The notes beneath the pieces were generated by a model. That model did not search any database. It was not told the origin of the DNA and was given only the letters and a program-made list of their open reading frames with translations. DNA of 64,000 nucleotides. Origin: an uncultured bacterium (GTDB lineage Bacteria; Spirochaetota; UBA4802; UB4802). The position numbers and the translations under genes are program-made. Shown piece after piece: positions 1 through 64,000 of this stretch (its first letter is position 1; each line of letters starts with the position of its first letter). The stretch covers positions 1 through 64,000 of the forward strand of contig CALEUQ010000022.1 of the NCBI GenBank assembly GCA_937920495.1, given 5' to 3'.

Positions 1-92
1 TGTTAATAAAAAGCGTATTCCCGCCGCTTCGGCGACGGGGTTGTACAGTATGTTTATTATGTTCACAAATTTTATTTAATGTATAAATTGTG
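1..92 (-). mobile_element. Partial copy (A) of 120-bp hairpin element
   Basis: This is one end of the dispersed element described at 25894-26014, cut by the window edge. It keeps the GC-rich core hairpin (CGCCG/CGGCG), the block TATGTTTATTATGTTCACAAA, and a degenerate terminal repeat ending in GTG at position 92. The opposite terminus lies outside the window. The copy sits about 35 bases upstream of the lytic transglycosylase start. Its terminus is more diverged than in copies D and F, which suggests an older insertion. Confidence 0.75.
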
Positions 93-126
93 ACAATATT
101 TTATAAAAAATTAGGAAATTTAGCGG

Positions 127-1287
127 ATGAAAAAATTTCATTATATATCATATTTGATTATTTTTATTATACTTATAGAATTTGTTGACACCAAACTTTT
201 TTGTAAAAACTTATTAGAATTGTATTCCGATCCTGTGTATTCTGAAGAAGGTTTACAGAATGCAATCAACTACAATCCTGACAATGACAGCATATTCCTG
301 CCAAAGCTTGAGGGGAAGGATTTATTTACCGCTATTAACGATTTATCAATATGCAGGATTCCTGATGTAAGAAAATTTTTGTATATCTATCTCACTAAAG
401 GCAGGGAATACACCATTACTGCCATAAAACGTTCTCATCTTTACATGCCCTTAATAAAAGAACAAATGCAGCACTATGATGGCATACCTGAAGACATTGC
501 ACTGTTGCCGTTACTTGAAAGCGCCTTTAATCCTTATGCTGTTTCCAAAAGTAACGCGGTAGGAATATGGCAGTTTATCCCTTCCACTGCCAGAGTACTG
601 GGATTGCAGATAAATGACTTTGTTGATGAGCGCCGTGATATTATAAAATCAACAAATGCTGCACTACGACATCTTAACCATCTTAACAAAACATTTAACT
701 CGTGGGAACTTGCACTGCTTGCGTATAATGGAGGATGCGGATATTTATCCAGAACAATGAAAGCAAATGGCTTTCATCACTTTTATGACCTGATTGAAGC
801 AGGAGTTCTTAGAAAAGAAACAGCTGAATATGTGTATCGCTATGCCGCATTGGCACTTATCTACAAATACCCCGAACTGTTTTCTATTGAAAAAGATTTA
901 CTTAAACCGGATATTGATTACACAATAGAGCTGGTTGAACTTAGATATCCAGTACGAATCAATGTACTTACAGAAAAATGTAATATTCCATCCGAAGTGA
1001 TACGCCTTTACAACCCCCAGCTCAAAAAAGATATCACCCCACCTAAAGAGAGAAATTACATATTGCTGCTGCCAAAAGGAAGCAAAGAAAAAATAGAAGA
1101 ATATAAAAATGAGATTTACACACTCAAATTCACTTCAATTCACACACATAAAGTAAAATCAGGAGAAACATTATCACAAATAGCAAAACGATATAGAGCC
1201 AGCCCTAAAAGTATTATCTTGATTAATAGCCTTGGCCACCCTGACCGCCTATATCCTGGAAACATTTTATATATACCAGTTAATTAG
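127..1287 (+). CDS. mltD: Membrane-bound lytic murein transglycosylase D-like, SLT plus LysM
   Basis: This enzyme cleaves the MurNAc-GlcNAc bond of peptidoglycan in the periplasm, leaving 1,6-anhydro ends. The N-terminus (residues 5-20) is a hydrophobic signal or anchor segment. The SLT goslysozyme-like domain spans about 95-240, with the catalytic Glu at residue 131 in the motif LLESAFNP, followed by GIWQFIPSTA and AYNGG. The C-terminal 48 residues (about 339-386) form one LysM peptidoglycan-binding module (VKSGETLSQIAKRY). E. coli MltD carries two LysM modules. A weak AGGA lies 8-10 bases upstream of the ATG. The gene stands alone, just downstream of repeat copy A. Confidence 0.93.
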   Translation: MKKFHYISYLIIFIILIEFVDTKLFCKNLLELYSDPVYSEEGLQNAINYNPDNDSIFLPKLEGKDLFTAINDLSICRIPDVRKFLYIYLTKGREYTITAIKRSHLYMPLIKEQMQHYDGIPEDIALLPLLESAFNPYAVSKSNAVGIWQFIPSTARVLGLQINDFVDERRDIIKSTNAALRHLNHLNKTFNSWELALLAYNGGCGYLSRTMKANGFHHFYDLIEAGVLRKETAEYVYRYAALALIYKYPELFSIEKDLLKPDIDYTIELVELRYPVRINVLTEKCNIPSEVIRLYNPQLKKDITPPKERNYILLLPKGSKEKIEEYKNEIYTLKFTSIHTHKVKSGETLSQIAKRYRASPKSIILINSLGHPDRLYPGNILYIPVN

Positions 1288-1439
1288 CTTTAGTGGCTTT
1301 TTTGCATCAAATTTTTGGCTTCAATTTTTTGTTAGTATAATGTTTACTACTTATTACCAATGCTCACTGAAAAAAATATTTTTTTTATTTTATATGTTCA
1401 CAGGCTTCTATCCATAAAATTTAGTTTTTTGAATTTCCC

Positions 1440-3008
1440 TTACACTTTCTGAATGATCTTTTGCAATTGGTTGCGTATATCTATAAGACTGGCCTCGGAA
1501 TTAACAATATGGATTGCTGTTTCATCAGGTTCAGGTTTTTCAAAACGATCTCCAAGCTGCCTGAAAATCTCAACAGTGGCATCCGATATCGACGTACTAT
1601 TTTCCCTTTTTTTAATTCTTTGTAAAAGTTCATCCTCTGAACAATCTGCAAAAATAAATTGTATTTCAATTCCATTATCCCTAAAGAATTGATAGAAATT
1701 CCTGCGTAATTCCTTGCTGTAAAACGTGGCATCCAGGATGACTGTAATTCCTGCACAAGCTATGGCCAAAGCTTTTTGTTTCATTGTTGTATACACCTTC
1801 TCGGTCATTTCAGGAGTATAAATACCTTCCTCTACCTTTGCTCTGGCATTTTCAAAAACATCAAGTCCAGATAGCTTTTTGCGTACCGCATCAGAATTAA
1901 TAACAATGCCACCTGTAAGCGAAGCCAATTCCATAGCTATTGTGCTTTTACCACTGCCAATGTTTCCAAACACACTATAGACAACACCCGTGCCATTTTG
2001 CTGCATATACTGTTTTGCCAGTTGAAAATACTGCCTGGCCTTTTGTATACAAGCATCACGTTCCTGTTGCGTTATCCCATCATTGTCTGATTGAAAGCTA
2101 TTTATTTTTGCCCTCACCATTGCTCTATAAGCCTTATAAAACGGAAGCAGCAACACGCCATCATAATCTCCACTAAGCTGAATATACTGCGCACATAAGC
2201 GGTTAGACTCCTCCGTCCTGCCATTGACATCTAAATCCATAAGTAAAAATGCAATGTCGGAAATTGTGTCAATATACCTAAAACGCTTATTAAATTCTAT
2301 GCAATCTAATATGACTATATCGCCATCCGTATAATAGATGTGTTCGCAGTGAAGGTCACCGTGACAATCGCGCACAAACCCCATCCGATTGCGATTTTCA
2401 AATAACGATGTATTCTTTTGAATAAAATCTTTTGTCCATTGTAGCATAAAGGCATAGTCATCCGCAGTAACTATCGCCCCAATATATTTTTCAATCTGTT
2501 CAAAGTTTTCCAGTGAATTTTTGCGTATTTCATTTACACCGCCAAAGCCCTGCAGCCCCTCTGTGTTATCAGCATCTTTATGAAACGCATAAATTTTTTG
2601 AGCTATGAGCGATAGTAACCGGATATCAAGCTTTTCCTTGAGCATATTTTTCAGTGAATAGATATCATCAATATATTTCATCTTTACACAATACGCAATA
2701 GCATCTTTCTCATCATATCTTCCATCCTCTACCAATCTGAGCATATCTCCATCTTTAACTACTGCAACTACACCACAATAAACGCCAGGACTGATACGTG
2801 AATTTAAGCGATATTCTTCAAAGGTGTAAAATTTTCTATCTTCAAATGACACAAAATTTAAAAAGCCAAAATCAACAGGTTTCTTAAGCTTATATACATA
2901 CGGCTTTGCAATGAACACATACGAAATATGAGTCTGTACAACCTTTACGCTATCAACAGAGTGTGTATATGTTTTTGGATTTGAAAGGAATGAAACTATT
3001 TCCTGCAT
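1440..3008 (-). CDS. Fused aminoglycoside-phosphotransferase-like kinase and P-loop kinase
   Basis: This is a two-domain protein of the COG2187 plus COG0645 type. The N-terminal half is an APH/choline-kinase-like fold with the catalytic loop HGDLHCEH near residues 216-223 and the metal-binding LDCIEF about 20 residues later. The C-terminal half is a small P-loop kinase (AAA_33) with Walker A GNIGSGKST near 348-356. The substrate is not known, and the name does not imply antibiotic resistance. I chose the ATG at 3008 because GAGGTG lies 6-7 bases upstream. The upstream in-frame TTG at 3035 has no ribosome binding site. The gene is monocistronic. Confidence 0.85.
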   Translation of the reverse strand: MQEIVSFLSNPKTYTHSVDSVKVVQTHISYVFIAKPYVYKLKKPVDFGFLNFVSFEDRKFYTFEEYRLNSRISPGVYCGVVAVVKDGDMLRLVEDGRYDEKDAIAYCVKMKYIDDIYSLKNMLKEKLDIRLLSLIAQKIYAFHKDADNTEGLQGFGGVNEIRKNSLENFEQIEKYIGAIVTADDYAFMLQWTKDFIQKNTSLFENRNRMGFVRDCHGDLHCEHIYYTDGDIVILDCIEFNKRFRYIDTISDIAFLLMDLDVNGRTEESNRLCAQYIQLSGDYDGVLLLPFYKAYRAMVRAKINSFQSDNDGITQQERDACIQKARQYFQLAKQYMQQNGTGVVYSVFGNIGSGKSTIAMELASLTGGIVINSDAVRKKLSGLDVFENARAKVEEGIYTPEMTEKVYTTMKQKALAIACAGITVILDATFYSKELRRNFYQFFRDNGIEIQFIFADCSEDELLQRIKKRENSTSISDATVEIFRQLGDRFEKPEPDETAIHIVNSEASLIDIRNQLQKIIQKV

Positions 3009-3280
3009 AAGCACCTCGTGTGAGTATTTTAACAATGTGATACATAATGCGAAATTGCATTACAAATAGCTCATCAGTGTATAAAATTCATTTTTGTATA
3101 AAGGTAGTATAAATGTCAAATATATAAGAGATGTATACAAACTAATTTTCAATAATTTTACCTTTCCTTGTAATATACAAATTATTTTTAATTCAATACC
3201 AAAATTAATTTGAAAATTTTTATGCACATTCTATCTAACTATCTAATAAATTCACACAATTAAAAAGAAAGAGGTAAAAT

Positions 3281-3850
3281 ATGATTGCCCGTATAGATCA
3301 CATATCAATAGCAGTTCCTGATTTTGAAAAAGCTAAAAACTTTTTTGAAAGCTTAGGTGCCATTGCAGGCGTTGGCGCAAAGGATGATAGCACAAAATTT
3401 TACTGGCAGATATTTTCCCTTGGGGACATGAGTCGCATTGAGTTAATAACGCCAACTGATAAAGGAAGCTTTTTAGATGGCTTTATGCAATCACGAGGAA
3501 GCAGCGTACATCACATAACCCTTCAGACTCCCGACATTAAAAAAGCCATAGCAAAATTAGAAGATATGGGCATCCCTTATTTTGGTTATAACGAATATCC
3601 AGGTGGCATATGGAAAGAGATTTTTATTCATCCAAAACATGCTTTTGGCGTGTTGATACAGATAGCAGAGTTTAATGCTAATGATTGGCTATCTCCAGAA
3701 GTAAAAATGCCGGATGGGCAGTTTAAAATCGAGGTGAACGACGATACAGTTTTCCTGACACTGCCCCATCCGGGTGGAGGTACGGCAACAATTCAACTAA
3801 CAAAAGAGCAAGCAAAAAACTTAGCACAGGGTTTATTATCAAATATTTGA
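3281..3850 (+). CDS. VOC-superfamily protein, methylmalonyl-CoA epimerase-like
   Basis: The first 131 residues match the vicinal-oxygen-chelate fold of methylmalonyl-CoA epimerase and glyoxalase I. Probable metal ligands are His7 (DHISIAV), Glu54 (RIELITP), His77 or His78 (VHHITLQTPD) and Glu130 (LIQIAEF). About 58 extra residues follow the usual epimerase length and end in an acyl-CoA-unrelated tail (HPGGGTATIQL). The exact substrate is therefore uncertain. AAGAAAGAGG precedes the ATG. The gene converges on ald with only 4 bases between the stop codons. No methylmalonyl-CoA mutase is present nearby to support the epimerase role. Confidence 0.75.
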   Translation: MIARIDHISIAVPDFEKAKNFFESLGAIAGVGAKDDSTKFYWQIFSLGDMSRIELITPTDKGSFLDGFMQSRGSSVHHITLQTPDIKKAIAKLEDMGIPYFGYNEYPGGIWKEIFIHPKHAFGVLIQIAEFNANDWLSPEVKMPDGQFKIEVNDDTVFLTLPHPGGGTATIQLTKEQAKNLAQGLLSNI

Positions 3851-3854
3851 ATAA

Positions 3855-4961
3855 TTAAAAAGAAATTTTTTCATACGGCATATTAAAAGCTTCAGCAACA
3901 TGATCGTATGTCAATTTGCCCTTATATACATTTAATCCCTTATGGAGTGCTTTGTTTTCACGCATTGCCTTTTCCAGGCCTTTATCTGCTAATTCAAGCA
4001 CGTATGATAATGTGGCATTGGTAAGGGCATAGGTAGAAGTTCGCGGCACTGCACCAGGCATATTTGCAACGCAGTAGTGCACAATACCTTCTTCAATATA
4101 TATTGGATCATCATGTGTTGTGGGCCTGCTTGTTTCAGCACATCCTCCCTGATCAATAGCAATATCAACTAATGCTGAACCATTTCGCATGGCTTTGAGC
4201 ATATCTCTTGTAATTAATTTTGGTGCTTTAGCCCCTGGTATTAACACAGATCCAATAACCAGATCTGCCTTTGTTACAAAATCCCATAAATTTGCTTTGT
4301 TAGACATCACCGTAATCACCCTGCCCTTAAAGATATCCTGAATGTACCTCAATCGCTGTGCGTTGATATCAAGGATAGCAACCTCCGCGCCAACCCCAAC
4401 AGCTAAATGACATGCATTGGTTCCCGCAATTCCTGCACCTATTATTGCAACTTTTGCAGGAGGCACACCTGCAACCCCCGAAAGCAATATACCTGCACCA
4501 CCGTTTTTTGCCTCAAGACACATACAGCCCATCTGAATTGAAAGCCTTCCCGCGACCTCACTCATTGGCGCTAACAATGGTAAACTGCCATCATCTAATT
4601 GAATTGTTTCGTAAGCAACACCAATGATTTTTTTATCCAGCAATTCCCTGGTCAACGCTTCATCTGCTGCCAGATGAAGATACGTAAAGATTATCTGGCC
4701 TTCTTTCATTCGATCAAATTCAGGTACAAGAGGCTCTTTTACTTTTACAATCAGATCAGCTTCAGCCCATACATCATCAGCATTTTGTAATATTCTGGCA
4801 CCCGCCTGGGCGTACTCATCATCAGTAAAGCCAGAGCCTTCTCCGGCATGAGTTTCAACAAAAACAGAGTGACCATGCGTTATTAAAGCATTAACCCCGG
4901 AAGGGGTCAGAGCAACCCTTTTTTCTTTTACTTTTATTTCTTTTGGTACACCTATCTTCAT
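3855..4961 (-). CDS. ald: Alanine dehydrogenase
   Basis: Catalyses NAD-dependent oxidative deamination of L-alanine to pyruvate and ammonia, or the reverse. The length (368 residues) is standard for the family. The N-terminus [10 protein letters not shown] followed by RVALTPSGV is diagnostic. The substrate-binding segment [11 protein letters not shown] and the dinucleotide-binding loop [11 protein letters not shown] near residue 175 are intact. AAGGAGG lies 6-7 bases before the ATG, a strong ribosome binding site. A perfect palindrome lies 80-109 bases upstream of the start (see 5041-5070) and may be an operator for this gene. Confidence 0.96.
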
Positions 4962-5040
4962 GATTCCTCCTTACTTTATTAATGTATAAAATCTTATTAT
5001 TTTTTCTACTTTTACGATTTAATTATTATTTAATAAACGT

Positions 5041-5070
5041 TAATAATGAGTGAGTGTTCACTCATTATTA
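5041..5070. promoter_or_regulatory. Perfect 30-bp palindrome, candidate repressor operator
   Basis: The arms TAATAATGAGTGA and TCACTCATTATTA are perfect inverted repeats around a 4-base centre (GTGT). The site lies between ald (starts at 4961, leftward) and the 3' end of the photolyase gene, so it could act on ald. There is no poly-T tract, so it does not look like a terminator. The core TGAGTGA-4-TCACTCA recurs at 62957-62974. The shape is typical of TetR-family operators. The regulator is not identified. Confidence 0.6.
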
Positions 5071-5122
5071 ACACAATTATCATGGCAGCATTATATTGCA
5101 AGTAATTTTTTTAAATTTTTTT

Positions 5123-6523
5123 CTATTCATCATCGATTGCAGTTGTTGCATTTGCAGTTTTGAATATCATTTTTGCGATACCAGCCTGCGTTCCATGGTC
5201 AACTATTGGTTTTGGATATTCAGAATGTACAAAAGCATCATACCAGTTATGTATAACTTTTGCGGGGAATGATCGCAATTCAGGTATCCATCGTTTAATA
5301 TATTCACATTCCGGATCATACTTCTTTTGCTGAAGCCACGGATTAAAAATTCTGAAAAACGGTTGTGCATCACATCCTGTTGATGCAGCCCATTGCCAGT
5401 TGCCATTATTTACCGAAGGGTCATAATCAATGAGCTGATTTGCAAAATACCGTTCCCCCCACTGCCAGTTAATATGCAGATCCTTAACTAAAAAGCTTGC
5501 TACTATCATCCGCACCCTGTTATGCATAAAGCCCGTTGTGTTGAGCTGTCGCATACCTGCATCAACAATTGGAAACCCCGTACAACCGTGTGTCCATTGT
5601 TCAAATCTTTTGTTATCATCCAACCATTTGATTGAATTATATTTTTTATGGAATGCACCTTTGAACACATGTGGGAAATGGTAGGCAATATACGTAAAAA
5701 AATCACGCCAGTATAACTCACCAATGAACGTATCCGGTAGTGTTAAATATTGTTTTGCGGCATAATACACCTCGCGGATCGATACAGTGCCAAATTTATT
5801 GTGTGCTGATAAAAGGCTTGTTCCTTCTTTTGACGGATAATTACGTGTTTCACTGTAATTGTGCAAATGAGCAATGTGTGTCAGTAGTTTTAACGCTTCC
5901 TTCCTGCCCCCTTGTAACAAGATATGTGGATTTTTATTAAGGTATAGTGTATCTAAAATATCTGCTGGCTGTTCACATGAAATACTTTTAATACTATAAT
6001 TGTTGTATCTATTCTTTAACGGACTTTCAACAGGATACATTTTAGCTTTTTTAAGGTATTGTGAGTAAATACTATATGGTTTCCCATCCTGTTTGGTTAC
6101 CATTTCTGGTTCATTCAACAATGCATCGGCATAGATGTTGCAATCCACGTGGTAGCGGTTGCATATATTCTTTATGTTAGCATCGCGCATTACACTGAAT
6201 GGGGTATAGTCTCTGTTAAAAAATACCGCGTTGATATGCTCTTCTTTAATCAACGTTTCAACAACATCTTCAGCAATTCCTTTGAACAGATATAATCTAC
6301 TCCCTTTTTTGTTGAGCTCTCTGTTCAAATCACGTAAGGACTCAGCCATAAACTGGACGGCATTATCCCCTCTGTATGGATTATTACCAAGCTGCCGATC
6401 ATCCAGAATAAAACAAGGAATTACCTGGTTGGATAATTCACATGCTCTGATTAAAGCTGTATTATCTTCCAGACGCAGATCTCTTCTAAATATATGAAGT
6501 GAAATATTATATTTTTTCATCAT
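5123..6523 (-). CDS. phrB: Deoxyribodipyrimidine photo-lyase (class I)
   Basis: A light-driven repair enzyme that splits cyclobutane pyrimidine dimers using FADH-. The N-terminal domain (HIFRRDLRLEDNTAL) is the photolyase alpha/beta antenna-binding domain. The C-terminal half carries the FAD-binding signature, including ELYWRDFF, GCTGFPIVDAGMRQL, HNRVRMIVASFLVKDL and NNGNWQWAASTGCDAQPFFRIFNP (read as adjacent blocks). The length (466 residues) is normal. The two initial Met codons are both possible starts, and no clear ribosome binding site is visible. Confidence 0.94.
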   Translation of the reverse strand: MMKKYNISLHIFRRDLRLEDNTALIRACELSNQVIPCFILDDRQLGNNPYRGDNAVQFMAESLRDLNRELNKKGSRLYLFKGIAEDVVETLIKEEHINAVFFNRDYTPFSVMRDANIKNICNRYHVDCNIYADALLNEPEMVTKQDGKPYSIYSQYLKKAKMYPVESPLKNRYNNYSIKSISCEQPADILDTLYLNKNPHILLQGGRKEALKLLTHIAHLHNYSETRNYPSKEGTSLLSAHNKFGTVSIREVYYAAKQYLTLPDTFIGELYWRDFFTYIAYHFPHVFKGAFHKKYNSIKWLDDNKRFEQWTHGCTGFPIVDAGMRQLNTTGFMHNRVRMIVASFLVKDLHINWQWGERYFANQLIDYDPSVNNGNWQWAASTGCDAQPFFRIFNPWLQQKKYDPECEYIKRWIPELRSFPAKVIHNWYDAFVHSEYPKPIVDHGTQAGIAKMIFKTANATTAIDDE

Positions 6524-6617
6524 AGAAGTATACTATAAATTGGTTACATTTCCTGCAACTAAATGAATGCATAGTATGGCCCTAACACATTCCTTACACA
6601 AAAATTGTTTAATTGAA

Positions 6618-6646
6618 TTGACAATTTATAACATTATTACTACTGC
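6618..6646 (+). promoter_or_regulatory. Possible sigma-70 promoter of murA
   Basis: TTGACA at 6618-6623 is followed after 17 bases by TACTGC at 6641-6646. The -35 is perfect and the -10 is poor. It is the only -35-like sequence seen in the gap before murA. Confidence 0.35.
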
Positions 6647-6683
6647 TCACAATTAAAATCAATCATAATATCGAGGACAGATT

Positions 6684-7952
6684 GTGGATACATATATAAT
6701 TAAAGGCGGCAAAAAGCTCAATGGCTCAGTAACTATCTCCGGTGCTAAAAATGCGGCGCTACCTATTATTGTGGCAAGCTTACTTGCCGAAGGTACCACT
6801 GTACTTTATAATGTACCCAACTTAAAAGACATACAGACAATTTTAAAAGTTATTGAATGCTTGGGTGCACGTTATGAATTTGATACCGAACGCAATATAT
6901 TAAAAATCCATGTCAACTCTTTGAAAAACGCTGAAGTGCCGTATGATTTAGTTAAGACAATGCGTGCTTCTATATATGTTATGGGTCCGCTTTTGGCGCG
7001 TTGTGGCGAGGCTGATGTATCGCTCCCCGGTGGTTGTGCCATTGGCGAGCGCCCTGTAGATATTCACCTGTCAGGCTTTGAAGCATTGGGCAGTACAATT
7101 ACTATAGAACACGGTTACATTAAGGCCCGTGCAGACAAACTTCACGGTAACCGTTTCATCATGCGTAAAGTCTCTGTTGGCGCAACTGCTAACATTATGA
7201 TGGCTGCAGTTCTTGCCGATGGCCAGACTATACTTGAGAATTGTGCAATGGAACCGGATGTGGTTGATCTTGGAAACTTCCTTATAAAGATGGGTGCAAA
7301 GATTGAAGGTCTTGGCACTGAGCGTATTGTCATCACCGGTGTTAAGAAACTTAAACCTGTCACTTACTCTATTATCCCTGACAGGATTGAAGCAGGAACA
7401 TTTTTAATTGCAGGTGCCATCACTCGAGGAAATGTCACCATCAATAATGTAATTCCCGAACATTTTCAGGCCTGCATCAACCTACTGTCTGAAATGGGAT
7501 TTGTTATTTCGGGCGGCGATAGTTACGTTACAATAGAACCTACCAGGAAATTACAGGGGAGCATGATACGGACATTGCCGTATCCCGGTTTCCCAACCGA
7601 CCTGCAGGCACCCATCATGTCCCTGATGTGTACTTTGCCTGGAATCAGTGTTATCATTGAAACTATCTTTGAAAACAGGTACACCCATGTTGGTGAATTG
7701 CGCCGTATGGGAGCAGACATTGAAGTAGAAGGTAATGTTGCAGTCGTCAAAGGTGGGAAACAACTACAGGCTGCACCTGTCATGATGTCCGACCTGCGTG
7801 CAGGAGCTTCGCTGGTACTGGCTGCACTGGCTGCAAAAGGTTCAACTGAGATACGCCGTATCTATCACACCGATAGAGGGTATGAAAAATTTGAGCAAAA
7901 GTTACAGAGCTTAGGTGCCGATATACAAAGAGTAAAAGGAGGAAAACCATAA
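6684..7952 (+). CDS. murA: UDP-N-acetylglucosamine 1-carboxyvinyltransferase
   Basis: Catalyses the first committed step of peptidoglycan synthesis, transferring enolpyruvate from PEP to UDP-GlcNAc in the cytoplasm. Conserved Lys22-Asn23 (GAKNAALPI) and the active-site Cys118 in LPGGCAIGERPVD are present, so the fosfomycin-sensitive Cys form is predicted. The start is GTG with GAGGAC about 8 bases upstream. The length (422 residues) is standard. The stop codon overlaps the start of the flagellar gene by one base (TAATG), implying translational coupling. Confidence 0.97.
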   Translation: MDTYIIKGGKKLNGSVTISGAKNAALPIIVASLLAEGTTVLYNVPNLKDIQTILKVIECLGARYEFDTERNILKIHVNSLKNAEVPYDLVKTMRASIYVMGPLLARCGEADVSLPGGCAIGERPVDIHLSGFEALGSTITIEHGYIKARADKLHGNRFIMRKVSVGATANIMMAAVLADGQTILENCAMEPDVVDLGNFLIKMGAKIEGLGTERIVITGVKKLKPVTYSIIPDRIEAGTFLIAGAITRGNVTINNVIPEHFQACINLLSEMGFVISGGDSYVTIEPTRKLQGSMIRTLPYPGFPTDLQAPIMSLMCTLPGISVIIETIFENRYTHVGELRRMGADIEVEGNVAVVKGGKQLQAAPVMMSDLRAGASLVLAALAAKGSTEIRRIYHTDRGYEKFEQKLQSLGADIQRVKGGKP

Positions 7953-8788
7953 TGGTACGAGGATTGTATACCGGCGCAAGCGGGATGATAGCACAGGAAG
8001 CTCGTCTGGATGCTATCGCTAATAATTTAGCTAATGTTGACAAAACCGCATATAAAAAGGATTTAACGTTATTCAAAGCATTCCCTGACATGATTATCAG
8101 GCGTTTGAACGATGATGGCCTTGGCATAACACCTGCAGGTAGTTACGATACCATGCCATTTGTGGGCAAATTAGGCACAGGTGTAGAAGTTAATGAAGTT
8201 TACACACTGTATGATCAGGGCTCGCTTATGCGCACCGAGAACCCATTTGATGTTGCACTTGATGGCAAAGGTTTTTTTGCTGTGATGACCGAACGTGGTG
8301 AGCGATATACCCGCAATGGTGCGTTTACACTCAACAAAGACGGAATTCTGGTAACCCATAATGGGCTTCCAGTCCTTGGCCAGAATGGCATAATCAAGCT
8401 TCAGAAAAACAATTTCATAATAAACGAACGCGGTGAGATACTTGTCAATGCTGCTCTTTCGCTTGAACCAACCGACCTTGTTGGTATGACCCAGAACAAC
8501 TGGGAACAACCGATAGTCATTGACAAGCTTAAAATTGTTGATTTTGAAAATATCCGCGAGTTAAAGAAAGAAGGTGAATCATTATATCGTGAAACAGAAT
8601 ATTCAGGACCTGCACTGCCAGCTGAAGAATACAAAGTGGTACAGGGGTTTTTAGAAAAATCCAATGTTAATGCCGTCCGCGAGATGGTGGACATGATAGA
8701 AGTTCAGCGAAGTTACGAAGCAAACCAGAAAGCAATGCTTACCCACGATCAGGAGCTGGGACGTTTAATTAACGAAGTGGCACGATAG
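7952..8788 (+). CDS. Flagellar basal-body rod protein, FlgF/FlgG family
   Basis: Contains the N-terminal rod/hook signature (LYTGASGM followed by LDAIANNLANVDKTAYKKD) and the C-terminal motif (SNVNAVREMVDMIEVQRSYEANQKA, read as two blocks) shared by FlgE, FlgF and FlgG. At 278 residues it fits a distal or proximal rod protein. It may correspond to the FlhO/FlhP-type proteins of spirochaetes, but I cannot choose FlgF over FlgG from sequence alone. It is the only flagellar gene in the window and is translationally coupled to murA. AAAGGAGG just before the murA stop serves as its ribosome binding site. Confidence 0.9.
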   Translation: MVRGLYTGASGMIAQEARLDAIANNLANVDKTAYKKDLTLFKAFPDMIIRRLNDDGLGITPAGSYDTMPFVGKLGTGVEVNEVYTLYDQGSLMRTENPFDVALDGKGFFAVMTERGERYTRNGAFTLNKDGILVTHNGLPVLGQNGIIKLQKNNFIINERGEILVNAALSLEPTDLVGMTQNNWEQPIVIDKLKIVDFENIRELKKEGESLYRETEYSGPALPAEEYKVVQGFLEKSNVNAVREMVDMIEVQRSYEANQKAMLTHDQELGRLINEVAR

Positions 8789-8807
8789 ATTCTTTTGATA
8801 TTAGCAA

Positions 8808-10019
8808 TCAACGGGCAAGTTCACCAATGAGCTTGCCTTTTTTATTCTTTGAATCCCAGTAAGGAGATATCTCAAGCAACTGATTAACTACCTCAGGCAT
8901 TATGTTCAACGTATAATCTATCTCTTCTTCAGTGGTATAGCGGCTCAAACTAAATCGTATTGAACCATGCGCTGAAGTAAATGGCACACCCATTGCTCGC
9001 AGTACATGCGACGGTTCCAGCGAACCTGAAGAACAGGCCGAACCGGAAGAAGCAGCAATCCCCTTTTCATTGAGATATAGCAAAATAGCCTCGCCTTCAA
9101 TAAATTCAAATCCAATATTGGAAGTATTGTCCACACGCCTATCTCTATTGCCATTACGATGAGCATTGGCAAATTGCGATAACAGCCCATCTTCCAGCTT
9201 ATCACGAAGACGCTTAATTCTTTCCACTTCATCTTTATTTGCAAGATGTTGCATGACAAGTTCAGCAGCTTTCCCAATGCCTATGATGCCAGGCACATTA
9301 TGTGTTCCGGGCCTGCGAGCTTTTTCCTGATGTCCACCATATAGTAAAGGCCTCATACGTGTACCCCTGCGAACATAGAGCACACCAATGCCTTTTGGTG
9401 CATGAAACTTATGCCCCGAAATTGCAAGCAAATCACACTGTATCTTATTTACATCAACGGGTATTTTCCCTATTGCCTGTACCGCATCAACGTGAAATGG
9501 TATGCCCCGTTTTTTACAAAATGCACCAATTTCTTCAACAGGGAATATGACACCGGTTTCATTGTTAGCATACATCACCGAAACTATGGCCGTATCCTGC
9601 GTTACTGAATCAAATAAAAAGTCAAGATCCAAATTGCCTTCCCTGTCCACAGGCACGTACGTCACTGAGTACCCTTCCCTTTCAAGCTGGCGGCATAGAT
9701 TGAGTACTGCCGGATGTTCAACTTTTGTGGTAATAATATGTTTCTTATCACGATAGTACTGCAATGTACCCAATATAGCCATATTATCGCTTTCAGTAGC
9801 ACCACTTGTAAACACTATCTCATAATCATAATCCGCACCTAACATCTGTGCAACACTATGGCGTGCATTTTCAACATCACGTGCCACATCGCCACCAAAA
9901 TCATGCATGCTTGATGGATTACCATAGCGTTCCATAAAGAAAGGCATCATTGCCTGTAAAACTTCAGGCGCTACCATGGTTGTTGCATTATTATCCAGAT
10001 ATATCACATTACTTTCCAT
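8808..10019 (-). CDS. nifS: Cysteine desulfurase (NifS/IscS type)
   Basis: A PLP enzyme that mobilises sulfur from cysteine for Fe-S cluster assembly. His102 (KVEHPAVL), the PLP lysine Lys204 (SGHKFHAPKG) and the persulfide Cys329 in SSGSACSSGS are all present. The short active loop marks a group I desulfurase. It is 403 residues long. It starts one base inside the nifU stop (TAATG), with GAGGTG upstream, so it is cotranscribed and coupled with nifU. Its last codons overlap the terminator hairpin of the opposing operon. Confidence 0.95.
   Translation of the reverse strand: MESNVIYLDNNATTMVAPEVLQAMMPFFMERYGNPSSMHDFGGDVARDVENARHSVAQMLGADYDYEIVFTSGATESDNMAILGTLQYYRDKKHIITTKVEHPAVLNLCRQLEREGYSVTYVPVDREGNLDLDFLFDSVTQDTAIVSVMYANNETGVIFPVEEIGAFCKKRGIPFHVDAVQAIGKIPVDVNKIQCDLLAISGHKFHAPKGIGVLYVRRGTRMRPLLYGGHQEKARRPGTHNVPGIIGIGKAAELVMQHLANKDEVERIKRLRDKLEDGLLSQFANAHRNGNRDRRVDNTSNIGFEFIEGEAILLYLNEKGIAASSGSACSSGSLEPSHVLRAMGVPFTSAHGSIRFSLSRYTTEEEIDYTLNIMPEVVNQLLEISPYWDSKNKKGKLIGELAR
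8814..8844 (+). terminator. Rho-independent terminator inside the 3' end of nifS
   Basis: GGCAAG and CTTGCC pair around a 12-base loop and are followed by a T-rich run on the + strand. It terminates the murA-flagellar transcript. The hairpin bases also encode the last codons of the convergent nifS gene. Confidence 0.75.
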
Positions 10020-10861
10020 TATTTCACCTCAATTACTTGGATATCATGTTCTACATATTCATGCAATTTTTCCTGTACCAGATTTTTCATGGTAACATCA
10101 GAAATAACACAATTTGCGCAGTGACCGCGCAATGCCACATACACTTTTTTGCCATCTATATCAATCAGTTCAATATCACCACCGTCGCGCAAAAGCACGG
10201 GGCGTATGACATTTTGTATAGTTTCTTCTACAAGCTGCATTCTTTTAAGGTTTGACATTGGTTTTGCAGCAACTTCTGCATCTTGTTTTTCTTTTACTTT
10301 ATTCAATTCCTCTTTTATGATATCCTCAATTTTTGGAATACACGAACCACATGCACCACCTGCTTTAGTGTAATTGGTCACCTCTTCCACAGTAGTAAGA
10401 TTATTTTCATTTATTACACGGCGTATCAGATTTTCCGAAACACCAAAGCACTGGCACACTATAGCCCCTTCATCTTCATGTTCATCTTCAACGCTTTGAC
10501 CCTTAATTTTTTTAATGGCTTTTTCCAGTGCTTCCTGTCCCATAACCGAGCAATGCATCTTCTGATCAGGAAGCCCTCCTAAAAATTCAACGATATCCTT
10601 ATTGGTAATCTTTGCAGCCTCCTCTACCGTCTTCCCTTTGATCATCTCGGTTAATGCAGATGAAGATGCTATTGCACTGCCACAACCAAACGTCTTAAAC
10701 TTGGCATCAACGATCTTGCCATTATCAAGCTTCAAGTAAAGGGTCAGAGCATCACCACACACTATGCTGCCAACCTCAACCACAACATCAGCATCAGGTA
10801 TTTCACCAACATTCTTTGGATTTTTATATAATTCTTTTACTTTGTCAGTATATTCCCACAT
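10019..10861 (-). CDS. nifU: Three-domain NifU Fe-S cluster scaffold
   Basis: Assembles Fe-S clusters with the neighbouring NifS. Three modules are visible in 280 residues. The IscU-like domain carries Cys35, Cys60 and Cys104. The central BFD-like [2Fe-2S] domain carries Cys136, Cys138, Cys171 and Cys174. The C-terminal Nfu domain has CxxC at 248-251 (GHCANC). The ATG at 10861 follows GGAG at a proper distance. An upstream extension to 10924 would run through poorly conserved residues. Full-length NifU is classic in nitrogen fixers but is also the general scaffold of epsilonproteobacteria and some anaerobes. No nif structural genes are present here. Confidence 0.95.
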   Translation of the reverse strand: MWEYTDKVKELYKNPKNVGEIPDADVVVEVGSIVCGDALTLYLKLDNGKIVDAKFKTFGCGSAIASSSALTEMIKGKTVEEAAKITNKDIVEFLGGLPDQKMHCSVMGQEALEKAIKKIKGQSVEDEHEDEGAIVCQCFGVSENLIRRVINENNLTTVEEVTNYTKAGGACGSCIPKIEDIIKEELNKVKEKQDAEVAAKPMSNLKRMQLVEETIQNVIRPVLLRDGGDIELIDIDGKKVYVALRGHCANCVISDVTMKNLVQEKLHEYVEHDIQVIEVK

Positions 10862-10950
10862 AGTATATCTCCACAAGGTTTTAGCTTTTACCAAAATAAT
10901 TCTTAACGATAAAAAGCAATACAAATTAATAATTACTATTAAAATATAAT

Positions 10951-10969
10951 TACTACCAATATAGTAGTA
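10951..10969. promoter_or_regulatory. Inverted repeat over nifU -10, candidate Rrf2/IscR-type operator
   Basis: TACTAC and GTAGTA form perfect 6-base arms around 7 bases, covering the -10 box of the nifU promoter. Rrf2-family regulators such as IscR commonly repress Fe-S assembly operons from such sites. The regulator gene is not in the window, so the assignment is inference from position and symmetry. Confidence 0.5.
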
Positions 10970-10986
10970 TATTTTTTGTTTGTCAA
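10958..10986 (-). promoter_or_regulatory. Sigma-70 promoter of nifU-nifS
   Basis: On the minus strand TTGACA (10986-10981) is separated by exactly 17 bases from TATATT (10963-10958). This is a near-consensus vegetative promoter about 95 bases upstream of the nifU ATG. Confidence 0.75.
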
Positions 10987-11117
10987 TATAATTTATCAGA
11001 TAATCAAAAAATTTTTGGCAGATAGCTCAATGAAGTCAGGATTCTTTTGTTAAGCTATAAGAACATGCTGTACATTTTGGTGGTCTAATTAAAGATGCTT
11101 TTTTGATTCTTTTATTA

Positions 11118-12287
11118 TTATGTGATACGCAAAAGCATAGCTTTAAGATACTCTGTTTCAGGACAATACACCGACACAGGATGATCCAAAGGCTGTGAAA
11201 ATTTTCCAATTATCTGAACATCACGTCCCGCATCTACTGCTGCACCAAATATAACCTGCTGAAAAAGTTTTACGTCAACAAACCGTGAACACGAACAGGT
11301 GAGTAACAATGAATTGCGCGGTGCTTTTCTCATGATCTTAAGATTTAATTCTTTATATCCCCGCAAGGCCTGTGGTATATGTGCTTTATTCTTTACCAGC
11401 GCGGGTGGATCACACACAATAAAATTTTGCTCAATATCATGTGTATTAATATAATCAAATACATCTTCTTTTACAATAGAGTGTTGTGCCTCCACTCCGT
11501 TTAATCTGCAATTTTTTACTGCCAAATCCAGAGCATCCTGTGAGCTGTCAACAGATATCGCCACACGCGCAGCACCTGTCAAAGCCGCAACCGAAAAACC
11601 ACCGGTATATGAAAACAAGTTTAATACATCCCTGCCATGAGCCAATCTACGTACTGTATTTCTGTTGTCACGCTGATCACAAAAAAATCCTGTTTTTTGT
11701 CCGCGCTTAACGTCTACCAAAAAGCGCATGTCATTTTCAGATATTTCGATCACATCGGGTGTAGTGCCATAGATTTGTCCGCTCACAGGATGTAATCCTT
11801 CAATCTTTCGTCCTTCGTGGTCACTTCGTTCATATATGCTCATTGGGTTCAATATATCTTTTAGTATCTGTGCGATAGTTACCTTCAATTGTTCCATGCC
11901 ACAAGTCAAAATCTGCATTACACAATGGCCGGCATACCAATCAACTATAAGCCCCGGTAAAAAGTCGCCTTCTGAATGAATTATACGATAAGCGTTTGTG
12001 TATTGTGGTATCCCTGCAATATGCCTGGCAGCAACTGCCTGCCTTACTCGACTAACAAGAAGGTCATTATCAGGCTTTACGTTGTCAAAGCGTAAGATTC
12101 GCACAGCAATATCACAGCGGCTGTTGTAATATCCCCACGCAAGCTCTGTTCCGTCTGATGCGCACACCAGCGTTAACTGCCCATCAAATGCATCTGCCGT
12201 AGCCACAGCCCCGGAAAAAATCCATGGATGCTTATTCAGTACAGATTTTTCTTTGCCTTTTTTTAATATTATTTTCTGCATGTTCAT
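11118..12287 (-). CDS. PUA-domain class I SAM-dependent rRNA methyltransferase, RlmI-like
   Basis: The N-terminal PUA-type RNA-binding segment (about 1-75, HPWIFSGAV) is followed by a linker domain and a Rossmann methyltransferase. The SAM-binding motif VLNLFSYTGGFS is near residue 215 and the catalytic-type motif CDPPALVKN near 295. The family (COG1092) includes RlmI, the 23S rRNA m5C1962 methyltransferase, but paralogues differ in target. Its start overlaps the stop of the upstream SpoU gene by four bases (ATGA), so the two RNA-modification genes are coupled. Confidence 0.85.
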   Translation of the reverse strand: MNMQKIILKKGKEKSVLNKHPWIFSGAVATADAFDGQLTLVCASDGTELAWGYYNSRCDIAVRILRFDNVKPDNDLLVSRVRQAVAARHIAGIPQYTNAYRIIHSEGDFLPGLIVDWYAGHCVMQILTCGMEQLKVTIAQILKDILNPMSIYERSDHEGRKIEGLHPVSGQIYGTTPDVIEISENDMRFLVDVKRGQKTGFFCDQRDNRNTVRRLAHGRDVLNLFSYTGGFSVAALTGAARVAISVDSSQDALDLAVKNCRLNGVEAQHSIVKEDVFDYINTHDIEQNFIVCDPPALVKNKAHIPQALRGYKELNLKIMRKAPRNSLLLTCSCSRFVDVKLFQQVIFGAAVDAGRDVQIIGKFSQPLDHPVSVYCPETEYLKAMLLRIT

Positions 12288-12826
12288 TTGATTGATTGAT
12301 TTTGATAGGTCATCACCGCGTGATATACTACGATACCGTACGCAACAGCCACATTCAGCGAATGCTTAATGCCAAACATGGGTATTTCCAGTGCCACATC
12401 ACACAATGAAAGAAGCTGGTTACTTATGCCGTCAACTTCATTACCAACAACTATACACAGCGGATATATATATTCAAATGAATAACAGGATATGCTTGTG
12501 GTAGTATGTTCTAAAGCCGCAATAGTAAAGCCTTGATTCTTCAACATCCTGATAACCGATGTAGCGTTTGCGGAATGTTCCCACGGTACACTCCGGGTGC
12601 TGCCCAAGGCAGTTTTTTCAATCTCTTTTCGTGGTGGGTATGGCGTGTATCCACACAAATACATATAGGCAATTCGCGCAGCATCAGCAGTTCTAAACAT
12701 TGAGCCTACATTATACAAACTGCGAATATTCTCAAGCACAGTCACTACAGGAAATCGGGGTAATCTGAATAACTGGTGTAAATCGGGTCGATTGAGTTTC
12801 AGCTCTTCGTATGCTAATTTTTTCAT
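12284..12826 (-). CDS. SpoU/TrmH-family RNA 2'-O-methyltransferase
   Basis: A SPOUT-fold methyltransferase that probably methylates a ribose 2'-OH in tRNA or rRNA. The three family motifs are present: NIRSLYNVGSMFRTADA, VVGNEVDGIS and the C-terminal IPMFGIKHSLNVAVAYGI. At 180 residues it consists of the catalytic knot domain plus a short N-terminus. It forms a coupled pair with the RlmI-like gene. The specific target nucleotide cannot be read from the sequence. Confidence 0.88.
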   Translation of the reverse strand: MKKLAYEELKLNRPDLHQLFRLPRFPVVTVLENIRSLYNVGSMFRTADAARIAYMYLCGYTPYPPRKEIEKTALGSTRSVPWEHSANATSVIRMLKNQGFTIAALEHTTTSISCYSFEYIYPLCIVVGNEVDGISNQLLSLCDVALEIPMFGIKHSLNVAVAYGIVVYHAVMTYQNQSIK

Positions 12827-12839
12827 CTAAATTTTTAGT

Positions 12840-13862
12840 TTACAAGCTTTTGACATTTATATTTTGCCACATTCCTCTGGGCCCCTGGCCTATTCGCCAG
12901 AATGCAACATTTTCTATTGCCATAGATGAATAAAGCTTGAGACGATCAAACACCGATCTTTCATCAATATAGTATACCCGTACCTTTACTGTTTCTTCAT
13001 ATTCAAAATACGCACCATTTTCAGGATCATAGCGAGGTTGAATATTAGCTGCCTTTATTATCTCTTCTACATGCTTGTAATGAACAGATTTGTTGAAATT
13101 TTTATCCTGCCAGGATCTTCCGTAAAGTGGCAGGCCCATAATGAGCTTATCTTTTGGAATAAAACTTTTGGCAAAGTCAGCAACTTCTCTACACCAGGAT
13201 AATCCTGCAACCGGCCCCGGGTTACTACCTGACCAGTGCTGGTCATAAGCCATGACGATAACCCTGTCAACTATCGCCGCTATAGAAGGATAATCGTACG
13301 CATCAGCTATACGGGTTTTTCGTGCTGGTAAGGCTATAGATAGCATCTTGCTTTTATCAAGGTTAGCACGCAGTTCAGTTAAAAAGCTAAAAAACCATGT
13401 GGCATCCGATGATGCAACGGCTTCAAAATCTATCTGCACACCATCAAACTTAGAAGCTATTCTGCATACATCGCTAATGAAATTTTTACGTACTGGTAAA
13501 TCAGGATTAAGTATAAAGTGCAACAGAGCATAATTATCTATTACAGCTATCACGATGTGATGCCGTATTGAATTTTTCAACTTTATTGCAGGTGGTTCAT
13601 ATTCACCAACAATCTGTCCCTTTGCATTTACCCTTGCGCTAAAATAGCAAAGATCGGTTATGGGCTCATCACCTTTGATTTTATTCTCTTCGCCCTTCAT
13701 CAGATATGCCCACACTTCATTAAATTCCAAACTATCTGCTATCTGGTAGGGATTTTGAGTTGGTTGAGCTGGAATTAATTCTTGTTTATGCCATATACCG
13801 GTTAATGAAGAACACGCGGTGAAAAGAATTACAAGTAAAAGCACAATAGGTAATTTCTTCAT
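12840..13862 (-). CDS. GH18-like glycoside hydrolase lipoprotein
   Basis: The protein starts MKKLPIVLLL and has a lipobox ending at Cys17 (LFTAC), so it is a lipoprotein. The remainder resembles the GH18 fold found in chitinase and YaaH-type spore or peptidoglycan hydrolases. The catalytic strand reads FDGVQIDFE, with Asp140, Asp145 and the proton donor Glu147. The second Asp of the usual DGxDxDxE motif is Gln143, so activity may be altered. MAYDQHW and GLPLYGRSW are further GH18 hallmarks. I start at 13862 because the signal peptide begins there. The upstream extension to 13958 runs into the hairpin repeats. Confidence 0.8.
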   Translation of the reverse strand: MKKLPIVLLLVILFTACSSLTGIWHKQELIPAQPTQNPYQIADSLEFNEVWAYLMKGEENKIKGDEPITDLCYFSARVNAKGQIVGEYEPPAIKLKNSIRHHIVIAVIDNYALLHFILNPDLPVRKNFISDVCRIASKFDGVQIDFEAVASSDATWFFSFLTELRANLDKSKMLSIALPARKTRIADAYDYPSIAAIVDRVIVMAYDQHWSGSNPGPVAGLSWCREVADFAKSFIPKDKLIMGLPLYGRSWQDKNFNKSVHYKHVEEIIKAANIQPRYDPENGAYFEYEETVKVRVYYIDERSVFDRLKLYSSMAIENVAFWRIGQGPRGMWQNINVKSL

Positions 13863-13900
13863 TAGGAGCAACTCCTTTATTAATATGATAACTCTAATTA

Positions 13901-13998
13901 TCACTCTGAGTTTGACCCAGAGTCTACTCCACATAGTCATTACGGACTTGATCCGCAATCTACTCGTTCAAAGAGATCCTGAATCCAGTTCAGGATGA
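13901..13998. repeat. Three consecutive small hairpin repeats
   Basis: Three short palindromes follow one another: CTCTG/CAGAG at about 13904-13922, CGGA/TCCG at about 13943-13955, and CCTGAA/TTCAGG at about 13978-13996. Their flanks share the words GTCATT, CAATCTACTC and GGATGACA. Such TCATT...GGATGACA hairpins occur as intergenic repeats in many unrelated genomes. Here they fill the gap between the GH18-like gene and the receiver gene. Confidence 0.7.
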
Positions 13999-14146
13999 CA
14001 CGCCAGGAAATATGACCCGCTCCGATGTAAACCGGGACCATTATTATCAGCCGTGATACACAGTTCAACTACATATCAGTAACCACATACAACTATATTC
14101 TATACTATTTGTCGGACGGATATGGTTTAATACAACAGTGCCTGTA

Positions 14147-14515
14147 TCAATGTGTCTGCAATAATTTTTTTACTTTCTCAATCAGCATGTCTTCATTGAT
14201 GGGGGCTGCCAGGTAATCACTGGCTCCGCGCTCCAGTGCATCAAAGACCGCTAACGGTTCATTACGAGAAGATACAATAAAAACGGGAATATGGGCAAAT
14301 TCCTTCACTGCGTATAAGCGTTCTAAGAGATAGAGACCATCGATATGTTTCAGGAAAACGTCCATAATAATAAGTGGCGGGTTTATTTCCTTAACCTTTT
14401 CGTATAAAGCCAGAGGGTCATGAAGCTGTTCAACAGCAAAACCAGCAGCAGTCACTACAAAACGAATAAGTTCAGCAAATCTGTTGTTATCAAAAACCAG
14501 CATTATTGGATTCAT
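14147..14515 (-). CDS. Stand-alone response-regulator receiver domain
   Basis: A single CheY-like receiver of 122 residues with the phospho-acceptor Asp52 (LIIMDVF), Ser/Thr at VSSRN near residue 82 and Lys near residue 110. The N-terminal acidic pair is Asp9-Asn10, so one of the two usual metal-binding acids is replaced. There is no output domain. It is only 8 bases downstream of the HD-GYP gene, which suggests that it acts with that protein in a cyclic-di-GMP circuit. Confidence 0.88.
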   Translation of the reverse strand: MNPIMLVFDNNRFAELIRFVVTAAGFAVEQLHDPLALYEKVKEINPPLIIMDVFLKHIDGLYLLERLYAVKEFAHIPVFIVSSRNEPLAVFDALERGASDYLAAPINEDMLIEKVKKLLQTH

Positions 14516-14523
14516 AGCACCAC

Positions 14524-15795
14524 CTATTTAAGCTGTCGCAATAACATTTCTCTAATACGTGTGCTTTCAAAAACTCGCACAATTCTACGGCTTGTATCAT
14601 AGCGCAAATCAACTGTAATGTTGTTCAATTTCTTATTTTTTACTACATCATAAAAGATCATTACCCTGGGATTAAGGAAATTAATACGTGATATCTCTTC
14701 AATACGTGCTATTTCATATACTCTTATTTTTTTACGGGTATCAAGGCTTACCTTTTCAGATTCAAGCATGATAAAATCACCAACACGTAAAAACGGATTG
14801 CCCTTGTTGAGCGACAAACCCAAAACTTTAATAAACCGATGCACATCATCGGTGGAATAAAGATAATTTGAAAGGTTAAGAATATAGCGCAGGGCTTTTT
14901 CTACCGACATGGGCAACCTGAATGGCGTTGCACTTGTAAGCGCATCATACATATCACATATACCCATAATGCGTGCCATATCGGGAAGCTCATTGTATTG
15001 TGTTTCACGGGTTTTATCCTTATCATCTTCACGGAACGGATATCCTGGACTCTGTAATTTTCGGTGATGAAATAATGCAACATATTTAATAATATTTGGC
15101 ACCACTTTTTTGCCAGTTGAGTCCACAACGCTATCCAGTATACGGTAGCCTTCGCGTGTATGCTCAATTACCTTTCTATATTCATCTTGTGTCAATAATC
15201 CTGGCTTTTGAATAATAGATTGGTCAACTCTGAGTTTGCCAATATCATGAAGGTATCCTGCCAGGGCAGCTAACTTAACCTTATCGCCTGTGGACAGCTC
15301 CTTGTACACCAAAATCATTGCAAGCACACCCACATTAACTGAATGCGTGTATGTGATTAAATCAAATTCTTTGATTTCTTTTAATAGTGATAATACCCCA
15401 CCTGTTTTATCTTCAGCTCTCAGGCTGTCAACAATAGCTGCCAGTTGATTATGTGATTGCAAAAACTGATCATACGACATCCTTCCAGTTTTGCGGATGT
15501 TAGTATACATAGTTGCGGTGTCATCAGCAATGGCCTTGAGTTTCTTCATATCGATAATTTCACGATCATATACACCTATGGATTCGGTGACGCGCGGGAT
15601 GAAGAACTTGACACCTTCTTCAGATTTTTTCTTCAACACTTCATCATTAAGCGCCTGCCCTGCAGAAAAAACCGTATTGCCATTTTGATCCAGTACATCA
15701 AAAGTTAAAAGCTTATCACCACTCAATTTCTTTAAATAGGAAATAGATATCTCCTGAAAACGCGATATATCAATAGTAATATTATCTTTTTCCAT
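14524..15795 (-). CDS. HD-GYP cyclic-di-GMP phosphodiesterase domain protein
   Basis: The C-terminal domain (about 135-330) carries the HD-GYP set: His151, His183-Asp184 (YLHDIGK), His212 (EHTREGY), His243-His244 and the GYP triplet at 251-253. This supports metal-dependent hydrolysis of cyclic-di-GMP. The first 130 residues lack an obvious receiver or PAS motif. About 90 further residues follow the catalytic core and resemble a small beta-rich domain of unknown role. It is cotranscribed with the receiver protein. Confidence 0.9.
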   Translation of the reverse strand: MEKDNITIDISRFQEISISYLKKLSGDKLLTFDVLDQNGNTVFSAGQALNDEVLKKKSEEGVKFFIPRVTESIGVYDREIIDMKKLKAIADDTATMYTNIRKTGRMSYDQFLQSHNQLAAIVDSLRAEDKTGGVLSLLKEIKEFDLITYTHSVNVGVLAMILVYKELSTGDKVKLAALAGYLHDIGKLRVDQSIIQKPGLLTQDEYRKVIEHTREGYRILDSVVDSTGKKVVPNIIKYVALFHHRKLQSPGYPFREDDKDKTRETQYNELPDMARIMGICDMYDALTSATPFRLPMSVEKALRYILNLSNYLYSTDDVHRFIKVLGLSLNKGNPFLRVGDFIMLESEKVSLDTRKKIRVYEIARIEEISRINFLNPRVMIFYDVVKNKKLNNITVDLRYDTSRRIVRVFESTRIREMLLRQLK

Positions 15796-15923
15796 AATTT
15801 AATTTGCTTGCATCAAAATTTTGATTTGCTTTAATGCTAATTATGCTACAGTATTGTATTTGTTGCAATATTTTTTTTTAATTTAATAATTAATGTGGCG
15901 ATAGTTTAAAGTAAAAACACTCT

Positions 15924-16847
15924 ATGCAAAAATATCACAGTATACTACTTATATTATTTTTGGCATTGTCGGCATGTTGCAAGCAATACCTACCACCATC
16001 TTCCACATACACTGTGTGGGTACACTCTGATATACAGCCTGTATACAAAGCAGACAGATGGCATTATAAAAGAGCTATCGAAGATTTAAAAAACATACAG
16101 CCATATCCTTTGATGGCTATCGTTGCAGGCGATATTGTACAACACAAAGAATCAGACGAAGATTTTGAATGGTTTGTTGGATTGCGTACACAGGCACATA
16201 TACAATACTGGTATGAAATCGCTGGTAATCATGAATGGAAAAACATCACTGGATATCAAAAATATATTGGCAAGCCTTTACAATATACTGTACGCTTTGG
16301 GAATGTTATTTTTATACTTATGTCAAATGAACGTGGAAGGCCACCAACATATCTTTCAGACGAAACTTTTAATTGGTGGAAAAACATTGTGATAGCAAAT
16401 CAGGATAAAACCATTATTACGGTAACACACGCACCACTCAAAAACAGTAAACTACTGGGATCTTTTTCTTCCAAACACAATATTATAAACTCGGAACGAT
16501 TTGAGAAAGTGCTGAAACAATATCATGTCGACATATGGATAAGCGGCCATATACATACACCTGTATGGTTAAAACAAAACAGCAGATTTGCTCCTGAATT
16601 TGGAAATATTCTTTTTATCAATGTATGTGGCATAAGAAAGGATCCCACAATGGGTATCGAATCACGCATATTTTTCTTCCAGGAAGGCTCAAAAAAAGTT
16701 TTAATCCGACTGCGTGATCACGAATCTGAATCGTTTAAAAGTTCCTACGATATTAATTTTACACTACGCCATCCTTTCAAATGCAACGGGTGTGTGCCAC
16801 TAATGTCACAGGAAATTTCGCAAGAAAATTTGCATAATAAACTGTAA
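15924..16847 (+). CDS. Calcineurin-like metallophosphoesterase lipoprotein
   Basis: The N-terminal signal peptide ends at a lipobox (LSAC, Cys18), so the protein is exported and lipid-anchored. Metallophosphoesterase motifs are present in order: Asp36 (HSDIQ, where the family usually has DxH), VAGD at 67-70, GNHE at 101-104, VTHAP near 172 and SGHIH near 211. The substrate is unknown. The replacement of the first-motif His by Gln may alter metal binding. The gene is divergent from the HD-GYP gene. Confidence 0.82.
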   Translation: MQKYHSILLILFLALSACCKQYLPPSSTYTVWVHSDIQPVYKADRWHYKRAIEDLKNIQPYPLMAIVAGDIVQHKESDEDFEWFVGLRTQAHIQYWYEIAGNHEWKNITGYQKYIGKPLQYTVRFGNVIFILMSNERGRPPTYLSDETFNWWKNIVIANQDKTIITVTHAPLKNSKLLGSFSSKHNIINSERFEKVLKQYHVDIWISGHIHTPVWLKQNSRFAPEFGNILFINVCGIRKDPTMGIESRIFFFQEGSKKVLIRLRDHESESFKSSYDINFTLRHPFKCNGCVPLMSQEISQENLHNKL

Positions 16848-16940
16848 AAAATACTTGCCATATTTTAATTCTGTAAAAACATTTACTTTTAGATAGTTCT
16901 TTATATTTTAATTTTACTATTTACTATACAGAGGTGAACT

Positions 16941-17162
16941 ATGAAAAAGAATGTTGGTCCAGCTGACAGGTATATCAGAACTTTAGTTGGGGTTTCCTTT
17001 TTATTACAGATCTTTGTTGTAAAACCGGGCGCAATAGGTGCGATAATATTTTTGGCATTGGGACTGTCATTGTTGTATTCAGCATATACCGGCTACTGCT
17101 GGATATATGAGCTTTTAAAGTTGAGCACCTGCAAAGAATCATGCGCAGCTGAAGTTGAATAA
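16941..17162 (+). CDS. Small inner-membrane protein, DUF2892/YgaP-like
   Basis: A 73-residue protein with the DUF2892 signature (NVGPADRYIRTLVG near the start) and two membrane helices at about 18-32 and 35-55. In other genomes this domain is often fused to or next to rhodanese proteins, as in YgaP. Here it stands alone. GAGGTG precedes the ATG and a terminator follows directly. Confidence 0.85.
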   Translation: MKKNVGPADRYIRTLVGVSFLLQIFVVKPGAIGAIIFLALGLSLLYSAYTGYCWIYELLKLSTCKESCAAEVE

Positions 17163-17190
17163 CACCATCAATTTTTAATAGCCATGTAAC

Positions 17191-17224
17191 AAAAGGCGGG
17201 GGAATCCCTGCCTTTTATTTTTTC
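17191..17224 (+). terminator. Rho-independent terminator
   Basis: AAAGGCGGGG pairs with CCCTGCCTTT around a 3-4 base loop, followed by TATTTTTTTC-type T-rich sequence. It lies 28 bases after the DUF2892 stop. Confidence 0.85.
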
Positions 17225-17367
17225 TATAAATAGTATGAGCACCTCTCAAAAACCGCTTTCATCCTTAAAATTAGCAATAAAGGAAGCAGTTTTAAATTAT
17301 ATTATATATTGTGCCCACAAGGGATTATCCTTATAAATTGTTTTTAGAAATTCCCTTATGTATTACC

Positions 17368-17527
17368 CTCTTCCCGAATTTTTTGGGATGAATATTTTCC
17401 ATCCAAAATAGACTGAAGATTTGCGTTAATCCCTGCTACAAAACTGTTTATATAATTATTTCACACCATAATATTTCTATTGCTTTGTCTTTTTTTGTTT
17501 CACTTCCCCCCCAAATTACGGAATGAG
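17368..17527. mobile_element. Inverted-repeat element, family 2, copy 1
   Basis: The left end CTCTTCCCGAATTTTTTGGG matches the reverse complement of the right end (CTCATTCCGTAATTTGGGG). The 160-base interval is non-coding. The left ~70 bases are also clearly related to 47648-47717, including the shared ATTTGCGTTAAT. This element fills most of the 370-base gap after the DUF2892 terminator. No target-site duplication was found. Confidence 0.55.
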
Positions 17528-17535
17528 CTTTTTTA

Positions 17536-17565
17536 TTGACTTTTTATTTTACATAAATATATTAT
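17536..17565 (+). promoter_or_regulatory. Promoter of the pectinacetylesterase-like gene
   Basis: TTGACT (17536-17541) and TATTAT (17560-17565) are separated by 18 bases. The -10 ends 31 bases before the ATG, and GGAGG lies 17586-17590. Confidence 0.6.
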
Positions 17566-17596
17566 TTTAAACAAAATCATAGTATGGAGGTTCATA

Positions 17597-18854
17597 ATGA
17601 AAAACAAATATATATTGATACTAACTATGATTGCATTAATTTTTTTAACACACTGTGGTGATGCTGGTTCAGATTCTGATTCAAGTACAACCACTAAGTA
17701 TTGGCAACAGATTAATTGGGAAACTGCTGATAATGGTGCGTATGCCAATTTCACGTATGAAAATCTTACTCCATCCTGTTCAAATCACCCATCAGCCGCA
17801 AATTCAAAGTTTACCTTTTTTGTGCGTTATGGTACTGTTAATAAGCTTGTTATCTATTTTCAGGGTGGAGGCGCCTGCTGGCATTACAATAATTGTATTG
17901 AAAAGACTACCTATTCTGAAGAACTAATGTACTATGACAATGATGATATACTCAATTTGATCAGTAATGGACAGGCAAAATCTATGGGTTACAGCGGCAT
18001 ATTTTATTTTTACAAATCCTGAAAATCCCTTCAAAGACTGGAATTTTGTATATATACCTTACTGTACAGGTGATCTGCATTGGGGGAAAAAGGATAATAT
18101 CTATACTAAAGATAATTCAAGTGCTACCATACGTCACCGTGGGCATGTTAATTTCCAGCTTGTTTTAGAATGGTTGCGTCATCATTTTAAGAACCCTGAT
18201 CCAGATATTATATTTGTAACAGGTATAAGTGCTGGTTCATATGGTGCTATATTTAATTTTCCTTATATTGCAGAAGAATTTACTCACTCACAACTGCATC
18301 TATTGGGTGATGCAGGTAACGGCGTTATTACAGTTGCATTCAAGCAAAGTATCGATGACCTATGGGGATCCTCATTACCAGATGCTGGAAACTTTCACCA
18401 GTTTAGTTCATATAATATAGATGATTTAACAATGGCAGATTTATATTCCACAATAGCCAATTTTTACAGTAACTATCGCTTTGCACAATATACAGCTGCA
18501 TGGGATGAAAACCAGGTTTTCTTTTATAATGTGATGGTTAATATAGAAAATCCAGGGGTGGATTACATTAACTGGTATAATCCCGATGACAGCATATGGT
18601 GTTATTGGCATACTACAATGCTAAATACATTAGAAACAACAATTACAGATATAACTAACGATCCAAAAAACTACGCATATTTTATTGCACCTGGGGAAGT
18701 CCATACTATACTCATGAACAATGAAGTCTATACATTAACTGTTGAAGGTGTACGGTTTGTTGACTGGCTACGCAGTATTGTTGAAGGTGGTACTACATTT
18801 AGTAATGTTGAATGTACAGACTGTCATCAACCTGAATTTGTAAGCTGTCAATAA
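17597..18854 (+). pseudogene. Pectinacetylesterase-like lipoprotein gene with a frameshift
   Basis: Two overlapping reading frames (17597-18022 and 17967-18854) form one protein of about 418 residues. It has a signal peptide with lipobox (FLTHC), then the family block YFQGGGACW near residue 95. The second frame continues with TNPENPFKDW, YIPYCTGD and the nucleophile motif GISAGSYG, and ends with a possible catalytic His in PGEVHTIL. The frames join at the T-runs at 18002-18011. Removing one T restores continuity (GIF..FTNPENPF). The break may be a real mutation, phase variation, programmed slippage or an assembly error. The family removes O-acetyl groups from pectin in plants, but bacterial homologues have unproven substrates. 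Confidence 0.8.
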
Positions 18855-18875
18855 ATAGCATGTGTACTATCCAAA

Positions 18876-18993
18876 CAGGATTTATTCCTTAAATAAAATT
18901 TGTAAACCTAATAAACATATTGTACACATCCGCCGCATTCGGCGGCTGAGGTATACATTTTATTATCAAAATATTTTTAAGGAATTATTAGTG
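18876..18993 (+). mobile_element. 120-bp hairpin element, copy B
   Basis: The element has end sequences CAGGATTTATTCCTTAAA and TTTAAGGAATTATTAGTG, and a core hairpin CCGCCG/CGGCGG. The flanking 9-mers ctatccaaa and ttatctcaa match at 6 of 9 positions, consistent with an old target duplication. It lies 21 bases after the stop of the pectinacetylesterase-like gene. Confidence 0.75.
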
Positions 18994-19010
18994 TTATCTC
19001 AACGTAAGCT

Positions 19011-19190
19011 TTAAGGAGTATCATCTTTACTTTCAATTTTAGTATCATTATAATAGCATGAAATTCCAGTAACTATCTCTTTTGTGGATATCCACATGAA
19101 GCGACTCATGTACATCTGCAGGGCAAAAAGGGCTTCTTTTTGATTGGCAAATACGATAGCGGTGGATTTTTCACCATTATCTACTTCCAT
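19011..19190 (-). CDS. Small hypothetical protein (59 aa) between two repeat copies
   Basis: An open frame runs from ATG at 19190 to TAA at 19011 on the minus strand and encodes 59 residues. The composition is balanced (MEVDNGEKSTAIVFANQKEA at the start), with a mixed alpha/beta character (FALQMYMSRFMWISTKEIV, ISCYY). AAGG lies 10-13 bases upstream. I recognise no family. The gene is enclosed by hairpin copies B and C in the same orientation. It could be a genuine small gene or the remnant of a longer one. Confidence 0.45.
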   Translation of the reverse strand: MEVDNGEKSTAIVFANQKEALFALQMYMSRFMWISTKEIVTGISCYYNDTKIESKDDTP

Positions 19191-19238
19191 AGTAAAGACC
19201 TTTACAATGATTATTTTTTACATACCAAAATATTTTTT

Positions 19239-19292
19239 TTGACTTATATGCACATTTCATATTACTATATTACAAATTAATTCTGGAGGTTC
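19239..19292 (+). promoter_or_regulatory. Orphan promoter and ribosome binding site without a gene
   Basis: TTGACT (19239-19244) is followed 18 bases later by TACTAT (19263-19268). A strong GGAGG follows at 19285-19289 and the sequence continues TTCAATAAATC. The arrangement mirrors the leader of the gene at 17597 (GGAGGTTCATAATG) and of that at 63024 (GGGGTTCAATG), but the start codon position reads ATA. Hairpin copy C begins 23 bases later. The downstream coding sequence appears to be lost. Confidence 0.4.
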
Positions 19293-19312
19293 AATAAATC
19301 AAAAAAATTTTT

Positions 19313-19431
19313 CACGATTTATTCTTTAAATAAAATTTGTGAACATGATAAATACATTGTACACCCCGCAATCTTCGGCGGCGGGGTGTACTCCTTTTGA
19401 TTAACAAAATATTTTTAAGGAATTATTAGTG
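19313..19431 (+). mobile_element. 120-bp hairpin element, copy C
   Basis: The ends are CACGATTTATTCTTTAAA and TTTAAGGAATTATTAGTG. The core hairpin is TACACCCCGC/GCGGGGTGTA. The flanking 9-mers aaaattttt and ataattttt match at 8 of 9 positions, although both are low-complexity. It is upstream of the dsrE-like gene and in direct orientation relative to copy B. Confidence 0.8.
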
Positions 19432-19544
19432 ATAATTTTTATAAAAAATTTTTTTATTTACAAAAATGTAGTATAGTTTAATTAGTATTAAAGAGTATTA
19501 TAAAATATTAAATTATCTAAAAACTATAATATTGGGGGGTATCT

Positions 19545-20084
19545 ATGGATGTTAATAAAACTTTAGCAGACATCCAGAATCAGATTAAAGAGATTCAGGA
19601 TGGTCGAAAAGACAAACTTTCAATGGTTGTTTTCAGTGGCGATCTGGATAAGCTACTGGCAGCTTTTATTATTGGTACTGGTGCTGTTGCCATGGGCATG
19701 GAAACCGTTATGTTTTTCACCTTCTGGGCAACACCTGCATTGCGTGATAAGAAGAAAAAAGGAAAAGGCAAAAACCTTTTTGGGAAAATGTTCAGTTTCA
19801 TGCTTCCAAAAGGGGCTTCAAAGGTTAAGCTTTCAAAGATGAATATGGGTGGCATGGGAACCGGAATGATGAAATATCTTATGAAGAAGAAAAACATGCA
19901 GGATCTTGATGGCATGATAGCACTGGCTGCTGAACTTGGTGTCAAAATTTACGTATGTGAAATGTCAATGGATTTAATGGGCTTTAAAATGGATGAGATG
20001 ATCGATTATCCTGATATGAAATCTGTTGGTGTTGCCACTTTCTTACAGGAAGCATCTGATAGCAAGATTCAGTTATTTATATAA
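19545..20084 (+). CDS. DsrE/DsrF-like family protein (DsrE2 type)
   Basis: A 179-residue protein of the DsrE2/peroxiredoxin-like branch of sulfur-relay proteins. The conserved Cys138 lies in KIYVCEMSMDLMG, the expected persulfide-carrying position. A hydrophobic helix (about 37-62) and a basic, glycine- and methionine-rich insert (about 68-115) are typical of the DsrE2 group. GGGGGG precedes the ATG. It is followed by tusA and the DsrM/DsrK-like genes. This suggests persulfide delivery to or from a membrane Fe-S electron-transfer complex. Confidence 0.82.
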   Translation: MDVNKTLADIQNQIKEIQDGRKDKLSMVVFSGDLDKLLAAFIIGTGAVAMGMETVMFFTFWATPALRDKKKKGKGKNLFGKMFSFMLPKGASKVKLSKMNMGGMGTGMMKYLMKKKNMQDLDGMIALAAELGVKIYVCEMSMDLMGFKMDEMIDYPDMKSVGVATFLQEASDSKIQLFI

Positions 20085-20199
20085 TTTTTTTTACAATTTC
20101 TTCTTGTATTATGTATGTTGTGAGTATATAATTCAAACGTTAAGTTGAACTATAACATTCGTATAAAAATTTAATTTTTGAAAATTAAGAGGTGTAACT

Positions 20200-20439
20200 A
20201 TGAGTGACATTAAAGCTGATGTAACAATGGACTTAAAGGGATTGGCTTGCCCGCTTCCTGTGGTTAAGGTTTCACAGCAGATCAAAAAAATGCAGGTTGG
20301 GCAGATTCTTATGGCTGAAACCACTGACCCTGGTGCTCTGGCAGATTTTCCTGCATGGGCAAAAACAAGTGGTAATGAAATCATTGATACAGTGAAAGAT
20401 GGAAATGTAACAAAGTTTTTTATTAAAAAGCTTAAATAG
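20200..20439 (+). CDS. tusA: TusA-family sulfur carrier
   Basis: A small sulfurtransferase (79 residues) with the signature LACPLPVVKV carrying the persulfide Cys17. It passes sulfane sulfur between donors and acceptors in the cytoplasm. AAGAGGTG precedes the ATG. It sits between a DsrE-like and a DsrM-like gene rather than beside thiouridine synthesis genes. A role in dissimilatory sulfur trafficking is therefore more likely than tRNA thiolation. Confidence 0.92.
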   Translation: MSDIKADVTMDLKGLACPLPVVKVSQQIKKMQVGQILMAETTDPGALADFPAWAKTSGNEIIDTVKDGNVTKFFIKKLK

Positions 20440-20456
20440 CTAATCTTGCGAGGTGA

Positions 20457-21182
20457 ATGATGCTGGGCTATATATCATATTTTATTCTTGTTCCAATGGT
20501 ATATATTGCCTTTGCAACCTTAATTTTAGGGCTTATCTACAAATTTTATGTTATCTTTAGAGCTCCTGTCCCTGCCGGTACAGGAGCTATTTTCCCTAAA
20601 CAAGGTTCAAAGGTTTTGGGGCTTATTTATGACGCCATGGTAGTCCCCAATGTCTATAACAAGCAAAAATTCTTCTGGTTTATTATCATGATATTTCACA
20701 TTGCGTTCTTCTTCCTTTTCTTAGGTCACCTTGAACTTGTTGATGAGTTTTCTTTTATTCAGATAATTCCGCATAAGGTATTTCTTGGTGGTGGTGTTGT
20801 AGGTATGGTTCTCATCATTACAACACTGTATTTTTTATTCAGGCGTTTTGGATCACCATACCGCGAAATATCAATTCCAGAAGATTTTATGATATTGCTG
20901 GTACTCTTTTTCTGTATATTATTTGGTTCAATTCTTCATTTAGCTGAACGGTATAGCGACTGGGGTGCAGTGCTCAGGGTGGATGTAAATGATTACCGGC
21001 AATGGCTACAAAGCATGATAGTGCTTAAACCGGAGCTATCGTACAAAATAACTGAACTGTCGCATTATACTATCCTGGTTCTTCATGTGCTTTTTGCAAA
21101 TATTTTCCTCATGATGTTTCCATTCAGCAAGATGGTACACTCTGTTTTTACTTTTTTAGCACATTATCGTAAAAGGAAATAG
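20457..21182 (+). CDS. DsrM/NarI-like membrane cytochrome b subunit
   Basis: A 241-residue integral membrane protein with about five helices. His81 and His91 (IFHIAFFFLFLGHLEL) lie in the second helix. Further His occur in ILHLAER and in SHYTILVLHVLFAN near the C-terminus. This is the haem b ligand pattern of the NarI/DsrM/HdrE/TmcC group, which exchanges electrons with quinone. GAGGTG precedes the start. Two bases separate it from the next gene, the Fe-S partner. Confidence 0.83.
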   Translation: MMLGYISYFILVPMVYIAFATLILGLIYKFYVIFRAPVPAGTGAIFPKQGSKVLGLIYDAMVVPNVYNKQKFFWFIIMIFHIAFFFLFLGHLELVDEFSFIQIIPHKVFLGGGVVGMVLIITTLYFLFRRFGSPYREISIPEDFMILLVLFFCILFGSILHLAERYSDWGAVLRVDVNDYRQWLQSMIVLKPELSYKITELSHYTILVLHVLFANIFLMMFPFSKMVHSVFTFLAHYRKRK

Positions 21183-21184
21183 CC

Positions 21185-22432
21185 ATGGATAAGGAAAAAG
21201 TTTTGGAATTAGAACAGGTTATCGAAAAGAAATTGAACAGGCCCATGCTATACTATCTGGACCTTTGCACACGTTGCGGTCTGTGTTATGATACATGCCA
21301 TGCATATCAGGGAATTCCCAAAAAGGAATATTCACCAGTTGGAAGAGCTGAAGTTGTCCGCAAGGTATTCAGAAAATATTTCAGACCAACAGGCAAATTT
21401 TTCCCATGGTGGGGCGATGCCCGGGAGTTTGACGAAAACCTTATGGAAGAACTACGGGAAGCTGCTTTCTCATGTACAGGTTGCAGGCGCTGTACTATGT
21501 TCTGCCCCTTTGGCATAGATATGCCGTACATATTGGGAATTGCTAAAGAATTGTTAATAGCATATGGGAATGCACCTGAAGAGCTGGTAATGCTTGCCGA
21601 TGGTGCTGTTGAAAAAGGCAAAAGCGTTGAAATGTTCAAAGAAGGTTACCAAGGCGTTATCAAGGATCTTGAAAAAGAAGTTCAGAAGCTAATCAAAGCC
21701 CCCACCAGCGAAGGGCTCATCCCTATGGAAAAGAAAGGCGCCAATATACTGTTTGTTGGACTTTCAGGCGCTCACTCGATTATATATCCTGCTGCAATTT
21801 TTAATGCAGCAAAAGAAGACTGGACTCTTAGCTATTTTGAAGCTGTTAACTTTGGTTTCTTTGCAGGCGATAGTGAAAAGGCAAATTTTATTGCCAACAG
21901 GGTTATTAATGAAGCAAAGGAATTAGGAGTTAAGGAGATAGTTATTGTTGAGTGTGGCACCGCATATAGAATACCTAAATTCTTAATGGGGCCCCTGCCC
22001 TTTAAAGTATCAAGCATTGTAGAAGTTATTCACCGCTACATCAAAGAAGGCAGAATTAAGATTAAAGAAGGTGTCATTACTGATCCAATTACCTGGCATG
22101 ATCCATGCCAGCTTGGCAGAAATGGTGGTGTGTATGACCAGCCGCGTGAAGTATTGAAGATGCTTGCCAAAGATTATCGCGAAATGAATCCAACTCGTGA
22201 ATATAACTGGTGCTGTGGCGGAGGTGGTGGACTTGTTGCTCTGGATAATGAAGAATTCAGAATTAAAACAGGTAAACCAAAAAAAGAACAGATTGAAAAA
22301 AGCGGTGCTAAAATGGTTGTTACCGCATGTGAAAACTGCCACCTGCAGCTATCAACAATAAATGCAGGATATGGAATGGGTGTCACCATAGAATCTTTTA
22401 CAAAATTGGTTGGTGAAAATTTAATTGTGTAA
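21185..22432 (+). CDS. DsrK/HdrD-like Fe-S protein
   Basis: A cytoplasmic electron-transfer or thiol-reducing subunit. Two [4Fe-4S] ferredoxin motifs are seen: Cys28, 31, 34, 38 and Cys97, 100, 103, 107. One complete CCG cysteine-rich domain follows (HDPCQLGR, then NWCCGGGGG, then CENC near 384), which in heterodisulfide reductase binds the catalytic noncubane cluster. At 415 residues it is close to TmcB/HdrD-type proteins and shorter than many DsrK. It is paired with the cytochrome b gene and with sulfur carriers, so a persulfide or disulfide substrate is plausible but unproven. Confidence 0.85.
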   Translation: MDKEKVLELEQVIEKKLNRPMLYYLDLCTRCGLCYDTCHAYQGIPKKEYSPVGRAEVVRKVFRKYFRPTGKFFPWWGDAREFDENLMEELREAAFSCTGCRRCTMFCPFGIDMPYILGIAKELLIAYGNAPEELVMLADGAVEKGKSVEMFKEGYQGVIKDLEKEVQKLIKAPTSEGLIPMEKKGANILFVGLSGAHSIIYPAAIFNAAKEDWTLSYFEAVNFGFFAGDSEKANFIANRVINEAKELGVKEIVIVECGTAYRIPKFLMGPLPFKVSSIVEVIHRYIKEGRIKIKEGVITDPITWHDPCQLGRNGGVYDQPREVLKMLAKDYREMNPTREYNWCCGGGGGLVALDNEEFRIKTGKPKKEQIEKSGAKMVVTACENCHLQLSTINAGYGMGVTIESFTKLVGENLIV

Positions 22433-22437
22433 AATAT

Positions 22438-22468
22438 AAAAAGGCGGGGAGTAAACTCCGCCTTTTTA
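22438..22468. terminator. Bidirectional terminator between convergent genes
   Basis: AAAAAGGCGG and CCGCCTTTTT form a perfect 10-base stem around a 10-base loop (22438-22467). It serves both the DsrK-like gene and the convergent SpoIIE-phosphatase gene. Confidence 0.93.
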
Positions 22469-22469
22469 A

Positions 22470-24992
22470 TCACACCTGCTTTTTAATTATTTCCACAAAT
22501 TCATTACTTTTTTTATACGGCTGCATCATTGACAAATCTGCAAACGTATCCAGTGCTGTCTGATAATCCTTCAAAGCAAAACATATCTGTCCAAAAAGGT
22601 AGTTAAATTCTTTATGATCAGGTTTTTCTTTAAGCGCCAGTAGTATTGCCTTTTTAGCTTCTTCATACTGTTTGTTCTTCATCAGTAATTTGGCCTTAAG
22701 ATAATTATACGATGCAGCAAGAGGAACTGTTGATATGGAATTTAAGATTGACAGGGCTTCATTGTAGTTTTTCTTTTTATACAGCGTCACTGCTTTTTTA
22801 AGATAATTGTCTAAAGCTACCGGCTCACCTATCTCAATGACACAAAGGGTCACATCATCACGAATAGTACCGTCTTCAGATTGAATAAAATTTTCAAGAT
22901 CTTTAATGATTATATCTATCTGGTCCTGTGGGGCAAATTCCCTGGATGCAACAAGGATGTTAGTAAAACGTTCATTACCATATAAATGCCCGCTTTTTGC
23001 TCTTGCTTCAGTTATGCCATCAGAATATAAAATTATTCGATCTTTGGTATTTAGTTCAAAAAGGCATTCCGGATAACTAATGTGTTCATCGGCACCTATA
23101 AAAAGTGAATCAGTTGTTAATGGATACACCGTATCATTTACTGTAATAACATAAATATCAGTATGACCACAGTTAGTATACAATAATTCCATATTAACAA
23201 AATCAATAATACCTAAAAACAGAGTAAAATAAAATCCACTTTCCTGTAATATTGGTGTCAGCTTACTATTTAATTGGGTACAAATTGCTGATGTTGAGTT
23301 ATATAATCTGGATAGATTCTCAATCTCTGTTTTAATCATTGACGTAAGCAGCGCTGATGGAATCCCATGACCTGAAACATCAACAATACCAATCAGATAA
23401 TGTGTGTCATCAAGCTGCTCCATCAAAAAAAAGTCACCACTTACTTCCATGTACGGCCTGAAATATACTGCTGCATACAACTGGTTATTTGCAGGAAGAA
23501 TGGAAGGCAAAAGCGTTTTCTGAACTGTCTTTGCCAGCTTAAGCTCAAATTCCATCTGCTCATTTTTTTTCTGCAACTGCTCCGTTCGTTGCATTACAAG
23601 AGCTTCTAAATTATTCTTTAAATTGCTCAGTCTATGATACATAAGAGAGTTAGCAATTGCTATCGAAGAAGCAGATTTAATATTTTGCAGAAATTCAATC
23701 TCATCATTGGATAATGCTTTTAAATTTGCGCGTTCAGATAATACAATGACACCAATAAATTCATTATGTTCCAATGGTATAATATATTCTGCAGAGAATT
23801 TTTCAAACCATGGTAACAAAATATTTCTTATCTGTTCATATTGTGGCTTGTTTTCAATTATTTTTTTCTCAATTACACCAGGATTTTGTAACAAGTAGTC
23901 CCTTACCTGCACATCTAATATAATAGAATCGCCATTGAGATTATATAGTTCATTTTCTTTTTCTTCTGATTTTATATAAATTTCCACATTTTTAATTAAC
24001 AATGTACGCTTCAATATATACGATAGCTCATTTAAAAGGAGGTGCAAATCTTTTAACAATGCAATCTCGTTGATAAACTGCGATTCAACTTTTTTCAGAT
24101 TATATTTTCGCCTGTTAAAAACCTGGTCTATAAGTGGCTGAACTTTTATAAAATAGAGATAGTTAATTGCAAACCATATTGCTAATAAGAAAAACAATAA
24201 TGATTTATCAATAGATCTGAAAAAAGGGTACAGCAGATTAAAAATAATTATATTGGGCACAAGAATTACTGATGAAATACACAACCATATAAACGTGATA
24301 TGCAATACACTCTGAATATCCATTAAGCGGTAGCGCAGAATACCATACGCTAAAAATAAAAGTGGAATAAACATCAAGTTACTGAGTGGATAGAAATTAT
24401 ATCCAAGCATCGCAGGAACATTACACGCAGTAAAAATACCAATTAAATTCAATGCCAGTATGATATATTTTATTTTTAAACGGACTAACTCATTCTTTTC
24501 CTGTTGTAACTTCAAAATACTGATCACAATTCCATAACCAAGCACAGAAAATGCATATACACCAAATATTTGAAAAGCTACACCACCCCTGGCTATATGT
24601 CCCCATGGATATGTCAAAAGATCTGTTATATAGTATGGTGTATGTACTAAAAATGCAAAAACTGCACTTATCATAAAAGTTACAATTTCAAGATATGTTC
24701 TTTTTATATTTAACGCAGTGTGATAAAATAATACGCCAATGAAAGGTATAAAAACATAAAGAGAATGAATAGCTCTTTCCATTCTTAATATAGTATTGAC
24801 GTCTTTAATTATAAAATGCCCTAAAAAATTTGGGGTGAGCAGTGCATACCATAAGCAAAAGACAGCAAACAGTATATTTTCTTTTTTCAGTTTTCCCTTA
24901 AATATTGCAATTCCAGCAACTATTACACTTGTAATAAGAGTTATTAAGGGAGGCAGCATAAATATATTGAGTGAAGATATTATGTCATGCAT
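22470..24992 (-). CDS. Membrane-anchored SpoIIE/PP2C phosphatase with TPR tail
   Basis: An 840-residue signalling protein. Residues about 10-260 hold seven to nine membrane helices, like the N-terminal sensor regions of some histidine kinases. A GAF-like segment (about 310-450) and a short coiled coil (RTEQLQKKNEQMEFELKLA, near 470) follow. The RsbU/SpoIIE PP2C domain (about 500-705) contains EVSGDFF, GIVDVSGHGIPSA and IILYSDGITEA. TPR-like repeats close the protein (about 720-840). Such phosphatases usually dephosphorylate STAS anti-sigma-factor antagonists. A STAS protein is encoded at 47239, but a direct link is inference. Confidence 0.88.
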   Translation of the reverse strand: MHDIISSLNIFMLPPLITLITSVIVAGIAIFKGKLKKENILFAVFCLWYALLTPNFLGHFIIKDVNTILRMERAIHSLYVFIPFIGVLFYHTALNIKRTYLEIVTFMISAVFAFLVHTPYYITDLLTYPWGHIARGGVAFQIFGVYAFSVLGYGIVISILKLQQEKNELVRLKIKYIILALNLIGIFTACNVPAMLGYNFYPLSNLMFIPLLFLAYGILRYRLMDIQSVLHITFIWLCISSVILVPNIIIFNLLYPFFRSIDKSLLFFLLAIWFAINYLYFIKVQPLIDQVFNRRKYNLKKVESQFINEIALLKDLHLLLNELSYILKRTLLIKNVEIYIKSEEKENELYNLNGDSIILDVQVRDYLLQNPGVIEKKIIENKPQYEQIRNILLPWFEKFSAEYIIPLEHNEFIGVIVLSERANLKALSNDEIEFLQNIKSASSIAIANSLMYHRLSNLKNNLEALVMQRTEQLQKKNEQMEFELKLAKTVQKTLLPSILPANNQLYAAVYFRPYMEVSGDFFLMEQLDDTHYLIGIVDVSGHGIPSALLTSMIKTEIENLSRLYNSTSAICTQLNSKLTPILQESGFYFTLFLGIIDFVNMELLYTNCGHTDIYVITVNDTVYPLTTDSLFIGADEHISYPECLFELNTKDRIILYSDGITEARAKSGHLYGNERFTNILVASREFAPQDQIDIIIKDLENFIQSEDGTIRDDVTLCVIEIGEPVALDNYLKKAVTLYKKKNYNEALSILNSISTVPLAASYNYLKAKLLMKNKQYEEAKKAILLALKEKPDHKEFNYLFGQICFALKDYQTALDTFADLSMMQPYKKSNEFVEIIKKQV

Positions 24993-25027
24993 ACAGCAAC
25001 CTCAGCAATTGCAATGATTGTATGGAC

Positions 25028-25057
25028 AGTGTAGTGTTACTATGGTGATATAGTCAA
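25028..25057 (-). promoter_or_regulatory. Possible promoter of the SpoIIE-phosphatase gene
   Basis: On the minus strand TTGACT (25057-25052) and TACACT (25033-25028) are 18 bases apart. The -10 matches the consensus at four of six positions. It lies 36 bases before the start codon. Confidence 0.4.
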
Positions 25058-25174
25058 TTGTATTTTTCCAAGGTAAAGTTTTTAAAGCCCATTCATCATT
25101 TCTTTTTCTATTTCTATTGTAAATTCTTTTAAACTTTTGGATAAGAAATTCAAAATTTTCTTTTTACTATAACA

Positions 25175-25858
25175 CTATTTGTTATTGCGTAAAATATTAT
25201 TTATTATATTTTCGATAATATCCGGGATTTCATAAAAGGATCGAGCAATCCATCTGCAATGGGCTATTTCTGCATTGTTATGGCCAAATGCACAGGCAAT
25301 AAATGGTAGATTGTTCTCCTGTGCTGCCACCATATCATTTGCCCTGTCACCAACCATAATAAGGGTTTTACATTCAGGTAATGTTTTTTTGTAATATGCC
25401 AGTAAATGGGTTTTATCAGGCAAATCATTATCTTCAAGTGCTGTCAGATGTACAAAGTAATGCGTTAATTCATATGCATCAAGTACAGATTCAACATATT
25501 CTCGCCTTCCATTGGACGCTGTAAGCAATTTATACCCTTTGTTGTACAGTTCAGGTATTATTTCAGTAACGCCAGGGAAAATAATTCCTTTTTTCTGTAA
25601 AACAAGATTTTTTAGCTTCACGGTACAATAATCGTTAAGCGTGTGCGATAGTTCCTGTGAAAGAGACGGAAAGAGTAAAGCAAATATCTCATCAACAGGA
25701 ATACCAACAAGCCGCATTATTTCCTCAGTAGTTGGTTTGTGCAGATTACACTGTGGATGGTGCAACAGAAATTCATCAATACCCTGTTCAAAGGCCTGGC
25801 CAACAACCGGGGAACAATCGTACAATGTACCATCGATATCAAATGCAATATATATCAT
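25175..25858 (-). CDS. HAD-superfamily phosphatase, phosphoglycolate phosphatase-like
   Basis: A 227-residue HAD hydrolase with motif I FDIDGTLYD (nucleophile Asp7, acid Asp9), motif II TASNGR near 112, Lys near 148 and motif IV MVGDRANDM near 168. The helical cap between motifs I and II places it in the Gph/pyrophosphatase PpaX-like subfamily. The substrate is not certain. An AACTATCGC word (25645) lies inside it. It is divergent from pyrD. Confidence 0.85.
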   Translation of the reverse strand: MIYIAFDIDGTLYDCSPVVGQAFEQGIDEFLLHHPQCNLHKPTTEEIMRLVGIPVDEIFALLFPSLSQELSHTLNDYCTVKLKNLVLQKKGIIFPGVTEIIPELYNKGYKLLTASNGRREYVESVLDAYELTHYFVHLTALEDNDLPDKTHLLAYYKKTLPECKTLIMVGDRANDMVAAQENNLPFIACAFGHNNAEIAHCRWIARSFYEIPDIIENIINNILRNNK

Positions 25859-25893
25859 AAAGGTAAACTTTTTGTATGTATAGAATTTTGCAA

Positions 25894-26014
25894 CACTAAT
25901 AATTCTTTACAAATATTTTGTAAATAAAAAGGTGTATACCCCGGCCGCCTAAGGCGGCATGGGTGTACACTATGTTTATCGTGTTCGCAAATTTTATTTA
26001 AGGAATTAATCGTG
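25894..26014 (-). mobile_element. 120-bp hairpin element, copy D (complete, type copy)
   Basis: The complete 121-base copy runs from CACTAATAATTC to GAATTAATCGTG. The terminal inverted repeat consensus is CAC(G/T)A(A/T)TAATTCCTTAAA. The central GC-rich hairpin GTGTATACCCCGGCCGCC/GGCGGC..GGGTGTACAC is flanked by asymmetric AT-rich arms. The 9-mers outside it, attttgcaa and cttgtgcaa, match at 7 of 9 positions. It contains no reading frame of note. It lies directly upstream of pyrD, and its terminal GTG starts a spurious N-terminal extension of that gene. Confidence 0.85.
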
Positions 26015-26116
26015 CTTGTGCAACAAAATTTTATTACAATAATTTATTTTCTTGACTCATTTGTGGTATATTTATATTTCACAATTGCAATCTATAAATA
26101 TACTACTGGAACAGCT

Positions 26117-27031
26117 GTGAATCTTTCTGTATCAATTGGCAATCTCAAATTACAAAACCCTATTACCGTTGCATCCGGCACTGCAGGCTATGGCCAGGAG
26201 CTCTCACAATTTGTTAATTTAGGTGCATTAGGTGCAATTTTCACAAAAGGGTTATCGCTAAAACCACGTGCAGGTAATCCGGGACCACGTATTGCCGAAA
26301 CACCATCAGGGATGCTTAACTCTATTGGACTGGAAAATGTTGGACTTGACGCATTCCTATCGCATAAACTTCCGTATTTATTAAAAGCCAATGCTACCGT
26401 AATACCTAATGTTGCCGGGCACTCAGTTGAAGAAAATGTTGAACTTGCAAAAACACTTTCATATACACACGGCATAGCAGCAGTAGAGCTCAATGTATCG
26501 TGCCCCAACGTAAAAGAAGGCGGCATAGCGTTTGGTCAGGACATTACCATATTTTCAAAACTACTGGAAAAAGTACGCAGTGTAACGCGTGGCATTTTAA
26601 TTGTTAAACTATCGCCAAATGTGACTGATATTACACAATTTGCTAAAGCTGCAAAAGAAATTGGCGCTGATGCGGTATCAGCAGTGAATACATTTGTAGG
26701 GATGAAGATTGACGTGGCAAAAGGCAAACCATACTTTGCAAATACGTTTGCAGGCTTAAGCGGCCCGGCAATTAAACCGTTAGCGTTACGTATGGTATAC
26801 CAGATTGTTCAACACGTTGATATCCCGGTTATTGGAATTGGCGGCATATTTACTCTTGAAGATGCTCTGGAATTCCTTATGGCCGGTGCAAAAGCCATTC
26901 AGATTGGTACTGCAAACCTCATTTACCCTGATACATCAGTAAAAATTTTAACTGAACTTAAAGAGTATCTACAACACCACTCAATAACTGATATAAATAA
27001 TTTGATTGGCATTGCACATAGAAAGGAGTAA
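26117..27031 (+). CDS. pyrD: Dihydroorotate dehydrogenase, class 1B-type catalytic subunit
   Basis: Oxidises dihydroorotate to orotate in pyrimidine synthesis with FMN. Typical blocks are present: LQNPITVASGTAGYG, the catalytic Cys in LNVSCPNVKEGG (class 1 enzymes), KLSPNVTD, SAVNTF and GIGGI near the phosphate site. I chose the GTG at 26117, which gives 304 residues and starts at the conserved LSVSIGNLKLQNP. The frame is open back to 26012, but those 35 residues are hydrophobic, unconserved and begin inside hairpin copy D. No pyrK partner lies nearby. hisC follows after three bases. Confidence 0.93.
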   Translation: MNLSVSIGNLKLQNPITVASGTAGYGQELSQFVNLGALGAIFTKGLSLKPRAGNPGPRIAETPSGMLNSIGLENVGLDAFLSHKLPYLLKANATVIPNVAGHSVEENVELAKTLSYTHGIAAVELNVSCPNVKEGGIAFGQDITIFSKLLEKVRSVTRGILIVKLSPNVTDITQFAKAAKEIGADAVSAVNTFVGMKIDVAKGKPYFANTFAGLSGPAIKPLALRMVYQIVQHVDIPVIGIGGIFTLEDALEFLMAGAKAIQIGTANLIYPDTSVKILTELKEYLQHHSITDINNLIGIAHRKE

Positions 27032-27034
27032 TCA

Positions 27035-28087
27035 ATGAAGTACTGGAACAAACGCTTGCAGAAAATGACCGAATATATTCCAGGTGAACAGCCTGATAAC
27101 CTGAATGAATTCATTAAACTCAACACCAATGAAAATCCTTTTCCGCCATCGCCAGCAGTACTTGATGCGATGCACAAAGCATGCAATGGCGACCTGCGCC
27201 GCTATCCAAATCCCAATGCGCAGATGGTACGCGAACTGTTTGCAAAAAAAAATGCAATATCAGCTGATAATGTCTTTGTTGCAAACGGCTCTGATGAAAT
27301 ATTTACCTTGCTGTTTAGAGGATTCATTGAACCAGATGGGATTGCTGCATTCCCCTATCCTTCGTATGCACTATATTATACTATGTCAGAAGCAAATGGA
27401 ATAGCATACGATAAAATTACACTTGATAGCAACTTTGATATTCCATTTGATGAATTCTTACAGAAGAGATACAATCTTGTCATTATTGCCAATCCCAACA
27501 ATCCCACAGGCAAAGGTGTTCCCATTGACCAGATAAAAAAGTTTTGCAGCAAATTCAAAGGATTGCTTGTTGTTGATGAAGCATATGTTGACTTTTACAA
27601 TGAAACAGCACTACCACTTATCAAAGAATTTGACAATATTGTCATAACACGTTCATTTTCAAAATCATATTCACTGGCAGGACTGCGAGTTGGTTTGGCC
27701 ATAGCTCATAAAGAAATAATCCACGGTTTAATAAAACTTAAAGACTCATACAACGTTGACAGAATTGCCCAGGCAGGAGCGTATGCAGCCCTTTTAGATG
27801 ATAAGGGCTTTAAATACAATATTACAATGGTAAGAAATAATAAAGAATATTTAGAAGAGTCATTGGAAGCATTAGGTTTTATCAACGTGCCCTCTAAGGC
27901 CAACTTTGTGTTTACAAAGCACCCAAAAATAGATGCCAGAACCCTTTATGAAAAATTGAAAGAAAATAAGATTCTTGTTCGCTATTTTCCAGGACCCATC
28001 CAATCTGAATATATTCGCATTACTGTAGGAACAATGATGGAAATCAAGAAACTTATTAAGGTGCTTTCTGAAATAACAGCAGATTAA
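27035..28087 (+). CDS. hisC: Histidinol-phosphate aminotransferase
   Basis: A PLP-dependent fold-type I aminotransferase of histidine biosynthesis, 350 residues long. TNENPFPPSP, NPNNPTG, VVDEAYVDF and the PLP-lysine region TRSFSKSYSLAGLRVG are all present. AAGGAG lies before the ATG. It is cotranscribed with pyrD, an unusual pairing. No other his genes are in the window. The HisC family also includes broad-specificity and phenylalanine-type enzymes, so the precise substrate is probable rather than certain. The 3' end overlaps the convergent lipoprotein gene by 32 bases. Confidence 0.9.
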   Translation: MKYWNKRLQKMTEYIPGEQPDNLNEFIKLNTNENPFPPSPAVLDAMHKACNGDLRRYPNPNAQMVRELFAKKNAISADNVFVANGSDEIFTLLFRGFIEPDGIAAFPYPSYALYYTMSEANGIAYDKITLDSNFDIPFDEFLQKRYNLVIIANPNNPTGKGVPIDQIKKFCSKFKGLLVVDEAYVDFYNETALPLIKEFDNIVITRSFSKSYSLAGLRVGLAIAHKEIIHGLIKLKDSYNVDRIAQAGAYAALLDDKGFKYNITMVRNNKEYLEESLEALGFINVPSKANFVFTKHPKIDARTLYEKLKENKILVRYFPGPIQSEYIRITVGTMMEIKKLIKVLSEITAD

Positions 28088-28697
28088 TTATTTTGCCATC
28101 TGTTCTTGTAGTGGTGCTACGCGCAATAAGTTCAGGATATATTATTTTATTCTGCATATACTGTTCAATATCCTTTTTCTCAATCCATAGTATTATACCT
28201 TCAGGCCCTTCACCAAACCAGTAAAAGCTTATCACAAGCCCCTGAATATCCTGGTCCTGCAATATCTGATGCAAAATTTTAGACTTTGACAATACGGGGT
28301 TTAAGTTTTTGAATATAACATTCCATGCACGCAGAGGATATGAATCGGCGCTGCTACTATTACCCCCCACATCACAGTCAAACCCTAAATATAATTTATT
28401 TTTTTCTTTTGTTTTATTATCATAGTAGAAACCAAATGTCCTGATCCTGGGTAATAATGGTTCAATCTTTTTTATTTCCAAACCCAATTCATTGAGTCTG
28501 GTGTTATATAGCGCATGTAAGCGTATACCTTCCTGTGTGGTGTATTGGTATTCCGGGACAGCATAATCAGTGCTAACGGCTGACTGTTGTGTTGAGCTAT
28601 CGCTTATAATATTTTGTGTAACTACCTTTTCATCTGCTGATGCACAGGCAGTGATAGTGCAAAGAAACAAAATAATGATACTTTTCAATTGTTGCAT
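28056..28697 (-). CDS. Hypothetical lipoprotein
   Basis: A 213-residue protein with a clear lipoprotein signal peptide ending at the lipobox ITAC (Cys18). The mature part begins with a Ser/Thr/Gln-rich linker and contains no motif that I recognise. A central block (FGFYYDNKTKEKNKLYLGFDC) and QGLVISFYWFGEGPEGIILW suggest a beta-rich domain. GAGGAA lies before the ATG. Its 3' end overlaps the 3' end of hisC by 32 bases on the opposite strand. Confidence 0.75.
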   Translation of the reverse strand: MQQLKSIIILFLCTITACASADEKVVTQNIISDSSTQQSAVSTDYAVPEYQYTTQEGIRLHALYNTRLNELGLEIKKIEPLLPRIRTFGFYYDNKTKEKNKLYLGFDCDVGGNSSSADSYPLRAWNVIFKNLNPVLSKSKILHQILQDQDIQGLVISFYWFGEGPEGIILWIEKKDIEQYMQNKIIYPELIARSTTTRTDGKIINLLLFQKAP

Positions 28698-28721
28698 ACG
28701 TTCCTCATACGATAGCAGATA

Positions 28722-29537
28722 CTATTGTTGCCTGTTTTTCAAAATTTCAACAGGTATAGAAAGCATAGCAGTAGTATTATTAATTGAAATTACTGTAACT
28801 GCCATATCGGGATCAATGCCTAAATTATATAAATAGCTGTCTATCTTGGCATACCCAAGGCCAAATCCAGAATCGCTTGTATCAATGTTATTTATGAAAA
28901 ACTCATATTCCCTTCCTTCATTCTTATACTTACGGTATTCTTCCCGCTTTGTATAAATCCTTTGCAAATCATGCGAAAGAATGGGGGCTGTATTGGTTAT
29001 TTCTATATAAATATAATTATCACGCAATTCAATCTTTAAAATTATTCTGATATCATATCGTTTTAGCTTTTGCTGTAATTCACTAAATAGCTTTAATTTT
29101 TCAATTGATTGCATCTCATCAGTGGTTAGTGGACGATTTTCGCTAAAGGCTTTATTTTTGATAAGTAAAAATGTTCCTTCCTGATTTAAAACTTCCCTAA
29201 CCTTTTGTGAAATATTTTCTTTTTTTAATACAATTGAAGCTAAAGTATCAAATTGTATTTTGTCTTTAAGGATATCCTTGATATATTCCTGTACCTGTGC
29301 TTCTGTTTTATCTTTGTACTGAGTTCTGAATTGTCGCTGCAGTGCTTCTACAATAAGAAGGTGCTTATAATTTGCCTTTACTGCATTTTTAATCAGTTCA
29401 TCAACACACGCCCCAATATCATCAAGATACTGCTCAACACCTGCGTATTTAAATATTGCCAACCCTGCGCTGTAAATCTGGTCACGTGCTTTCCGTGTGT
29501 AATGCCTGATTATTCCTGTAATTCGTTGTGAGTTCAT
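28722..29537 (-). CDS. GHKL-type ATPase-like protein, function unknown
   Basis: A 271-residue protein with features of histidine-kinase-like ATPases. An N-box-like segment CVDELIKNAVKAN carries Glu47 and Asn51. A G-box-like segment DSGFGLGYAKID lies near residue 222. There is no phospho-acceptor His domain and no membrane helix, so it may bind ATP as a regulator rather than act as a classical sensor kinase. It starts 5 bases after the stop of the large cNMP-binding protein, and the two probably function together. Confidence 0.6.
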   Translation of the reverse strand: MNSQRITGIIRHYTRKARDQIYSAGLAIFKYAGVEQYLDDIGACVDELIKNAVKANYKHLLIVEALQRQFRTQYKDKTEAQVQEYIKDILKDKIQFDTLASIVLKKENISQKVREVLNQEGTFLLIKNKAFSENRPLTTDEMQSIEKLKLFSELQQKLKRYDIRIILKIELRDNYIYIEITNTAPILSHDLQRIYTKREEYRKYKNEGREYEFFINNIDTSDSGFGLGYAKIDSYLYNLGIDPDMAVTVISINNTTAMLSIPVEILKNRQQ

Positions 29538-29542
29538 AACAT

Positions 29543-31972
29543 TTATTTGTAGAGAAACTCCATAAACTTTTGCAATGCATCAGGCAATGTGCCATCATCA
29601 CGCTGATATTTTTTAAATTTTCTCTCGTAATTGCCAACTTCCCTGGCAAATACATTCCGGAATCTGTTAGCTATTTCAGTATATGCAGGCATATTTTCCA
29701 GCTTGTCCCGCAATTCTTTCTTAAATGGTATGTAACGGTAAAACATATCTCGTACAACATTGTTGAGCTTCATAATTCCATCTTTTTCATAAAGAACCCA
29801 TTGCATGTAGTCATCCGCAAATCTGTCACGGTTATTGCGAATACTCTTGAAACGTTCAACAACCTTTTGCTTGGCTTCAAGTGATAGTTTTGGATTCTTT
29901 TTAAACGTGTTTATATAGTCAAAGTAAGCTCCTGTCAGCCCTCCTTCAATGGGATCAGCCCACATTCCTCCCATGATGGTACGGTTGAGCTCCCACCTGA
30001 AAGTGGCAAAGGTATGTGCCATAGTAGGCATCATATCACCCATAAACAATATCGGAACTACTATTCTGCCCCGTGTTCTTCTGTTTGTTCCATCCAGTTC
30101 TTGCCACAGCATTGTTTTGGTACCAAAGGATGGCAATAGTATAAAATAAGGAACTACTTCTTCTTTAATAAGCTCTTTGGTATTCCCAATCATTACTGCT
30201 GTTTCACGATAGAAAACAGAAAAATCAACATCCCGTAGTGCGTTAACAATTGACTCCAATTTCTTTTTTGATACGTAATAATGGGATATGCTGCCACGCA
30301 TATTCATTGATGTTAATATTGGGAATGATGTTGCTGTAGACCCAGAACACACTGATGAGGCAGTTGCTATACGGTGATTTATTTCATAAATTACTTTCTG
30401 CACATTATCTGATTCATTTGTTGCATTGTTGCCTTTTATATGCTTTTGTTCTTCCCGCAAGTGAGCTTCATACGACAAACCCATTTCATTAATACTTGGA
30501 TTTTCTTCACCATTAAATATTTTAGTTAAAAATTCATCCTCATATACTATGGGTATATCAGTTTGCTCTGATCTGCGCATTGAAATTTCATGCAACTCAG
30601 CTAACTGTTCCTGCTCAATCATGGTTTCATCAAGGAAACCAAACCTGAGCATGAGCTTAACCGGCTGAGGTACAGCTGGCTCTGACTGGCTACGTACAAA
30701 AACCTTTGCGTATATATCATAATAAAACCGTGCTATTTGCCGCCTTATCTTACGTGCATCAATTTCTGATGAAAGTGGTTCTTTCATCTTCTTAAAGTCT
30801 GATAATAATTTTAAAAGGTTTTTCTGGTTTTCTTTTTCTATTAAACCAAACTCAAATATCTGATAGATAGAATTTTTATATAGCTGGCCAATATTCTGGG
30901 GAATTCGTGAAGGCCTGTGCACATCTTCAACAGGTCCTGGCTCTACTTTGATAGACTGTACAAAATTACTCAATTTTTTAAAGCTATCATATTTTTCTGA
31001 AAGGAGTTCCCCTGAAATGTCCCTATAAAATTCATGTATTTTATTAGCAATTGATACAAAACCTCTCAGAAAATTATCACTTACCCTGCCTGATCCAACC
31101 CACGTTTTTATCTTTTGCTTATCAATTAAATATGCAATAAATCCATTAGCGCCAAAAAGATATTCAAGTTCAGCATCTATTTCAGTGTGCACGGATTCAA
31201 TACGGTCTAAAAGCTTGACAAGGTTTTCCGAAGCACAATTGAATATATATATCGGAATATTGGGATCGCTTTTAAACATGGGTATAAGCAATTGATTATC
31301 CAGCCCAACTATCTTCTTTAAAAAGTTGCATTGCTTTATATCAACAAGGCTTTCAACCGGCAATCCTGGAAATAGATACTTCTTTTTTAAAAGATTGGAA
31401 TTATCCTGAACAATAAATTTTGCGTCAATTCGTGAAGGGAAATCCCCACCACTTTCAGTGAAAATCCGGTATAAATCGCCAGCCCTTTGCGACAGGTTAT
31501 CAGGTAAATTATCCGACACTTCACCGGCAACAAGCGCAAAGTTGTCGTTTACTCTACAAAGATTCTGATATAACAGCGTATATTTCTTAACATCATTTAA
31601 GGATAACTCAAGCCTTTTTAATACATGAGTGAGCAACAACGCAGCAAAGGACGGGTCATCAACAACTATCTGCCTGAATCCACCTTCACGCAATGGATAT
31701 TTTTTTACTATACAGTCTTCTATAGCACGTATGGTCTTTTTATACGGTTCTGTAAATAACAGGCTTAAACCTGCAATGACACTCTTTTCATTAATTATTC
31801 CCACACGCTTGCTTTTATCAACGATAATTCTGCTATCAAGGCCCTCATACTCACCGGGTGCTGACAAAATTTCAACCGATCCACTTTGTAAATAGTAAAT
31901 AAAGCGGGGTTCTTCACCCTGTAAAATTAAAATCTCGCCCTTTTTGATTTTTTCAGTACCATTATTTTCCAT
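29543..31972 (-). CDS. Large protein with N-terminal cyclic-nucleotide-binding domain
   Basis: An 809-residue cytoplasmic protein. Residues about 8-110 match the cNMP-binding/CRP-like beta-roll (KGEILILQGEEPRFIYYLQSG, then RVGIINEKSVIAGLSLLF). There is no helix-turn-helix. The remaining 700 residues are largely helical and match no family that I can name. A Ser/Cys-rich stretch (SSVCSGSTATSFP) and a Trp-rich block (TFRWELNRTIMGGMWADP) look conserved. It is cotranscribed with a GHKL-type ATPase-like protein 5 bases downstream. Confidence 0.65.
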   Translation of the reverse strand: MENNGTEKIKKGEILILQGEEPRFIYYLQSGSVEILSAPGEYEGLDSRIIVDKSKRVGIINEKSVIAGLSLLFTEPYKKTIRAIEDCIVKKYPLREGGFRQIVVDDPSFAALLLTHVLKRLELSLNDVKKYTLLYQNLCRVNDNFALVAGEVSDNLPDNLSQRAGDLYRIFTESGGDFPSRIDAKFIVQDNSNLLKKKYLFPGLPVESLVDIKQCNFLKKIVGLDNQLLIPMFKSDPNIPIYIFNCASENLVKLLDRIESVHTEIDAELEYLFGANGFIAYLIDKQKIKTWVGSGRVSDNFLRGFVSIANKIHEFYRDISGELLSEKYDSFKKLSNFVQSIKVEPGPVEDVHRPSRIPQNIGQLYKNSIYQIFEFGLIEKENQKNLLKLLSDFKKMKEPLSSEIDARKIRRQIARFYYDIYAKVFVRSQSEPAVPQPVKLMLRFGFLDETMIEQEQLAELHEISMRRSEQTDIPIVYEDEFLTKIFNGEENPSINEMGLSYEAHLREEQKHIKGNNATNESDNVQKVIYEINHRIATASSVCSGSTATSFPILTSMNMRGSISHYYVSKKKLESIVNALRDVDFSVFYRETAVMIGNTKELIKEEVVPYFILLPSFGTKTMLWQELDGTNRRTRGRIVVPILFMGDMMPTMAHTFATFRWELNRTIMGGMWADPIEGGLTGAYFDYINTFKKNPKLSLEAKQKVVERFKSIRNNRDRFADDYMQWVLYEKDGIMKLNNVVRDMFYRYIPFKKELRDKLENMPAYTEIANRFRNVFAREVGNYERKFKKYQRDDGTLPDALQKFMEFLYK

Positions 31973-32183
31973 AATATTGTTAACACAAAAGGTATTATTT
32001 TACTATTTGAGAAATTTTTGCATTAATGTGAAGTACTATTACAAAAAGAGCAATAACAATTTTAATTCAAAACCAATTTTTTTAAGCGATGTGTCCGTAC
32101 ATGAAGTATACATCCCACAAGGGTGCCTATAGCGTTCTATATTTGTGCAAAAATTATCATTCAGGGATACATGATACATACTA

Positions 32184-32522
32184 TCACTTCTTTTGAAAAC
32201 TTTGCAAATATTCTTCCCATTCAACAGGCAACAAAGACTTTTTCCTGCTATTGCATTCCTTACAACATGGAACAATATTTATTTTTTCAGAATATCCGCC
32301 TCGTGAAAGTGGTATTATATGATCCATTGTCAGTTCTTTTGGATTAAATTTTCTACCACAATAGTGACATATACCAGTAGCTATCTTTTTTTTCCACCAC
32401 GATGAGTGCCTCAGTTCCCGTGCTTTCTGCTTTTCACGCTTTATATGCGTTTCAAGATCTGAAAACACTGAATCTTCAAGATAGAGTTCTTTTGATTTAA
32501 ATCTTTTTGGCCTGTCACCCAT
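32184..32522 (-). CDS. HNH endonuclease domain protein
   Basis: A 112-residue protein. The HNH motif spans about 65-100: CHYCGRKF, then LTMDHIIPLSRGG, then NIVPCCKECNSRK. The two CxxC pairs bind zinc and the DHI...N...N/K residues form the nuclease site. It lies 5 bases after fmt and probably shares the def-fmt transcript. Similar small HNH proteins are widespread, often of unknown cellular role. It need not be part of a mobile element. Confidence 0.87.
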   Translation of the reverse strand: MGDRPKRFKSKELYLEDSVFSDLETHIKREKQKARELRHSSWWKKKIATGICHYCGRKFNPKELTMDHIIPLSRGGYSEKINIVPCCKECNSRKKSLLPVEWEEYLQSFQKK

Positions 32523-32527
32523 AGCTT

Positions 32528-33466
32528 TTATACAAATGCATCCCCTTCCTGTAATCGGTAGCCATTTATAAAAGCCGCTGCATCCATTGGTTTTTTGGTC
32601 TCAGGCTGTAATGACAGCACTTCAACATTCCCATCAGCAGTACACACATACAGTCGCTTTCCTTTAACAACCAATGTGCCTGGCTTTGCAGTGGAATTAC
32701 TAATGGAGCTATCGCCCACAAAAGTTTTCCATATTTTGATTATCTTACCGCGAAATGTTGTCCACGCTACCGGTTTGGGATTGAAGGCCCGCACCATATT
32801 GTGAATGTGTAACGAAGGCATATTCCAGTTGATATGCGAAGTATCACTGGTAATCTTGCCACAGTAGGTTGCCCTGGTATGATCCTGTGGCACCGGTGTA
32901 ATAGTGCCATCATGCAAACCTTTAATAGCTTTTACCAGCATATCTGCACCAAGGGGCAGTATTTTTTCATATACATCTTGTGCGGTTTCATTGGGGGCGA
33001 TAGTTACCGATGATTGAAGCACAATGTCGCCCGCATCAAGCTCTTCATTAATGAGCTGCACGGTAATCCCTGTCTCGTGTTCACCGTTATACAGCGCCCA
33101 TTCAACTGGTGCAGCACCACGATACTCTGGCAACAGTGACGGATGCAGATTGATAGTCTGTAATGGTGGAATTGAAAATATTGAACGTGGAATAAGTTTG
33201 CCATACGCCACAACTACAAAGATATTACACTCAAACAGCGATAATGTGTGAACAAGCTCGGGATCTTTCAATGTCACCGGCTGAAAACAGGGTATACCAT
33301 ATTCAAGAGCTTTTTCCTTTACGGGTGGGGCTGATAGATGTTTACCACGACCTTTTGGTTTATCAGGAGATGTAATAACAAAAGCTATCTCAAAATATTT
33401 TTTAAGATGTTCCAGACAAAAAGATGCAATATCAGGAGTTCCAAAGAATCCAATTCTCATTATCAC
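32528..33466 (-). CDS. fmt: Methionyl-tRNA formyltransferase
   Basis: Formylates initiator Met-tRNA using 10-formyl-tetrahydrofolate. FFGTPDIAS, the catalytic region NLHPSLLPEYRGAAPVEWA and ITVQLINEELDAGDIV are present. The C-terminal oligonucleotide-binding domain is intact at the normal length (312 residues). The start overlaps the def stop by four bases (ATGA), a classic def-fmt coupling. Confidence 0.96.
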   Translation of the reverse strand: MIMRIGFFGTPDIASFCLEHLKKYFEIAFVITSPDKPKGRGKHLSAPPVKEKALEYGIPCFQPVTLKDPELVHTLSLFECNIFVVVAYGKLIPRSIFSIPPLQTINLHPSLLPEYRGAAPVEWALYNGEHETGITVQLINEELDAGDIVLQSSVTIAPNETAQDVYEKILPLGADMLVKAIKGLHDGTITPVPQDHTRATYCGKITSDTSHINWNMPSLHIHNMVRAFNPKPVAWTTFRGKIIKIWKTFVGDSSISNSTAKPGTLVVKGKRLYVCTADGNVEVLSLQPETKKPMDAAAFINGYRLQEGDAFV

Positions 33467-33978
33467 CTGTTAAGTTTTTTTATCTTTTTCAACTGGGCAG
33501 TGAGCTCTTTACGTCTGTAATCCTCTAAATAATCAATAAACAGTTTTCCATTTAAATGGTCTATCTCATGCTGTAATACCCGTGCCAGAAGGCCTGAAGC
33601 TTCAAACTTAACCGGTTTTTCATTTATGGCAATGCCTTCAACCTGAATTGAAACAGGTCGTATGATCTCTGCGGTGATACCCGGCAATGAAAGGCATCCC
33701 TCCTCATATCCATCAGTTTCATCAGCGAATGCAGTAATCTTTGGATTAATAAGTGCCATCATTGGCCCTTTATTTGCACGTATATCAATAACCAGAAGCT
33801 GTAATGGCACATCAATCTGTGGAGCGGCAAGACCTATGCCCTGCTCCTTATGCATAATGGAAAACATCTCATCGGTTAAATCGCGTATTTCCTGGGTAAC
33901 CTGAGTTATCTCATGTGCAACTGAACGTAATGTTTGGTTACCATAATAAACTAATTTATGCTGTGTACCGGTTACCAT
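33463..33978 (-). CDS. def: Peptide deformylase
   Basis: Removes the N-formyl group from new polypeptides. All three metalloenzyme motifs are intact: GIGLAAPQ, EGCLSLPG and QHEIDHLNG, giving the Cys-His-His metal site and catalytic Glu. I start at the ATG at 33978 (171 residues). The longer frame to 34023 would run through the -10 box of the promoter at 34014-34042. Confidence 0.96.
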   Translation of the reverse strand: MVTGTQHKLVYYGNQTLRSVAHEITQVTQEIRDLTDEMFSIMHKEQGIGLAAPQIDVPLQLLVIDIRANKGPMMALINPKITAFADETDGYEEGCLSLPGITAEIIRPVSIQVEGIAINEKPVKFEASGLLARVLQHEIDHLNGKLFIDYLEDYRRKELTAQLKKIKKLNR

Positions 33979-34013
33979 AACTATCTCACATTTTTTTTTA
34001 TTATTAGTTTTTA

Positions 34014-34042
34014 AATATACCACATTTGGCTTGTGATGTCAA
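34014..34042 (-). promoter_or_regulatory. Sigma-70 promoter of def-fmt-HNH
   Basis: On the minus strand TTGACA (34042-34037) and TATATT (34019-34014) are exactly 17 bases apart. The predicted transcript start is about 30 bases before the def ATG. Confidence 0.8.
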
Positions 34043-34066
34043 TATAAGATTTTTAAATTTTACCCG

Positions 34067-34108
34067 CTCTCCGTATATTGTTCAATTTCCCCAAAATTAC
34101 GCAATGAG
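34067..34108. mobile_element. Inverted-repeat element, family 2, minimal copy 3
   Basis: Only the two ends remain: CTCTCCGTATATTG on the left and CCCCAAAATTACGCAATGAG on the right, 42 bases in all. The right end matches the right ends at 17527 and 48030. It directly abuts the truncated hairpin copy E. Confidence 0.5.
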
Positions 34109-34110
34109 CC

Positions 34111-34215
34111 AATAAAATTTGTGAACATAATAAACATAGTGGACACCCCCGCCGTCAAAGTCAGCGGGGGTGTCCACCTTTTTATTAACAAATGATTTTT
34201 AAGGAATTATTAGTG
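34111..34215 (+). mobile_element. 120-bp hairpin element, copy E (left end missing)
   Basis: The copy starts at AATAAAATTTGTGAACATAA, lacks the outer ~17 bases, and ends at the intact terminus AAGGAATTATTAGTG. Its core stem GTGGACACCCCCGC/GCGGGGGTGTCCAC carries paired changes relative to the GTGTAC/GTACAC of other copies. It lies next to the family-2 remnant at 34067-34108. Confidence 0.8.
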
Positions 34216-34237
34216 AAAATACACGATGATTTACTTA

Positions 34238-34266
34238 TTGACAATGATATCTATTTTAAGTAATGT
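34238..34266 (+). promoter_or_regulatory. Possible promoter upstream of plsC
   Basis: TTGACA (34238-34243) and TAATGT (34261-34266) are 17 bases apart. The -35 is perfect, the -10 is weak, and the leader would be about 120 bases. Confidence 0.35.
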
Positions 34267-34392
34267 TACATTTGTATATAATTTTCTTATTATTTTTTAC
34301 TTGAATATTGGTCAATCATCCAATTTGCTATGAGTTAATGTTAAAACGTTATCTGATAGACATATTTTTTCAACCGTGCAAAGGGGGCAATT

Positions 34393-35133
34393 ATGAATAA
34401 AATATTGAAAGTCGTAATTGAAATATTGTTCTTTCTGTACCGGCCATTATTTTATCTTCTGGTTATTATCGACACAACCATATTAGGTATCATCACCATA
34501 GTACTTTCATTCTTTGACCCAACAGGCAATACTGTTCACTACATTGGGGTATTCTGGTCACGTCTTAATCTTTTTCTATCTGGTGTACGTGTACGTGTGC
34601 ATAATAGAGAATACATAAAAAAAGACCAGCCCTATATTGTGATGATGAATCATCAAAGCCATTATGATGTGTGGGCAGCTATTGGCTACATACCTTTGCA
34701 ACTTAGATGGGTTATGAAAATGGAGTTGCGTAAAATTCCCATCTTTGGATTGGGATGTGAGCGCATGGGGCATATCTATATTGATCGCGGCGATTCACAT
34801 CAGGCACGTGAAAGCCTGAAAGCTGCTGGCGAAAAGATTCGCAATGGTGCTTCTGTGGTTTTCTTCCCGGAAGGCACCCGTAGCCCTGATGGCACTCTAC
34901 TTCCATTCAAAAAAGGAGGGTTTGTTATAGCCATCGAATCACGGGTTCCTATCCTTCCCATCACCGGTTTAGGCTCGCGCGCTGTACTTCCCAAAGGAAG
35001 CATGGCCATTCGCCCGGGAACTATCGACCTGATTATACATCCGCCAATTGATGTTACCGGCTACACACAGGAAAACAAAGAAGAACTTATGGAAAGGGTC
35101 AGAGCAGTAATTCAGAGCAAGCTGGTGTCATAA
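34393..35133 (+). CDS. plsC: 1-acyl-sn-glycerol-3-phosphate acyltransferase
   Basis: Acylates lysophosphatidic acid at the inner membrane in phospholipid synthesis. The catalytic NHQSHYD motif is near residue 87 and the FPEGTRSPDG motif near 155. Two N-terminal hydrophobic segments (about 8-60) anchor it in the membrane. The length (246 residues) is usual. AAGGGGGC precedes the ATG. It is monocistronic and followed by a terminator. Confidence 0.92.
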   Translation: MNKILKVVIEILFFLYRPLFYLLVIIDTTILGIITIVLSFFDPTGNTVHYIGVFWSRLNLFLSGVRVRVHNREYIKKDQPYIVMMNHQSHYDVWAAIGYIPLQLRWVMKMELRKIPIFGLGCERMGHIYIDRGDSHQARESLKAAGEKIRNGASVVFFPEGTRSPDGTLLPFKKGGFVIAIESRVPILPITGLGSRAVLPKGSMAIRPGTIDLIIHPPIDVTGYTQENKEELMERVRAVIQSKLVS

Positions 35134-35189
35134 AAAATTGTGTTGTAAATTTTGTTTCTCTTTTTTATTGTGCGATAGTTATTTTATAA

Positions 35190-35219
35190 ATAACCCCTTA
35201 CAGAAAGGGGTTATTTTTT
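35190..35219 (+). terminator. Rho-independent terminator after plsC
   Basis: ATAACCCCTT and AAGGGGTTAT form a strong stem around a short loop, followed by a T-rich run. It ends about 10 bases before the metH reading frame. Confidence 0.93.
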
Positions 35220-35229
35220 CAAATCCCAG

Positions 35230-37668
35230 ATGATGAAAGGACGGTGCAAAGCAGTGAATCTGAGAGAGCGATTATTAAAGCCCTACCCGCTTGTCATGGA
35301 TGGTGCAATGGGCACCATGATTTTTAATGCATTACCTGATTATAAGGGGAATCTGGAACTGCTTAACATAGAACGACCAGATGTGATAGCATCAATACAT
35401 ACTCGCTACATTGAATCCGGTGCTGATATTATTGAAACCAATACCTTTGGAGGCAATGCGTTAAAACTTCATGAAGCAGGCCTTGATGAGCGTTGTGAAG
35501 AAATAAATAAAGCTGCAGCAAAGGTAGCAAAAGATGTTGCTAAGGGCAAAGCCTTTGTAGCCGGTTCGGTAGGCCCCACCGGAACATTAGTAGAACCTAT
35601 GGGCATGACGCCAGTCCACACTGTATACAATGCATTCAAGCGGCAGATTGCAGGTTTGGTGGCCGGTGGTGTTGACTGCATTGCCATTGAAACAATGACT
35701 GATCTACAGGAAGCACGGCTTGCTCTTCTTGCAGCAAAGGAGGTAACCAATATCCCTGTCATCTGCAGCATGACATTTGAATCAAATGGGAAAACTGTTA
35801 CCGGCACTGATATTGTCACCGCACTGGCAACTCTGTCGCAGATGGGTGCAGATGTTGTGGGAGCAAATTGCAGCATGGGCCCTGATGGCCTGGTTGAGCT
35901 TTTCAAAGGTACTATCGCCCCACTTAATGAATTAGGTGTACCGCTTTCTGTGTGGGCCAATGCAGGTATGCCTGAGCTTGTTGACGGCAAAGCGGTGTAC
36001 AACCTTTTGCCTAAGCGTTTTGCACAGCTTTCAGTTGAATTTGCCAGGATGGGTTTTTCCATCATTGGCGGTTGCTGTGGTACCACGCCTGAACACATTA
36101 CGATGTTAGCATCTGCTGTAAAGAATATCCTTATAAATACAAAAAAAACAAAGACCTATACCTATATCACAAGCAGGTATACTAGCATAAATGTACACAC
36201 TCATAAAGGTTTGCTCATCATTGGCGAACGGTTAAATCCTACTGCGCGCAAACAATTTGCAGCGGAGCTCAAAGAAAATACTTTTACCTTTTTGCGGAAT
36301 GAATCAAAAAAACAGCAGGAAGAGGGCGCTCACTGCCTGGATATTAATGTTGGCGTTCCCGGCATTGATGAAGTAGCTATGATGAAAAAAGCAGTGAATG
36401 TGTTAACTAACAGCGTAACCATTCCACTCATGATAGATTCAGACAATCCCCTTGTAACTGAAGCTGCATTATGGCAATATCCGGGAATACCAATTATCAA
36501 CTCCATCAGCGCAAAGAAGCAAAGCATTGACACTATGCTTCCGCTACTCAAAAAATTTGGCGGCTTTGTGATAGCCATGTGCCTGGATGAAACAGGAATA
36601 CATAAAGATGCATCAAAACGAATAGCAATTGGCCAAAAACTTATAGATTTGCTGCAACATCATGGCATAACACAATCACGCATTTTCATTGATCCGCTCA
36701 TTTTAGCAGAAAGTGCAGAAAGCGGTGCAGCACAGGAAACACTTAAAGTAATTGAGTACTTTGCCGCAAAAGGTATCAAGACAAGCATTGGCTTGAGTAA
36801 TATTTCGTTTGGATTGCCACAGCGTAAATTTATCAATAATGTATTTTTGAAACTTGCTCTTCAAAAAGGACTTTATGCTGCTATAGTAAATCCGCACGCT
36901 ATCGACACTGATATTACAAAACCGTTTACCACTGAAGAACTGCTTGCACTGGATTTTCTTGAAGGAAGAGATAAAAACGCCACACACTATATTGCTCATT
37001 TTGGCCAAGCTCAACTGCAAACTCAAAAACAAACTAAAGCTGTGAATATACTACAAAAGATTTTTGCCCTTGTGGTTGAAGGAAATGTGGATGATATAGA
37101 AGCAGCAGTAAAAGAAGCACTACACCAGTTTAGCCCTGAAACAATTATGAATGATGCACTGATAGCTGCATTAGAAAAGGTAGGCGATCTATACAGCAAA
37201 GGAGAATACTTCTTGCCACAGATGATTGCGTCTGCTGATACCATGAAAAAAGGATTTAATGTGTTAAAACCATTGATGGTGCAAAAGAAGGAATCAGTGC
37301 TGGGCAAAGTAATTATCTGTACTGTGAAAGGTGACATACATGATATTGGCAAGAATATAGTTGCCATGATGCTTGAAAACCATGGCTTTGAAGTGATTGA
37401 CCTTGGTAAAGATGTCCCTAATGAAACAGTAATTGAAAAAATACGTGAATATAAACCCCATATTGTATGTTTAAGTTCACTTTTAACAACCACCATGCCC
37501 AATATGGGACTAATTGCTAAAGAGCTTAAAACACAACAGCTGTCATGCACACTGATGGTGGGTGGTGCAGTGGTAACAAAAGAATATGCTGACAGCATTG
37601 GTGCATTATATGGCAAAGATGCTGTGGAAGCGGTGGCTGTTGCAAAAAATATTGTAAAAAAACCATAA
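35230..37668 (+). CDS. metH: Cobalamin-dependent methionine synthase, short form
   Basis: Methylates homocysteine using methyl-tetrahydrofolate through cobalamin. Domains in order are a homocysteine-binding barrel (about 10-290; zinc Cys in GANCSMG and GGCCGTTPEH), a pterin-binding barrel (about 325-590; GERLNPTARK, DINVGVPG) and a B12-binding Rossmann domain (about 600-812; GDIHDIGKNIV with the axial His). The C-terminal AdoMet reactivation domain is absent, as in MetH of several anaerobes. The GTG at 35254 has AAGGACGG upstream and may be the true start, since no ribosome binding site precedes 35230. No B12 or SAM riboswitch fits in the short leader. Confidence 0.92.
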   Translation: MMKGRCKAVNLRERLLKPYPLVMDGAMGTMIFNALPDYKGNLELLNIERPDVIASIHTRYIESGADIIETNTFGGNALKLHEAGLDERCEEINKAAAKVAKDVAKGKAFVAGSVGPTGTLVEPMGMTPVHTVYNAFKRQIAGLVAGGVDCIAIETMTDLQEARLALLAAKEVTNIPVICSMTFESNGKTVTGTDIVTALATLSQMGADVVGANCSMGPDGLVELFKGTIAPLNELGVPLSVWANAGMPELVDGKAVYNLLPKRFAQLSVEFARMGFSIIGGCCGTTPEHITMLASAVKNILINTKKTKTYTYITSRYTSINVHTHKGLLIIGERLNPTARKQFAAELKENTFTFLRNESKKQQEEGAHCLDINVGVPGIDEVAMMKKAVNVLTNSVTIPLMIDSDNPLVTEAALWQYPGIPIINSISAKKQSIDTMLPLLKKFGGFVIAMCLDETGIHKDASKRIAIGQKLIDLLQHHGITQSRIFIDPLILAESAESGAAQETLKVIEYFAAKGIKTSIGLSNISFGLPQRKFINNVFLKLALQKGLYAAIVNPHAIDTDITKPFTTEELLALDFLEGRDKNATHYIAHFGQAQLQTQKQTKAVNILQKIFALVVEGNVDDIEAAVKEALHQFSPETIMNDALIAALEKVGDLYSKGEYFLPQMIASADTMKKGFNVLKPLMVQKKESVLGKVIICTVKGDIHDIGKNIVAMMLENHGFEVIDLGKDVPNETVIEKIREYKPHIVCLSSLLTTTMPNMGLIAKELKTQQLSCTLMVGGAVVTKEYADSIGALYGKDAVEAVAVAKNIVKKP

Positions 37669-37813
37669 TAACTTTTTTTTTAAATTTTGTTGACATAAAC
37701 ATTGTATATACAAGAATTCGCATATGTCATTGTAGTGGATGTAGTATTAATCCACATTTTTTAAAAGTTTTTTATGAGAATCTATATCACAACAAAGATT
37801 AAGGAGCACGTCT

Positions 37814-38332
37814 GTGAAAGGGACACGTTCTTTTCTACTCTTTTTCTTACCATTTGTTATATTTGCATACATCTCGTTTATCGTATTTCAGCAGGCCTGT
37901 GATTATGCCATGAATGTGCAGGCAAAAAAGCTGCTTCCATTCAATCATCGGACACATACTACTAAATATGGTGCATCAGACTGTGAAATATGTCACAGTT
38001 ATGACAGTAATGGAAGATTCAACGGTATCCCTACTGTAGCAGTATGTAAGCAGTGTCATGATCCAAATAAAGCAAGCACTCAGGTGTTTTTTGCTGGTTT
38101 TGGTGATAATGACAAGCCATGGGAATCATTTGCCCAGCAGCCTGACCTGGTATATTTCAGCCACATAGCTGTGATGAAAAACGAAAAGAAAGCACAATGT
38201 ATTTCATGCCATGGTGACAAGGGCAATTCCACTACAACTGCTAAAATTAAGGGTAAGATGGCCATGGGTACATGCATGGACTGCCACACAGCTTTAAAAA
38301 TCAGCAATGCGTGTACAGTATGTCATGATTAA
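37814..38332 (+). CDS. qrcA: QrcA-like membrane-anchored multihaem cytochrome c
   Basis: A 172-residue protein with one N-terminal membrane helix (about 5-25) and five CXXCH haem c motifs: CEICH, CKQCH, CISCH, CMDCH and CTVCH. It faces the periplasm. It starts at GTG with AAGGAG seven bases upstream. With the next three genes it makes a Qrc-type complex that passes electrons between menaquinone and soluble cytochrome c. Desulfovibrio QrcA has six haems, whereas this one and ActA of alternative complex III have five. The separate B and C subunits favour Qrc over alternative complex III. Confidence 0.82.
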   Translation: MKGTRSFLLFFLPFVIFAYISFIVFQQACDYAMNVQAKKLLPFNHRTHTTKYGASDCEICHSYDSNGRFNGIPTVAVCKQCHDPNKASTQVFFAGFGDNDKPWESFAQQPDLVYFSHIAVMKNEKKAQCISCHGDKGNSTTTAKIKGKMAMGTCMDCHTALKISNACTVCHD

Positions 38333-38379
38333 TCATTCTTATTTCTGAATCGAAATTCAAGTAAGGAGTTATTACATCC

Positions 38380-40347
38380 ATGAAACTCGAACGAAAAGAT
38401 TTCTTAACGATGATAGGTGGAGCGGTAGTTGGTACCGGTGTTGGCACCCTAATTTCACCCGGACCATGGATGGGTCTACAATGGCTGGTTGAATGGACCC
38501 AGGATCAGTATCGCCCCCCAAAAGGTGAAGAAAAATATTTAGCAAGTATTTGCGACCAATGCCCCAACAAATGTACAGTACAGGTCAGAATGATTGGGGA
38601 TAGAGCCGTTAAGATTGAAACATCCAATCAGGGTTGTGCTGCAGGGCAACTCCTTTTACAGGTCCTCTACCACCCTGAACGTGTAAAGACCCCATTAAAA
38701 CGAACCGGCAAAAAAGGAAAAATTGATTTTGAACCGGTTTCATGGGAAAGTGCAATAGCAGATATCTCTAAGAAATTAAATGATGCCATAAACAACAAAA
38801 AACAGGATCAGATTGTAGCAATAAATCCTGCTTTCCCCGATGCAACAGCAATGTTGAATGAACGTATAGCGCTCTTTGCAGGAAGCCCACATGTATATCA
38901 GGAATCCGGGTACTGGGCTTTAAGCAATGCCTGTTCAGTTGCAACCCAGAAAACTGAAGGAGCTATCGACTATGATTTTGAAAATGCTGATTGCGTTGTA
39001 AGCTTTGGTGCTCGCCTTTTTGAAGGATGGGGAAATCCTGGAAGGATGCATAAGGTATTGAACATCTGGAAGCAAAAAGGGGTAAAATTTATACAGGTTG
39101 ATTCTATTGCAACACGTACTGCTTCATTGGCAGACCAGTGGGTTGCAATAAAACCGGGTAGCGAGCCAATTTTTGCTATGGGTGTTGCTCATTATCTTCT
39201 TAAATATGGCAGGCGCTCAGGTGCAGCCAATTTTGGCAGATTTACTGAACTTTTGATTAATAAGTTCACTCCGGAAAAGGTTTCTGAGCTGAGTGGTGCA
39301 TCACTTGAAACAATTGAATCAGTTGCCAAAGCATTACTTGCAGCACGAAGACCAGTAGCTGTGGCAGGCAAAGGAGGAAAGGTTGTGTCTTCCTCAGTTG
39401 CCGAGTTTGCAATAGTACAGACAATAAACAGCATGATCGGCAGTCTGGGTAACAGTGTTAAGGTTGTTACCTTTACAACACCTGCCAAACCTGCAATCGC
39501 AAAGAAAACCAAAGGGCTGGATGAATACATAGCCAGCGACATGACATGTGATATAGTCCTGATAAATAACGCCAATCCAGTATATTCAAGCGTGTATGGG
39601 CAGCGGCTTTCTGAAAAGTTGAAAAAAGCTTCAACAGTTGTGCTGTTTACTTCTTTACTTAACGACACTGCACAATATGCTGACTACATCTTTCCAACAC
39701 TCACTTCGCTTGAGCTTCCCTACACTGGCCAGGCTGTAACAGCAAGGTTTGAAGCTAAACATGCAGGCGACTCTTTGCTTGCAATCGCAAAAAACACTTC
39801 CAATATAGCTGCTCAATTCCCATGGAATAGCTATCTTGATGTAGTAAAAACTGTAAGTTTTCAGACTAAAAATGTAGCAAATCTGGATATTCCTATTGAT
39901 AACATAATTGCAAAACTTGAAGAATTAGAAAAATTGTTGCAGGCTTCAGGCTCATACTCCATCTCTATGGTACCTTTTGAAATACCCGTTGTTGGCGAGG
40001 GAAACGGCATTGCGCTACCCTATGTATTAAAAGCCCTCCCAAATACCATTTTAAAAGGCGATACAAGCTGGGTATGGATGAACCCTGTTACCGCATCAAA
40101 AGAAGGAATTTCCGAAGGCTCCAAAATCGATATTGAATCTTCTCGTGGTGAACTTGACACAGTGAGAGTACATTTGACCAAACGCGTTGCCTATGACACA
40201 GTTGCAATGCCTATCGGTTTTGGCCATGAGGAATTAACCGAATATGGCAGCGAAAAAGGTGTTAACCCAAAACCCATAATGTCAGATGCGTTAGACCCAT
40301 TAAGCGGTTATGCTGACTGGTGGTTAACACGAGTAAAATTGAGTTAA
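38380..40347 (+). CDS. qrcB: QrcB-like molybdopterin-oxidoreductase family subunit
   Basis: A 655-residue periplasmic subunit of the molybdopterin oxidoreductase fold. The N-terminal cluster motif has Cys58, Cys61, Cys65 and Cys86. The signal region reads LERKDFLTMIGG, so the usual twin-Arg pair of Tat signals is Arg-Lys. In the characterised Qrc complex this subunit binds no molybdenum cofactor and acts as a scaffold. The same is inferred here from synteny. GTAAGGAG precedes the ATG. It is followed at 13 bases by the four-cluster Fe-S subunit. Confidence 0.82.
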   Translation: MKLERKDFLTMIGGAVVGTGVGTLISPGPWMGLQWLVEWTQDQYRPPKGEEKYLASICDQCPNKCTVQVRMIGDRAVKIETSNQGCAAGQLLLQVLYHPERVKTPLKRTGKKGKIDFEPVSWESAIADISKKLNDAINNKKQDQIVAINPAFPDATAMLNERIALFAGSPHVYQESGYWALSNACSVATQKTEGAIDYDFENADCVVSFGARLFEGWGNPGRMHKVLNIWKQKGVKFIQVDSIATRTASLADQWVAIKPGSEPIFAMGVAHYLLKYGRRSGAANFGRFTELLINKFTPEKVSELSGASLETIESVAKALLAARRPVAVAGKGGKVVSSSVAEFAIVQTINSMIGSLGNSVKVVTFTTPAKPAIAKKTKGLDEYIASDMTCDIVLINNANPVYSSVYGQRLSEKLKKASTVVLFTSLLNDTAQYADYIFPTLTSLELPYTGQAVTARFEAKHAGDSLLAIAKNTSNIAAQFPWNSYLDVVKTVSFQTKNVANLDIPIDNIIAKLEELEKLLQASGSYSISMVPFEIPVVGEGNGIALPYVLKALPNTILKGDTSWVWMNPVTASKEGISEGSKIDIESSRGELDTVRVHLTKRVAYDTVAMPIGFGHEELTEYGSEKGVNPKPIMSDALDPLSGYADWWLTRVKLS

Positions 40348-40360
40348 GAGGTGAACAATT

Positions 40361-41191
40361 ATGGCCACAATGACAAGAAGATGGGGAATGGTTATAGATT
40401 TAGATAAATGTACCGGGTGCGGGGCATGTAATATTGCATGTGCACAGGAAAATAATCTTCCTATTTTTAAAGATGATTCTGATGTTCCCAAAAGGGTCAC
40501 TTTCCTTGATCTTATTGAAGTAACCAATGATAAAGATCCTAAAGCACAGTACCCTGATGTTAAAGTTGCATATATACCCAAGATGTGCCAGCAGTGTTCA
40601 GGAAATGACCCAAATAATCCGCAACCACCATGCGTGTCAGTGTGCCCGGTTGTTGCAACCGATGTGGGTGACGATGGCGTTGTAAGCCAGATATGGTCAC
40701 GATGTATAGGTTGTAGATACTGCCAGGTAGCCTGCCCGTATGAGGCACGTGTATTTCACTGGTGGAAACCTCGCTATGAGGGTTCATTCAAGGAATCACT
40801 TAATCCTGACGTTTCCATTGCATCACGTGGTACCATGGTAAAATGTACATTCTGTTCACATATATGGAAACGTGAGCGCGATAAAGCCATAGCACAGGGT
40901 GTAACCGACATTAATGCCGTTATGTACACTCCCGCATGTGCAAACGCATGCCCAACAAATGCCATAATTTTTGGCGACCTTAATGATCCTTCTTCTCCAG
41001 TATATGAGCCAAAATTACAGAAGGATCCCAGAGCAGTACGACTGGTACATTCCATTGATGAATTGCGTACAAAAGATCCGTCTGAATATGAAAAGCGGAT
41101 TAAGATCAAAGAATATCCAAATCCAAAAGTATATTACTTAACCAGTCAGCAATGGCTGCGCGATAAAATATCTGGATTTAAAAACTCCTAA
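40361..41191 (+). CDS. qrcC: QrcC-like four-cluster ferredoxin subunit
   Basis: A 276-residue Fe-S protein of the DmsB/PsrB/NrfC type. Four cysteine groups are visible: CTGCGACNIAC, CQQC with CVSVC, CIGCRYCQVAC and CTFC with CANAC. They would wire electrons between the cytochrome, the QrcB-like subunit and the NrfD-like membrane subunit. No signal peptide is present, so export with the QrcB-like subunit is assumed. AGAGGTG precedes the ATG. Confidence 0.88.
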   Translation: MATMTRRWGMVIDLDKCTGCGACNIACAQENNLPIFKDDSDVPKRVTFLDLIEVTNDKDPKAQYPDVKVAYIPKMCQQCSGNDPNNPQPPCVSVCPVVATDVGDDGVVSQIWSRCIGCRYCQVACPYEARVFHWWKPRYEGSFKESLNPDVSIASRGTMVKCTFCSHIWKRERDKAIAQGVTDINAVMYTPACANACPTNAIIFGDLNDPSSPVYEPKLQKDPRAVRLVHSIDELRTKDPSEYEKRIKIKEYPNPKVYYLTSQQWLRDKISGFKNS

Positions 41192-41213
41192 AAAAGGATA
41201 AGGAGAGTATACC

Positions 41214-42446
41214 GTGAGCAAAGTAATAGATTTTATAAAAAATGAATGGAATAGCTACCCAAGGAATATACAGATTACTCTGTATGTGCTCTTTGGACTG
41301 GTAGCCCTTTTTACAATTTTTGCTATCCAGATCCTTTTCTGGGGCTTAGGTTACACCGATATGAATAACCGCTTTGCAATGGGGATATGGATTATCGGTG
41401 ATTTGGGTTTTGTTGCACTGGGCGGTGGTGCATTCTTTACCGGTTTTATGCTGTACATATTCAGGGTTGATAAGCTTCAGCCTTTAATAAATTCCACTGT
41501 CCTTATCGGTTTTATGTGCTACCTGTTTACTTTTATATTACTGGTATTTGATATTGGTCAGCCGCTGAGAGCCTGGTTTGGATATGCATACCCTAATTGG
41601 GGACCACATACCATGCCACAATCAATGCTTACAGAAGTAGTGTGGTGTTTAACATTTTATTTTCTTGTTCTTTGTGTTGAGTTATTCCCTATCATACTCA
41701 GCAATAAATATCTTGATAGGTATCCATTTTTACACTATTTAGCGCATTATTTACATAAGTTAATGTGGATATTTGCAGCTGTTGGAACATTCCTGTCATT
41801 CTTCCATCAGGGATCACTTGGTGGCGGAATGTGGGGTGTATTATACGCCAAACCATACTGGTTTAGACATCATTATTTTTATTTGGCGATAGTAGCTGCG
41901 ATAGCTGGTGGACCTTGCCTTATGATGCTGGCTCCAAAAATCGCAAGCTGGGTTGCTAAAAAAGAGCTTGTTCCCAAAGATGCATATATGACATTAGCAC
42001 AGATAGCAGGAATTACATTTATTGCCTACTTCCTCTTTAGAGTATATGATCTTTACACGCTGGCAAATCACTTTGCCCCATTATTTGACCGCAAACTTGT
42101 TGACATGATGGGTGGATATTATGGATGGTGGGTAGTTGGATTGGAATTACTTGCTTCGCTGGCTGCAATTGTTATTCTTAATGTTAAAAAACTCCGTGAA
42201 AATGAACAGTATTTTGTTGGCGGTTTGATTAGTGGCGTGCTTGCAATAGTAATGCTTAAAGTTGATGTGTTACTCCATGGATTCTCTATCCCCAATTTTC
42301 CATGGCAGGATTTCTTTGGATACAATCCAACTATTCAGGAATGGTTTATATTCTTAGGTTCAATTGCGTGTATGATACTTATCTATATGTGGTTTGTAAA
42401 ATATATCCCGCTGTTTCCTGAAAAACATACTGAAGAAGCACATTAA
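41214..42446 (+). CDS. qrcD: QrcD/NrfD-family quinone-interacting membrane subunit
   Basis: A 410-residue integral membrane protein with about ten helices, of the NrfD/PsrC/ActC family. It binds menaquinone and completes the four-subunit complex. A His-rich segment (HKLMWIFAAVG, then FFHQGSLGG) matches the conserved helix of ActC and QrcD. It starts at GTG with AAGGAG about eight bases upstream. A terminator follows within 20 bases, so qrcA to qrcD form one operon. Confidence 0.88.
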   Translation: MSKVIDFIKNEWNSYPRNIQITLYVLFGLVALFTIFAIQILFWGLGYTDMNNRFAMGIWIIGDLGFVALGGGAFFTGFMLYIFRVDKLQPLINSTVLIGFMCYLFTFILLVFDIGQPLRAWFGYAYPNWGPHTMPQSMLTEVVWCLTFYFLVLCVELFPIILSNKYLDRYPFLHYLAHYLHKLMWIFAAVGTFLSFFHQGSLGGGMWGVLYAKPYWFRHHYFYLAIVAAIAGGPCLMMLAPKIASWVAKKELVPKDAYMTLAQIAGITFIAYFLFRVYDLYTLANHFAPLFDRKLVDMMGGYYGWWVVGLELLASLAAIVILNVKKLRENEQYFVGGLISGVLAIVMLKVDVLLHGFSIPNFPWQDFFGYNPTIQEWFIFLGSIACMILIYMWFVKYIPLFPEKHTEEAH

Positions 42447-42464
42447 GGTTTTAGCAAATAATAT

Positions 42465-42496
42465 AAAAAACCCCGCTTTAAAAGCGGGGTTTTTAT
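42465..42496 (+). terminator. Rho-independent terminator after qrcD
   Basis: AAAAAACCCCGCTTT and AAAGCGGGGTTTTT form a near-perfect stem with a minimal loop and a T tail. It closes the qrcABCD-like operon. Confidence 0.95.
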
Positions 42497-42555
42497 TTAG
42501 ATGTTATTTAATTAACTATTCCGTAAAAATTTATAAATAATGTAACTGTATATTC

Positions 42556-42577
42556 TTGCCGTCTTAGGCGGCAAGGT
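42556..42577. terminator. Hairpin downstream of folD
   Basis: TTGCCG and CGGCAA pair around a short loop just after the folD stop (leftward reading). There is no T-run in the folD direction, so termination is uncertain. The sequence also resembles the core of the 120-bp hairpin element without its arms. Confidence 0.35.
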
Positions 42578-42584
42578 CTTTGCG

Positions 42585-43472
42585 CTATTTCATATTTTGC
42601 AATTTAAATGCTTTCACTGTATTTTTTAAAAGCATTGCTATTGTCATTGGCCCCACTCCTCCCGGAACAGGTGTTATGGCATATGCAACTTCAGAAACTT
42701 CGTCAAACTTGACATCACCTACTAACTTTGTTTTATCTGGATTTGCAGGGTCCTGTATTCTGTTTATACCAACGTCAATAACAACTGCACCTTTTTTTAC
42801 CATATCTTTTGTGATCATATTAGCCCTGCCAACAGCAACAACCAGAATATCAGCCTGTGTGGTGTAATATCCTATATCCTTTGTTGCAGTATGACACACC
42901 GTAACAATACAATTTGCCATGTTATTCTTTTGTATCATCAAATTGGCCAGTGGCTTGCCAACAATATTGCTACGTCCAACCACCACAAGATGCTTTCCCT
43001 TAATATCTGGCATTGTCCGTATAATGAGTTCCTGGCATCCATACGGCGTACAGGGAATAAAGCAATCCTGTTGACCAATGACAAGTTTACCCATATTTAC
43101 AGGATGAAAACCATCAACATCCTTAACAGGATCAATAGCAGTAATAATGTCATTTTCATTAATATGCGATGGCAATGGTAATTGTACAAGGATACCATTG
43201 ACACTATTATCAGCGTTTAGCTGGTTAATTAACGTAAGCAATTCTTGTTGTGTTGTATTTTCATCCAGAAGTATCTGCATCGAATTAATTCCTGCTTCTT
43301 CAGATGTTTTCTTTTTCATTCGTACGTATACTTCAGATGCAGGATTATTGCCCACCAGTATCACAGCCAGTGTTGGTTTTCTACCATATTGCTTCTCTAT
43401 CAATAGAACTTCTTTTTTTATCTCTTCCTTGATTTCACTTGCTATCGCTTTACCATCAATGATTATTGCCAT
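42585..43472 (-). CDS. folD: Methylenetetrahydrofolate dehydrogenase/cyclohydrolase
   Basis: A bifunctional enzyme interconverting methylene-, methenyl- and formyl-tetrahydrofolate. The catalytic Lys lies in YVRMKKKTSEEAGI. GILVQLPLPSHI, KDVDGFHPVNMGKL, VVGRSNIVGKPLA and the C-terminal TPVPGGVGPMTIAML are present. The length (295 residues) is normal. It lies 24 bases after the archease gene and is likely cotranscribed with it and rtcB. It supplies one-carbon units used by fmt and metH in this window. Confidence 0.96.
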   Translation of the reverse strand: MAIIIDGKAIASEIKEEIKKEVLLIEKQYGRKPTLAVILVGNNPASEVYVRMKKKTSEEAGINSMQILLDENTTQQELLTLINQLNADNSVNGILVQLPLPSHINENDIITAIDPVKDVDGFHPVNMGKLVIGQQDCFIPCTPYGCQELIIRTMPDIKGKHLVVVGRSNIVGKPLANLMIQKNNMANCIVTVCHTATKDIGYYTTQADILVVAVGRANMITKDMVKKGAVVIDVGINRIQDPANPDKTKLVGDVKFDEVSEVAYAITPVPGGVGPMTIAMLLKNTVKAFKLQNMK

Positions 43473-43496
43473 TTATACCTCTTTTATTATAATGAA

Positions 43497-43946
43497 TTAT
43501 ACATCAATTACTATAAACGACTCCCATTCAACATCGTTTATTTTTTCACATTTTACCTTATGCATTGTGACAGCTTTGGGGTCAACATTAATATCATAAC
43601 CATTTGTTATATAATCACCACTACAATCAACTTCACATACAAAAGCACCATCCGTATATGTTATCTGTATCGTTTCGGGTAATAATAGCAATCCTTTTAC
43701 ATCTTTAATAAAGAGTATCTCGTTTAGAAATTTAACCAGCAAAAGATCCAGGTAATTATGCTGCAATAAAAATTGGTGTTTCACTGCTTTTGTTAACTTT
43801 GAAGGGTCTTCAAGACACACATGTAATAACGCTTCAGCATTTAATGCAAAGATCTTTTCTATTGTTTTAGCTCTGCAATGAACAGCTATATCTGCTAATG
43901 TAATATCTTCAACAAATTCAAAATATTCTGTACTATCGCCGCTCAT
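43497..43946 (-). CDS. Archease, RtcB activator
   Basis: A 149-residue archease. This protein promotes guanylylation and turnover of the RNA ligase RtcB. The N-terminal segment EDITLADIAVHCRAKTIEKIF corresponds to the usual HTADIGI...KTLEEAF region, with the HTAD motif altered to ITLAD. The C-terminal block VDPKAVTMHKVKCEK matches the conserved KAVTYH motif. It overlaps the rtcB stop by four bases (ATGA), supporting a two-component RNA ligation module. Confidence 0.87.
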   Translation of the reverse strand: MSGDSTEYFEFVEDITLADIAVHCRAKTIEKIFALNAEALLHVCLEDPSKLTKAVKHQFLLQHNYLDLLLVKFLNEILFIKDVKGLLLLPETIQITYTDGAFVCEVDCSGDYITNGYDINVDPKAVTMHKVKCEKINDVEWESFIVIDV

Positions 43947-45397
43947 CCTTTTATTGAACCTATTGGAATCATACGTGCAACAGGAATACTTAAACCCGCC
44001 TGAGTTATTGCGTCAATAACATCGTTAATATCTTTATATGCAGCTCCAGCTTCCTCAGCTAATCCACTAAATGACCGTGTTCGCACTGTTATTCCGTTTC
44101 TTTCCATCTGGTCTGCTAAATCCCTGCCCTTGAATCGTTTCTTGGCCTGTTGTCGTGACATTACTCTGCCGCTCCCATGTACCGTACTGTAGAACGAATC
44201 TTTTGCGTTGTGCCCGCCAACAAGAATATATGAAGCAGATTGCATACTTCCACCAACAAGTACCGGTTGCCCTATCTCCCTGTACAATTCCGGTATACCG
44301 TGCATCCCTTTTGTAAATGCACGCGTTGCACCTTTCCTGTGTACCAGCAATTTTTTATTCTTACCATTAATTTCATACTGTTCAATTTTTGCCGTATTGT
44401 GGCACACATCATATATTAACTTTATGCCTAATTCTTCGGGTGTTTTCTTAAAAACCTGACATAGTACATCACGTACAATGTGAAATATCAACTGCCTGTT
44501 AAGAAATGCAATATTTATGGCGCAGTTCATAGCATGAAAATAAGCCTGCCCTTCCTTTGAATGAAATGGTGCACATGCCAGCTCGCGGTCAGGTATATCA
44601 ATATGATACTTTTGTTTCATAACCGATATAAACTGATCTAAATAATCAGTTGCAATTTGATGGCCAAACCCACGGCTGCCGCAATGTATCATACATGCAA
44701 TTTGATTATTGCCTGTGATGCCAAACTTTTCTGCAATATCCCTATTAAGTATATCAGCTTCTCGTATAATTTGAAACTCAAGATAATGATTACCAGAGCC
44801 CAATGAACCCACCTGTTCTTTACCGCGTTCCCGTGCTTTTCCTGAAACAGCTTCCGGTTTTGCATTTCCAATACAACCATTTTCCTCGCAAAAAATTAAA
44901 TCCTCCTGTATTCCATAACCTCGTTCAACAGCCCACCTGCATCCCTTCACCATTGCTTCATCAAATTGTTTATCGTTTAATGATACTATGCCTTTTCCGC
45001 CAACTCCACTTGGTATTCGTGAAAAAAGCATATCCATTATATGATTAAGTTTTGGCGATAGTTCCTGGAAAGTTAAACTGGTAATAAAAAACCGTACCCC
45101 GCAATTAATATCAAACCCAATCCCACCCGGTGAGATTACACCATCCTCTATATCTATTGCCGCTACTCCTCCTATAGGAAACCCATATCCTGAATGACCA
45201 TCAGGCATGCACAGTGCATAACTCTGGATCCCGGGAAGCATCGCAACATTTGTAAGCTGTTCAAATACTGCACTGTCCATGCTACTTAGCAAATCTTCAG
45301 ATGCATAGATACGCGCAGGTACACGCATACCCTTTTTATAATCCTTAGGGATCTCATATAGGCAATTCCCAATTTTTTTTGCCAAGCCTTGTACCAT
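43943..45397 (-). CDS. rtcB: RNA-splicing ligase RtcB
   Basis: Joins 2',3'-cyclic phosphate or 3'-phosphate RNA ends to 5'-OH ends through a GMP-activated 3' end, using Mn2+. The metal-binding FDINCGVR, GSLGSGNHYLE, HCGSRGFGHQ and the guanylylated His region HRKGATRAF are present. It is 484 residues long, the usual length, with no intein. It is coupled to archease downstream. In bacteria the system repairs cleaved tRNA or rRNA. No RtcR regulator is adjacent. Confidence 0.96.
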   Translation of the reverse strand: MVQGLAKKIGNCLYEIPKDYKKGMRVPARIYASEDLLSSMDSAVFEQLTNVAMLPGIQSYALCMPDGHSGYGFPIGGVAAIDIEDGVISPGGIGFDINCGVRFFITSLTFQELSPKLNHIMDMLFSRIPSGVGGKGIVSLNDKQFDEAMVKGCRWAVERGYGIQEDLIFCEENGCIGNAKPEAVSGKARERGKEQVGSLGSGNHYLEFQIIREADILNRDIAEKFGITGNNQIACMIHCGSRGFGHQIATDYLDQFISVMKQKYHIDIPDRELACAPFHSKEGQAYFHAMNCAINIAFLNRQLIFHIVRDVLCQVFKKTPEELGIKLIYDVCHNTAKIEQYEINGKNKKLLVHRKGATRAFTKGMHGIPELYREIGQPVLVGGSMQSASYILVGGHNAKDSFYSTVHGSGRVMSRQQAKKRFKGRDLADQMERNGITVRTRSFSGLAEEAGAAYKDINDVIDAITQAGLSIPVARMIPIGSIKG

Positions 45398-45423
45398 AAT
45401 ACCTATTTAATATGCAAATAGTA

Positions 45424-45846
45424 TTACTCTTTAGCTACTGGCTCTTTATGATTCTGTTTTTGCTTTTGTACGGGTATTGGGATTTTAATCATTTCACATT
45501 TGCCTTCAAATACTACACCATCAGCAATAATGAGTTTGGATGTCCGTATATTTCCAAACAGCTTGCCATCGCTTTGTATTTCAATCCTATCCTTAGCCTC
45601 AATATTGCCGTATACTGTCCCTTTTATAATAACTGTGTTTGCTTTAATATTTGCTTTTACAGTTGCTTTCTCGCCAATAACTAAAAAATCTCCTGAAGCA
45701 ATTTCACCTTCAAAATATCCATTTATTTGTAATGATTTTTCAAATGTGAGATCACCGTAGAATTCTGTATCTTTTCCAAATACAGTTGCTATCATCCCAA
45801 TTTCATACACAGGATTTTTATTAACCTGAATAACCTTTTTAGCCAT
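45424..45846 (-). CDS. Bactofilin
   Basis: A 140-residue polymer-forming cytoskeletal protein (DUF583). The central beta-helix shows the repeating pattern seen in GDLTFEKSLQINGYFEG, then VIGEKATVKANIKANTVIIKG, then GNIEAKDRIEIQ. Short disordered tails at both ends (the C-terminus is Lys/Gln-rich) are typical. Bactofilins position peptidoglycan enzymes or cell-shape proteins. It lies 26 bases upstream of rtcB. Confidence 0.9.
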   Translation of the reverse strand: MAKKVIQVNKNPVYEIGMIATVFGKDTEFYGDLTFEKSLQINGYFEGEIASGDFLVIGEKATVKANIKANTVIIKGTVYGNIEAKDRIEIQSDGKLFGNIRTSKLIIADGVVFEGKCEMIKIPIPVQKQKQNHKEPVAKE

Positions 45847-45960
45847 TGCACATACCTTCTTATGTTAAAATAAATAATTATACTTAAAAAAATCAAATAT
45901 TTTACAGTTGCAAGTCTTTCTATTATTTTTTTTCTACAAGCTAAATTTGTAAAATTTATT

Positions 45961-46182
45961 TTATTTTGTTGTCATAGTAAAAACACCATCCCAATCATCA
46001 GGCGGCGGTGTAAGTTTATATTGTTTAGATCTCTCTAAATACACTTTTGATGGTCCGTCATTAGGGTCAACTTTTAAAGCTTGTTCAAAAAATTTGATTG
46101 CGTCATCCCATTTGCGCATTTTATACGCATCTAATCCGGCATTGTATAACTTTAAAACCTCTTCTTTTTCTTTTGTTATCAT
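45961..46182 (-). CDS. Small TPR protein
   Basis: A 73-residue protein containing about one and a half tetratricopeptide repeats (LKLYNAGLDAYKMRKWDDAIK, then FFEQALKVDPNDGPSKVYLER, read as adjacent blocks). It probably mediates a protein contact. Similar TPR segments occur at the C-terminus of adenylate cyclases and kinases of spirochaetes, but this is a stand-alone protein. GAGGC precedes the ATG. Confidence 0.78.
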   Translation of the reverse strand: MITKEKEEVLKLYNAGLDAYKMRKWDDAIKFFEQALKVDPNDGPSKVYLERSKQYKLTPPPDDWDGVFTMTTK

Positions 46183-46240
46183 AATATAGCCTCACTTGTA
46201 ATAATTTGACCAAACATTAGATAAATTAATAATACAACTT

Positions 46241-47221
46241 TTAATATTTTCTGTCAATAAAGAATAATGCAAGCTCAGTCATTATATTTTTAAACTGCGT
46301 GTCAGGAAATGTTGCTAATAGTTTTATTGCTCTTTGCACATATTCAGCTGCAACATTGATGCAGTATTCAACTACATTGTGTTGGGTGGCTTTTTCAAGC
46401 ACATAATTCCAGTTCCCTTTATCAGGATTTTTTGCATAATGTAGTAGCAATTCTTTTTCTTTATCTCCAACTATCTGTAGTAACCTTAATAATGGCAAAG
46501 TAATTTTGCCATTTATAAAGTCATTACCTGCATCCTTTCCGGTAATGGCAGCACTATCCAGATAATCCATTGCGTCATCAGTAATCTGAAAGGCATAGCC
46601 CAATTGCAAACCACATTCATATAGAATATCTGACTGCATAGTATCCATTTTTGCAACACAGGCACCCAACTTTGCACAGGCAGCCATGAAACGTGCTGTC
46701 TTCATCTCTATGATTTTATAATAATTATCTATCGTAATATTATCTATATTAGAATACTGTATTTGATACAGCTCGCCTTTTACCATTTCGATTGTGGCAT
46801 CTACCATAACAGGGAAAAGGTCAGTACGATTATTCCCAACGGCTATTTCCAGAGCTTTAGTATACATAAAATCACCAGCAAGTACAGCAACTTTTGGCCC
46901 ATATTTCCTGGCAACTGTTGGCAAACCTCTACGTAAATCGGCATTATCGATGATATCATCATGTACTAAAGAAGCAGCATGAATTATTTCAGCAGCACAG
47001 GCAATGTCAATAATGTCATCCGGAATAGAATTATTTAATCCGCTTGATAAAATAATCATTGAAGCACGTATTTTTTTTCCACTTTTCTTAAACGTGTGCA
47101 TGCTGCTTTCATCTAAAAGATTAATGCCTGTATATAACTTATTTTTTATAGCGTCATCTACAGCTACAAGGTACTGTTCAATAGGTTTCAGAATTGATTG
47201 CAAATCTTTTTTTGGTTTCAT
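46241..47221 (-). CDS. Polyprenyl diphosphate synthase
   Basis: A trans-isoprenyl diphosphate synthase of 326 residues. The first Asp-rich motif is HDDIIDNADLRRG and the second is DDAMDYLDS. The length suits a long-chain enzyme such as the one making the menaquinone side chain, consistent with the quinone-linked Qrc complex, but chain length is not readable. I prefer the ATG at 47221 (AGGA upstream) over the TTG at 47242, which overlaps the STAS gene. Confidence 0.88.
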   Translation of the reverse strand: MKPKKDLQSILKPIEQYLVAVDDAIKNKLYTGINLLDESSMHTFKKSGKKIRASMIILSSGLNNSIPDDIIDIACAAEIIHAASLVHDDIIDNADLRRGLPTVARKYGPKVAVLAGDFMYTKALEIAVGNNRTDLFPVMVDATIEMVKGELYQIQYSNIDNITIDNYYKIIEMKTARFMAACAKLGACVAKMDTMQSDILYECGLQLGYAFQITDDAMDYLDSAAITGKDAGNDFINGKITLPLLRLLQIVGDKEKELLLHYAKNPDKGNWNYVLEKATQHNVVEYCINVAAEYVQRAIKLLATFPDTQFKNIMTELALFFIDRKY

Positions 47222-47238
47222 AATACCGTATTCCTGGA

Positions 47239-47565
47239 TCAATCAAACGCAGTGAGACATTCACGTTGTGATTCGTAAATTTCAAATACTTTATCAAGCA
47301 TGGTAGTCTGGAAAAGCTTAAGAAGATTTTCATTTGTTATAACTAACTTTATATCACCTTCATTTTTTATCTTTCTTTTGAAAGCAACAATAACGCCAAG
47401 GGCGGAACTACATATATGCTTCACATCAGTCATATCCAGGCAGATATTGTTATAACCTTCATCAATTATTTTCTGTAATGCATTCTCCAGATCTTCAGAC
47501 ATCTCTTGATCTATTCTTCCATCTAACGTAATTATAGCCATATTTTCATCTTTTTTGATTTTCAT
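47239..47565 (-). CDS. STAS-domain anti-sigma-factor antagonist
   Basis: A 108-residue single STAS domain of the SpoIIAA/RsbV type. The phosphorylatable Ser is in VKHICSSALGV. A partner-switching role is likely, with the antagonist dephosphorylated by a SpoIIE phosphatase such as that encoded at 22470-24992. The ATG at 47565 follows GAGGTGGAG. The upstream extension to 47592 lacks support. It is followed closely by the polyprenyl synthase gene. Confidence 0.88.
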   Translation of the reverse strand: MKIKKDENMAIITLDGRIDQEMSEDLENALQKIIDEGYNNICLDMTDVKHICSSALGVIVAFKRKIKNEGDIKLVITNENLLKLFQTTMLDKVFEIYESQRECLTAFD

Positions 47566-47647
47566 ACTCCACCTCTTGTATTGAATATTCAATTGTTGCT
47601 ATATATAATTATAATTCATACCTAATGTATTTACAATAATAATTTTT

Positions 47648-48030
47648 CTCTTTCCGTATTTTTGGGAAATAAGATCATCCATCAAAAAGGTATTTCATAT
47701 TTGCGTTAATTCCTTATACATAAAAAACTCTACTTGCAATAATAGTATTGCATAAAAAGACTGTTTCAATAAAAAACCCGCAGTGCGTGTGGAATTGTTA
47801 TAGCACACTATATGTATCCCTGAAAACAAAAATTTTTATAAAGTGTGATAGTATTGCTACAATAACGCAACGTTAGCTGATATGTAAGGACGCATCAGTC
47901 AATCAAAAGTTTGCAATCCATTTCTTATCACGTGCTGTTTCACGTTTAAAGTGCACGCATACCTTACAACAATCAAAAGGACTTACATTTTTTTGTATTT
48001 TGTATAATTTTCACAAAATTACGAAATGAG
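47648..48030. mobile_element. Inverted-repeat element, family 2, copy 2
   Basis: The left end CTCTTTCCGTATTTTTGGGA is an inverted match to the right end (CTCATTTCGTAATTTTGTG when reversed). The interior of about 340 bases is non-coding. Its first 70 bases align with copy 1 and its middle part is unrelated to it. It fills the gap between the STAS gene and the comF stop. No direct repeats flank it. Confidence 0.5.
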
Positions 48031-48040
48031 TCCAAAATAC

Positions 48041-48763
48041 TTATGGTGTCATTTCTTTCAACATGGCATATGCAACTATGCAGGCATAGACATGTTGCAC
48101 ACCATTTGCTTTTAACAGGCGTGCACATTCATTAATGGTTGCTCCTGTGGTATACACATCATCAACAATAAGAACCGCCTTTTGCACAATATTGCTATTA
48201 CCTTGAATAATATCAAATTTCTGATATGTATTAATAAAACGTTCATTGCTGCTCAATTTTTTCTGTGCAGCTTTTTCACTTTTTAAGCAAAACAAATTCA
48301 CCACATCTTTATTGCAGGCGTTGCCTATATGCTTTGCCATAATTTCTGATTGATTAAATCCTCTTTTCCACAATCGGTCGTTAGATATTGGGATGTAAGT
48401 TATGTAATCAAATTGCCAGCTCTGTACATTAATGGCATCAATACAATATTGTGCAAATAACCTTGCAATAGATCTGTTATATTTAAATTTCATTGCGTAA
48501 ACCAGTTTTGTGACAGGCTCTTCATATTTAAACAACCATACACCATTATCAATAAACCATTTCCGTTTGCCATGGATTTTTTCTTCCAAAGCAAATACAT
48601 ATTCTCCAGAATAATTTTTAATAATTTTGTTAATACTATTTCTGCATTGTTTGCAGACACCATCATCATTGGAAATCAGTTTACCACAATACGCGCAAAA
48701 TGATGGGAACAATACATCTGTTGCTATATAATGCAGTAATGTTACAAATTGACTATTTGCCAT
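48041..48763 (-). CDS. comF: ComF-family phosphoribosyltransferase-like protein
   Basis: A 240-residue protein with an N-terminal zinc finger (CAYC then CKQC) and a type I PRTase domain carrying VLIVDDVYTTGATINE near 190. ComF is required for DNA uptake in naturally competent bacteria and has helicase-associated roles, but homologues are also common in non-competent species. It overlaps queC by 11 bases. Its presence matters for the hypothesis that the repeated GTAACTATCGC word is an uptake sequence. Confidence 0.9.
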   Translation of the reverse strand: MANSQFVTLLHYIATDVLFPSFCAYCGKLISNDDGVCKQCRNSINKIIKNYSGEYVFALEEKIHGKRKWFIDNGVWLFKYEEPVTKLVYAMKFKYNRSIARLFAQYCIDAINVQSWQFDYITYIPISNDRLWKRGFNQSEIMAKHIGNACNKDVVNLFCLKSEKAAQKKLSSNERFINTYQKFDIIQGNSNIVQKAVLIVDDVYTTGATINECARLLKANGVQHVYACIVAYAMLKEMTP

Positions 48764-49436
48764 AGTTTTGATGTAAGGCCGGATCCTGTATGCCTGCTTC
48801 TAAAAAACCTTTTTGCCGTATACGGCAACTATCACACACACCACAGGGACTACCATCTTGTGCTGGATTGTAACAACTTGTAGTCAATGAGTAATCCATA
48901 CCTAACGATAATCCTAATTTTATGATTTCACCTTTAGTAAGGCCAATGAGAGGTGTTTCAATAATTACTGGATTGCCACCTATACCACTTTTGGTTCCTA
49001 CATTCACTACTTTTTGAAATGCATCTATAAACTGGGGCCTGCAATCTGGATAACCGCTATAATCAATTGCGTTCACCCCAATAAAAATATGAGATGCATT
49101 AATTGTTTCAGCATATGCCAGTGCCATCGATAGAAAGACAATATTTCTTGCCGGTACATACGTTGCCGGAATGTTATCAGTATGATTATTCAAAATCGCT
49201 TTTCCTGATGCCCTGATTAATGATGAAGACTTAAACAGGCTATCAGGCAAATATACAACTTCATGTGAAATAACATGAAGAAAATGTGCAATTTTTTTCG
49301 CACACTCAACTTCAATATCGTGACGTTGTCCATAGATAAATGTAAGCGCAAAAAGAGAAAATCCTTTGCTCTTTGCAACTGCAGCAGCAGTGGCAGAATC
49401 CAATCCGCCACTGAGCAATACCACACAACTATGCAT
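48753..49436 (-). CDS. queC: 7-cyano-7-deazaguanine synthase
   Basis: Converts 7-carboxy-7-deazaguanine to preQ0 using ATP and ammonia in queuosine synthesis. The PP-loop is LLSGGLDSATAA near residue 8. The C-terminal zinc site has four Cys (CYNPAQDGSPCGVCDSC). Its length of 227 residues is usual. No other que genes are in the window. It overlaps comF. Confidence 0.95.
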   Translation of the reverse strand: MHSCVVLLSGGLDSATAAAVAKSKGFSLFALTFIYGQRHDIEVECAKKIAHFLHVISHEVVYLPDSLFKSSSLIRASGKAILNNHTDNIPATYVPARNIVFLSMALAYAETINASHIFIGVNAIDYSGYPDCRPQFIDAFQKVVNVGTKSGIGGNPVIIETPLIGLTKGEIIKLGLSLGMDYSLTTSCYNPAQDGSPCGVCDSCRIRQKGFLEAGIQDPALHQNYGK

Positions 49437-49468
49437 ATTTTCTTAAGCTCAAATAATTTATTATTAAA

Positions 49469-49741
49469 TTATTTTATCTCCTTAACTTCTTTCTTCCCTA
49501 ACTTCAAAGGAAAATACTCATATGGCTTCATGCCATATACCTTCACAAAATCACTTTCATATGGACATACAGAACAACTAGCCCTGCTTAATCCTTCAAT
49601 TGCTATTTCAAGTGATGTCATAGCTTCGGTATACAATACACTCGTTTTATCTAATCCTATATCGGCACTTCTCATTTTTTGAAATGCGCATTGCTTACAC
49701 TTATCAGCATTTTCTTTAACCTTGTCTGTAATTAATGCCAT
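49469..49741 (-). CDS. Small cysteine-rich hypothetical protein
   Basis: A 90-residue protein with two CxxC pairs, CKQC near residue 14 and CSVC near 58, spaced by a helical region (VLYTEAMTSLEIAIEGLSRA). This could form a zinc or Fe-S site. I recognise no named family. The ATG at 49741 has GGGAGG seven to eight bases upstream. It lies 32 bases before queC and may share its transcript. Confidence 0.7.
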   Translation of the reverse strand: MALITDKVKENADKCKQCAFQKMRSADIGLDKTSVLYTEAMTSLEIAIEGLSRASCSVCPYESDFVKVYGMKPYEYFPLKLGKKEVKEIK

Positions 49742-49939
49742 GCACACACCTCCCAGAAAATTGTAAGTATATAAAATATAATTTATACAATATTACAAAA
49801 ATAGCAATAAAAAATCCAGCATAATTTTAATAAATATCAATAATTCATCAGTAACTATCGCCCAAATATAACCATTGATAATATTTTTGGTTATTTTTTT
49901 TTGAAGCTATAGCTTGCTGGCATAAAAATATTCATTTTT

Positions 49940-50395
49940 TTATAATTGCTTGTACAATAACAGGTTGAATAATCTTGCTACAAAATATGCCCCACAAAAT
50001 AAAAAGAAAGGCATCGTAAAAAAGAATATTAATATTTCTTCAAATTTCACAACAGTTCCGTGCAATACCTTCTTTCCAAAATAATTATAATGGAAATGCT
50101 GCGGATCTTTACTGCGTTTATATATTGCTCTGGCAATACTTAATTTTATAAATAGCATGATAAGCATGATAAATCCTGTCATTAACCATAATACAAACTT
50201 GAAATCTATAGATCTAACATATACAGGTTTAATAATTGCCAAAGAGGTGATAACTACGGCCAGAATGACATTGCTGATGGTAGTATTGATAAAACCTTTG
50301 AGATATTTATTTTCTCTTCGCAATACGTACAGAACAAGTGAATAGATGTGGATTGAAAAAGAAATTTGCAGAAGTATGAAAAGGGCAATTAACAT
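49940..50395 (-). CDS. Hypothetical four-helix membrane protein
   Basis: A 151-residue protein with four hydrophobic segments (about 2-25, 38-60, 70-92 and 118-142) joined by basic loops. No conserved motif is recognised. AGGA lies about eight bases before the ATG. The gene lies between the queC-comF cluster and the cell-shape cluster. Confidence 0.7.
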   Translation of the reverse strand: MLIALFILLQISFSIHIYSLVLYVLRRENKYLKGFINTTISNVILAVVITSLAIIKPVYVRSIDFKFVLWLMTGFIMLIMLFIKLSIARAIYKRSKDPQHFHYNYFGKKVLHGTVVKFEEILIFFFTMPFFLFCGAYFVARLFNLLLYKQL

Positions 50396-50505
50396 CCGTA
50401 TTCCTGTATACTATTATTCAGATAACAAAACCCTTTTTATACTACAATATACTATATTAATTTGCAAGCATTCTTTATTATTTTATTTTTTATATGATGA
50501 CATAT

Positions 50506-51822
50506 TTATCGTATGCGCGAATCGATGTTAATAAGGATGCCAACACTTATAAGTGACATTATTAAATTTGAACCGCCATACGATAAAAACGTAAGGGGAA
50601 GTCCAGTAACAGGCATTATACCCAATGCCATGCCTATATTAATAATTACATGAAAAAATATCATACATGTTATACCACCTGCAACAAGCATGCCAAATTT
50701 GTCTGGTGCTTTTAATGCAATAGTAAACCCTTTATAGATTATATACGCGTATAAAAGAAGTACGATAACTGCCCCAATAAAGCCCCATTCTTCGGCAATG
50801 ACGGAGAAGATGAAATCAGTAGATTTTTCAGGCAAAAAACCCAGTTGCGATTGTGAACCTTTTAAAAATCCCTTGCCAATAATTCCACCAGAGCCAATAG
50901 CAATCTTTGATTGTATCACATTATATCCCGATCCATACGGGTCCAAATCTGGATTTAAAAAAACTAAAATTCTTCGTTTCTGGTATTCTTTTAAAAATCG
51001 CTGTATAAGTACAGATAGGAACAAACCTGATGAAAATATAAATGCGGGAATATAGATAGCTCTATATATTTTTGAATTAAAAAAGAAATAAAGAATAAAT
51101 GTAATGATAGAAATAATTAATAACGAACCCGCAATTATATATAAAAGTTCATTGCCTTTTAAGAACGAGAAAATGCCACCTGATATGCTCACTCCACTCC
51201 ATTCCAGATATGTAAGCATCATCGGAACAAATAATGCTATAGTTGCTATACCCACAATAGATATCAGTTGCGGGATATCAGCTCCGCCTAAAAATAATAA
51301 TGTTAAGAATATTGGTACATAAATCATTGCCGTACCAAAATCAGGTTGCAGGTAAATAAGTAAAACAGGAAGTCCAATAACAGCAAACGGGATAAGTAAT
51401 TCGCGTAACCTTTTTATATCAAATTGTCTTAATTCCAGATATTTTGCCAGCAAAATAATACAGGCTAACTTCATAAACTCTGATGGCTGGATTGCAAAAA
51501 ATCCAAAGCTTATCCATGCACGGGTATTACGTATTTTTGCTCCAAATATGGTTGTAATCAAAAGCAATAATAACAATATTAAATATATATAGAGAGAATA
51601 ATCGCCCAATAACCTGTAATGTATCCTGGAAACAGCAAACATACATCCAGCACCAATAATAAACCACAACAACTGCTTTTTATACAAACCGCTATTGACC
51701 TTTTCTATTGGATCAAATCCAGTTGCATAAATAGTGATAATGCCAATCAGCACAAGAACAATGATAGCAAAAAGGAAATTAACATCATATTCCTGAAAAG
51801 CTGATCTTATAGTTTTGAACAT
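50506..51822 (-). CDS. rodA: RodA, SEDS peptidoglycan glycosyltransferase
   Basis: A polytopic SEDS-family glycosyltransferase that polymerises lipid II in the elongasome with PBP2. FFAIQPSEFMKLA, the catalytic-Asp region LQPDFGTAMI and the C-terminal GLPLTFLSYGGSNL are present. It has 438 residues, longer than the roughly 370 of E. coli RodA. The excess lies in the middle, with two extra hydrophobic segments (about 215-265). The gene starts one base after the mrdA stop. Confidence 0.95.
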   Translation of the reverse strand: MFKTIRSAFQEYDVNFLFAIIVLVLIGIITIYATGFDPIEKVNSGLYKKQLLWFIIGAGCMFAVSRIHYRLLGDYSLYIYLILLLLLLITTIFGAKIRNTRAWISFGFFAIQPSEFMKLACIILLAKYLELRQFDIKRLRELLIPFAVIGLPVLLIYLQPDFGTAMIYVPIFLTLLFLGGADIPQLISIVGIATIALFVPMMLTYLEWSGVSISGGIFSFLKGNELLYIIAGSLLIISIITFILYFFFNSKIYRAIYIPAFIFSSGLFLSVLIQRFLKEYQKRRILVFLNPDLDPYGSGYNVIQSKIAIGSGGIIGKGFLKGSQSQLGFLPEKSTDFIFSVIAEEWGFIGAVIVLLLYAYIIYKGFTIALKAPDKFGMLVAGGITCMIFFHVIINIGMALGIMPVTGLPLTFLSYGGSNLIMSLISVGILINIDSRIR

Positions 51823-51823
51823 A

Positions 51824-53650
51824 TTAAAAGCATCCTTTTTTTATTAGTGTGCTGAAAACCTGTTCAGCAACCGGCACAGCAGTAGCTGCACCTGCAACGC
51901 CATATTCAACCATGACCACTATAGCGACAACCTTTTCAGGCTCTGCATCATAAGGACCAAAACCAACAAACCATGCATGCTGGCTGGCATCTTCCTGTCT
52001 TTTAGAACGTGTTTGTGCCGTGCCTGTTTTGCCACACATTTCCACTTTCAGATAACCCAACCGCGCAGCAGTACCACTCATTACAGCCATTCTCATTCCC
52101 TGTTTGATAGTTTCAAGTGTTGTAGGCGATAAAGGAATTTCACGCAATTTTTCCGGGACAACAACTGAAACTATTGATGAATTATCATTTGATCGAATTT
52201 CTTTTACAAGATGCGGTTTAAAAACAACCCCTGAATTAACAATTGCAGCAATAAAATTCATCATGCCCATAGGCGTTACCAGCATAAAACCCTGGCCAAT
52301 AGAAAGATTGACGGTATCTCCATCAAACCATGGCTGTCCAAATGTTTTAAGTTTCCATTTTTTTGATGGTATAAATCCTGTAATTTCACCGGGTATATCT
52401 ATGCCGGAAGGTTCAGCCAACCCAAGATAACCTGCATAATTGAAGATAGTGGTTGGCCCCAATTTGAGTCCAAGCTGATAAAAATATACACTGCAGGATT
52501 TTGCGATAGCCCATAACAAATTAACAGAACCATGAGCCTGATAGCAATAAAAATCCCTGTCCACATATCCTTTTAAGGTATATTTACCAGGGCAGTATAA
52601 TGTGACATTAGGATTCCACTTTTCTTCTTCCAATGCAGCAATTGCGGTCACAAGTTTGAATGTGGAAGCAGGTGGATATCGTGACTGGATAGTCCTGTTT
52701 AAGAAGGGCTTATTCTTATCACTATTCAATTGATTTATTATTTTTGCATTATTTTTTGATATAATGAGATTTGGATCATAATCAGGTTTGCTTACTAAAC
52801 TTATGATTTCACCTGTTGCAGGTTTCATCACAATAACAGAACCCCTCTTATCGCCCAGGGCTGTATAGGCTGTTTTCTGAACATCATAATCAATAGTAAG
52901 AACAATATTATACCCTGGCCTGGGGTGCTGTCCAATTTCCTCTCCTTCTGTTCTGTTTTTTGCATCAACGATACGGCGAACATATCCATCAACTCCACGT
53001 AATGTGGAATCATACTGGCGTTCAATACCAGCTTTACCTATTTTTTGATAGTACTTGTATCCAACATCTTTGTATGTATTATATTCATCTTTTGTTAAGC
53101 TTCCAATATATCCTATAACATGCGAAAACATATTAGAAAAAGGATATACTCTTACTGGTGCATCTTCCCACATGATGTTAGGAAATTTATCCTGATTTGT
53201 GGCGATAGTTACCACAATATCAAATGGAACATCTTCCTGAATAATATATCTGTTATATGGATTATTTGATTGTATATCAGCGATTATCTCATCATAAGGA
53301 AGCTTCAACAATGCACACACATTTTTTACTGCATAACGTAATTTTTGTTTTTCCTGATACCTGGCTGGAATTACGATAATATTAAATGATGGCCTATTTG
53401 TTGCCAGCACCATATTCTGTTTATCAGGTGCAAAATTTCTGTCATAAATTTCACCACGTGATGCTGGGATGGGGATGTTGTTTTCCATGTTCATGCGTGA
53501 TTTTTCTGAATATTCTTTCCCCTGAATTATCTGCAGATTTATTAGCTGAAAGAAGAAAATGCCAAATATGACTATCACAATAATACCGATAAAAAAAAGT
53601 CGTTTTCGGAATTCTTCTATAATTTTTGTTCTTATTGATGCAAACTGCAT
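51824..53650 (-). CDS. mrdA: Penicillin-binding protein 2
   Basis: The transpeptidase partner of RodA. It has an N-terminal membrane helix (about 18-38), a PBP dimerisation domain (about 55-235) and a transpeptidase domain. The active-site Ser329 lies in PASTFK. SCS near 378 replaces the usual SxN. KTGTAQ is near 541. The length (608 residues) is normal. It is in the gap-free mreC-mreD-mrdA-rodA cluster. Confidence 0.95.
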   Translation of the reverse strand: MQFASIRTKIIEEFRKRLFFIGIIVIVIFGIFFFQLINLQIIQGKEYSEKSRMNMENNIPIPASRGEIYDRNFAPDKQNMVLATNRPSFNIIVIPARYQEKQKLRYAVKNVCALLKLPYDEIIADIQSNNPYNRYIIQEDVPFDIVVTIATNQDKFPNIMWEDAPVRVYPFSNMFSHVIGYIGSLTKDEYNTYKDVGYKYYQKIGKAGIERQYDSTLRGVDGYVRRIVDAKNRTEGEEIGQHPRPGYNIVLTIDYDVQKTAYTALGDKRGSVIVMKPATGEIISLVSKPDYDPNLIISKNNAKIINQLNSDKNKPFLNRTIQSRYPPASTFKLVTAIAALEEEKWNPNVTLYCPGKYTLKGYVDRDFYCYQAHGSVNLLWAIAKSCSVYFYQLGLKLGPTTIFNYAGYLGLAEPSGIDIPGEITGFIPSKKWKLKTFGQPWFDGDTVNLSIGQGFMLVTPMGMMNFIAAIVNSGVVFKPHLVKEIRSNDNSSIVSVVVPEKLREIPLSPTTLETIKQGMRMAVMSGTAARLGYLKVEMCGKTGTAQTRSKRQEDASQHAWFVGFGPYDAEPEKVVAIVVMVEYGVAGAATAVPVAEQVFSTLIKKGCF

Positions 53651-53653
53651 ATC

Positions 53654-54154
53654 TTAACGACCTTCCCTGGACAGCTCCTGTTCAAATATCTTATCAAAAA
53701 GGAAGAATAATGGTGGGGATAATAACGCATTATAAAAAGATTCAGGTAAAATAATTGAAGTGACCAAAGATAATGCTCCCTGATGAAACAAATAACATAA
53801 TATAAGCGTGATCACACCTTTAGCTATGGATGCAAAAAAAATCAGTAAAAATATAGTAAACAAATTCTCTTTAAGAACTGACCTGCCTAAAAAACCAATG
53901 ATATACCCTAAAGCCATATTAGGAAATGCCAGTAATCCTAACGGTGAATTAGAAATTGCATCATGTAACAATCCACCTATAAAGCCTGTTACTTCACCAT
54001 ACAGCGAACCAAAGCTATAGGCAAAATATACCACCACTATGAAAACAAGATCAGGCTTCACACCACCTATTCTAAGGACATCAAATGAAGAATGCCCCTG
54101 AATTATGAGTGATGCCAATAAAAGCGCTCCTGTTATGATATACATTATAATCAT
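53654..54154 (-). CDS. mreD: Rod shape-determining protein MreD
   Basis: A 166-residue inner-membrane protein with five to six helices. It has low sequence conservation, and GFIGGLLHDAIS is the best match to family signatures. It links MreB and MreC to PBP2-RodA. It overlaps the mreC stop by four bases. Confidence 0.88.
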   Translation of the reverse strand: MIIMYIITGALLLASLIIQGHSSFDVLRIGGVKPDLVFIVVVYFAYSFGSLYGEVTGFIGGLLHDAISNSPLGLLAFPNMALGYIIGFLGRSVLKENLFTIFLLIFFASIAKGVITLILCYLFHQGALSLVTSIILPESFYNALLSPPLFFLFDKIFEQELSREGR

Positions 54155-55020
54155 AGTTGCGATTCATCCTGAAGTAATTTTAAAATTTCTTTATCCGGCT
54201 CTTTTTTTATGACAACTACATTTTCAATAAGATCAAAATTGATATACGGCTTAACAAGAACACGTTGAAATGCACCTGATTCAGATGGGAATGATTTAAT
54301 TGCAACTCCTACAAGTAAACCCTGGGGGAACACACCGCCCTGGCCGGATGTTATTACAATATCACCTGGTTTTATAGTTGCTGTCTTATCAACATAATCA
54401 ATAACACATAATTTGCCAATTGCAGAATACCCGCTTAATAAGCCTGGATAACGGCTTTCCTGAAAAATAACACCAATTTTTAAATCCGGTGATATAATTG
54501 GCAGAATCCTTGACACAGAGCCTCTTACTTCAATTATTTTACCAACTATTGCTTTTTCATCACCAAAAAAAGCAACTACAGGCATATTTACTTCAATACC
54601 ATCGGAGCTACCCCTATTTATAATGATTGTTCTGAACCAGTTATCAGGATCTTTAGATATTATGGTAGCAAGAACTGTATCATACTTTAGCCTTTGTTTT
54701 AGCCCTAAAAGGTTTCTAAGCTGTTCATTTTCTCTTTTTATCTCTTCCAGCTCTTCTGCAACAGATTCATACTGCTGCAATCGTAATCGGGTTTTTTCCA
54801 ATTCTTCCTGAGCATGACGTAACTGTGAAAAACCTGACCACAAAAGTGATATATTTGTCTGAACAGCATGATATAACTTCTGAAAAGGGAAAATAACAGC
54901 ATTACCAGCACCCTCTACCACATTAGTAACACCTGATGATTGCAAAGTGAGAGATATAAAACAAAACAGGGTAAAGAGTATAAACAATACAATCGTTCTG
55001 TGCTTTACAAAAAATTCCAC
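54151..55020 (-). CDS. mreC: Rod shape-determining protein MreC
   Basis: A 289-residue periplasmic scaffold with an N-terminal membrane helix (about 10-28), a coiled coil (about 65-105; AQEELEKTRLRLQQYESV) and two small beta domains. Typical blocks are TIISKDPDNWFRTIIINRGSSDGI (read in parts) and DIVITSGQGGVFPQGLLVG. It is 85 bases after mreB and cotranscribed with it. Confidence 0.94.
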   Translation of the reverse strand: MEFFVKHRTIVLFILFTLFCFISLTLQSSGVTNVVEGAGNAVIFPFQKLYHAVQTNISLLWSGFSQLRHAQEELEKTRLRLQQYESVAEELEEIKRENEQLRNLLGLKQRLKYDTVLATIISKDPDNWFRTIIINRGSSDGIEVNMPVVAFFGDEKAIVGKIIEVRGSVSRILPIISPDLKIGVIFQESRYPGLLSGYSAIGKLCVIDYVDKTATIKPGDIVITSGQGGVFPQGLLVGVAIKSFPSESGAFQRVLVKPYINFDLIENVVVIKKEPDKEILKLLQDESQL

Positions 55021-55105
55021 AACAAACCCATCATTTTAAGTATAAAATAAATACTCCTGCATTATATGCAAGAGCATTTGAAGATTAAAAAAAAAGCAGT
55101 AGAAA

Positions 55106-56131
55106 CTACTTTAGATTGGAACGATAAAGATTTTTAATTTCCTCTAAGAATTTACCGGCTCCCATGACAACACAGGTTAATGGATTTTCAGCCCTTATTA
55201 CCGGAACACCTGTTTCTTTGCTTATATACTTATCAAGGCCTTTAAGTAATGAACCACCACCTGACAATACAATACCACGCTCCACTATATCAGCTGCCAG
55301 TTCGGGAGGAGTACGTTCCAATGTATGCTTAATAGCATCTAAAATCTGGTCCACAGGCTCTTTTAGCGCTTTTCTGATTTCGGTTGAATCTATCTCCAAT
55401 GTACGTGGTAAACCCGAGATAGCATCACGTCCTTTCAATTCCATAGTTTCAATCTTTTTTTCAGGAAAAGCATTCCCAAGCCTGAATTTGACATCCTCAG
55501 CCATTCTTTCCCCAATCACCAGATTGTACTGAGTCCGCATATATTTAATAATTGCATCATCAAACTCATCGCCCGCAATTCGTATTGAATCAGCAATAAC
55601 CATACCACCCAATGATATGACCGCAATTTCAGTTGTACCGCCACCAATATCAACAATCATGTGGCCGGCTGGCTCATGAATTGGAATGTTGGCACCTATC
55701 GCTGCCGCTAGCGCTTCTTCAATAAGATAAATTTCACGGGCACCAGCCTGTTCAGCAGATTCCCTTACAGCACGCTTTTCAACTTCGGTTATACCTGATG
55801 GTACTCCAATAACAACCCTGGGACGAACCAGAGTGGTACGTTTATGTACTTTCTGTATGAAATACCGTATCATTTTTTCTACTGTTTCAAAATCTGCAAT
55901 AACACCGTCTTTCATAGGACGTATTGCAACTATATCTCCAGGAGTCCTCCCAAGCATCCTCTTTGCTTCATGACCAACAGCTAAAACCTTACCTGTGCTG
56001 GTTTGAACAGCAACAACTGACGGTTCGCTTAACACAATACCCTGCCCTTTCACATGAACCAGAGTGTTTGCAGTTCCTAAATCAATCCCCATATCATTGG
56101 AAAATAAACTATAAAACGAATCGAAGATCAT
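55106..56131 (-). CDS. mreB: Rod shape-determining actin MreB
   Basis: A bacterial actin that guides elongation-specific peptidoglycan synthesis. The phosphate loops [12 protein letters not shown] and [17 protein letters not shown] and the adenosine motif [15 protein letters not shown] are present. The length (341 residues) is standard. It is the first gene of the elongation cluster. A TTGACA lies upstream at 56213-56208 on the minus strand with only poor -10 candidates after it. Confidence 0.97.
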
Positions 56132-56346
56132 AATAAGTTTACCTTTTAGTCAAAAAATTGATTACCCATATATTATGTGCAATTGAATGATACTTTACGG
56201 CCGTTTTTGTCAAGCTATTATCATTAAATTTTTTAATCAAGACAAAAAAAGATTCACAAATTATCCAGTAAAATTGTTTTGTGAAAAATGAAGAGTACAC
56301 ACTATTCAATACTTCATTCATCTTTGGCAATAAATAGTAAAAAAGA

Positions 56347-57342
56347 TTACATTATTCCCAATAATCGCTTTGCTTCAGTATTATTCGAATCAAGCAAAAG
56401 AACTTCACTCCATAATGCCTTTGCCTGAGATATATTCCCAACAGCTGAATAAACCTTACCTAACCACAGTTTGCACTGCACATCATGATCATCAATCTGT
56501 AAGGCCGCATTCAGATGTTCCAGAGATTGTGCATATACTCCCTTTCTGTAAAATATCTTGCCTAATTCAATATGAACTTCCTTGATAATAGTATTATCCC
56601 TGGAATTCTTTAGTATATCTCTGTACTGAATTATGGCATTAGTCTGCTGATTTGCATAAAGATAAGATGCAGCCAAAAACATTCTTCCTTCAATGTTGTC
56701 GGAAACACCTTTTGCCTTTACAAGTTCAATGCCTTCTTCATAATGCCCGCTTTTTATTGCAATCAATGAATATATCCTTATGTTATGCAATGACAACTTA
56801 TGTACATTCGAAACTTTTTGTATAATTGTATATATTTCATTTATAGGATAATATCCGCTGCAATAAAGAGATGCAGCCTGAACAACTCTTGTATTATCAT
56901 CAATTGAAGAGCCACCACCCAGCGCAATCCCTTTATTTATGGCTTTTATAGATAAAAGAAAATACTGGCGGATATCAGTAGAGATATTTTGCAACACAGA
57001 TTCATCATATAATGAATAAATGGGTTTTTTTAGAAGACTATATGCATACACACCGTAAATTTCACCTAATACATAATATGCATCTGAACTCAATGGATTG
57101 CTTTCAGCATATTTACTGGCTGCAGTGCAAAGATCTTTCAATTGCTGCTGCCTGATGGTAATATCCGGTTGCTTTGATGCAATCTCTAACTTTTCCTGTA
57201 ATTTATTTATAGTGTATTTCCAGAAGAATATATACTGGTGATAGCGATGCACAACAAATACAACAGTAACTATCAATAGTATATTAACAATCCATTTTGT
57301 AGTAATTTTCCTTCTTTGTTTTGATTTGTAGCGATAGTACAT
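56347..57342 (-). CDS. Membrane-anchored TPR protein
   Basis: A 331-residue protein with an N-terminal membrane helix (about 18-38) after a very basic start (KSKQRRK). TPR-type helical repeats run through the rest. They are best seen near the C-terminus (EVHIELGKIFYRKGVYAQSLEHLN, then CKLWLGKVYSAVGNISQAKAL, read in parts). I chose the ATG at 57342 because AGGATGGG lies at a good distance. The in-frame GTG at 57351 is too close to it. It probably assembles with cell-envelope partners and lies just upstream of mreB in the same direction. Confidence 0.78.
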   Translation of the reverse strand: MYYRYKSKQRRKITTKWIVNILLIVTVVFVVHRYHQYIFFWKYTINKLQEKLEIASKQPDITIRQQQLKDLCTAASKYAESNPLSSDAYYVLGEIYGVYAYSLLKKPIYSLYDESVLQNISTDIRQYFLLSIKAINKGIALGGGSSIDDNTRVVQAASLYCSGYYPINEIYTIIQKVSNVHKLSLHNIRIYSLIAIKSGHYEEGIELVKAKGVSDNIEGRMFLAASYLYANQQTNAIIQYRDILKNSRDNTIIKEVHIELGKIFYRKGVYAQSLEHLNAALQIDDHDVQCKLWLGKVYSAVGNISQAKALWSEVLLLDSNNTEAKRLLGIM

Positions 57343-57363
57343 GGTAAACACCCATCCTAAAAA

Positions 57364-57996
57364 TTATGAAGTAACAAAATTGGAATATTCTTTTTCAATA
57401 TTTAACAATATATCAGACTCTTCATTCAAAACAATACAATTAACAGCATTTTTGCCTTTTATTGTAAAAAGCATATAGTTATCATGTGCTTTCATGCTGG
57501 ATATACGATAGAAGTCATATCGATACAATTTATTATTAATGGTAATATTAATTCCTTGTTGCACGTATTGCAAATAACCCAAACCAACCCTTGTAAGAAA
57601 ACTCCAGTCATTGGAAGTCAGATGGAGAGAATCACCGATTGTCCCACTGTTATCAACATACAGGATAACTTCATATCCTTTTGTATTTTTCTGCGGTGTA
57701 TTTTTATCTTGAGCATCGTTTTGCACAATGGTATCATAATCCTGTGAACTACTCGTAATTTCATTACTAAATTCTACGTCTATATCAGGCAAATCATCAA
57801 GGTCAACTATAGATTTTTCTGAAACACCCCCCGCTTTTGATACTGGTTGTTTTGATTCAGACAAAACATCATCAAAATTAGGTACAAACCTGTCATGTGG
57901 AATTGTTTTTGTGATAGAATCTGTAAAAAACTCAGAATATATAATGAGTAATACACCTGTTATGACCAATATAACTGCTGCATACAATAGAATCAT
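57364..57996 (-). CDS. Hypothetical single-pass membrane protein
   Basis: A 210-residue protein with an N-terminal membrane helix (about 2-20). A low-complexity acidic linker (about 30-105, Asp/Ser/Gln-rich) and a C-terminal beta-rich domain (about 108-205) follow. No family is recognised. AGGA precedes the ATG. It is 21 bases upstream of the TPR gene, and the two may form an envelope pair. Confidence 0.7.
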   Translation of the reverse strand: MILLYAAVILVITGVLLIIYSEFFTDSITKTIPHDRFVPNFDDVLSESKQPVSKAGGVSEKSIVDLDDLPDIDVEFSNEITSSSQDYDTIVQNDAQDKNTPQKNTKGYEVILYVDNSGTIGDSLHLTSNDWSFLTRVGLGYLQYVQQGINITINNKLYRYDFYRISSMKAHDNYMLFTIKGKNAVNCIVLNEESDILLNIEKEYSNFVTS

Positions 57997-58134
57997 CTGG
58001 CTATCCTAAATGATAAAGTTACGCTTAACGTTTTTGCAATATAACAAACTTCAGCACTACCAGGCAAAGATATTCATTTCCCTATAAATATTGTCGAAAT
58101 TATAAATTTACAAGTCAAGGATTAATTACAAAAT

Positions 58135-59085
58135 TTATGGTAATTTCCACAATCCGGCTTTTAGGTATGGCGCACTTTTGTAAGGGAAATCTTCAGGCTC
58201 ATGTTCCAAAAATTCCAATTTCCAATATTGTGGATGTAAGGACCTGTAATCACGTACACTTATGGAAACGGAATTGATTGTTGTCAGGACATAGCCGCCC
58301 TGTGCAACTTTCTCAATCAATGAAAGATAATCCTTGTAATGCGTCTTAACACTGAAATTCTTCTTTTTATTTCTTGAAAAGGTTGGCGGGTCAAATATCA
58401 CACAATCAAATTGTGCATTTTGCTTCACCATTTTTTTTAAATACTGCATGCAGTCAAGTTTAACAAAATCTCTTGAATCATGTTGAATATCATTTAATAA
58501 ATAATTTTGTTTTGCCCTGTTCAATACAGTTTGCGAGATATCAACGTTAACAGCATACTGTATACCATTTTTAAGTGCATGCACCGCAAACAATCCAGTA
58601 TAACAAAACAGATTCAACAGCCTTCCCCCCTGCATATAATATTTCATCATCTTTTGGCGCACCATCCGCATATCAAGAAACACACCCGTATTCTGGCCAC
58701 CAATAAGATCTACATGTGCCAGTATATTATTTTGTGAAATTATGAAATTATCAGGTGGCAGGTTACCATCCACAAGGATGCTTTTACGTATCTGTGCAAT
58801 TTTCTGGGGATCGTTGACTTTTGATCTGTCTTTAAGCAATATCCCATTAACAGGAAAATGTAATGCAGCAAGGATTTTTGTACAATAGTGAGATATTTGC
58901 GGATAGGCAGCATACAAGGAACTATCGTACAATTGTAATAACACAAAGCCATTGTAATAATCAATTATAAGACCTTCCAGATTATCCCCCGCAGCGTTGA
59001 AAAGCCTGAACGCATTGGTATCAGTACTATGAAAAAGATGTTCACGCGCATGGATGGCCTGTTCTATGATTTTATAAAAAGGCAT
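58135..59085 (-). CDS. Class I SAM-dependent methyltransferase, RlmI/RlmK-like without PUA
   Basis: A 316-residue methyltransferase related to the catalytic part of RlmI and RlmK. It has GLIIDYYNGFVLLQLY, the SAM-binding LLNLFCYTGLFAVHAL, and the catalytic-type FDPPTFSRNKK. The N-terminal PUA domain found in its paralogue at 11118-12287 is missing. The target is probably rRNA. The start at 59085 overlaps the eda stop by one base (TAATG). The in-frame extension to 59100 lies within eda. Confidence 0.85.
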   Translation of the reverse strand: MPFYKIIEQAIHAREHLFHSTDTNAFRLFNAAGDNLEGLIIDYYNGFVLLQLYDSSLYAAYPQISHYCTKILAALHFPVNGILLKDRSKVNDPQKIAQIRKSILVDGNLPPDNFIISQNNILAHVDLIGGQNTGVFLDMRMVRQKMMKYYMQGGRLLNLFCYTGLFAVHALKNGIQYAVNVDISQTVLNRAKQNYLLNDIQHDSRDFVKLDCMQYLKKMVKQNAQFDCVIFDPPTFSRNKKKNFSVKTHYKDYLSLIEKVAQGGYVLTTINSVSISVRDYRSLHPQYWKLEFLEHEPEDFPYKSAPYLKAGLWKLP

Positions 59086-59711
59086 TACCGTGCAATACAA
59101 TTTAAGGTTTCTTTAATGCGATTCTCAAGAATATGGAAATCGTCATTGTCAATTAATGTACTATCAACAATGTATGACATCCCGCATGCAATAACTTGTG
59201 GAATTGCTAAATACTGTTTGATGCTGGCAGGCATAATACCACCTGTTGGAATAATGGAAAACGAAAAGGTAACAAACGGATCTATAATTGCTTTAAGGAG
59301 TTTAGCACCACCTGCATATTCTGCCGGGAAAAATTTTACTATTGTACAGCCAGATTGTAATGCGTGTGCTAATTCGGTTGGTGTGGTAAAACCAGGTATG
59401 TAGTGTATATGCTCAAATTTGTGCGATAGTTCTATTAAAGAATGGCTGATGCAGGGTGAAACCACAAATGCAGCTCCCGCATCAACCGAAGCCTTGAAGT
59501 CATCCTGGCAGAGCACACTGCCTGCTCCTACCAGCATCTGTGGGAATGATTTCTTAAGTGCAGAAATGCATGCAAGAGCATTAGGAGTACGCAATGTAAC
59601 TTCGATACAGTTGATGCCATAATGAGATAATATCCCTGCAATGCTGATTGCCTTAGAACTATCGCTAAACACACCAATAGGAATGACAGGTACTGTAAGG
59701 TTTAGCTGCAT
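59085..59711 (-). CDS. eda: KDPG/KHG aldolase
   Basis: A class I aldolase that cleaves 2-keto-3-deoxy-6-phosphogluconate or 4-hydroxy-2-oxoglutarate. The catalytic Glu lies in CIEVTLRTPNAL and the Schiff-base Lys in TIVKFFPAE. GAGSVL and the phosphate-binding IPTGGI are also present. It has 208 residues, as usual. No edd partner is nearby. It is translationally coupled to the methyltransferase gene and contains two copies of the AACTATCGC word. Confidence 0.92.
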   Translation of the reverse strand: MQLNLTVPVIPIGVFSDSSKAISIAGILSHYGINCIEVTLRTPNALACISALKKSFPQMLVGAGSVLCQDDFKASVDAGAAFVVSPCISHSLIELSHKFEHIHYIPGFTTPTELAHALQSGCTIVKFFPAEYAGGAKLLKAIIDPFVTFSFSIIPTGGIMPASIKQYLAIPQVIACGMSYIVDSTLIDNDDFHILENRIKETLNCIAR

Positions 59712-59721
59712 GATATAAAAA

Positions 59722-60096
59722 TTACAATGAGAGCCGCGGATACCGTAACTCTATCTTATTACCATCGGGATCGGTAAAAACAACCAAACGGCCTTTACGG
59801 ATATTCTCAGGACCAAAAACTATAGGTATATTTTTTTCTTCTAATTCATCAAGTGCATCATCAAAATCTTCTTCATCAATATAAAAGCATATATGGTTTT
59901 TTGAGTTCTCAGATGCCCTGTAGTCTTTTACTTCTGTAAGCTTAATTAAAATATCACCAACTTTGATATACGCTTCATTTGAATTGCTTACTCTTTCAGC
60001 CACTTCAAAATCAAATAAATCACTGTAAAATTCAATAGCCCTGTCCAGATCAGATACAGTTATGCCTATGTGATCTACATTTTCTATTACTATCAT
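59722..60096 (-). CDS. VOC-superfamily protein
   Basis: A 124-residue vicinal-oxygen-chelate protein with two beta-alpha-beta-beta-beta modules. Likely metal ligands are His10 (VDHIGITV), Glu at IKLTEV, His near 68 (NHICFYI) and Glu near 118 (NKIELRYP). Glyoxalase I, epimerase and resistance proteins share this fold, so the function is open. AAGGAG precedes the ATG. It is 10 bases upstream of eda. Confidence 0.8.
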   Translation of the reverse strand: MIVIENVDHIGITVSDLDRAIEFYSDLFDFEVAERVSNSNEAYIKVGDILIKLTEVKDYRASENSKNHICFYIDEEDFDDALDELEEKNIPIVFGPENIRKGRLVVFTDPDGNKIELRYPRLSL

Positions 60097-60246
60097 TTCT
60101 AATTCTCCTTTTATATGTCTTAATATATAAAACTGCTCGTCATACTATTCTTCTTTGCTATTGTAATGCCACATTCAATCACTTTTTAAAACTCTTTTAA
60201 GTATTGTCAATGATTTAAAACATTATCATTAAAAATAATTCCACTT

Positions 60247-62076
60247 TTATTCAACTGTAACACTTTTTGCCAGATTCCTTGGCTGGTCAACATTGCATCC
60301 GCGCAATACTGCAATATGATATGCCAGAAGCTGCAATGGAATAACAGTTAAAAGTGGTGATACAATCTTACGTGTAGCCGGTACATAAAATACATGATTT
60401 GCATATTTTTTAATATCTTCATCACCTTCTGTAGCTATTGCAACGATATTCCCTTTTCGGGCCTTTACTTCCTGCATGTTGCTTATAACTTTCTGATAAA
60501 CCTCATCCCTTACTGCTATAAACACAACAGGCATATTTTCATCAATCAGGGCGATAGGCCCATGCTTCATTTCTGCAGCTGGATAGCCTTCAGCATGAAT
60601 ATATGAAATTTCTTTAAGCTTAAGGGCACCTTCCAGAGCCACCGGAAATTGGATTCCCCGTCCAAGATACAGAAAATTACGATGCGTGTGATATAACTTT
60701 GCAATTTCTTTAATTTCATCATTCTTATCAAGAATCTTCTTAACGAGCTGTGGTGCCTGAATTAATTCCTGTAAAAATTCTCTACCTGCATCAGCAGTCA
60801 TATACCTCCTTCGCGCAAGATAGAAGGTAAGCAATATCAATACGGTAATCTGCGATGTAAACGCTTTGGTTGATGCAACCCCAATCTCAGGACCTGCGTG
60901 GATGTATACACCACCGTCGCTTTCCCTCGCGATGGTGCTTCCCACAACATTAGTAATGCCCAGCACCTTTACCCCACGGGCCTTTGCTTCACGCAGAGCA
61001 GCCAGCGTATCGGCTGTTTCACCAGACTGGCTTATTACAATAACCAGATCGCCTTTTTCCAGTATAGGGCTACGGTACCTGAATTCAGATGCATATTCAA
61101 CTTCAACCGGAATACGGGCATATTCTTCAATAAGGTATTCACCTATTAAACCAGCATGCCACGAAGTGCCACACGCAATAAAGATAATTCTTCTGATTGC
61201 ATTTAACTCATCTTCAGTTAATCGTAAACCATCCAAACGTGTTTTGCCTTCTTCCAGTAATATTCTTCCTCTAAACGCATTCTGTATGGTTTCAGGTTGC
61301 TCAAAGATCTCTTTAAGCATAAAGTGGGCAAAACCCTGTTTTTCAATATCAGCGATATCCCAGTCAATTGTGTCTGTTAGCTTTTCAATATTATGTTTGG
61401 CAAGATCATATGTTTTAACGTTATTCCTGGTTATTTCAATTATTTCACCATCTGAAACATATATCACATTACGTGTATGCTCCACTATGGCACTGGCATC
61501 AGATGCCACAATCATTTCATTATCGCCAACACCAATTATTAATGGACTACCGTTGCGAGCAGCAACTAATTTATCGGGTTCTTTTTTTGAAATTACGACA
61601 ATACCGTATGTTCCTTCCACTTTTGTTAATGTTTTCTGAACTGCATCAACCAGCGGCATTGTCTGGTGATAGTATTCAATAAGATGTACCAAAACTTCGG
61701 TATCAGTTTCACTTTTTATTATATGATTGTGCTGTAGAAGAATTTTCTTTAATGCAGCATAATTCTCTATAATACCGTTATGTACCAGAGCTATCTGCCC
61801 GTTACAATCAGTGTGGGGATGTGCATTAATATCATTTGGCTCACCATGTGTGGCCCAGCGAGTATGCCCTATGCCAATGTTACAACTTTCAAATTCGTCA
61901 TAATTCAAAACTGCATTAAGCTCGGAAACTTTTCCTTTTTGCTTTTGAACAATAAGCTTACTATTAAGTACAGCAATACCCACCGAGTCATAGCCTCTGT
62001 ATTCAAGACGGCGCAATCCATTAATGAGAACTTCTGCTACATTTTTATTGCCAATATAACCCACTATCCCACACAT
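60247..62076 (-). CDS. glmS: Glucosamine-6-phosphate synthase
   Basis: Makes glucosamine-6-phosphate from fructose-6-phosphate and glutamine for cell-wall synthesis. The start is set at 62076 because the glutaminase N-nucleophile must be Cys2 (MCGIVGYIG). A longer frame to 62142 would bury it. The glutaminase domain (GHTRWATHGEPN) and two SIS sugar isomerase domains (ISQSGETADT, GRGIQFPVALEGALKLKE) follow, ending in the conserved DQPRNLAKSVTVE. It is 609 residues long. Hairpin copy F lies about 90 bases upstream. No glmS ribozyme is evident in the short leader. Confidence 0.97.
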   Translation of the reverse strand: MCGIVGYIGNKNVAEVLINGLRRLEYRGYDSVGIAVLNSKLIVQKQKGKVSELNAVLNYDEFESCNIGIGHTRWATHGEPNDINAHPHTDCNGQIALVHNGIIENYAALKKILLQHNHIIKSETDTEVLVHLIEYYHQTMPLVDAVQKTLTKVEGTYGIVVISKKEPDKLVAARNGSPLIIGVGDNEMIVASDASAIVEHTRNVIYVSDGEIIEITRNNVKTYDLAKHNIEKLTDTIDWDIADIEKQGFAHFMLKEIFEQPETIQNAFRGRILLEEGKTRLDGLRLTEDELNAIRRIIFIACGTSWHAGLIGEYLIEEYARIPVEVEYASEFRYRSPILEKGDLVIVISQSGETADTLAALREAKARGVKVLGITNVVGSTIARESDGGVYIHAGPEIGVASTKAFTSQITVLILLTFYLARRRYMTADAGREFLQELIQAPQLVKKILDKNDEIKEIAKLYHTHRNFLYLGRGIQFPVALEGALKLKEISYIHAEGYPAAEMKHGPIALIDENMPVVFIAVRDEVYQKVISNMQEVKARKGNIVAIATEGDEDIKKYANHVFYVPATRKIVSPLLTVIPLQLLAYHIAVLRGCNVDQPRNLAKSVTVE

Positions 62077-62168
62077 ATAATTTACTCTCTTACAATCAAT
62101 AAATTTCCAATTACTTTTTAGAATTTTATTCTGACTTCCCAAATGGGAAGAAACTTATATTCATTTTT

Positions 62169-62289
62169 CACTAATAATTCCTTAAAAAATATTTTGTTAA
62201 TTAAAAGGTGTACACCCCCGCCACCAAAGACGGTGGGGGTGTACAATATTCTTTTATATTCACAAATTTCATTTAAGGAATAAATCGTG
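62169..62289 (-). mobile_element. 120-bp hairpin element, copy F (complete)
   Basis: A 121-base copy running from CACTAATAATTCC to GGAATAAATCGTG. Core stem GTGTACACCCCCGCC/GGTGGGGGTGTAC includes a G-T wobble. The flanking 9-mers ttcattttt and ttcattgta match at 7 of 9 positions. It is in the leader region upstream of glmS. Confidence 0.85.
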
Positions 62290-62434
62290 TTCATTGTAAT
62301 AAAATTTAATACAATATTTCTCGTCACTTAGTTAAAGCTCGGTGATTAATGTTTAATAGTTAAAATAACACAAATTCGTGATGAAATAATTATAAACTAT
62401 TTTTTATAAAAAGCAACGCTTTTTTTATATTTAT

Positions 62435-62470
62435 TAACAATAATGGGGCTTTAAAGCCCCATTATTGTTA
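62435..62470. terminator. Perfect 36-base palindrome between glmS upstream region and ferredoxin
   Basis: The arms TAACAATAATGGGGCTTT and AAAGCCCCATTATTGTTA are perfectly complementary. The right arm contains the ferredoxin stop codon. The GC-rich centre with AT-rich flanks fits a bidirectional terminator for the ferredoxin transcript. Confidence 0.75.
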
Positions 62471-62638
62471 CACTTCAACTATTGCTTCAGCAGGACATAC
62501 ATCAACACATGTACCACATTCTGTACAGGCATCCTGATCTATAACATATCTATCCTTGCCTTCAGAAATTGCCTGTGAAGGACATTCAGCAGCACAGGTT
62601 CCGCACATTGTACATTCTTCAGTTATTTTATAAGCCAT
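62468..62638 (-). CDS. 2x[4Fe-4S] ferredoxin
   Basis: A 56-residue clostridial-type ferredoxin. Two complete motifs are present: CTMCGTCAAECP and CTECGTCVDVCP. AGGAGG lies before the ATG. It is a soluble low-potential electron carrier, typical of anaerobes. The stop codon falls inside a perfect 36-base palindrome. The gene is short and self-standing. Confidence 0.95.
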   Translation of the reverse strand: MAYKITEECTMCGTCAAECPSQAISEGKDRYVIDQDACTECGTCVDVCPAEAIVEV

Positions 62639-63023
62639 GCATTATACCTCCTGAAAAAAAATTAGTAACCGTATATTAAAACAATTGAATAATTAAATTA
62701 GCACTACTTTAGTGTAAATCAAAATTTATATAACTATTGATTACAATAGTGTTTAAAAGTAAATTATTCATCTTACGCTGATTACATTTATCATTATCTA
62801 AAGCCATATTTCAATTATATTAAAATATATCATAATAATTTTAATCATTTTTTATATATTTATAAAAAAAGAATTTTTATTTATACCTTTTAGTCGGTTT
62901 TTATATTGACTTTTTTTATAAGTTTAGTTTCATAGTTATATAGAGTTTATAATAACTGAGTGATAATTCACTCATTACACCATTGCCAATAAATCAAATT
63001 CAATTTTTAAAAAGGGGGGTTCA
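62639..63023. other. AT-rich intergenic stretch with a weak promoter
   Basis: No reading frame is supported in this gap. A TTGACT at 62906-62911 could be a -35 for the downstream gene, but no good -10 is spaced correctly. The palindrome at 62957-62974 lies within it. The rest is low-complexity A/T sequence. Confidence 0.6.
62957..62974. promoter_or_regulatory. Palindrome matching the ald-side operator core
   Basis: TGAGTGA and TCACTCA flank a 4-base centre (TAAT). The same arms with the same spacing occur at 5047-5064. It lies 50-67 bases upstream of the ATG at 63024, in the promoter region. Confidence 0.55.
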
Positions 63024-64000
63024 ATGAAATATATTCCTAAAGTTTGTATTGCATTACTGGTGGTTTTTACATGCTCAGCGGTTTTTGCAGGTCAATGGGT
63101 ATACAAACCAATGAGCATTAATGCTCAGAAAGGTGATATCATATTATCAACCAGTCCTGGTTTTATAATGGACCTTCTGGCAATACTGGGCTGTTACTGG
63201 AGCCACAGCGGTATGGCCGTGGATAATGGATTTAATATTCGCCATAATACCATGTACGTGAGTGAAGTACCCATTGAATACAATTACATCTGGTTTATTA
63301 AAACAACGCCGAAGCGAATGGACCCAAATAGATTAAGCAATGGGTTGCCCGGCATACTCACTGAAGATATTGACACAACCTATAATGTCACACAAAACTT
63401 CCATGCAGCTGGGGGTGCTGTGTTAAAGCCAACTGCAGCAAATGAAGCGTTATATCGCCAGTATCTACAGTTAGCTGCCGATAAACTATTGTATGTAAAA
63501 GCGTACTATCGTGTTAATGCATATGTAAATATGTACCAGCTTGATTATGTAAATTATTACATAACAGGCCGTGGGAATCATTGCTCTGGTACATGCTGGT
63601 ATGCCAATTACTTTGCAGGTAAAACAATGAATGTGGCTTATATTCCACCTTCTCTTGTTACTCAGTGTGCATATAACCTTTACAGTTCAGTAAAGAATAT
63701 GGTGCGTGATGAAGCCGGTGGATTTGGAGCATTCATTATAGACATCGAAGGCCTCTTTGGTACAGGGGCTGATGAAAAGATAGCAAATCAGATTGTAAAC
63801 ACTTTTGGCTGGGATAGATCATGGGATACGTCCGCTTACTGGAGAACATACATTAATCAGAAATCTGCTACAGCAAATGCACCTGACCATCTGCTCTTAT
63901 ATACCTATACCAATCCTGCTGGCCATAATCCTGGTGTACAAACTACCTCCTCTTCTTACTATGGACAGGTTGATCCACTGGTTATTACCTCCGGCTACTA
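63024..64000 (+). CDS. Secreted protein resembling permuted papain-fold peptidases (truncated by window end)
   Basis: At least 325 residues, open at the window edge. A signal peptide (about 1-22, cleavage near VFAG) is clear. The block KGDIILSTSP followed by YWSHSGMAV places a His at residue 61, and GNHCSGTCWYANYFAG places a Cys at 187. This His-then-Cys order resembles the circularly permuted NlpC/P60 (YiiX-like) peptidase fold, where the usual order is reversed. The assignment is tentative. AAAAGGGGGG precedes the ATG at 63024. The leader TTCAATG resembles the orphan leader at 19285. The possible operator at 62957 suggests regulated expression. Confidence 0.55.
   Translation, partial: MKYIPKVCIALLVVFTCSAVFAGQWVYKPMSINAQKGDIILSTSPGFIMDLLAILGCYWSHSGMAVDNGFNIRHNTMYVSEVPIEYNYIWFIKTTPKRMDPNRLSNGLPGILTEDIDTTYNVTQNFHAAGGAVLKPTAANEALYRQYLQLAADKLLYVKAYYRVNAYVNMYQLDYVNYYITGRGNHCSGTCWYANYFAGKTMNVAYIPPSLVTQCAYNLYSSVKNMVRDEAGGFGAFIIDIEGLFGTGADEKIANQIVNTFGWDRSWDTSAYWRTYINQKSATANAPDHLLLYTYTNPAGHNPGVQTTSSSYYGQVDPLVITSGY

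Follow-up and report, generated by a model that had tools for sequence, protein, structure and literature searches.

DsrMK-type complexes are usually taken as markers of sulfite or sulfate metabolism. YTD clusters, and the sulfur carriers DsrE2 and TusA, are also already known. Standalone DsrMK has been described (PMC10504309), and in Metallosphaera cuprina dsrE3A-dsrE2B-tusA genes lie beside hdr-like genes (PMC4175335). CoADR-rhodanese proteins are known for the NADH-dependent reduction of persulfides and polysulfides (PMC7969121). The DNA analysed here, called the window below, is a stretch of 64,000 nucleotides from an uncultured member of the Spirochaetota (GTDB lineage UBA4802; UB4802). 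Syntrophic butyrate degradation was reported for Spirochaetota of class UBA4802 (PMC7382037), which may include the order of the window. It contains four genes in the order DsrE2, TusA, DsrM-like, DsrK-like, and both the open reading frames and the Pfam matches agree with the order given in the initial annotation (Table 1). The last three genes are closely packed, with 17 bases between TusA and the DsrM-like gene and 2 between the latter and the DsrK-like gene; the gap between DsrE2 and TusA is 115 bases. No description of this four-gene order was found in an open-access full-text search.

Table 1. Positions and family assignments of the operon genes and of a nearby PF11127 gene in the window
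Feature	Position	Strand	Evidence
DsrE2-type sulfur carrier (PF13686)	19545-20084	+	Pfam E 8e-47; single Cys138 in YVCEMSMDLMG
TusA sulfur carrier (PF01206)	20200-20439	+	Pfam 6e-20; single Cys17 in CPLP
NarI/DsrM-type membrane subunit (Nitrate_red_gam, PF02665)	20457-21182	+	Pfam 3e-12
DsrK/HdrD-like Fe-S subunit	21185-22432	+	CCG/PF02754 + 2x 4Fe-4S motifs
YgaP-like two-helix membrane protein (PF11127), loose fifth member	16941-17162	+	

The two redox subunits carry complete sets of predicted cofactor ligands. In the DsrK-like protein, two ferredoxin motifs CxxCxxCxxxC (C28/31/34/38 and C97/100/103/107) precede one complete CCG domain, the noncubane motif being made of C308, C343, C344, C382 and C385. 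The 8 ferredoxin cysteines, the 5 CCG cysteines and an extra one, Cys257, were invariant across 20 genomes; the description as an HdrD/DsrK-like protein with a single CCG domain is thereby confirmed, and so are the noncubane cluster residues, whose conservation was to be checked. The haem b assignment of the membrane subunit is also supported: H81, H91, H210 and H228 are spaced by 10 and 18 residues, and they align on the NarI haem ligands, which we take to be residues 56, 66, 187 and 205. These histidines are conserved, H81 being absent from one row only, at an alignment gap.

Family models place these proteins near known complexes, at low scores. The best NCBIfam matches were DsrK, TmcB and HmcF for the Fe-S subunit, DsrM, TmcC and NarI for the membrane subunit, and DsrE2 for the first carrier, all far below the equivalog cut-offs. 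The DsrK-like protein scored 260 bits against the DsrK equivalog model NF045796, whose cut-off is 400 bits, and the true DsrK of the relative G042 reached 725 bits with the DsrK model. The AlphaFold models reached a mean pLDDT of 67-68, a middling quality that suffices for fold matching only. With them the DsrK-like protein matched the folds of EtfD and HdrB, to which its CCG domain is also similar, and EtfD was its closest solved structure.

Each carrier offers a single sulfur-binding site. The persulfide cysteines proposed by the initial annotation are both invariant in the alignments: Cys138 is the only cysteine of DsrE2 in 19 of 19 orthologues, as is Cys17 of TusA in 20 of 20 sequences. 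The TusA assignment rests on the CPxP motif together with the family match. The PF13686 match and the conserved active cysteine make the first protein DsrE2-type, and not an equivalog DsrE2 (62.5 bits, with a cut-off of 210 for NF047629); it also matched 3pnx, a Syntrophomonas wolfei protein described as a putative DsrE, by profile (1e-37) and by fold. Having one cysteine each, neither TusA nor DsrE2 can form the intramolecular two-cysteine di- or trisulfide of DsrC, and a DsrC-like mechanism on a single carrier is thus ruled out. This anatomy would allow a carrier persulfide, or a mixed TusA-DsrE2 di- or trisulfide.

We then asked whether the operon belongs to a Dsr pathway encoded elsewhere. 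The genome is 94% complete and was searched whole. No sulfite-reductase domain (PF01077), hence no DsrAB, and no DsrC were found in it. It encodes four CCG proteins, namely that of the operon, GlpC, an FAD-linked fusion of the glycolate-oxidase type and a fused HdrDE/EMO-type protein, none of which is sHdrB-like or HdrB-type. The absence of dsrAB and dsrC, previously asserted for the window, therefore extends to the whole genome, as does that of shdr judged from the CCG proteins, and the operon genes are not simple paralogues of a full Dsr pathway located elsewhere. Among the 46 genomes of the order, DsrC was present in 10 and paired DsrAB-like genes in 10. Of the 23 genomes with the operon, 7 are among the 10 that have DsrC and 16 lack DsrC; in 13 of these 16, PF01077 proteins are absent altogether. 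In a tree, the DsrK-like proteins of the operon formed a clade (support 100/100) apart from the true DsrK encoded beside DsrAB/DsrC, even within one genome. Since this clade is separate, and since seven genomes carry both the operon and a Dsr system, we conclude that the DsrK-like protein is neither a remnant of the Dsr pathway nor a simple paralogue. That DsrK is the best NCBIfam model for the Fe-S subunit would speak for such an origin, which we nevertheless regard as extremely improbable, given also that all ligands are intact and that the operon occurs with and without DsrAB/DsrC. In three loci (L079, L080 and L084), two or three distinct DsrK-like paralogues lie within ~12 kb of one contig.

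The operon is conserved in a narrow group. Among 296 Spirochaetota genomes, full-length DsrK-like orthologues (63-96% identity) were confined to the order of the window, all other proteins being at ~30%. Within this order, which was surveyed family by family on limited stretches of each relative, they were present in 23 of 46 genomes, belonging to families f1, f2, f3 and f6. The survey suggested by the initial annotation gave a clear result for Spirochaetota: the order DsrE2-TusA-DsrM-DsrK was kept in all 20 loci uncut by contig ends, over the four families. DsrE2 genes track the operon, as they were found in 20 of 23 carriers versus 6 of 23 non-carriers, the 3 exceptions among carriers being due to contig ends. 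In G007 and G122 (loci L057 and L067), the DsrK-like frame is broken by a frameshift or a partial deletion, which may reflect assembly errors or decay. Beyond the phylum, a scan of genome contigs with a single-sequence query reached only two close relatives and weak archaeal homologues. Plasmid searches returned only DsrK-like proteins at ~30%, the best one in a hydrogenase operon.

Most other neighbours of the operon differ between genera and families. A PF11127 YgaP-like gene is a partial exception: 10 genomes of three families, about half of the genomes, have it no more than ~3 kb away from the operon (besides the window, in loci L038, L040, L041, L043, L044, L047, L048, L054 and L067), and only one to three copies exist per genome. 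A naive estimate, which ignores shared ancestry, indicates that this proximity is not due to chance, and the protein is a possible fifth member. Upstream, a pectinacetylesterase-like gene at 17597-18854 is split over two frames, where L038 has a single ORF of 418 aa. Downstream and convergent with the operon, positions 22470-24992 encode a protein of 840 aa, putatively a SpoIIE-type phosphatase by eye, whose family recurs beside the operon in f1 and f3 (L072). Two copies of a ~120-base repeat with inner inverted repeats, MITE- or REP-like, are located just upstream of the operon (18876-18996 and 19313-19434), with 3 more partial matches in the window (25894-25918, 34191-34215 and 62169-62193). 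An Rfam search gave no match near the operon.

Our main proposal, to which we give about an even chance (0.5), is that the four genes specify a menaquinol:protein-persulfide oxidoreductase bound to the membrane and acting mainly as a reductase. Sulfane sulfur would arrive on Cys17 of TusA and Cys138 of DsrE2. The DsrM-like dihaem b subunit would draw electrons from menaquinol and hand them to the DsrK-like subunit, whose two [4Fe-4S] clusters would relay them to its noncubane cluster. There, the carrier persulfide, or a mixed TusA-S-S(n)-DsrE2 di- or trisulfide, would be reduced to thiols and sulfide, a chemistry that may be likened to that of HdrDE with CoM-S-S-CoB and of DsrMK with the DsrC-trisulfide. 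Such a predicted complex might also couple the reaction to energy conservation. In line with the proposed donor, the genome has MqnA/MqnD-type menaquinone genes, and the window holds a Qrc-like menaquinone complex. Against the proposal, a match to the futalosine pathway, the only menaquinone pathway covered by this search, was lacking in 8 of the 23 genomes with the operon. Persulfide reduction with menaquinol as donor may also be thermodynamically marginal. No dedicated sulfur importer linked to the operon was found, and PF04143 (YeeE/YedE) is absent from the genome, which counts against it as well. Elsewhere in the window, a QrcABCD-like operon lies 15 kb downstream, at 37814-42446, in this genome devoid of DsrAB and DsrC: its four subunits (cytochrome c, molybdopterin-like, Fe-S and NrfD-type) all have Qrc as best match, below the cut-offs. 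Qrc connects periplasmic cytochrome c with menaquinone (PMC6303296). Next to it, positions 35230-37668 encode a corrinoid methionine synthase that resembles MetH but lacks the C-terminal activation domain.

The initial annotation had suggested a compact membrane complex coupling quinol to the reduction or oxidation of a protein-bound persulfide, with TusA possibly in the place of DsrC. The dihaem and noncubane ligands, the gene order and the independence from Dsr sustain the quinone-linked complex, but they do not set the direction of the reaction. As for TusA, it is indeed a conserved carrier in the operon, but its direct role as substrate does not follow, and it cannot copy the two-cysteine trisulfide; the substrate could equally well be DsrE2 or a TusA-DsrE2 heterodisulfide. 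A bolder and rather doubtful extension would be a quinone-linked sulfur respiration that does without DsrC. Its two single-cysteine carriers would together form a TusA-DsrE2 heterodi- or trisulfide, to be reduced by a pared-down DsrMK; this would be the protein counterpart of the CoM-S-S-CoB/HdrDE couple, and possibly older than, or parallel to, the DsrMK-DsrC step.

As to the direction of the reaction, DsrMK of known systems is thought to be bidirectional, which counts against a reductase only, and electron transfer from thiols to menaquinone is downhill. The same complex could work oxidatively, as was proposed for DsrMK in the reverse Dsr pathway: the DsrK-like subunit would oxidise carrier thiols or persulfides to a disulfide or trisulfide, and electrons would go to menaquinone. 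DsrC is supplied by TusA and DsrEFH in reverse Dsr systems, and its oxidation, with reduction of quinone, was proposed to be the task of DsrMK-type complexes (PMC13293266). We consider this reading rather unlikely, as the genome has neither DsrAB nor an sHdr-type CCG protein to process the oxidised sulfur onward. Moreover, four genomes of family f4 (L095 to L098, that is L095, L096, L097 and L098), where the operon is absent, encode CoADR-rhodanese-TusA-DsrE2 fusions of 812-818 aa with the domain make-up of the NADH persulfide reductase (PMC7969121). If the same carriers are fused to a reductase there, they may present sulfur to a reductase here too, menaquinol taking the place of NADH. This lead, from four genomes of one family, leans toward reduction.

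A different role for the reductase was also considered, in which the quinone pool keeps TusA and DsrE2 reduced for persulfide or thiol homeostasis, or for biosynthetic sulfur delivery, outside of respiration. The genome has no stand-alone TusA besides that of the operon, and related TusA-DsrE pairs adjoin cysteine desulfurase/NifU-like genes in G127 (L065, 1888-4503) and G071 (L066, 2613-4894), both as expected for such a function; however, the operon is missing from half of the order and is therefore not essential housekeeping, and we find this explanation unlikely. Still less convincing is a generic quinone-linked electron module (EMO-, Tmc- or Isp-like) served by another donor, with the sulfur carriers merely co-regulated. 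The EtfD structure and the related protein of the hydrogenase operon would fit with it, but a separate EMO-type protein is already encoded in the genome, the carriers adjoin in every testable locus, and no other neighbour gene is fixed.

A conserved DsrMK-type version that has its own carriers and is free of DsrC and DsrAB means that DsrMK as a marker can mislead, and it suggests that such complexes may accept other protein-bound sulfur. The four-protein system would permit a direct test of how a noncubane cluster of the DsrK type reacts with persulfide on a protein, and uncultured spirochaetes gain a candidate sulfur-based electron sink.

Several known systems share parts of this design. YTD clusters (YedE-TusA-DsrE) of sulfur disproportionators also have adjoining tusA and dsrE-family genes, but the operon lacks YedE and CHP genes and has quinone-linked redox subunits; a YTD disproportionation cluster is ruled out for this genome by the lack of a YedE-type transporter. 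sHdr sulfur-oxidation systems, with DsrE2/TusA carriers beside CCG-type redox proteins, rely on a soluble HdrABC that is missing here, where a membrane b-type subunit is found instead, and they are ruled out by the lack of HdrB-type proteins noted above. EMO/EtfD proteins are defined by the fusion of a NarI domain with a pair of CCG domains, whereas the operon has separate genes and one CCG domain; the two-CCG protein with a membrane portion is encoded at another site of the genome. The NADH persulfide reductase Npsr (CoADR-rhodanese, including the CoADR-Rhd-TusA-DsrE2 fusions) likewise ties TusA/DsrE2 to a predicted persulfide reductase, but Npsr is a soluble NADH flavoprotein and the operon a predicted membrane Fe-S/haem complex. 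HdrDE of methanogens also leads electrons from a quinone-like carrier through a noncubane cluster to thiol-disulfide chemistry; the operon is bacterial, has one complete CCG domain and not two, and uses protein carriers in place of CoM/CoB. There is a close likeness with the DsrMK core of DsrMKJOP, the DsrC-trisulfide:menaquinone oxidoreductase, which combines a NarI-type dihaem b subunit with an Fe-S subunit that carries a single CCG domain along with two ferredoxin clusters. Compared to it, the DsrM- and DsrK-like proteins stay below the equivalog cut-offs, the DsrK-like clade is separate, DsrJOP genes do not adjoin, and TusA and DsrE2 stand in the operon instead of DsrC/DsrAB. Judged from its genes, the operon is thus outside DsrMK by score, tree and partner, and is a variant of the DsrMK/HdrDE kind, with the same predicted electron path and other partner carriers.
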